Positions 1 to 19,359 of a stretch of DNA of 19,359 bases are shown piece by piece. The stretch is taken from contig JAGLYR010000041.1 of the NCBI GenBank assembly GCA_023132135.1, positions 1 through 19,359 on the forward strand, written 5' to 3'. The number at the start of each line of letters is the position of its first letter. The first letter of the stretch is position 1. The DNA is from Candidatus Eiseniibacteriota bacterium (GTDB lineage: Bacteria > Arandabacterota > Arandabacteria > JAGLYR01). The notes below the pieces were generated by a model that saw nothing but the letters and a program-made list of their open reading frames with translations, was not told the origin of the DNA and did not search any database. A program made the position numbers and the translations under genes.

Positions 1-1
1 C

Positions 2-91
2 GCCTTCGCGATTCACTACCAGGACTGCTGTGGCAGACTCAAAGAGCCGGATCCCGCTAACTGCGATCCGTTCACCGATCCCTGCCCGTAG
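2..91 (+). CDS. C-terminal fragment of an unidentified protein (5' end outside the window)
   Basis: The second forward frame is open from the window edge to a TAG at 89-91, giving 29 residues that end CDPFTDPCP. The fragment has four Cys (CC, then two near the end) plus several Pro and Asp, as in the tail of a secreted or metal-binding protein, but it is too short to assign. A strong hairpin terminator begins 24 nt after the stop, which supports a real gene end here. The third frame is also open to about position 116, so the frame choice is tentative. Confidence 0.4.
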   Translation, partial: AFAIHYQDCCGRLKEPDPANCDPFTDPCP

Positions 92-114
92 TGGTACGAT
101 CCAATTCCGCAATT

Positions 115-149
115 AAAGAGGGACACCGCTGAAGCGGTGTCCCTCTTTT
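115..149 (+). terminator. Rho-independent terminator (possibly bidirectional)
   Basis: A perfect 15-bp stem (115-129 with 134-148) closes on a TGAA loop and is followed by a T run. The left arm starts with AAA, so the opposite strand also ends in a U tract. It can therefore also serve the minus-strand gene whose stop is at 183. Confidence 0.9.
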
Positions 150-182
150 GCTAGCCAGAATCCTTACCCTTCGACCCTCCTC

Positions 183-1196
183 CTAGACGGTATTGATCAC
201 ATCAATCAGCTGGCGCAGCCGCCCGGCCTTCCTCTTGTTGTATGGGAAAACGAGCCGCGTCAGATCCGAAAGACCTGGTTCTCGCTCGCCGCGCAGAGGC
301 CCGGTCTGCTCGAAATTTCCCTTCGCCAAGAGATCTCGGAAGTCCAGACGGACTTCCTCCAGGAGGTCGGCCGGAAGCGGACGGTGAAGCCTCAGGACAA
401 ACTTCGGACCTACGAAGCGGGAGGAATGATAGTTTGAGTAGAAGGTCTCGATTTCTGCAACCGCCGCCTTGGCGGAATCCACGATTCGAAAGAGACTCAG
501 GTCGTCGGGACTGATGTAGCCCCGCCGGAGGAGTTGACCCTGGATGAAGATGGCCCAGCGCCGCCAGTAGTTTTCCCCCGGGAGATCCAGAAGCACGAGC
601 GGGTGGGGATTGTTCTTCCCTGTCTGCAGGAGCGTGAGCGTCTCGAACCCTTCATCGTGCGTCCCGAATCCCCCCGGCAGCAGGGTGATAGCGCTGGATT
701 CCTTGACGAACACCAGCTTGCGCGTGAAAAAGTACTTGAACATCATCAGTTTCGGATCGTCGGCGATAATGGGATTGGCTTCCTGCTCGAAGGGCAGCAT
801 GATGTTGACGCCGAAGCTGTTCTCCCGGCCCGCCCCCTCGTTCCCAGCCCGCATTATTCCCTCGGCCGCTCCTGTGATGACCATGTAGCCTTTCTCAGCC
901 AACATCCGGGCGAAATCCACCGTCAGCGCATAGTAGGGATCGTCCGCTGCTGTCCGGGCCGAACCAAAGATGGTCACCTTCCGATAGTCGCGATAGTCCC
1001 GGAACACGCTGAAGGCGTACCGCATCTCCTTCAGCGAGCGGTTGATGAGCTTGAGATCCAGAGTGGGCAGCGGATCCCGGGGAATCCGGATGATGGTCCC
1101 CAACATCTCCTTGAGAAGAACCGCGTCCAGCGTGTCTTCTTCCGCCTCAAGGATCTGCCTGACCTCGTCCAGTATGTCATCCACAGAATCGGCCAT
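183..1196 (-). CDS. LOG-family (lysine decarboxylase-like, Rossmann-fold) protein
   Basis: A 337-residue cytosolic protein of the LOG/TIGR00730 family. Characterised members are cytokinin-activating nucleoside 5'-monophosphate phosphoribohydrolases; many bacterial members have no proven substrate and were mis-named lysine decarboxylases. The family signature PGGFGTHDE is present just past the middle, preceded by an FGSAR nucleotide-fold segment near residue 77 and a GAAEGIM-like glycine stretch. It is longer than the roughly 190-residue plant-type LOGs, with an added N-terminal helical stretch and an extended C-terminus, as in the larger bacterial subgroup. The ATG is preceded by GGAAGGAGT at good spacing. 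It is transcribed away from the tRNA gene, so its promoter must share the narrow 1197-1260 interval. Family assignment is firm; substrate is unknown. Confidence 0.88.
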   Translation of the reverse strand: MADSVDDILDEVRQILEAEEDTLDAVLLKEMLGTIIRIPRDPLPTLDLKLINRSLKEMRYAFSVFRDYRDYRKVTIFGSARTAADDPYYALTVDFARMLAEKGYMVITGAAEGIMRAGNEGAGRENSFGVNIMLPFEQEANPIIADDPKLMMFKYFFTRKLVFVKESSAITLLPGGFGTHDEGFETLTLLQTGKNNPHPLVLLDLPGENYWRRWAIFIQGQLLRRGYISPDDLSLFRIVDSAKAAVAEIETFYSNYHSSRFVGPKFVLRLHRPLPADLLEEVRLDFRDLLAKGNFEQTGPLRGEREPGLSDLTRLVFPYNKRKAGRLRQLIDVINTV

Positions 1197-1222
1197 GCCC
1201 GGGACTCCTTCCGCATTCTAAG

Positions 1223-1251
1223 TTGACACAGGGTACCTGTTGGGCTAATCT
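1223..1251 (+). promoter_or_regulatory. Sigma70-type promoter of tRNA-Leu
   Basis: A perfect -35 TTGACA (1223-1228), a 17-nt spacer and a -10 TAATCT (1246-1251). Transcription is predicted to start near 1258, a few bases before the mature tRNA 5' end, leaving only a very short leader for RNase P to remove. Confidence 0.8.
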
Positions 1252-1260
1252 TCCGATTGT

Positions 1261-1348
1261 GCCGAAGTGGTGGAACTGGTAGACGCGCTGCGTTCAGGGC
1301 GCAGTGGGGTTCACCCCCGTGGGGGTTCGACTCCCCCCTTCGGCACCA
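1261..1348 (+). tRNA. tRNA-Leu (anticodon CAG), CCA encoded
   Basis: The acceptor stem GCCGAAG pairs with CTTCGGC, followed by discriminator A and an encoded CCA. The anticodon stem CTGCG/CGCAG holds a TTCAGGG loop with anticodon CAG at 1295-1297, reading CUG leucine codons. A long variable arm (GGGG/CCCC type) and a GGGGG/CCCCC T-stem with TTCGACT loop make it class II, as expected for leucine. All stems pair cleanly. No hairpin terminator follows, only a T-rich stretch. Confidence 0.97.
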
Positions 1349-1448
1349 TTTTCTTTCTTATCGAGCCCGACTTGTCAACGGATCTTCCTGCCGGTGCCGT
1401 AGTTCCCGGGCTTTCCTTGATCCTACTCTGCCAAGTCGGTCCCGTCAA

Positions 1449-1501
1449 CAGCTGCTGTTTCAGGACCTGCGCCCCCTTGTGTGGCATTGCAGGATCCGAC
1501 C
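1449..1501. repeat. Direct repeat, left copy (53 bp)
   Basis: This copy matches 2700-2752 at 45 of 53 positions without gaps, starting CAGCTGCTGTTTCAGGACCT and ending ATCCGACC. The two copies bracket the nitronate monooxygenase gene; this one lies in non-coding sequence between the tRNA and that gene's promoter. Confidence 0.8.
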
Positions 1502-1511
1502 ACCAACCGCG

Positions 1512-1560
1512 CTTGACATGGTGCAAGAATCGCGGTAGCGTGTGACGCGGGTAGATGGGG
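1512..1560 (+). promoter_or_regulatory. Promoter of the nitronate monooxygenase gene; copy 1 of a duplicated promoter block
   Basis: TTGACA (1513-1518), a 17-nt spacer and TAGCGT (1536-1541); start predicted near 1548, about 74 nt before the chosen ATG. The 49-bp block matches 4322-4370 at 40 of 49 positions, with only 3 mismatches in the first 30. Both core hexamers are identical in the two copies. Confidence 0.7.
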
Positions 1561-1621
1561 CAGTGGAGGAGGGGTGTGCACAGCGCGCGTCGGGTCTCAG
1601 GATCAATCAAGGATAGCTTCT

Positions 1622-2743
1622 ATGAGTAGTAATAGTCTGAGAGAATTGAGAATAGGGGATCTGACAGCAGCAATTCCCATAATTCAAGGAGGAATGGGAG
1701 TTGGAATTTCTCTGTCAGGGCTGGCATCCGCAGTAGCTAACGAGGGTGGCATTGGAGTTATTTCTGCTGCTGTGATTGGCATGCGTGAGGCTGATCTTTT
1801 CACGAATTTCCTGGAAGCAAATGTCAGAGCGTTAAGAAGTGAGATCAGAAAAGCGAGAGAATTGACCAAGGGAATCCTTGGTGTCAACATCATGGTGGCA
1901 GTATCGAATTTCGCGGACATGGTGAGAACTGCTATTGAGGAAGAAATAGACATTATTTTTTCCGGGGCAGGACTTCCCCTCAACCTTCCCCAGTATCTGG
2001 AGGGAACCAGGAAGACGAAGCTGGTTCCCATTGTTTCCTCTGGAAAGGCCGCCGGTATTATTCTTAAAAGATGGCTAACAAGATATGACTACATCCCTGA
2101 TGCCATAGTCGTAGAGGGACCGATGGCAGGGGGGCATCTCGGGTTCAAACCGGAACAGATCAGCGATCCCAAGCATTCGTTGGAAAAGCTGATTCCGGAA
2201 GTGATTAGCGCGATGAGCCTATCCGACGAAAAATCTGCGGAGTCTATTCCGATAATCGCTGCTGGAGGCATATATACAGGAGAAGATATCCACAAATTCT
2301 CGCAATTGGGCGCCTCTGGAGTGCAGATGGGAACACGCTTTGTTACCACCCATGAATGCGATGCATCGATGGGATTCAAACAAGCTTATCTTGATGCAAG
2401 CAAGGAAGATATTGTGATTATCAAGAGTCCGGTTGGTATGCCGGGAAGAGCGATTAGAAACAGTTTCATTGATGATATTGACAAAGGGGGAAAGAAGCAG
2501 TTCAGATGCTCCTATAGGTGTATAAGGACCTGTGATCATAGAAACAGTCCCTATTGCATTGCTCTTGCTCTGATAAATGCCCAAAAGGGTGATCTGAAAC
2601 GTGGATTTGCATTTGCTGGAGAGAATGCCTACAGAACAAAGGAGATTATTTCTGTTAAAGAGTTGATAGCGTCTTTGCTGGAAGAGTATGAGAATGCGTC
2701 AGCTACTGTTTCAGGACCTGCGCCCCATTTTGTGACATCATAG
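1622..2743 (+). CDS. Nitronate monooxygenase / FabK-like FMN oxidoreductase
   Basis: A 373-residue TIM-barrel flavoprotein of the 2-nitropropane dioxygenase/NPD family, which includes nitronate monooxygenases and FabK enoyl-ACP reductases. Visible signatures are PIIQGGMGVGIS near the N-terminus, EGPMAGGHLGF with the family's conserved His, the FMN-phosphate-binding AAGGIYTG, and LGASGVQMGTRF. Near the C-terminus a Cys cluster (C-x3-C-x3-C-x7-C) precedes GENAYR and SVKELI, typical of the YrpB-like subgroup. I chose the ATG with AAGGA 8 nt upstream and an N-terminus like FabK (LRIGDL then IPIIQGG); an upstream GTG at 1574 would add 16 unconserved residues. The gene is clearly AT-richer than its neighbours (24 of 60 G+C at 1621-1680 against 41 of 60 at 3061-3120), and its last residues lie in a 53-bp repeat. 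Both suggest acquisition by transfer. The substrate cannot be told. Confidence 0.87.
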   Translation: MSSNSLRELRIGDLTAAIPIIQGGMGVGISLSGLASAVANEGGIGVISAAVIGMREADLFTNFLEANVRALRSEIRKARELTKGILGVNIMVAVSNFADMVRTAIEEEIDIIFSGAGLPLNLPQYLEGTRKTKLVPIVSSGKAAGIILKRWLTRYDYIPDAIVVEGPMAGGHLGFKPEQISDPKHSLEKLIPEVISAMSLSDEKSAESIPIIAAGGIYTGEDIHKFSQLGASGVQMGTRFVTTHECDASMGFKQAYLDASKEDIVIIKSPVGMPGRAIRNSFIDDIDKGGKKQFRCSYRCIRTCDHRNSPYCIALALINAQKGDLKRGFAFAGENAYRTKEIISVKELIASLLEEYENASATVSGPAPHFVTS

Positions 2744-2752
2744 AATCCGACC
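2700..2752. repeat. Direct repeat, right copy (53 bp), overlapping the end of the nitronate monooxygenase gene
   Basis: This copy is 45/53 identical to 1449-1501 in the same orientation. It supplies the last 14 codons and the stop of the gene, so the protein's C-terminal residues are repeat-derived. Just downstream, CCCACAA occurs three times in a row (2753, 2762 and 2774). Confidence 0.8.
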
Positions 2753-2805
2753 CCCACAAGACCCACAATTGCCCCCACAATTATTCTGCTCTACGTCTGT
2801 TATCG

Positions 2806-2834
2806 TTGACTCCGTCCCAAGCATATGATAGAAT
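2806..2834 (+). promoter_or_regulatory. Promoter of the beta-helix gene
   Basis: TTGACT (2806-2811), a 17-nt spacer and TAGAAT (2829-2834), each hexamer one base from consensus. The start is predicted near 2841, giving a leader of about 180 nt before the ATG at 3023. That leader contains only a 33-codon ORF (2861-2962) with a weak ribosome site. Confidence 0.7.
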
Positions 2835-3022
2835 TTGCGGGAAACTTGAGAGATTCGCCTATGAGTAGGTTTCTTGGCTGGTCAGGGGACTGTTGCATAG
2901 GCCTTCCAGCCCAACTTGAGAGGAGGGGTATCGGAGCGAGGCAACTGTTCAGTGGTGGTTGAGGTTGGGAGGAACGGAGTCAGTGATGTTTTGTGAGCTA
3001 ACCAAATCCGGAGGTTGAGACG

Positions 3023-4237
3023 ATGAAGAGGTGCTCTATTGCAACAGCCATCCTCGTGGTGGTGCTTGGCGCGACGGCGTCGTGGGCAGACGTCATCCAC
3101 GTGCCTGCCGACTACACGACTATCCAGGCCGCACTGAATGCCGCCATCTCGGGCGACATCATCGTGGTAGCCGCAGGCACATACGCTGGGTTCACCGCCG
3201 CGACGCCCAGTGTCGAGCTGCGTGGTGCTCAGTACAACATTGATCCGAACGGGGCGCTCTACAGAGGCACCGGTGACGTTGACGAGTCAGTCATAACCAG
3301 TACGATCATGATCACCGCCGACTACGTTACCGTAAACGGTTTCAAGACCAGCTACCCTATTAATGTCGGCTATGATCACGCCTGGCATGTGAACATCAGC
3401 TACAACATCTCGCAGGATGCTGACGGACACTGGGGCGCCATCCACCTCCACGGAGTGGCGGCAGGGCCGATCTACAACCAGTGTGACTTCGCCTACATAG
3501 GGTACAACACGATCAGTGGCACTACGTCTCCTGACTGGCAGGGCGGCGGGATCTGGACCGTCGGCAATGATGATGTCACGATCGAACACAACCACGTCCT
3601 CAACAGCAAGTACATGGGCATCATAGCCCTCAACCATGTGGGCGCCAGGAACCACATCCTTCACAACACCGTCACCGGCTCGGGTCACACACCCATTAGA
3701 TTCTGGGGCGGTTCTGAAGCGGACATCAGCTACAATGTCGTTGATGGCGCTGTTTATGACGGACTCTGGGTCGATCAAGCGGCCGACAACAGCACGGTCA
3801 GCTACAACGAGATCTCCAACGTCACGTACGCGGCAGTCGCCCTCCGAACCGGAGCCGCGGGGGTCAATGTCCACAACAACACAATCACGACCAGCGGCAC
3901 AGGAATCGAAGTGAGGGGAACGAACGTCACTGCGACAGACAACTGTATCCATCACAACCTGGATGGGATCGTCCTGCATGACACAGCGACGGGCGTCTTC
4001 CACGACAACGATATCCACGACAACACCTACTGGGGCCTGAACAACAACACCGGTGTTCTGGTCGACGCCGAGAACAACTGGTGGGGCCACTCAACTGGAC
4101 CCTATCACCCAACCGTGAATCCGAGCGGACTGGGAAACCCTGTGAGCGACGACGTAGACTTCTCCCCGTGGACCACAGGGCCGACGGGTGCTGAGCCCAC
4201 AACGTGGGGACACATCAAGAGCCTCTTCAACAGGTAG
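3023..4237 (+). CDS. Secreted right-handed parallel beta-helix protein (NosD/pectate-lyase-like fold)
   Basis: A 404-residue exported protein. A signal peptide (residues 1-22, cleavage after SWA) leads into the usual opening IHVPADYTTIQAAL...GDIIVVAAGTY. About ten beta-helix coils follow, visible as recurring short motifs such as ISYNxIS, IEHNHV, ILHNTVTGSG and VHNNTI. It closes with the family-typical ENNWWGHSTGPYHP and SDDVDFSPW. No catalytic residues for polysaccharide cleavage can be assigned, so surface or extracellular carbohydrate binding is as likely as lysis. The last residues, TTWGHIKSLFNR, follow the helix as a separate short tail and may be a sorting or anchoring signal. GGAGG precedes the ATG. 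The gene has its own promoter and terminator, so it is monocistronic. Confidence 0.85.
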   Translation: MKRCSIATAILVVVLGATASWADVIHVPADYTTIQAALNAAISGDIIVVAAGTYAGFTAATPSVELRGAQYNIDPNGALYRGTGDVDESVITSTIMITADYVTVNGFKTSYPINVGYDHAWHVNISYNISQDADGHWGAIHLHGVAAGPIYNQCDFAYIGYNTISGTTSPDWQGGGIWTVGNDDVTIEHNHVLNSKYMGIIALNHVGARNHILHNTVTGSGHTPIRFWGGSEADISYNVVDGAVYDGLWVDQAADNSTVSYNEISNVTYAAVALRTGAAGVNVHNNTITTSGTGIEVRGTNVTATDNCIHHNLDGIVLHDTATGVFHDNDIHDNTYWGLNNNTGVLVDAENNWWGHSTGPYHPTVNPSGLGNPVSDDVDFSPWTTGPTGAEPTTWGHIKSLFNR

Positions 4238-4256
4238 ACGGTGCAACACTCGATGG

Positions 4257-4286
4257 AAAAGGGGCTGAGTTCTCTCAGCCCCTTTT
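4257..4286 (+). terminator. Rho-independent terminator after the beta-helix gene
   Basis: A perfect 13-bp stem (4257-4269 with 4274-4286) with a TTCT loop, ending in TTTT. The stem begins 19 nt after the stop codon. Confidence 0.9.
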
Positions 4287-4321
4287 CGCGTACCCTACGT
4301 TACACGCCCCCCCCACCCCCT

Positions 4322-4370
4322 CTTGACATGGTGCAAAAACCGGGGTAGCGTCTAGTGTGGGGAGATGGGG
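4322..4370 (+). promoter_or_regulatory. Promoter of the CYTH operon; copy 2 of the duplicated promoter block
   Basis: TTGACA (4323-4328), a 17-nt spacer and TAGCGT (4346-4351); start predicted near 4358, 20 nt before the chosen ATG. Similarity to 1512-1560 extends past the -10 to AGATGGGG, so the initially transcribed region is shared as well as the core promoter. Confidence 0.7.
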
Positions 4371-4377
4371 TGGGGCT

Positions 4378-5079
4378 ATGCTGAACAAGATACTCACAGT
4401 TGCGCAAATGGGGAATCGAGAGTTGCCATCCAATATTGAGATCAAAGCTATGGTCAGAGAACTGGACCGGTTCAGATTTATTGCGATGCGCATCGCCACA
4501 GAACCGTGCCGGACACTTCATCAAGAGGACGTTTTCTTCCGCGTCAGAAAGGGAAGATTCAAGCTGCGAATCTTCTCGGACAGTTCCGGTGAGCTGATAC
4601 AGTATGAACGTCCAAATGCCCGTGGAGCCAGGCAGTCCGATTACCGGATTTACAGCACCTCCAAGCCGCTGGAGTTGCGGAAATTGCTGGCGGATGCTCT
4701 GGGCGAGACCGTTACGGTGAAGAAGAAGAGAGAGGTCTACATGGTAGGGCAGACCAGGATTCATCTGGATGAGGTCGATGAATTGGGGACTTTCGTGGAA
4801 CTGGAGGTTGTTCTGGATTCTAACCAGACCCCGGAACAAGGGCGGAGTATTGTATCCGAGCTCATGGAGAAGTTGGGTATCCAAGAGTCTGACTTGGTTC
4901 CTTGTGCCTATGCGGACCTTCTGCAAGACAAGGCCGAACAAGGGGCTGGAGACCGATTGTGCCTTCGCAGCAGCAGCTCAACCCCGCCGCCAGGCCAGAA
5001 AGAAAGGACAGACTATGAATCCGCTGACGAGCTGGATTGCCTACTGGAATCGGAAAGTCAGGAAGTTCACGATCTTTGA
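4378..5079 (+). CDS. Class IV adenylate cyclase-like CYTH domain protein
   Basis: A cytosolic CYTH (CyaB/thiamine triphosphatase) tunnel-fold protein of 233 residues. Family features in order are NIEIK at residues 19-23 (the ExExK metal-binding motif with Asn in the first slot, as in many class IV homologs), DVFFRVRKGRFKLRIF, a YERP...DYRIY strand pair, KKKREVY, and RIHLDEVDELGTFVELEVVL. The domain ends at AYADLL, about residue 182. These features favour class IV adenylate cyclase or a related triphosphate-cleaving enzyme; the product is not provable here. Residues 183-233 are a low-complexity Ser/Glu-rich tail whose last 65 nt overlap the next gene. Start choice: the predicted transcript begins near 4358, so the in-frame ATG at 4357 would be leaderless; 4378 follows a G-rich stretch. 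ATG 4408 is also possible but lacks a ribosome site. Confidence 0.78.
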   Translation: MLNKILTVAQMGNRELPSNIEIKAMVRELDRFRFIAMRIATEPCRTLHQEDVFFRVRKGRFKLRIFSDSSGELIQYERPNARGARQSDYRIYSTSKPLELRKLLADALGETVTVKKKREVYMVGQTRIHLDEVDELGTFVELEVVLDSNQTPEQGRSIVSELMEKLGIQESDLVPCAYADLLQDKAEQGAGDRLCLRSSSSTPPPGQKERTDYESADELDCLLESESQEVHDL

Positions 5080-5257
5080 CGTGAAACTCGTACAAGGCGC
5101 AGCAATGGCCTTTGCCCTGATCATCGCTAAGTTGTTTCCACAGATCATGAGTTTGAGCATTTGGTGGTTCGTTGCGTTTCTGGTTATTTGCTTCTTGCGC
5201 CCCGCTTCTGTTATCTGGGCAAAGGATGACGAGACAGGCCAACAGGGAGTCGCCTGA
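5015..5257 (+). CDS. Small membrane protein of unknown function (80 aa)
   Basis: An 80-residue protein I do not recognise. It has an amphipathic, basic N-terminus (SWIAYWNRKVRKF) and two predicted transmembrane segments around residues 28-46 and 50-66, the second Trp/Phe-rich (IWWFVAFLVICFL), then a short polar tail. The ATG has AAAGGA about 6 nt upstream. It starts inside the 3' end of the CYTH gene (65-nt overlap in another frame), so the two are probably translationally coupled. A role linked to the CYTH protein is guesswork. Confidence 0.65.
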   Translation: MNPLTSWIAYWNRKVRKFTIFDVKLVQGAAMAFALIIAKLFPQIMSLSIWWFVAFLVICFLRPASVIWAKDDETGQQGVA

Positions 5258-5347
5258 CGGCGTCGGCACATGCCCCGCCGCCCTTCGCCCGCGGCTGATA
5301 CGCGAGTCGCTAGATTGACACCAAACGTACTGAATGGAGGATGACTG

Positions 5348-5551
5348 ATGGCTGATCGTAGAATCAAGCCTCCGCCTCGGTGGTTTTTCTCGATTCTGGG
5401 TGTAGGGGCTTTCGTAGCCTGCGGGATCTACCTGGGGATGATTCGAGTAGAGGGTGTTTCAACAGGGCATGCTATCCGTGCCGTCGGGTTTGGCGTATTG
5501 GGTCTCCTGATGCTGTGGGGAATGCTCGGCAAGCGACAAGATATTCACTAG
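5348..5551 (+). CDS. Small membrane protein of unknown function (67 aa)
   Basis: A 67-residue protein with a basic start (MADRRIKPPPRW) and two hydrophobic segments, about residues 12-31 and 43-59, joined by a short polar loop and ending in a charged tail. TGGAGG lies 8-9 nt before the ATG. It is the second very small two-helix membrane protein in the same cluster but shows no clear sequence similarity to the first. A TTGACA lies 28 nt upstream but has no matching -10, so I read this gene as part of the CYTH transcript. No function can be assigned. Confidence 0.65.
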   Translation: MADRRIKPPPRWFFSILGVGAFVACGIYLGMIRVEGVSTGHAIRAVGFGVLGLLMLWGMLGKRQDIH

Positions 5552-5609
5552 TTTTCCACCGACATGATCCAGAGCTTCTGAAATGGTGGAACTGGAAGGA
5601 GAAAGCGAT

Positions 5610-6095
5610 ATGGCCGAGCACACGCCCGAGCACACGATAGAAAGCTGGGAAGGAAGTACGTTCAAGGCCGCGGCCATAGGCCCTTTCAAGAACCTGGACA
5701 AGTATTCGTATGCGCTGCCCGGCTCGTCGATAACTGTCAGCGGAAAGCTCTTTCTGAATGAACTGCTGGGATTGACCGGCAGCGAGATCTCTTTCAATAA
5801 GCTACCGCCAAAGCAATCCATGCCCTTCTACCACAAGCATCACAAGAACGAAGAGGTGTATATCTTCCTGTCAGGTGAAGGGGACTTCCAGATAGATGAT
5901 GAAGTTTTTCCGGTAAAAGAAGGAACCGTCGTGCGTGTCCACCCCGACGGAGAGCGGACCTGGAGGAATGTATCAAATTCCAATGATCTGACCTATATCG
6001 TGATACAGGCCCCCGCGGGACAGATCGAAGCCACGAAAACGAACGATGGTGTTGCTCTCAAGAAGAGTGTCAGTTGGGTCAATACCGTGGTTTAG
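5610..6095 (+). CDS. Cupin-domain protein
   Basis: A 161-residue single-domain cupin, cytosolic (no signal). Cupin motif 1 is intact: H75-K-H77-H78-K-N-E81-E82, then VYIFLSGEG, supplying two His and a Glu as metal ligands. Motif 2 is degenerate: in HPDGERTWRN (residues 111-120) the usual His after PxG-x2 is Thr117, so the metal site may have three ligands, or the nearby His111 may substitute. The likely role is a small-molecule isomerase, dioxygenase or sensor; nothing narrows it. I chose the ATG at 5610 because GGAGA sits about 8 nt upstream; the in-frame ATG at 5583 lacks a ribosome site. Confidence 0.8.
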   Translation: MAEHTPEHTIESWEGSTFKAAAIGPFKNLDKYSYALPGSSITVSGKLFLNELLGLTGSEISFNKLPPKQSMPFYHKHHKNEEVYIFLSGEGDFQIDDEVFPVKEGTVVRVHPDGERTWRNVSNSNDLTYIVIQAPAGQIEATKTNDGVALKKSVSWVNTVV

Positions 6096-6098
6096 CAC

Positions 6099-6127
6099 TT
6101 GACATTCCATCCTGGGATGCATACCCT
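6099..6127 (+). promoter_or_regulatory. Promoter of panD
   Basis: TTGACA (6099-6104), a 17-nt spacer and TACCCT (6122-6127), beginning 3 nt after the cupin stop. The start is predicted near 6134, 48 nt before the panD ATG, so panD can be expressed apart from the cluster before it. Confidence 0.65.
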
Positions 6128-6181
6128 TTTCTCAGGTAGCGCGCGGGCTCATTGACCCATGGCCGTGCCGAGGGAAACAAG

Positions 6182-6550
6182 ATGGCAATACGCAAGATGT
6201 GCAAATCGAAGATCCACCGGGTCACCGTGACCGAATGCGACCTCGACTACGAGGGGAGTATCACGATAGACGCCGAGCTGCTGGAAGCGGCCGACATCCT
6301 GCCGTACGAGCAGATCATGGTGGCAAATATAAACAACGGTCAACGATTCGAGACCTACGCAATTGAAGGCCCTCGCGGCTCCGGGGTCATCTGCGTCAAC
6401 GGAGCCGCCGCCCGACTGGCTGCCAAGGGCGATCTCGTGATTGTGATTTCTTCGACGTACCTTGACGAGAAGGATTGCCTTGACTATCGTCCGAAGGTTG
6501 TGAACGTAGACGCGAAAAATCGGCCGCGCCAGGTGGCGGAGAAGAGATAG
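6182..6550 (+). CDS. panD: Aspartate 1-decarboxylase
   Basis: A pyruvoyl-dependent enzyme converting L-aspartate to beta-alanine for pantothenate and coenzyme A synthesis. The 122-residue length matches the family (126 in E. coli). The self-cleavage site is YEGS, with processing between Gly25 and Ser26 to form the pyruvoyl group. Other conserved features are [12 protein letters not shown] near the start, QRFETYAI (Arg, Thr and Tyr of the active site) and [13 protein letters not shown]. The ATG beginning MAIRKM matches the usual N-terminus; a start 10 codons earlier would be atypical. No other pantothenate gene lies in the window. Confidence 0.95.
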
Positions 6551-6571
6551 AGAAATCCAGAGATTGATCGT

Positions 6572-6605
6572 GAAGGGCAGGCCGACGGCCTGCCCTTCTT
6601 TTTTG
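6572..6605 (+). terminator. Rho-independent terminator after panD
   Basis: A perfect 12-bp stem (6572-6583 with 6587-6598) with a 3-nt loop, followed by a run of T. It starts 21 nt after the panD stop and ends the 4322-6605 gene cluster. Confidence 0.92.
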
Positions 6606-6646
6606 GGGAAAGTCCTCTCGTCCTGTGAGTGGATGGGTGGTCGAGA

Positions 6647-6676
6647 CGGTACAGGCCGTTCATGTTTTATGTACCG
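6647..6676. promoter_or_regulatory. Candidate enhancer (activator-binding) site upstream of the lipoprotein promoter
   Basis: CGGTAC (6647-6652) and its reverse complement GTACCG (6671-6676) lie 18 bp apart, centred about 172 bp upstream of the predicted sigma54 start. The same half-site pair recurs at 11126-11145 before the second sigma54-type promoter, with a spacer 10 bp (one helical turn) shorter. The distance suits an NtrC-type enhancer. Binding by the regulator encoded at 9771 is inference. Confidence 0.45.
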
Positions 6677-6806
6677 GAGCGTGCACTGGATTCAGGTCGG
6701 CCCGCCTTGGACTGGGGATTCCCGAACCCTCCGGACCTCCGCTATCATTCACAGATTCAATCCATTGCAGCCCCCAACCCAAGTCTCTTCGATTCCCGGA
6801 CATGAT

Positions 6807-6821
6807 TGGCATGGCCCTTGC
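6807..6821 (+). promoter_or_regulatory. Sigma54 (-24/-12) promoter of the lipoprotein gene
   Basis: TGGCAT-N5-TTGC matches the sigma54 consensus TGGCACG-N4-TTGC at 10 of 11 fixed positions, with the invariant GG (6808-6809) and GC (6820-6821) exactly 10 nt apart. The start is predicted near 6833, about 90 nt before the ATG. Confidence 0.65.
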
Positions 6822-6921
6822 GCATACAACCCGGGCGGCGCCACAGTCCAGTTCGTAACGCAAACAGCCGATGAATCTCAAGCGGCAGACCGGGCGAGAG
6901 CCCACCACAGAGGAGGACATC

Positions 6922-8007
6922 ATGAGACGGATCCCGTTCACCCTGTTGATCGCCATCGTGGCCGTGGCTCTGGTAACCCCCGGCTGCGACTTACTCACAG
7001 GCTCCGACGAGTCGAACTCGGACGAGCCCTTGCCCGTGGCGCCATCGGAGCTGAACCTCACCTTCGGCGGGTACGAACCCGAGAACGAGGACGCGGGATT
7101 CGGCGACCCAACCATTCTGGCGGAGTTCACCGACGATGCCGAGCAGTTCGTCGATGATGAGATAGCGCAGGACCCCGAGGTCCTGGCTATGGAGAACATG
7201 CCCGAGACGGATGTCTACTTCCTCCGCATCACCTGGGGTCATCTGGAGCGGGAAGGCAGTTCGGAGATGGACTGGAGCGGATCCGCCAGCGTGATCAACG
7301 GCGCCATAGTAGTCCGCAAGACTATTCTCTTCGACGCGGGCGACTACATCCATCGCCCGCGGGAAGACCGCCGCACGCTGGAGTGGACATCCTACACCTA
7401 CGATCACCTGGACGGACTATCACTCATCGTGTTTGATCCGCCTTCGATTCTCACCGACGACGCCGTCCTGAACCAGTTCTCCTTTGAGACGGGTCCCTAC
7501 TCCCACACCTTCGACATCTACGAACTGGCGAACCTGGACACTGTGATCACCGTGGACAACGACGGGAACGCTATCCACTTTACCAGTGTGAAGCGCGAAC
7601 CCGGCCTCTGCAAGATCGGGTTCATGAGGGGCGAGTGGTTTCGCAGGGGCATAGACTGGGGAGAATTCCGCGGTGGGTGGATTGGTGAAGATGAGGAGCT
7701 CCGCGGTCACATCCACGGAATCTGGGGCTACGACGCGGACGGTCGGAACGTTCTCTTCGGCAAATACGTCGACATCGATGGGAACTTCATGGGCCTCCTC
7801 CGGGGAACATTCGGACGGCACCCCACCACGAGCCGGACGGACGGCGTGGGGTGGTTCCGGGGCCACTGGTTCGACAAGGACCACGAAGTCCAGGGCGCCT
7901 TCGCCGGCCGGTGGAAAGAACCTCGGGGCCGCGGTAACAACGGCTACTTCCGGGGTATCTGGGGAAGAGACTGTCCCTATCTCGAAGCGGATCTTGCCCA
8001 ACGCTAG
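6922..8007 (+). CDS. Predicted lipoprotein with a C-terminal G-x-x-R-G-x-W repeat domain
   Basis: A 361-residue envelope protein I cannot name. The signal peptide (MRRIPFTLLIAIVAVALVTPGC) ends in a lipobox-like TPGC, a loose match, so lipid attachment is likely rather than certain. An acidic linker (SDESNSDEP) and a uncharacterised middle domain (about residues 45-225) follow. From residues 233 to 347 there are eight short repeats of the form G-x-F/L/I-R/H/A-G-x-W/F/Y (GFMRGEW, GEFRGGW, GHIHGIW, GLLRGTF, GWFRGHW, GAFAGRW, GYFRGIW and a weaker VLFGKY), spaced roughly 12-20 residues apart, as in a stack of beta-hairpins. AGGAGG sits 7 nt before the ATG. It is preceded by a sigma54 promoter and followed by the sensor kinase gene, so it may be an envelope component controlled by, or sensed by, that system. 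Confidence 0.72.
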   Translation: MRRIPFTLLIAIVAVALVTPGCDLLTGSDESNSDEPLPVAPSELNLTFGGYEPENEDAGFGDPTILAEFTDDAEQFVDDEIAQDPEVLAMENMPETDVYFLRITWGHLEREGSSEMDWSGSASVINGAIVVRKTILFDAGDYIHRPREDRRTLEWTSYTYDHLDGLSLIVFDPPSILTDDAVLNQFSFETGPYSHTFDIYELANLDTVITVDNDGNAIHFTSVKREPGLCKIGFMRGEWFRRGIDWGEFRGGWIGEDEELRGHIHGIWGYDADGRNVLFGKYVDIDGNFMGLLRGTFGRHPTTSRTDGVGWFRGHWFDKDHEVQGAFAGRWKEPRGRGNNGYFRGIWGRDCPYLEADLAQR

Positions 8008-8018
8008 TTGAATGGGCC

Positions 8019-8039
8019 GGGGAGTGGAAGCAGCTCCCC
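8019..8039 (+). terminator. Weak hairpin after the lipoprotein gene
   Basis: A GGGGAG/CTCCCC stem of 6 bp with a 9-nt loop lies 12 nt after the stop, with only a short T/G-rich tail. It could be an inefficient terminator or a 3' stabilising hairpin. Confidence 0.35.
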
Positions 8040-8054
8040 ATGTTGTGTGCACAG

Positions 8055-8086
8055 GGCTAGGGGCGACCTCCAGGTCGCCCCTAGCC
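8055..8086. repeat. Perfect 15-bp inverted repeat
   Basis: GGCTAGGGGCGACCT (8055-8069) and its exact reverse complement (8072-8086) are separated by 2 nt. No T run follows, so it is not a standard terminator. It abuts the larger palindrome at 8085-8131, sharing 2 nt. Confidence 0.8.
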
Positions 8087-8131
8087 TGGATTATGCATGG
8101 ACCCCGCGCCGGGGTTCATGCATAATCCAGG
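8085..8131. repeat. 47-nt palindrome between the lipoprotein and sensor kinase genes
   Basis: The outer arms CCTGGATTATGCATG (8085-8099) and CATGCATAATCCAGG (8117-8131) pair perfectly. The inner ACCCCG/CGGGGT continues the stem to a 3-nt loop with one G-T pair, about 22 bp in all. TGCATAAT, at its arms, occurs again at 8206-8213 next to the start of the kinase gene. Confidence 0.8.
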
Positions 8132-8137
8132 CAGAGC

Positions 8138-8179
8138 AGTGGAGAGTAGAAAGCAGATAGTGGAGCCCGGAGACAGGAG
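8138..8179. repeat. Degenerate heptamer array (6 units)
   Basis: AGTGGAG, AGTAGAA, AGCAGAT, AGTGGAG, CCCGGAG and ACAGGAG follow one another in a strict 7-bp register, purine-rich on the plus strand, upstream of the kinase gene. Confidence 0.5.
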
Positions 8180-8234
8180 CTTATAGCGCCGGGCCGCAGA
8201 ATCCGTGCATAATGCGGGCCAGCACAAGGTTGCC

Positions 8235-9572
8235 ATGATTCAATCCTCTGACCGAACTCTCTACCACTTCCTGGTCTTCATCCTCCTCGCTATCGTCGCC
8301 GTTGCTACCAGCAACGTGTGGCTCTACCGTGAGTTCGCTGCGCGGCTGGATCATTCTCTCGGCGAGCATCTCCAATCGACGGCTGAGGCAGCGTCTCGCC
8401 TCATCGATGCCGAGATCCTTCTCGACACTGCCGGCGATTCCACCACGATCAATCTGGACTATGTTGACCTCCTTCTGGCGGACCGTCTGCAGGAATTCGC
8501 GGAGAGTTTCGGGATTGACGAAATCCTGCTGCTCGACGACAGCTTCCGCCTGGTCTACGACAGCGGCGAGACGTACCTTGTGGGCGATCCCTATCCCTAC
8601 CTGGAACCGGATACCGAAGCCATCCGGTTGGCGATCGAAGAGGGTCGATCGTACTCCCCCACCACGAAGGTCGGACGAGCCTATCTGAAGCGCGGGTTCG
8701 CCCCGGTACTGAATCCATCGGGAGGCTGGACGGCGCTTCTGGTCCTGGAGGCGGACGTTGACTTCTTTGAACTGCTGGGAACATGGAAGCGGACGCTGAC
8801 CTCCATGACAATCGGGATCGCCGTGATCCTGGCTCTTCTCGCCCTGCTGTTCCTGCGACTCTGGAGCTCAGGCGATCGAGCCCGGCGGCTCCTCATCCGG
8901 CAGGACAAGCTGGCGACCCTTGGCCGGATGGTCTCCCAGGTCGCCCACGAGATCAGGAATCCCCTCGGCATCATCCGGATCTCGGCACAGCGTCTCCGGC
9001 GGGCCACGCACGACCCCCGGCACGAGGAGATGATCGACTACATCCTGACCGAAGCAGACCGCCTGGACCACACGGTGGAGCGCTATCTCGACTACGCCAA
9101 GGGACAGCCCGTCAGACGGGAAGGTGTTTCGACCCGGAAGTTCCTCCGCGAAGTCGTGGCGGAATTTCAGCGTTCAGAGCCTGGCGAGATCGAACTCCGC
9201 ACGAGAGCCGCGGGCCCGGACACCGTTTGGGTCGACCGCGCCCGCTTCAAACAGCTACTGTACAATCTCATCCAGAACTCCGTGAAGGCCGGCGCCCGGC
9301 GTGTTACCATCGGCGCGGATCCGGATTTTTCATCGAGGAGACCAGCGGTTCGCTGGACCGTTGAGGACGATGGGGCGGGCATTGCACCGCGCCAGCGAAA
9401 GCGCGTGTTCGAGCCTTTCTACACCACTCGCCCCGACGGCAGCGGTCTCGGTCTTTCGATTGTCCAGCAAATTGCCGAGGAACATGGGGGAACAGTGTCG
9501 ATTCAATCTCGCGACAGGGGCGGAACCGTCGTGACGGTCGTGATTCCCGCTGGAGACGCGGAGAAAACCTGA
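8235..9572 (+). CDS. Membrane sensor histidine kinase (NtrB/AtoS/ZraS-like)
   Basis: A 445-residue inner-membrane kinase of a two-component system. One transmembrane helix lies near residues 10-28, a periplasmic sensor region of about 160 residues follows, and a second helix spans about 190-211. No clear HAMP domain intervenes before the dimerisation/phosphoacceptor helix KLATLGRMVSQVAHEIRNPLG, with phospho-accepting His238. The ATP-binding domain shows the N box (NLIQNS, Asn348), G1 (DDGAGI, 378-383), F box (FEPFYTT) and G2 (GSGLGLSIVQQI). This HEIRNP subtype typically partners NtrC-type sigma54 activators, and such a gene lies directly downstream. I chose the ATG at 8235, with AAGG about 6 nt upstream; a GTG at 8205 would add 10 residues. 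The signal sensed is unknown; the sensor region has no motif I recognise. Confidence 0.9.
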   Translation: MIQSSDRTLYHFLVFILLAIVAVATSNVWLYREFAARLDHSLGEHLQSTAEAASRLIDAEILLDTAGDSTTINLDYVDLLLADRLQEFAESFGIDEILLLDDSFRLVYDSGETYLVGDPYPYLEPDTEAIRLAIEEGRSYSPTTKVGRAYLKRGFAPVLNPSGGWTALLVLEADVDFFELLGTWKRTLTSMTIGIAVILALLALLFLRLWSSGDRARRLLIRQDKLATLGRMVSQVAHEIRNPLGIIRISAQRLRRATHDPRHEEMIDYILTEADRLDHTVERYLDYAKGQPVRREGVSTRKFLREVVAEFQRSEPGEIELRTRAAGPDTVWVDRARFKQLLYNLIQNSVKAGARRVTIGADPDFSSRRPAVRWTVEDDGAGIAPRQRKRVFEPFYTTRPDGSGLGLSIVQQIAEEHGGTVSIQSRDRGGTVVTVVIPAGDAEKT

Positions 9573-9573
9573 C

Positions 9574-9741
9574 GCGAGAACCGAGAGCCGAGAGGCGAGA
9601 GCCGAAAGCTGAAAACCGAAAGCTGAAAACCGAAAGCCGAAAACCGAAAGCCGAAAACCGAAAGCCGAAAGCCGAAAACCGAGAGCCGAAAACCGAAAGC
9701 CGAAAACCGAAAGCCGAAAACCGAAAGCCGAAAACCGAGAT
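9574..9741. repeat. 24-unit heptamer tandem repeat (CCGAAAR) between kinase and regulator
   Basis: Twenty-four consecutive 7-bp units run for 168 bp with no register slip. Inner units alternate CCGAAAG and CCGAAAA (effectively 14 bp); outer units are degenerate (CCGAGAG, GCGAGAG, CTGAAAA). The array begins right after the kinase stop and ends 29 nt before the regulator ATG. The plus strand is purine-rich with almost no self-complementarity, so the transcript spacer should be unstructured. Confidence 0.92.
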
Positions 9742-9770
9742 TTGATCCAGCAGACGAAAGGTCGAAGTGA

Positions 9771-11105
9771 ATGGCCAGAATCCTGATCATTGACGACGAG
9801 GAAAAAATGTGCCGTCTCGTGGCGGGCGAGCTGGACGAGCTGGGGCACGAAGTGCGCTGGACCGTCCGCAGCCGGGAGGCGATGGGGATCCTCGAGAACT
9901 CAGAGTACGACGTCGTAATCACGGACTTGCGGATGGATCCTCCTGATGGACTTGAGATTCTCAGGTTCGTGAAGGACCGGGCCCCCACCACCGAGGTCGT
10001 GCTGATGACGGCGTACGCATCGGCCCAGACAGCGGTCGAAGCCATGAAGTCCGGCGCCTATGACTACCTCGTCAAACCTTTCGACATCGACGAGCTCACC
10101 CTCATGGTGGGAAAAATCGTAGAGAAACAGGACCTGAAGCTGGAGAACGTGCAGCTCAAGGAAGCCATGGCCGGGGGACCAGCAACGCTGGTCGGGGAAT
10201 CGGAGGGCTTTCAGCGAGTGCGGGATCTCATCGACAAGGTGGCAATCGAGGAGACCCCCGTGTTCATCACGGGCGAGAGCGGCGTGGGCAAGGAGCTCGT
10301 TGCTCGCCAGATCCACGCGCAGAGTCCGCGGGCCGGGCAGCCCTTCATCGCAGTCAACTGTTCCGCGTTCCCGGAAACTCTCCTCGAGAGCGAGATTTTC
10401 GGCTACGAGCGCGGGGCGTTCACCGGCGCGGGCAAGAAGAGACTGGGCTGGTTCGAAATTGCGGGAGCGGGCACCCTCTTCCTGGACGAGGTCGCCGACA
10501 TCAGCCCCTCGGTCCAGGTGAAGCTCCTCCGCGTGCTTCAGGACCGCACGTTCACGCGCCTGGGGAGCAACCAGCCGATCTCTCTTCAGGCGCGCATTCT
10601 CTCGGCCACCAACCGGGATGTAAGAGAAGCAATTGACGAGAACCGGCTTCGCGAAGACTTCTTCTACCGGTTGAGCGTCTTCCCCATTCATGTGCCTCCA
10701 CTGCGCGAAAGGCCGGACGACATTCCACCTCTGGTGAAGCACTTCCTCAAGAAAAGGGGCAAGGGCGCGTCGGTGGAACCCGACGCCATGCATCAACTCC
10801 AGCGCCACTCGTGGCCGGGCAACGTGCGGGAGTTGGAGAATGCTGTGGAGCGAGCGGCCATCCTCTCCGGGGGGAAACCCATCACCGTTCGCGATCTGTC
10901 CTTCGGCGCCATTGCGGGGGACGCGCATGGGGCGGAGTCCATGAGGCAAATTCCCCCGGAAGGACTCAATATTGAAGACCTGGAGGCGGACCTTATCCGG
11001 TCTGCCCTCCACCAGACGGGCGGCAACAAGGCTGAAGCAGCAAGGTTGCTGGGAATGACGCGCCGGCGTTTGTACTCGAGGATGTCGAAGCATGGAATTC
11101 AGTGA
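9771..11105 (+). CDS. NtrC-family sigma54-dependent response regulator
   Basis: A 444-residue transcription activator. Residues 1-120 are a receiver domain with acidic pocket DDEE (8-11) and phospho-acceptor Asp52 (VVITDLRM), ending near DYLVKPF. The central AAA+ domain carries Walker A GESGVGKE (168-175), the sigma54-contacting GAFTGA loop (215-220), Walker B LFLDE (Asp239-Glu240) and the REDFFYRLSVFPI and WPGNVRELENAVERA segments. A Fis-type helix-turn-helix closes the protein (NKAEAARLLGMTRRRLYSRMSKHGI). All residues needed for ATP hydrolysis and sigma54 activation are present. The ribosome site is weak (AAAGG or AAGTG). It is presumably phosphorylated by the adjacent kinase and transcribed with it across the heptamer array. 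The two sigma54-type promoters flanking the pair are its most obvious candidate targets. Confidence 0.95.
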   Translation: MARILIIDDEEKMCRLVAGELDELGHEVRWTVRSREAMGILENSEYDVVITDLRMDPPDGLEILRFVKDRAPTTEVVLMTAYASAQTAVEAMKSGAYDYLVKPFDIDELTLMVGKIVEKQDLKLENVQLKEAMAGGPATLVGESEGFQRVRDLIDKVAIEETPVFITGESGVGKELVARQIHAQSPRAGQPFIAVNCSAFPETLLESEIFGYERGAFTGAGKKRLGWFEIAGAGTLFLDEVADISPSVQVKLLRVLQDRTFTRLGSNQPISLQARILSATNRDVREAIDENRLREDFFYRLSVFPIHVPPLRERPDDIPPLVKHFLKKRGKGASVEPDAMHQLQRHSWPGNVRELENAVERAAILSGGKPITVRDLSFGAIAGDAHGAESMRQIPPEGLNIEDLEADLIRSALHQTGGNKAEAARLLGMTRRRLYSRMSKHGIQ

Positions 11106-11125
11106 TTGCCGGCTCCTGTCCCACA

Positions 11126-11145
11126 CGGTACGAGTAACCGTACCG
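11126..11145. promoter_or_regulatory. Candidate enhancer site upstream of the helical-protein promoter
   Basis: CGGTACG (11126-11132) and CGTACCG (11139-11145) form a 7-bp inverted repeat with a 6-bp spacer, centred about 157 bp upstream of the predicted sigma54 start. It shares CGGTAC/GTACCG half-sites with 6647-6676. No T run follows, so a terminator reading is weaker, though a hairpin after the regulator gene cannot be excluded. Confidence 0.45.
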
Positions 11146-11266
11146 CGCGGTTCAGATGAGCGGTGGGGAACCTTTGCAGACCGGCCCGCATCGGCGGCTA
11201 CGTCTTTAACTTCTTGCTCCGTAGTCTGATACACGCGCGTTGATTCTGTTTTGATTTGCCCGCGCC

Positions 11267-11281
11267 TGGCCCGGATCCTGC
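11267..11281 (+). promoter_or_regulatory. Sigma54 (-24/-12) promoter of the helical-protein/barrel pair
   Basis: TGGCCCG-N4-CTGC matches 9 of 11 fixed consensus positions and keeps the invariant GG (11268-11269) and GC (11280-11281) 10 nt apart. The start is predicted near 11293, just ahead of the AAAGGAG ribosome site at 11298-11304. Confidence 0.5.
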
Positions 11282-11314
11282 GGTATCCGTATGCAGGAAA
11301 GGAGAACCGTGAAG

Positions 11315-12412
11315 ATGATCGCCCATCACATACGCTGCAAGGTTGCCAGGTCGATACTTCTGACGGTCGCTCTGGCCTGCCTGATGCTGACGCTCGCAGC
11401 GAGTGAGGTTGGCGCCCAGCTGCGGAGTGATGAAGAACTGGCCAGGCGGCAGCTGGCCCAGGCCGAAGAGGCCTACCGGCGCCTGCTGGAGGAGCTTTCC
11501 GTCCCCACGCCCGGAAGCGCTGCGACCGACCGACAATTGAACCAGGCGATTCTCCAGGTCCGGCAGCTGCTGGACAAGTCGCAGGAGCTCCTGCACGCAG
11601 GAAACCACAGATTGTCCTACAAGCTCTCCCGCGAAGCCCTGGAGCTGATCCTCAAGATCGCCAAGGAATTGCGTCGCTTGTCCGTGAGACTCCGGCTCAC
11701 GGATCGATTCATCGAACAAAGCCGGGAGGCCCTGGAACTCCTTCGACAACGTGCGCGTCTGGAGCCGATGAACGAGAAAACCGAGCGCATGCTGGATCTG
11801 GCCGTTGACACCTTTCACCGGGCTCTCGCTGCGCGGGATCGGGGCGAGCTCCTGCTGTCCTTCAAACTGATCGAGCAGACGGGAGACCTCGTCAAGAAGA
11901 TCGCCAAGAGCCTCGGCGGACCCGCCATTTCGCAGGAAAGACTCTTCCGCGACCTGGAGCGGACCGACGAAATACTGGACGACATCTCATCGGTCTTGGG
12001 CGAGACGGACCGACCCGGGGTCGGAACCGTCGTGGACCGAGCCCGCGCTGTCCAGGGGCAGGCTCAGGTTCAATACGAAGACGGGAACCTGGATTTCGCC
12101 CGGCGGCTGACCCTCCGGGCCCGAAGCCTCGCTCGCCTGGGCCTCCGCCTGGCTGACCGGGCGCCGGCCACCGAGACTGAAAGGGTTCTGACTCACACGG
12201 ATGACCTGATCGAGAGGTATGCGGAGAGGATTCGCGCCGGCGGAAATGCCCAGGCCATCACGTTGTTGGAAGACGCCGTGGCTCTCCAGGGAGAAGCATG
12301 GGATTCGTTTCATGATGACCAGATCGACGTGGCCTTGACAAGAACCCGGGCCGCCGCCAAACTTGTCAACGCGGCCGGCAAGAAAACCCTTGGTGCGGAC
12401 GCTGATCTCTAG
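11315..12412 (+). CDS. Secreted alpha-helical repeat protein of unknown function
   Basis: A 365-residue predicted periplasmic protein. The signal peptide is SILLTVALACLMLTLAASEVGA, with cleavage before QL. The rest is almost wholly helical, Leu/Ala/Arg/Glu-rich, with at least four copies of a helix-turn-helix motif in which a Gly or Asp turn precedes a helix ending in a Leu/Ala face: AGNHRLSYKLSREALELI, RGELLLSFKLIEQTGDLV, DGNLDFARRLTLRARSLA and DDQIDVALTRTRAAAKLV. This resembles TPR-like or other helical-repeat scaffolds without matching one exactly. GGAG lies 10 nt before the ATG; a GTG two codons earlier is an alternative start. It ends 30 nt before the outer-membrane barrel gene, so the two probably form an operon and may act together at the envelope. 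Confidence 0.7.
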   Translation: MIAHHIRCKVARSILLTVALACLMLTLAASEVGAQLRSDEELARRQLAQAEEAYRRLLEELSVPTPGSAATDRQLNQAILQVRQLLDKSQELLHAGNHRLSYKLSREALELILKIAKELRRLSVRLRLTDRFIEQSREALELLRQRARLEPMNEKTERMLDLAVDTFHRALAARDRGELLLSFKLIEQTGDLVKKIAKSLGGPAISQERLFRDLERTDEILDDISSVLGETDRPGVGTVVDRARAVQGQAQVQYEDGNLDFARRLTLRARSLARLGLRLADRAPATETERVLTHTDDLIERYAERIRAGGNAQAITLLEDAVALQGEAWDSFHDDQIDVALTRTRAAAKLVNAAGKKTLGADADL

Positions 12413-12442
12413 CCGGCCCCCGCGTCGATGCAGGTAGAATCT

Positions 12443-13738
12443 ATGCGCTCCCTTCCTCCAGCTCTTCTCCCCGGCTGCATTGCCTTCGTGGCCGCGATAA
12501 CTCTCACGCACATCCCCGCTCTCGCCCGGCCCGCGGGCTGGTCGAGAGAAATCCGGCTCGGGTACGATCGCCTTTCCCACGACTACCGGCTTATCGATCA
12601 GGACACAACCAACACCTTCAGCGAGGGCAATGTGCGGTTGAGAGTGGCCTACCGTCCTTCCTCGCTCAGCGGCGGAGAACCGGAGGGCAAGGCGGCGTTT
12701 TTTCTGGGAAAGGACTACTGGCAGGCGGACCTCGAGGTGGAGCAGGGGTTCAGCACACGCGCGTCGTGGTCCTGGCGCGGGGAGGTGAGCGGCAGGCAGT
12801 ACCTGTCTTCTTCCGACCTTTCCTTTTCGAACGATCACATCCAGGGCGAGGCGCGGGTGCGCTACCGGCGGGCCCTCATACCATCGATGGAGATCCAGAT
12901 CTCCGATCGGGTCCACGCCATTGCCTATTCCGAGCGGACCGGCTATCTCTATGACAGCTACCTCAACGATGCCCGGCTCTCTTGCAGAATTGGAGAGATC
13001 CTGTCAAATTCCCTGGACCTGGATCTGACCCACAAGAACCTGGCGGTCCCGGATTCTTCCTTCATCGGTTACACATCGAATGAGTTCACCGTGCAGTATT
13101 TCGGAATGTCCAGCCTCACAATGATGGTCACCGCGCGCAGCACCGTGGACTGGCGCCGGTATCCGAGCGGCAGTCCGCGCAGCAACTTCTTCCGGACCGA
13201 CAGTGATTTCTATGTGGATCGAGCCATGACAGACCGGATCGGCGTGGAGGCAGTCGCGCAGCTCAGGGCCGAGTGGTACGAAACCGTGGATCCCATCTAT
13301 CTCAATTCACAGACGTATGCTTTCCAGATTGGTCCCAGCGTGCAGATCAGCGACCGGTGGGAGCTGAAGCTTCTTCCCGGCGTGGAAATCTACAACATAT
13401 CGGACTTCGAGGATCCCTCGGCGACGCCCGCCGAGGATTGGATCTACATCCAGGAGAGCTACCGGGAGTACATCATCGAGATCGCATCCGACTACATGTG
13501 GCTGCCTGGATTCTGGGGCGATCTGTCTGCGCGGATCGGACACCGGAACTACGAGTTCTCCGACGGAGTTCTGGACTCTGACTACTGGTACCTGGATCTG
13601 AGCTTCCTGGCCGATATCCAACTGTGGGACGGCGTCCATGTCAACTTCGCCGGCCTCTTCTCGCCGGAAAAACACCGGGACCCGGAGGACAACACGGCGA
13701 TGAATGTGCTGAGTGCGTGGATAGGATACCGATTCTAA
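12443..13738 (+). CDS. Predicted outer-membrane beta-barrel protein
   Basis: A 431-residue exported protein. The signal peptide (about residues 1-29, ending near IPALA) is followed by many amphipathic strands of alternating polar and aromatic residues (REIRLGYDRLSHDY, ASWSWRGEVSGRQY, ARVRYRRAL, SARIGHRNYEF, YWYLDLSFLADIQLW). The chain ends WIGYRF; the terminal Phe is the usual recognition signal of the BAM insertion machinery. Tyr and Trp are frequent, as in barrel girdles. No porin, TonB or efflux signature is visible, so what it transports or displays is unknown. The ATG follows GCAGGTAG; an earlier in-frame ATG at 12428 is less likely. It is downstream partner of the helical-repeat gene and presumably shares its sigma54 promoter. 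Confidence 0.75.
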   Translation: MRSLPPALLPGCIAFVAAITLTHIPALARPAGWSREIRLGYDRLSHDYRLIDQDTTNTFSEGNVRLRVAYRPSSLSGGEPEGKAAFFLGKDYWQADLEVEQGFSTRASWSWRGEVSGRQYLSSSDLSFSNDHIQGEARVRYRRALIPSMEIQISDRVHAIAYSERTGYLYDSYLNDARLSCRIGEILSNSLDLDLTHKNLAVPDSSFIGYTSNEFTVQYFGMSSLTMMVTARSTVDWRRYPSGSPRSNFFRTDSDFYVDRAMTDRIGVEAVAQLRAEWYETVDPIYLNSQTYAFQIGPSVQISDRWELKLLPGVEIYNISDFEDPSATPAEDWIYIQESYREYIIEIASDYMWLPGFWGDLSARIGHRNYEFSDGVLDSDYWYLDLSFLADIQLWDGVHVNFAGLFSPEKHRDPEDNTAMNVLSAWIGYRF

Positions 13739-13747
13739 CAGCCTTGC

Positions 13748-16700
13748 CTATTTCATCCTCACTGCTTTCTCAATTCCCGATTCCGCCTCCTCATCCCCAC
13801 TGGTCGCCGTGATCCGATACAGGTACACACCGTTGGCGATGTCGTCACCGTCTTCATCATGCCCGTCCCACGGCACCGAGTTGAAATCCACGGCACCGGG
13901 ATGATAGAGGGTTCGGATTCTGTGGCCGGCAACGGTAAAGATGCGGATTCTCACGTCGGCCGTTCGTGTGAGGACGAAGGTGAAATCGGTCCCCTCCTGG
14001 AAGGGGCTCGGGTAGGCCACCACGGATTGGATCCTCAAGCGATCGTCCAGAAAGAAGGAAATCATCTCCTTCTCCAACGACCCGATCTGGAAAACGAGAT
14101 GGTACAGCCCGGGATCGAGGCCACTGACGGAGAAGGCGATCCGCCACCGTGTCCCGTTGTCGTTCAGGATTTCCGTGTCCGCCGCAATGATTTCGGTTCC
14201 CCGCGGACCCGCCAGCTTCACCGTCAGATCTCCCTCGGCCACCGCCAGCGGGAAGAGAACTTCCGTCTCCAGGTCCGCACCCGGCGGCACAGCGCTCCCA
14301 TTCACGATCAGCTGCCCGTCAGACCATGCCTGGAACGCAAATCCCACCTTCAGAACAAAGGAGACGGGACGGTCATTCCGGTCCGCGGCGTCAAAGAGAA
14401 TATCGTACTCAGCGAACTCGATCTCGTGGGGGTAGGTAATGTAGAGAACCCGGCCGCCGGTGACGGTCGTGTCCCGATCCACTTGGTAATCCTGACCGGC
14501 CACCAGCGTGGCGAGATCGTCCCCTCTCCGGATCCTCACCAGAATGGACGTGCTGTCTATGGCCACCTCGTCTCCAACGCGCACGCGAATGGCGACAACC
14601 GAGCTGTCACCGGCGGAGATTACTCCCCCGTTCTCGGCCGGAATGCCATCTACAGTGACAGACATGGTTGGCGGAAGCGCGTCCATCCGGAGCGCGGGAT
14701 CCCCAAGCAACACATACCGGTCCAGGAACTCCGTCCCATACGTATAGATAGCCGCCAGCCGGGCAATGGCGACGGCCTGAACCTCTCCCAGGAGCCACCG
14801 GGCGTGGGCAGCGCCGCCTGCATCCGCGTACGTTGGCAGTGTCCCAAAGAACGCGCCGTAGAGTTCCCGTTCGTACTGCGCGTTCGTGTTGGCGGCCTCG
14901 AGCGCCGTGCTTCCCAAGGCTGCCACCGCCCCCCTGCCGTCAAGGAACAGCATCTTCTCCAGGAGCGATTCCTGGGTGTTGGGGTCCTCTTCATCATACT
15001 GATCAAAGTCGGCGAAGTGGCATCCGAATCCATGGACCACGTACGGCTTGCCCTGATTCGCGGAGAAATCCCGAAGATCCTCCCGCACCGTAGCTCCGAG
15101 GAATCGCTTTCGGTCAAGGATCACGAACTCATCGAATACCGTCGATCGGTTCCCGTGTCCCTGGAAGGTGAACAGAAGAACCCCGTCGTTCAAGGCATCG
15201 AACAGCAATGGGGTCACCTTGGAGAACACCGAGTCCCGAATGCAATTCTGGGGAACGCTGATCGAGCTGTCGAAGCAGGACGCGTGGTAGCCATCGTCAA
15301 AGGTGTAACCGGTGTACGAGCTGAGGAGGATTTCTATCGCGTCCATGGGAGATCCCGGGCTGTTCCTGGCCAGCTCCGCCGCATCACCCGAAGCGGTCTC
15401 GAACTGGAGCTCGCTGGTTCTCAGACACCGGTAAGACACGCCGGAACACTGGTCGTCACCCAACAGACATACGCGGCCCCGCCAGGTGTCCTCAGGGGAG
15501 AACTCCTCATACGAGAGAATCTTGCTGAGAACCGCATCCAGATCGGCTTCCGACCCCACCGGAAGGCGGCCCAGGAAAATGTCCAGGAGCAAGGACTCAT
15601 CGTCGAATCGGACAAACCAGTTATCCACCGCCGCCAGTTCGTCGTGGGCGATACTGCTTATGGAAGGCACGTAGTCGGGACCGCTGGTTGCCAGGATCCC
15701 GCGATGATCCTCGCTGCCATCGCCCACAAGCAGTGCGAATTGGGGTTTCACCGTCCAGTGATCAAAGCCCCACTTAAGGTAGCGCTTGATGGCAACGGGA
15801 TCCTTCATCCCGCCGCTGAACTCATCGTACACATCCATGATGGAGGCGACCTGAACCTGGTATCCCTGCGACTGCCGGTAGTCCGCCAGGGCCTGGATCC
15901 CATCCGCAAACAGAGGATGGGTGATGATGATGTAGTCCCCCTCCGAATCGTGAAGAGTGGAGGACTCGTCCATCTGGATCTGATCCGCCGGCAGCCGCTT
16001 CGCCGCATCTCCCGCCAGTGCAACCCAGTGACCCGCAGCCCCCACACTGTCGGGCCCCACGCTGTCGGCGAACGCCAGCCGGTAGTCGCCACCTGTTTCT
16101 TCCACGGCGCCCGGAGGTAGAACCACCCACTTCTCTTCACCGGGCGTGCTCACATCGAAGAGAAGGATGGCATCATCGGTGAAGTTCTCGATAGCCAGGG
16201 CGACCGCTCCGCAGTGCTCTCCCGAGTTGAACACAAGGTAGTCGTCCCCGGCTTCGAGCCGCCGGTCGTAGGAAACCTCTACCCAGTCCAGGTACACTCC
16301 AGTCCGCTGGGACGTACCGGAACTCGTGACGCGATAGCCCTCGTAGGAAAAGTGATTCCTGCCCTCGGTCATCGCATCCGCGGGGAGAAGATCCCCCGAG
16401 TCGAAAACGTACTCGGAGAAATCGAAGAAGGAAAACTCGTCCAGCTCCTCCACGCCGCCCACTCCGCTGAAGATCTTCGGAGTCACAAAATGCGTTCCGC
16501 TTGCCCCACCAGTAAAGCGGGCGCGGACACGGGGCACAGAGATCGGGTCCTGGCCATAGATCGCGATCTCCACCTGGGCATCATGCAGGTTCCACCAGGT
16601 CCAGAACCATTGCTCGGCATCTCTCTCCGGCGGGACTCCATCGTAATCGGGTCCGATGGGCTCGTTCTCGTACTCCCGATCCTCTTCGAAGTGAAGGACC

Positions 16701-17812
16701 TCGGGAAACGTGGTCAGAGTACCCGCCACAGCGCCGGTCCACGTGGCGGTCGTGTCCATTCGAGCACCGCCGGCTGCACCTCTTCCAAACCAGTAGATAT
16801 TGTCGGTTGTGTACCGATCCTCGTAGCCATGCACGACGTAGGCATCCCGAAAACCCAGACCCCAGAAATAGAAACGGTCGCCGGGACCGAAGTTGCCGTC
16901 TTCGTCCTCGTCCACCAGGTGGATGCGGATGGGGGTTTCTTCCCAGGGTGTCCCACTGCTCTCCGAATAGACCTTCTGGTAGACTGCCAACTCTTCGAGG
17001 GGGAACGGGGCGGTGAGTCCACCCAGATCCTCGTATTGGATCTCGTGGAGACCCGTCTCAGCCACGATCAGCTTGAATTCATCCTGGCGATCGGGAGCAT
17101 CTTTGTGACCAGCGGGAGCCAACGGGCTTCTCCGCCAGCTCCCGGCAGTCTCATCGTTCACGACAGCGCGACGATACACATCTTCCCACGCGGGTTCACA
17201 GGGAGGCGCCTGAAGTCCCTTCAGATCAGCCCCCTCCTCCCAGAACACTTCGAAGGTCACCCGGCGAGCCCACTGCCCCCGCCCTCCGGGACTCCACTGG
17301 AAGGGATAGACGGCGACCTGCAGAACCCGCTGGAAGCGAAGCGTTCCATCCCATCCCTTCCCGGCCCAAACGCCGGGGTAGGATTCACCCCCTCCGTAGA
17401 TCGAGTCGTCGGGCTCAAAGACCGGGAGGAGACGATCTATCTCGCCCCGCAGAATTTCCTGCCCTGGCGCCGGGAGAATCCACAGCCCGGGCACCTCCCC
17501 CCCCACCTCGACGTCGATCACCCGGATCCCGGGCTCCACCCCAAAGGGAATTCCCACCAGCATTCCCCGAACCGGCACCTGGGGATGGCCGGCTTCGGCG
17601 AGGGGCACGCATCCATCCATCTCAACGCGATGGAAAACCGCGCCGTCGAGATTGACCTCGCTGATCTCGGGCGCACTGAACTCCGCCGACAGAACTACCC
17701 GGTCCCCGCCCGAGCTGACGACATCCGCTTGTGACGGAAGCGCAAGAACCGTCCCGGGAATCAGGAATACTGCAAGTGGTAGTAGAAGAACAGAACCAAA
17801 TAAGCGACGCAT
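13748..17812 (-). CDS. C25 (gingipain-like) cysteine peptidase family protein with FlgD-like C-terminal Ig domain
   Basis: A 1354-residue secreted protein. The signal peptide is followed by a beta-rich propeptide-like region (GCVPLAEAGHPQVPVRGMLVGIPFG), typical of C25 proteins. The catalytic domain shows IIITHPLF, VASIMDVYDEFSGG...DPVAIKRYL, LLVGDGSEDHRG, then FTFQGHGN with candidate catalytic His886 and GFGCHFADFD with candidate nucleophile Cys931. Ig-like regions follow. The last ~85 residues (AYPSPFQEGTDFTF, IRIFTVAGHRIRTL, VPWDGHDEDGDDIANGVYLYRI) form a FlgD-type Ig fold like those on type IX secretion and other FCB cell-surface cargo. Substrate specificity is not evident; processing of surface proteins is a reasonable guess. 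The ATG follows GGAGGAGG by 5 nt; an in-frame ATG 13 codons upstream would spoil the signal peptide. The stop lies 9 nt from that of the convergent barrel gene, with no terminator visible. Confidence 0.85.
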   Translation of the reverse strand: MRRLFGSVLLLPLAVFLIPGTVLALPSQADVVSSGGDRVVLSAEFSAPEISEVNLDGAVFHRVEMDGCVPLAEAGHPQVPVRGMLVGIPFGVEPGIRVIDVEVGGEVPGLWILPAPGQEILRGEIDRLLPVFEPDDSIYGGGESYPGVWAGKGWDGTLRFQRVLQVAVYPFQWSPGGRGQWARRVTFEVFWEEGADLKGLQAPPCEPAWEDVYRRAVVNDETAGSWRRSPLAPAGHKDAPDRQDEFKLIVAETGLHEIQYEDLGGLTAPFPLEELAVYQKVYSESSGTPWEETPIRIHLVDEDEDGNFGPGDRFYFWGLGFRDAYVVHGYEDRYTTDNIYWFGRGAAGGARMDTTATWTGAVAGTLTTFPEVLHFEEDREYENEPIGPDYDGVPPERDAEQWFWTWWNLHDAQVEIAIYGQDPISVPRVRARFTGGASGTHFVTPKIFSGVGGVEELDEFSFFDFSEYVFDSGDLLPADAMTEGRNHFSYEGYRVTSSGTSQRTGVYLDWVEVSYDRRLEAGDDYLVFNSGEHCGAVALAIENFTDDAILLFDVSTPGEEKWVVLPPGAVEETGGDYRLAFADSVGPDSVGAAGHWVALAGDAAKRLPADQIQMDESSTLHDSEGDYIIITHPLFADGIQALADYRQSQGYQVQVASIMDVYDEFSGGMKDPVAIKRYLKWGFDHWTVKPQFALLVGDGSEDHRGILATSGPDYVPSISSIAHDELAAVDNWFVRFDDESLLLDIFLGRLPVGSEADLDAVLSKILSYEEFSPEDTWRGRVCLLGDDQCSGVSYRCLRTSELQFETASGDAAELARNSPGSPMDAIEILLSSYTGYTFDDGYHASCFDSSISVPQNCIRDSVFSKVTPLLFDALNDGVLLFTFQGHGNRSTVFDEFVILDRKRFLGATVREDLRDFSANQGKPYVVHGFGCHFADFDQYDEEDPNTQESLLEKMLFLDGRGAVAALGSTALEAANTNAQYERELYGAFFGTLPTYADAGGAAHARWLLGEVQAVAIARLAAIYTYGTEFLDRYVLLGDPALRMDALPPTMSVTVDGIPAENGGVISAGDSSVVAIRVRVGDEVAIDSTSILVRIRRGDDLATLVAGQDYQVDRDTTVTGGRVLYITYPHEIEFAEYDILFDAADRNDRPVSFVLKVGFAFQAWSDGQLIVNGSAVPPGADLETEVLFPLAVAEGDLTVKLAGPRGTEIIAADTEILNDNGTRWRIAFSVSGLDPGLYHLVFQIGSLEKEMISFFLDDRLRIQSVVAYPSPFQEGTDFTFVLTRTADVRIRIFTVAGHRIRTLYHPGAVDFNSVPWDGHDEDGDDIANGVYLYRITATSGDEEAESGIEKAVRMK

Positions 17813-17861
17813 CGGGCCTCCTCCGATACCGGTTAAGGAACCCGCTTCCACAGCCGAACCG

Positions 17862-17889
17862 ATTATACGAAAGCTCTCCTTGAGCGCAA
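17862..17889 (-). promoter_or_regulatory. Promoter of the C25 peptidase gene
   Basis: On the minus strand, a perfect -10 TATAAT (17867-17862) lies 16 nt after a weak -35 TTGCGC (17889-17884). The start is predicted near 17855, leaving a leader of about 42 nt. Confidence 0.55.
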
Positions 17890-17981
17890 GGATGCCTTTC
17901 CGGCTCCTCTACATGTTTGACACGCTTTCGTGGGTCATGTTCCGGAACTTTCTGGCTCTTCGGATCGTATACTTGTTGGAG

Positions 17982-18010
17982 TTGACGGTACGCGCATTAT
18001 CGGTTATACT
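17982..18010 (+). promoter_or_regulatory. Promoter of the Trp/Tyr-rich exported protein gene
   Basis: TTGACG (17982-17987), a 17-nt spacer and TATACT (18005-18010), each hexamer one base from consensus. The start is predicted near 18017, 54 nt before the ATG. A single CGGTAC overlaps the end of the -35, but no partner half-site is nearby. Confidence 0.75.
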
Positions 18011-18070
18011 ATTAAGGGTGCGAGGTGGCGGATCGGGTAACGGTTCCACAACCCCTAGAGGTGCCGAGCC

Positions 18071-19276
18071 ATGCGTATTCAATGGTTTGTTCCCGCTCTT
18101 CTGCTGATTCTGGCAGCCTCCCCGGCGTTCGGCCTCACCGTGGCCGACGTCGTGGAGATGACCCGCGCCGGTTTGGGTGACGAGGTCATCATCAATCAGA
18201 TTCGGGCTACTCACTCCCGGTTCGATCTGACGGTGGACGAGATCGTCGCGCTCCACGGCGTGGGAATCACCGACCCCGTGCTCTCCTACATGATTACCAC
18301 CGCGTTCGGTTACGACACGGCCTCCGACGGCTCGTACGGGGATGACTACAGCGCCTCCTATGACGATGACTACGGCACGCTGTACACGGTCATCCAGGAA
18401 GAACCGGAACCGGAGATTCGTACCTATGTCCACCTGGGTCTCGGCTACTATCACTATCCCTGGAGCAGTGTGTGGTGGGACTACTGGTGGCCGGACTGGG
18501 ACTACTACTGGTATGCGGGCACCTACTGCCGGCCCTATTGGTCCTGGCGGTACCGCCCCTGGTGCCACACAACCTACTGCTGGAACTACTACGGGTGTGG
18601 TCCCTCCTACTCCGGGTGGGGCTGGGATGACTGCGACCGTTACTGCAACGTGAATCGCGGCAGGGACCGGGTGCGGTGGAAGTCTTCCACGCCGGCTCTT
18701 GCCGTCACACTTGCCGGCTCGCGCATGCGGACCAAGGCTATCAAGGATGCCGACAAGGGACGGATCCAATCGCCGCTGGCCCAGCTGGAACCCCAGCGAA
18801 CAAAAACCTCGAAGTACCGGAGTCCCGTTCTGACCCAGAAGGGGAGCCGGGACGCCAAGAGTGTGCGGCAGTACGGCGCGCTGCCGTCGAAGTCAACTAA
18901 TCGCCTTGCGCAGGTTCATTCCAACAAGACCCGGATCGTCAATGCCCGGCAGTCGTCGGCCTTGCGCGCGGATCTCTCGAAAAAGAGGGTCTCCCGCTCC
19001 GGGACGACCATCAGCAACAGCAAGCGTATCCGGGCCGGCGATCGGGAAGCACCATCGGTCCGGTCGACCAAGAGACGCACAGGCGACTCCCGGAGCCCGG
19101 CCAGCATCCGCAGCAACAAGAGCAAGACCTCTCCATCCTCGAGCAAAGCATCGCGGCCGAGCTACCGATCCGGTTCGAGCTCAGGCAAGTCTTCACCGGC
19201 CCGAGCAAGCCGATCGAGTTCGAAGTCCAGCGGGTCGTCGGGGTCGAAGGGATCGAGCAAGTCGAAGAAGAAGTAG
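18071..19276 (+). CDS. Exported protein with Trp/Tyr/Asp-rich core and basic Ser/Lys/Arg tail
   Basis: A 401-residue protein in four parts. A signal peptide (residues 1-21, ending SPAFG) leads a short helical domain (22-77: LTVADVVEMTRAGLGDEVIINQI, then FDLTVDEIVALHGVGITDPVL), a type of two-repeat domain I recall from exported FCB proteins without knowing its function. Residues about 80-200 are dominated by Tyr, Trp, Asp and Cys (YYHYPW, WWDYWWPDWDYYWY, CRPYWSWRYRPWC). From about 200 to the end the chain is disordered, Ser/Lys/Arg-rich and strongly basic, finishing SKGSSKSKKK. The strong charge contrast suggests binding to acidic polymer, cell wall or nucleic acid outside the cytoplasm; that is inference. 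AGAGGTG precedes the ATG. It has its own promoter and terminator. Confidence 0.7.
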   Translation: MRIQWFVPALLLILAASPAFGLTVADVVEMTRAGLGDEVIINQIRATHSRFDLTVDEIVALHGVGITDPVLSYMITTAFGYDTASDGSYGDDYSASYDDDYGTLYTVIQEEPEPEIRTYVHLGLGYYHYPWSSVWWDYWWPDWDYYWYAGTYCRPYWSWRYRPWCHTTYCWNYYGCGPSYSGWGWDDCDRYCNVNRGRDRVRWKSSTPALAVTLAGSRMRTKAIKDADKGRIQSPLAQLEPQRTKTSKYRSPVLTQKGSRDAKSVRQYGALPSKSTNRLAQVHSNKTRIVNARQSSALRADLSKKRVSRSGTTISNSKRIRAGDREAPSVRSTKRRTGDSRSPASIRSNKSKTSPSSSKASRPSYRSGSSSGKSSPARASRSSSKSSGSSGSKGSSKSKKK

Positions 19277-19288
19277 GCTAAAACAAGT

Positions 19289-19309
19289 CCCTAGTGCGTA
19301 GTCCCTAGT
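19289..19309. repeat. Short heptamer array (3 units)
   Basis: CCCTAGT, GCGTAGT, CCCTAGT in register, in the non-coding strip between the last gene and its terminator. The 7-bp period matches the larger array at 9574-9741 with a different unit sequence. Confidence 0.5.
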
Positions 19310-19323
19310 CCTCGGAACAGAAC

Positions 19324-19352
19324 AAAGGGCGACCCGGTGGGTCGCCCTTTTT
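19324..19352 (+). terminator. Rho-independent terminator after the Trp/Tyr-rich protein gene
   Basis: A perfect 12-bp stem (19324-19335 with 19339-19350) with a GGT loop and a T run. The left arm begins AAA, so it could also act on the opposite strand. Confidence 0.9.
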
Positions 19353-19359
19353 CCCTGCA

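Follow-up and report, generated by a model that had tools for sequence, protein, structure and literature searches.

Genes and candidate control elements of the locus

The window, i.e. the whole stretch of 19,359 nucleotides analyzed here, contains genes for a two-component system and for three predicted envelope proteins, together with two candidate sigma54-type promoters and two putative enhancers. The individual features are as follows.

6647 to 6676, no strand assigned: putative enhancer (UAS) of the NtrC-like regulator, before the lipoprotein promoter, CGGTACA-N16-TGTACCG
6807 to 6822, forward strand: candidate sigma54-type -24/-12 promoter, site 1, TGGCATGGCCCTTGCG
6922 to 8007, forward strand: gene of a 361-aa lipoprotein that has a signal peptide with Cys22 and several GxFxGxW motifs
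8235 to 9572, forward strand: membrane histidine kinase of 445 aa with HisKA and HATPase_c domains, its sensor region enclosed by two predicted membrane segments
9771 to 11105, forward strand: NtrC-like response regulator, receiver with Asp52, AAA+ domain with GAFTGA, Fis-type HTH
11126 to 11145, no strand assigned: putative enhancer (UAS) before the helix-barrel promoter, CGGTACG-N6-CGTACCG
11267 to 11282, forward strand: candidate sigma54-type -24/-12 promoter, site 2, TGGCCCGGATCCTGCG, weak alone, its position supported by nine other genomes
11315 to 12412, forward strand: exported protein of 365 aa, all-helical, with three-helix bundles in tandem
12428 to 13738, forward strand: beta-barrel protein of the outer membrane, 436 aa, with 20 predicted strands and YRF at its C-terminus

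An earlier, sequence-only reading of this DNA had placed an NtrB/NtrC-like pair between two promoters and had noted an intact GAFTGA loop in the regulator. The domains of both kinase and regulator were confirmed, and the loop is indeed intact at regulator residues 215-220 (nt 10413-10430). With its receiver, its AAA+ domain carrying GAFTGA, its Fis-type HTH and an rpoN gene in the same genome, the regulator has the features of the sigma54 enhancer-binding NtrC family. As the genome carries one strong match to rpoN, the absence of this gene is excluded as an objection to sigma54 control.

Structure models of the helical protein and the barrel

No Pfam or NCBIfam match was obtained for the lipoprotein, the helical protein or the barrel of the window. 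Structure models confirmed the helical and barrel nature that had been proposed for the products of the downstream gene pair. The model of the helical protein consists of tandem three-helix bundles (pLDDT 85.9, pTM 0.43). At this pTM, whole-chain structural matches were discarded as meaningless and single bundles alone fit; the latter resemble DUF357-type proteins (4fzp, 2pmr) with a TM of about 0.8 over about 77 residues, a likeness between models and solved structures that reveals little on function. The barrel was modeled with 20 antiparallel strands (pLDDT 83.7, pTM 0.76), and the closed antiparallel model, a signal peptide recognized by eye and the C-terminal aromatic residue are those of an outer-membrane beta-barrel. 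In comparisons with solved outer-membrane barrels the best Z was about 20 and the best structural matches were porins and TonB-type receptors; matches to MtrB or TonB-type proteins were set aside as clues to function, for they reflect a generic barrel resemblance.

Such matches could also be expected if the barrel was an ordinary nutrient or waste channel that is substrate-induced via a sigma54 two-component system and has no role in stress. This possibility is favored by the top NCBIfam scores of regulator and kinase, which were obtained with AtoC and AtoS though far below the cut-offs, and by the link of sigma54 to transport and assimilation (PMC3162934). However, genes for transport or catabolism do not recur in the module, the conserved partner of the barrel is a long helical protein and not a binding protein, and barrels resemble each other in a generic way; we consider an ordinary channel unlikely.

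Candidate -24/-12 promoters and their background

Site 1, TGGCATGGCCCTTGC (6807-6821), had been proposed to match 10 of 11 consensus positions before the lipoprotein gene, and this was borne out: it matches TGGCAYRN4TTGC exactly and TGGCACG/TTGC in 10/11 positions. It is intergenic and lies 100 nt 5' of the lipoprotein ATG at 6922, which is preceded by GAGGAGG. Site 1 is the top-scoring -24/-12 site of the window, and when the 250 nt 5' of the lipoprotein gene were shuffled 500 times, one shuffle did equally well. Similarly, site 2, TGGCCCGGATCCTGC (11267-11281), was found at the proposed position with 9/11 matches, 33 nt before the ATG at 11315 of the helical-protein/barrel pair. Both sites lie upstream of a gene and keep the GG-N10-GC spacing, as the sequence-only reading had held.

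Assessment of site 2 by its own score had to be dropped, the site being at background level both in the window count and in the ranking by a matrix whose weights are our own approximation of the consensus. The window contains 49 sites with three or fewer mismatches to the -24/-12 consensus compared to 53 expected, five sites besides site 1 score above site 2, and the score of site 2 was reached by 11/500 shuffles. Genome-wide, promoters were assessed by pattern searches of the 3.4-Mb genome. There are 19 exact matches to TGGCAYRN4TTGC, of which about 7, site 1 included, are intergenic according to a rough ORF heuristic; many of them fall in coding sequence. One exact match is situated 60 nt 5' of a flagellar rod-like gene, where an overlapping frame is also predicted. 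The objection that equally good matches might be scattered through coding sequence is therefore partly true, and motif score alone is indecisive.

Taken by themselves, the background level of site 2 and the many exact matches in coding sequence would agree with both -24/-12 sites being chance matches and the genes being transcribed from sigma70-type promoters. In contrast, a -24/-12 site is present at the same position in nine other genomes and upstream half-sites are also conserved (see below), which makes chance an extremely improbable explanation. The case for site 2 as a promoter is comparative and does not lie in its score.

Conservation of the module in other genomes

The compared organisms are metagenome assemblies, and their ORFs were called from open frames and profiles, not from curated annotation; individual genomes are referred to by our own handles. 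The helical protein and the barrel are absent from the seven class relatives. In other lineages they are found again, encoded side by side. In G076, G152, G153, G154 and G185, kinase, NtrC, -24/-12 site, helix and barrel genes are found in the same order as in the window, and in G013, G060, G293 and G207 the helix-barrel pair likewise lies 3' of a -24/-12 site. Such a site precedes the helix gene in all ten genomes for which upstream DNA is available (window included), with the best site located 33-118 nt 5' of the helix start. For the other nine genomes, between 0 and 3 shuffles in 500 came up to the best helix-gene site, compared to the 11 noted for the window. A barrel search of further annotated genomes gave the G013 contig as the sole match. 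Since this layout of genes and promoter is shared by uncultured bacteria that are only distantly related, it probably represents a real and so far undescribed circuit for control of the outer surface of bacteria.

In genomes encoding the barrel, the module NtrC is usually clear of its paralogues, for example with 497 vs 361 bits in G013, but the margin is small in G010 (370 vs 346 bits), and in the search of barrel genomes no module NtrC was found in G061, an incomplete genome. In a phylogenetic tree, 12 module NtrCs make up one clade with a support of 0.995 and paralogues from the same genomes fall outside; by this sequence comparison, the module NtrCs are one orthologous group. Their recognition helix is near-identical in the window (MTRRRLYSRM), G013 and G060 and differs in the G076 group (ITRRALYGRL). 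In G013, G165 and G293, the neighbour of NtrC is a kinase whose sensor region is similar, and in G207 it is a kinase core.

An inverted repeat shared by both upstream regions

Both -24/-12 sites of the window are preceded by a repeat of the type CGGTAC-N-GTACCG. At 6647-6676 its gap is 18, or 16 with 7-base arms, and at 11126-11145 it is 8, or 6 with 7-base arms, a difference of ten between the two that corresponds to roughly one turn of the helix. The repeats end 131 nt and 122 nt, respectively, 5' of the corresponding -24 elements. Two copies of CGGTAC...GTACCG occur in the window, whereas none of 200 shuffles contained two, and only 10 places in the 3.4-Mb genome carry it. Since the motif was first spotted by eye, we also posed the fairer question of how often shuffled pairs of upstream regions share any hexamer inverted repeat, and this was the case in 2 of 5000. 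The shared repeat has the form expected of a binding site for the NtrC-like regulator, and we regard it as a putative enhancer. The other eight genome repeats were inspected for further regulon targets; a moderate -24/-12 site at comparable distance accompanies just one of them (L062), but a predicted frame overlaps it and as a target it is not convincing.

Across the genomes, GTACC/GGTAC half-sites located 60-200 nt 5' of the -24 elements number 18 compared to 3.6 in shuffles, and 0 of 400 shuffles reach 18; the true margin is smaller, because four of the 18 belong to the window, where the motif was first noticed, and those of G152 and G153, two in all, lie within the 3' end of the NtrC coding sequence. 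G013 and G060 each have two TGTACC half-sites with the same 21-base spacing and position. In the upstream regions of the f69 genomes and of the G076 group, a clear GTACC repeat was not found.

The lipoprotein and its place in the proposed regulon

The lipoprotein family is characterized by a conserved Cys22 and repeated GxFxGxW motifs. In G185, which belongs to another lineage, a homologue (37% identity, E 7e-54) is encoded right after the barrel gene and has its own -24/-12 site, TGGCACCGGCGCTGCA, 75 nt 5' of the ATG, and a repeat CCGTACA-N14-TGTACCC. In six class relatives, the lipoprotein is encoded without the kinase/NtrC pair beside it, and no strong -24/-12 site was found near it. A conserved promoter 5' of the lipoprotein gene was sought in class relatives and none was found. 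What lies there instead is a structured RNA that had not been listed; its 54-nt core is the same, base for base, in seven class relatives. A second lipoprotein beside the G013 barrel was considered as a homologue and is not supported (hhalign probability 2.8%).

The kinase/NtrC pair might therefore control helix and barrel only, with the sigma54 promoter of the lipoprotein gene answering to a different activator, or with the site and repeat of this gene being coincidental. The six class relatives would fit such a separation, as would G013 and G060, where the pair is present and no lipoprotein homologue is detectable beside it, and the gap of the lipoprotein repeat, which is 16 vs 6 in the helix repeat. 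However, the G185 lipoprotein gene combines its position after the barrel with both types of element, and in the window the lipoprotein site is better than the helix-barrel site while the same repeat arms occur at both. A regulon restricted to helix and barrel thus appears quite unlikely to us, and the lipoprotein is, as far as gene comparison indicates, an optional member of the regulon.

Joint control of helix, barrel and lipoprotein would also be expected of a split Slam-like exporter, in which the barrel would bring the lipoprotein to the cell surface with help from the helical protein, as Slam unites a helical part and a barrel for lipoproteins. The helical domain joined to the Slam barrel is a TPR domain. 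The window barrel has no match to PF04575 (Slam/SlipAM), and among 14 members of the barrel family a single one has a weak Pfam match (E 0.002) while 13 have none. Moreover, the helical protein is modeled as three-helix bundles and not as TPR, and most helix-barrel loci lack a homologue of the window lipoprotein; lipoprotein export of this kind is very doubtful.

A model for a sigma54-controlled envelope regulon

We consider it likely that the locus is a self-contained sigma54 regulon, consisting of a kinase/NtrC pair, two promoters, and the lipoprotein and helix-barrel pair as envelope targets. The sequence-only reading had already proposed that lipoprotein, helical protein and barrel are turned on together, and the shared repeat, synteny, the lipoprotein site in G185 and NtrC orthology support this. 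Genes, candidate promoters, repeat, synteny and orthology are established at the level of sequence comparison, and the predicted folds of the targets are supported at the level of models. GAFTGA activators are known to remodel the sigma54 holoenzyme from upstream sites (PMC4987338). According to our model, the membrane histidine kinase (8235-9572) would detect a signal beyond the outer face of the inner membrane, as its domain layout suggests for an envelope signal, and phosphorylate the NtrC-like regulator (9771-11105). The regulator would bind the TGTACC/GGTACA inverted repeats about 120-130 nt 5' of the two -24/-12 promoters, loop to RNA polymerase-sigma54 and activate transcription of the lipoprotein gene from 6807 and of the helix-barrel operon from 11267. 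We infer the signal, binding of the repeats, activation and a physical partnership in which the exported helical protein works with the 20-strand outer-membrane barrel, with the lipoprotein as an optional third member. More tentatively, several deep lineages might possess an undescribed, sigma54-controlled envelope machine in which a 20-strand barrel and a rod of tandem three-helix bundles, driven by a kinase/NtrC pair of their own, jointly span periplasm and outer membrane, joined in some lineages by the co-controlled lipoprotein.

The regulatory logic is already known; the target set and its conservation were not found in the limited literature covered. The earlier suggestion of an undescribed module fits, as the three targets lack Pfam or NCBIfam matches and no paper on it was found in that literature. 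What began as a guess from two short motifs is now a concrete regulon proposal that names the regulator, its enhancer motif, the promoters and the targets, and the conservation extends over lineages on which there is almost no experimental work. Three protein families that lack a Pfam model thereby gain a context linked to function, and the regulon agrees with the view that the bacterial exterior is what sigma54 mainly controls (PMC3162934). With an enhancer motif predicted, it could be tested in a heterologous reporter, and the host would not have to be cultured.

Comparison with known systems

The module resembles NtrB/NtrC in the domain layout and sigma54 dependence of its regulator, but its kinase is membrane-bound whereas NtrB is soluble, and its targets are envelope proteins; the regulator scores 399.7 bits with the NtrC equivalog, below the cut-off of 558.6. 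The best-scoring NCBIfam models are AtoS for the kinase (184 of 646) and AtoC for the regulator (424.8 of 714), both below cut-off, and in contrast to AtoS/AtoC no short-chain fatty acid genes are nearby. The module does not belong to the Psp (PspF) type, its regulator having a receiver and its helical protein no PspA match. Like Slam, which with its outer-membrane barrel moves surface lipoproteins (PMC9090332, PMC5449769), it combines a helical part, a barrel and a lipoprotein in one functional set; unlike in Slam, helix and barrel are encoded by separate genes and the helical model has no TPR fold.

In ZraPSR, ZraR drives the sigma54 promoter of a periplasmic chaperone during envelope stress (PMC4987338). 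Solved and curated proteins closest to the module regulator include ZraR. The kinase reaches 145.2 of 479 bits with the ZraS equivalog and the regulator 388 of 760 bits with the ZraR equivalog, both far below cut-off. None of the three targets is a sequence relative of ZraP, and none of 11 helical proteins matches the ZraP, LTXXQ or Metal_resist Pfam families. Whereas ZraPSR has a chaperone as its target, the module has a 365-residue tandem three-helix-bundle protein and an outer-membrane barrel without Pfam match, and its promoters are not divergent. In both systems, a kinase and an NtrC-like activator are found beside a sigma54-controlled exported helical protein. The most likely role of the module would be a response in envelope maintenance or outer-membrane transport that works in a ZraPSR-like manner.

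A structured RNA candidate in the class relatives

A structured RNA candidate of 88 nt, located outside the window, was encountered at loci L053-L059 of the seven class relatives (G001-G007). Its 54-nt core is identical in all seven (7/7), it occurs as a single copy per genome, and in six of the seven it lies directly upstream of the lipoprotein homologue. An example copy is:

L050, about 6920-7010, minus strand: RNA candidate

The closing stem contains three compensated pairs, and a promoter-like TTGC...TATNNT precedes the candidate. An Rfam search gave no match, even at E 1, and no copy of the candidate was found in the genome to which the window belongs.

Features surrounding the regulatory genes

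Between the genes for the lipoprotein, the kinase and the regulator, as well as convergent with the barrel gene, the window contains:

8055-8132: two strong palindromes side by side, lipoprotein-kinase gap
9575-9742: array of the 7-base unit CGAAAGC / CGAAAAC, kinase-regulator gap
13748-17851, minus strand: Peptidase C25 (gingipain-type) protein

One palindrome is a perfect 15 bp and the other 23 bp with one mismatch; ATTATGCAT lies inside, and the part TGCATAAT is found again near 8208. The peptidase possesses a propeptide and, at its C-terminal end, a FlgD-like / type IX-like domain.

Helix-barrel loci of other lineages

An interspersed DNA repeat precedes the G013 barrel gene (L046, about 3185-3349); the first 64 codons gave scattered matches that revealed it, and it is also present at many places in the genomes G013, G060 and G062. 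In the G076 family, an additional short exported helical ORF sits between the helix and barrel genes:

L119, 5787-6067: short helical ORF
L136 (flipped), 7852-8214: short helical ORF

A sigma54-type site elsewhere in the genome

An exact match to the -24/-12 consensus TGGCAYRN4TTGC occurs in the window's genome at L020 (G000:C338:8059-8073), 60 nt upstream of a flagellar rod/hook-like gene; this site may serve as a sigma54 positive control there.
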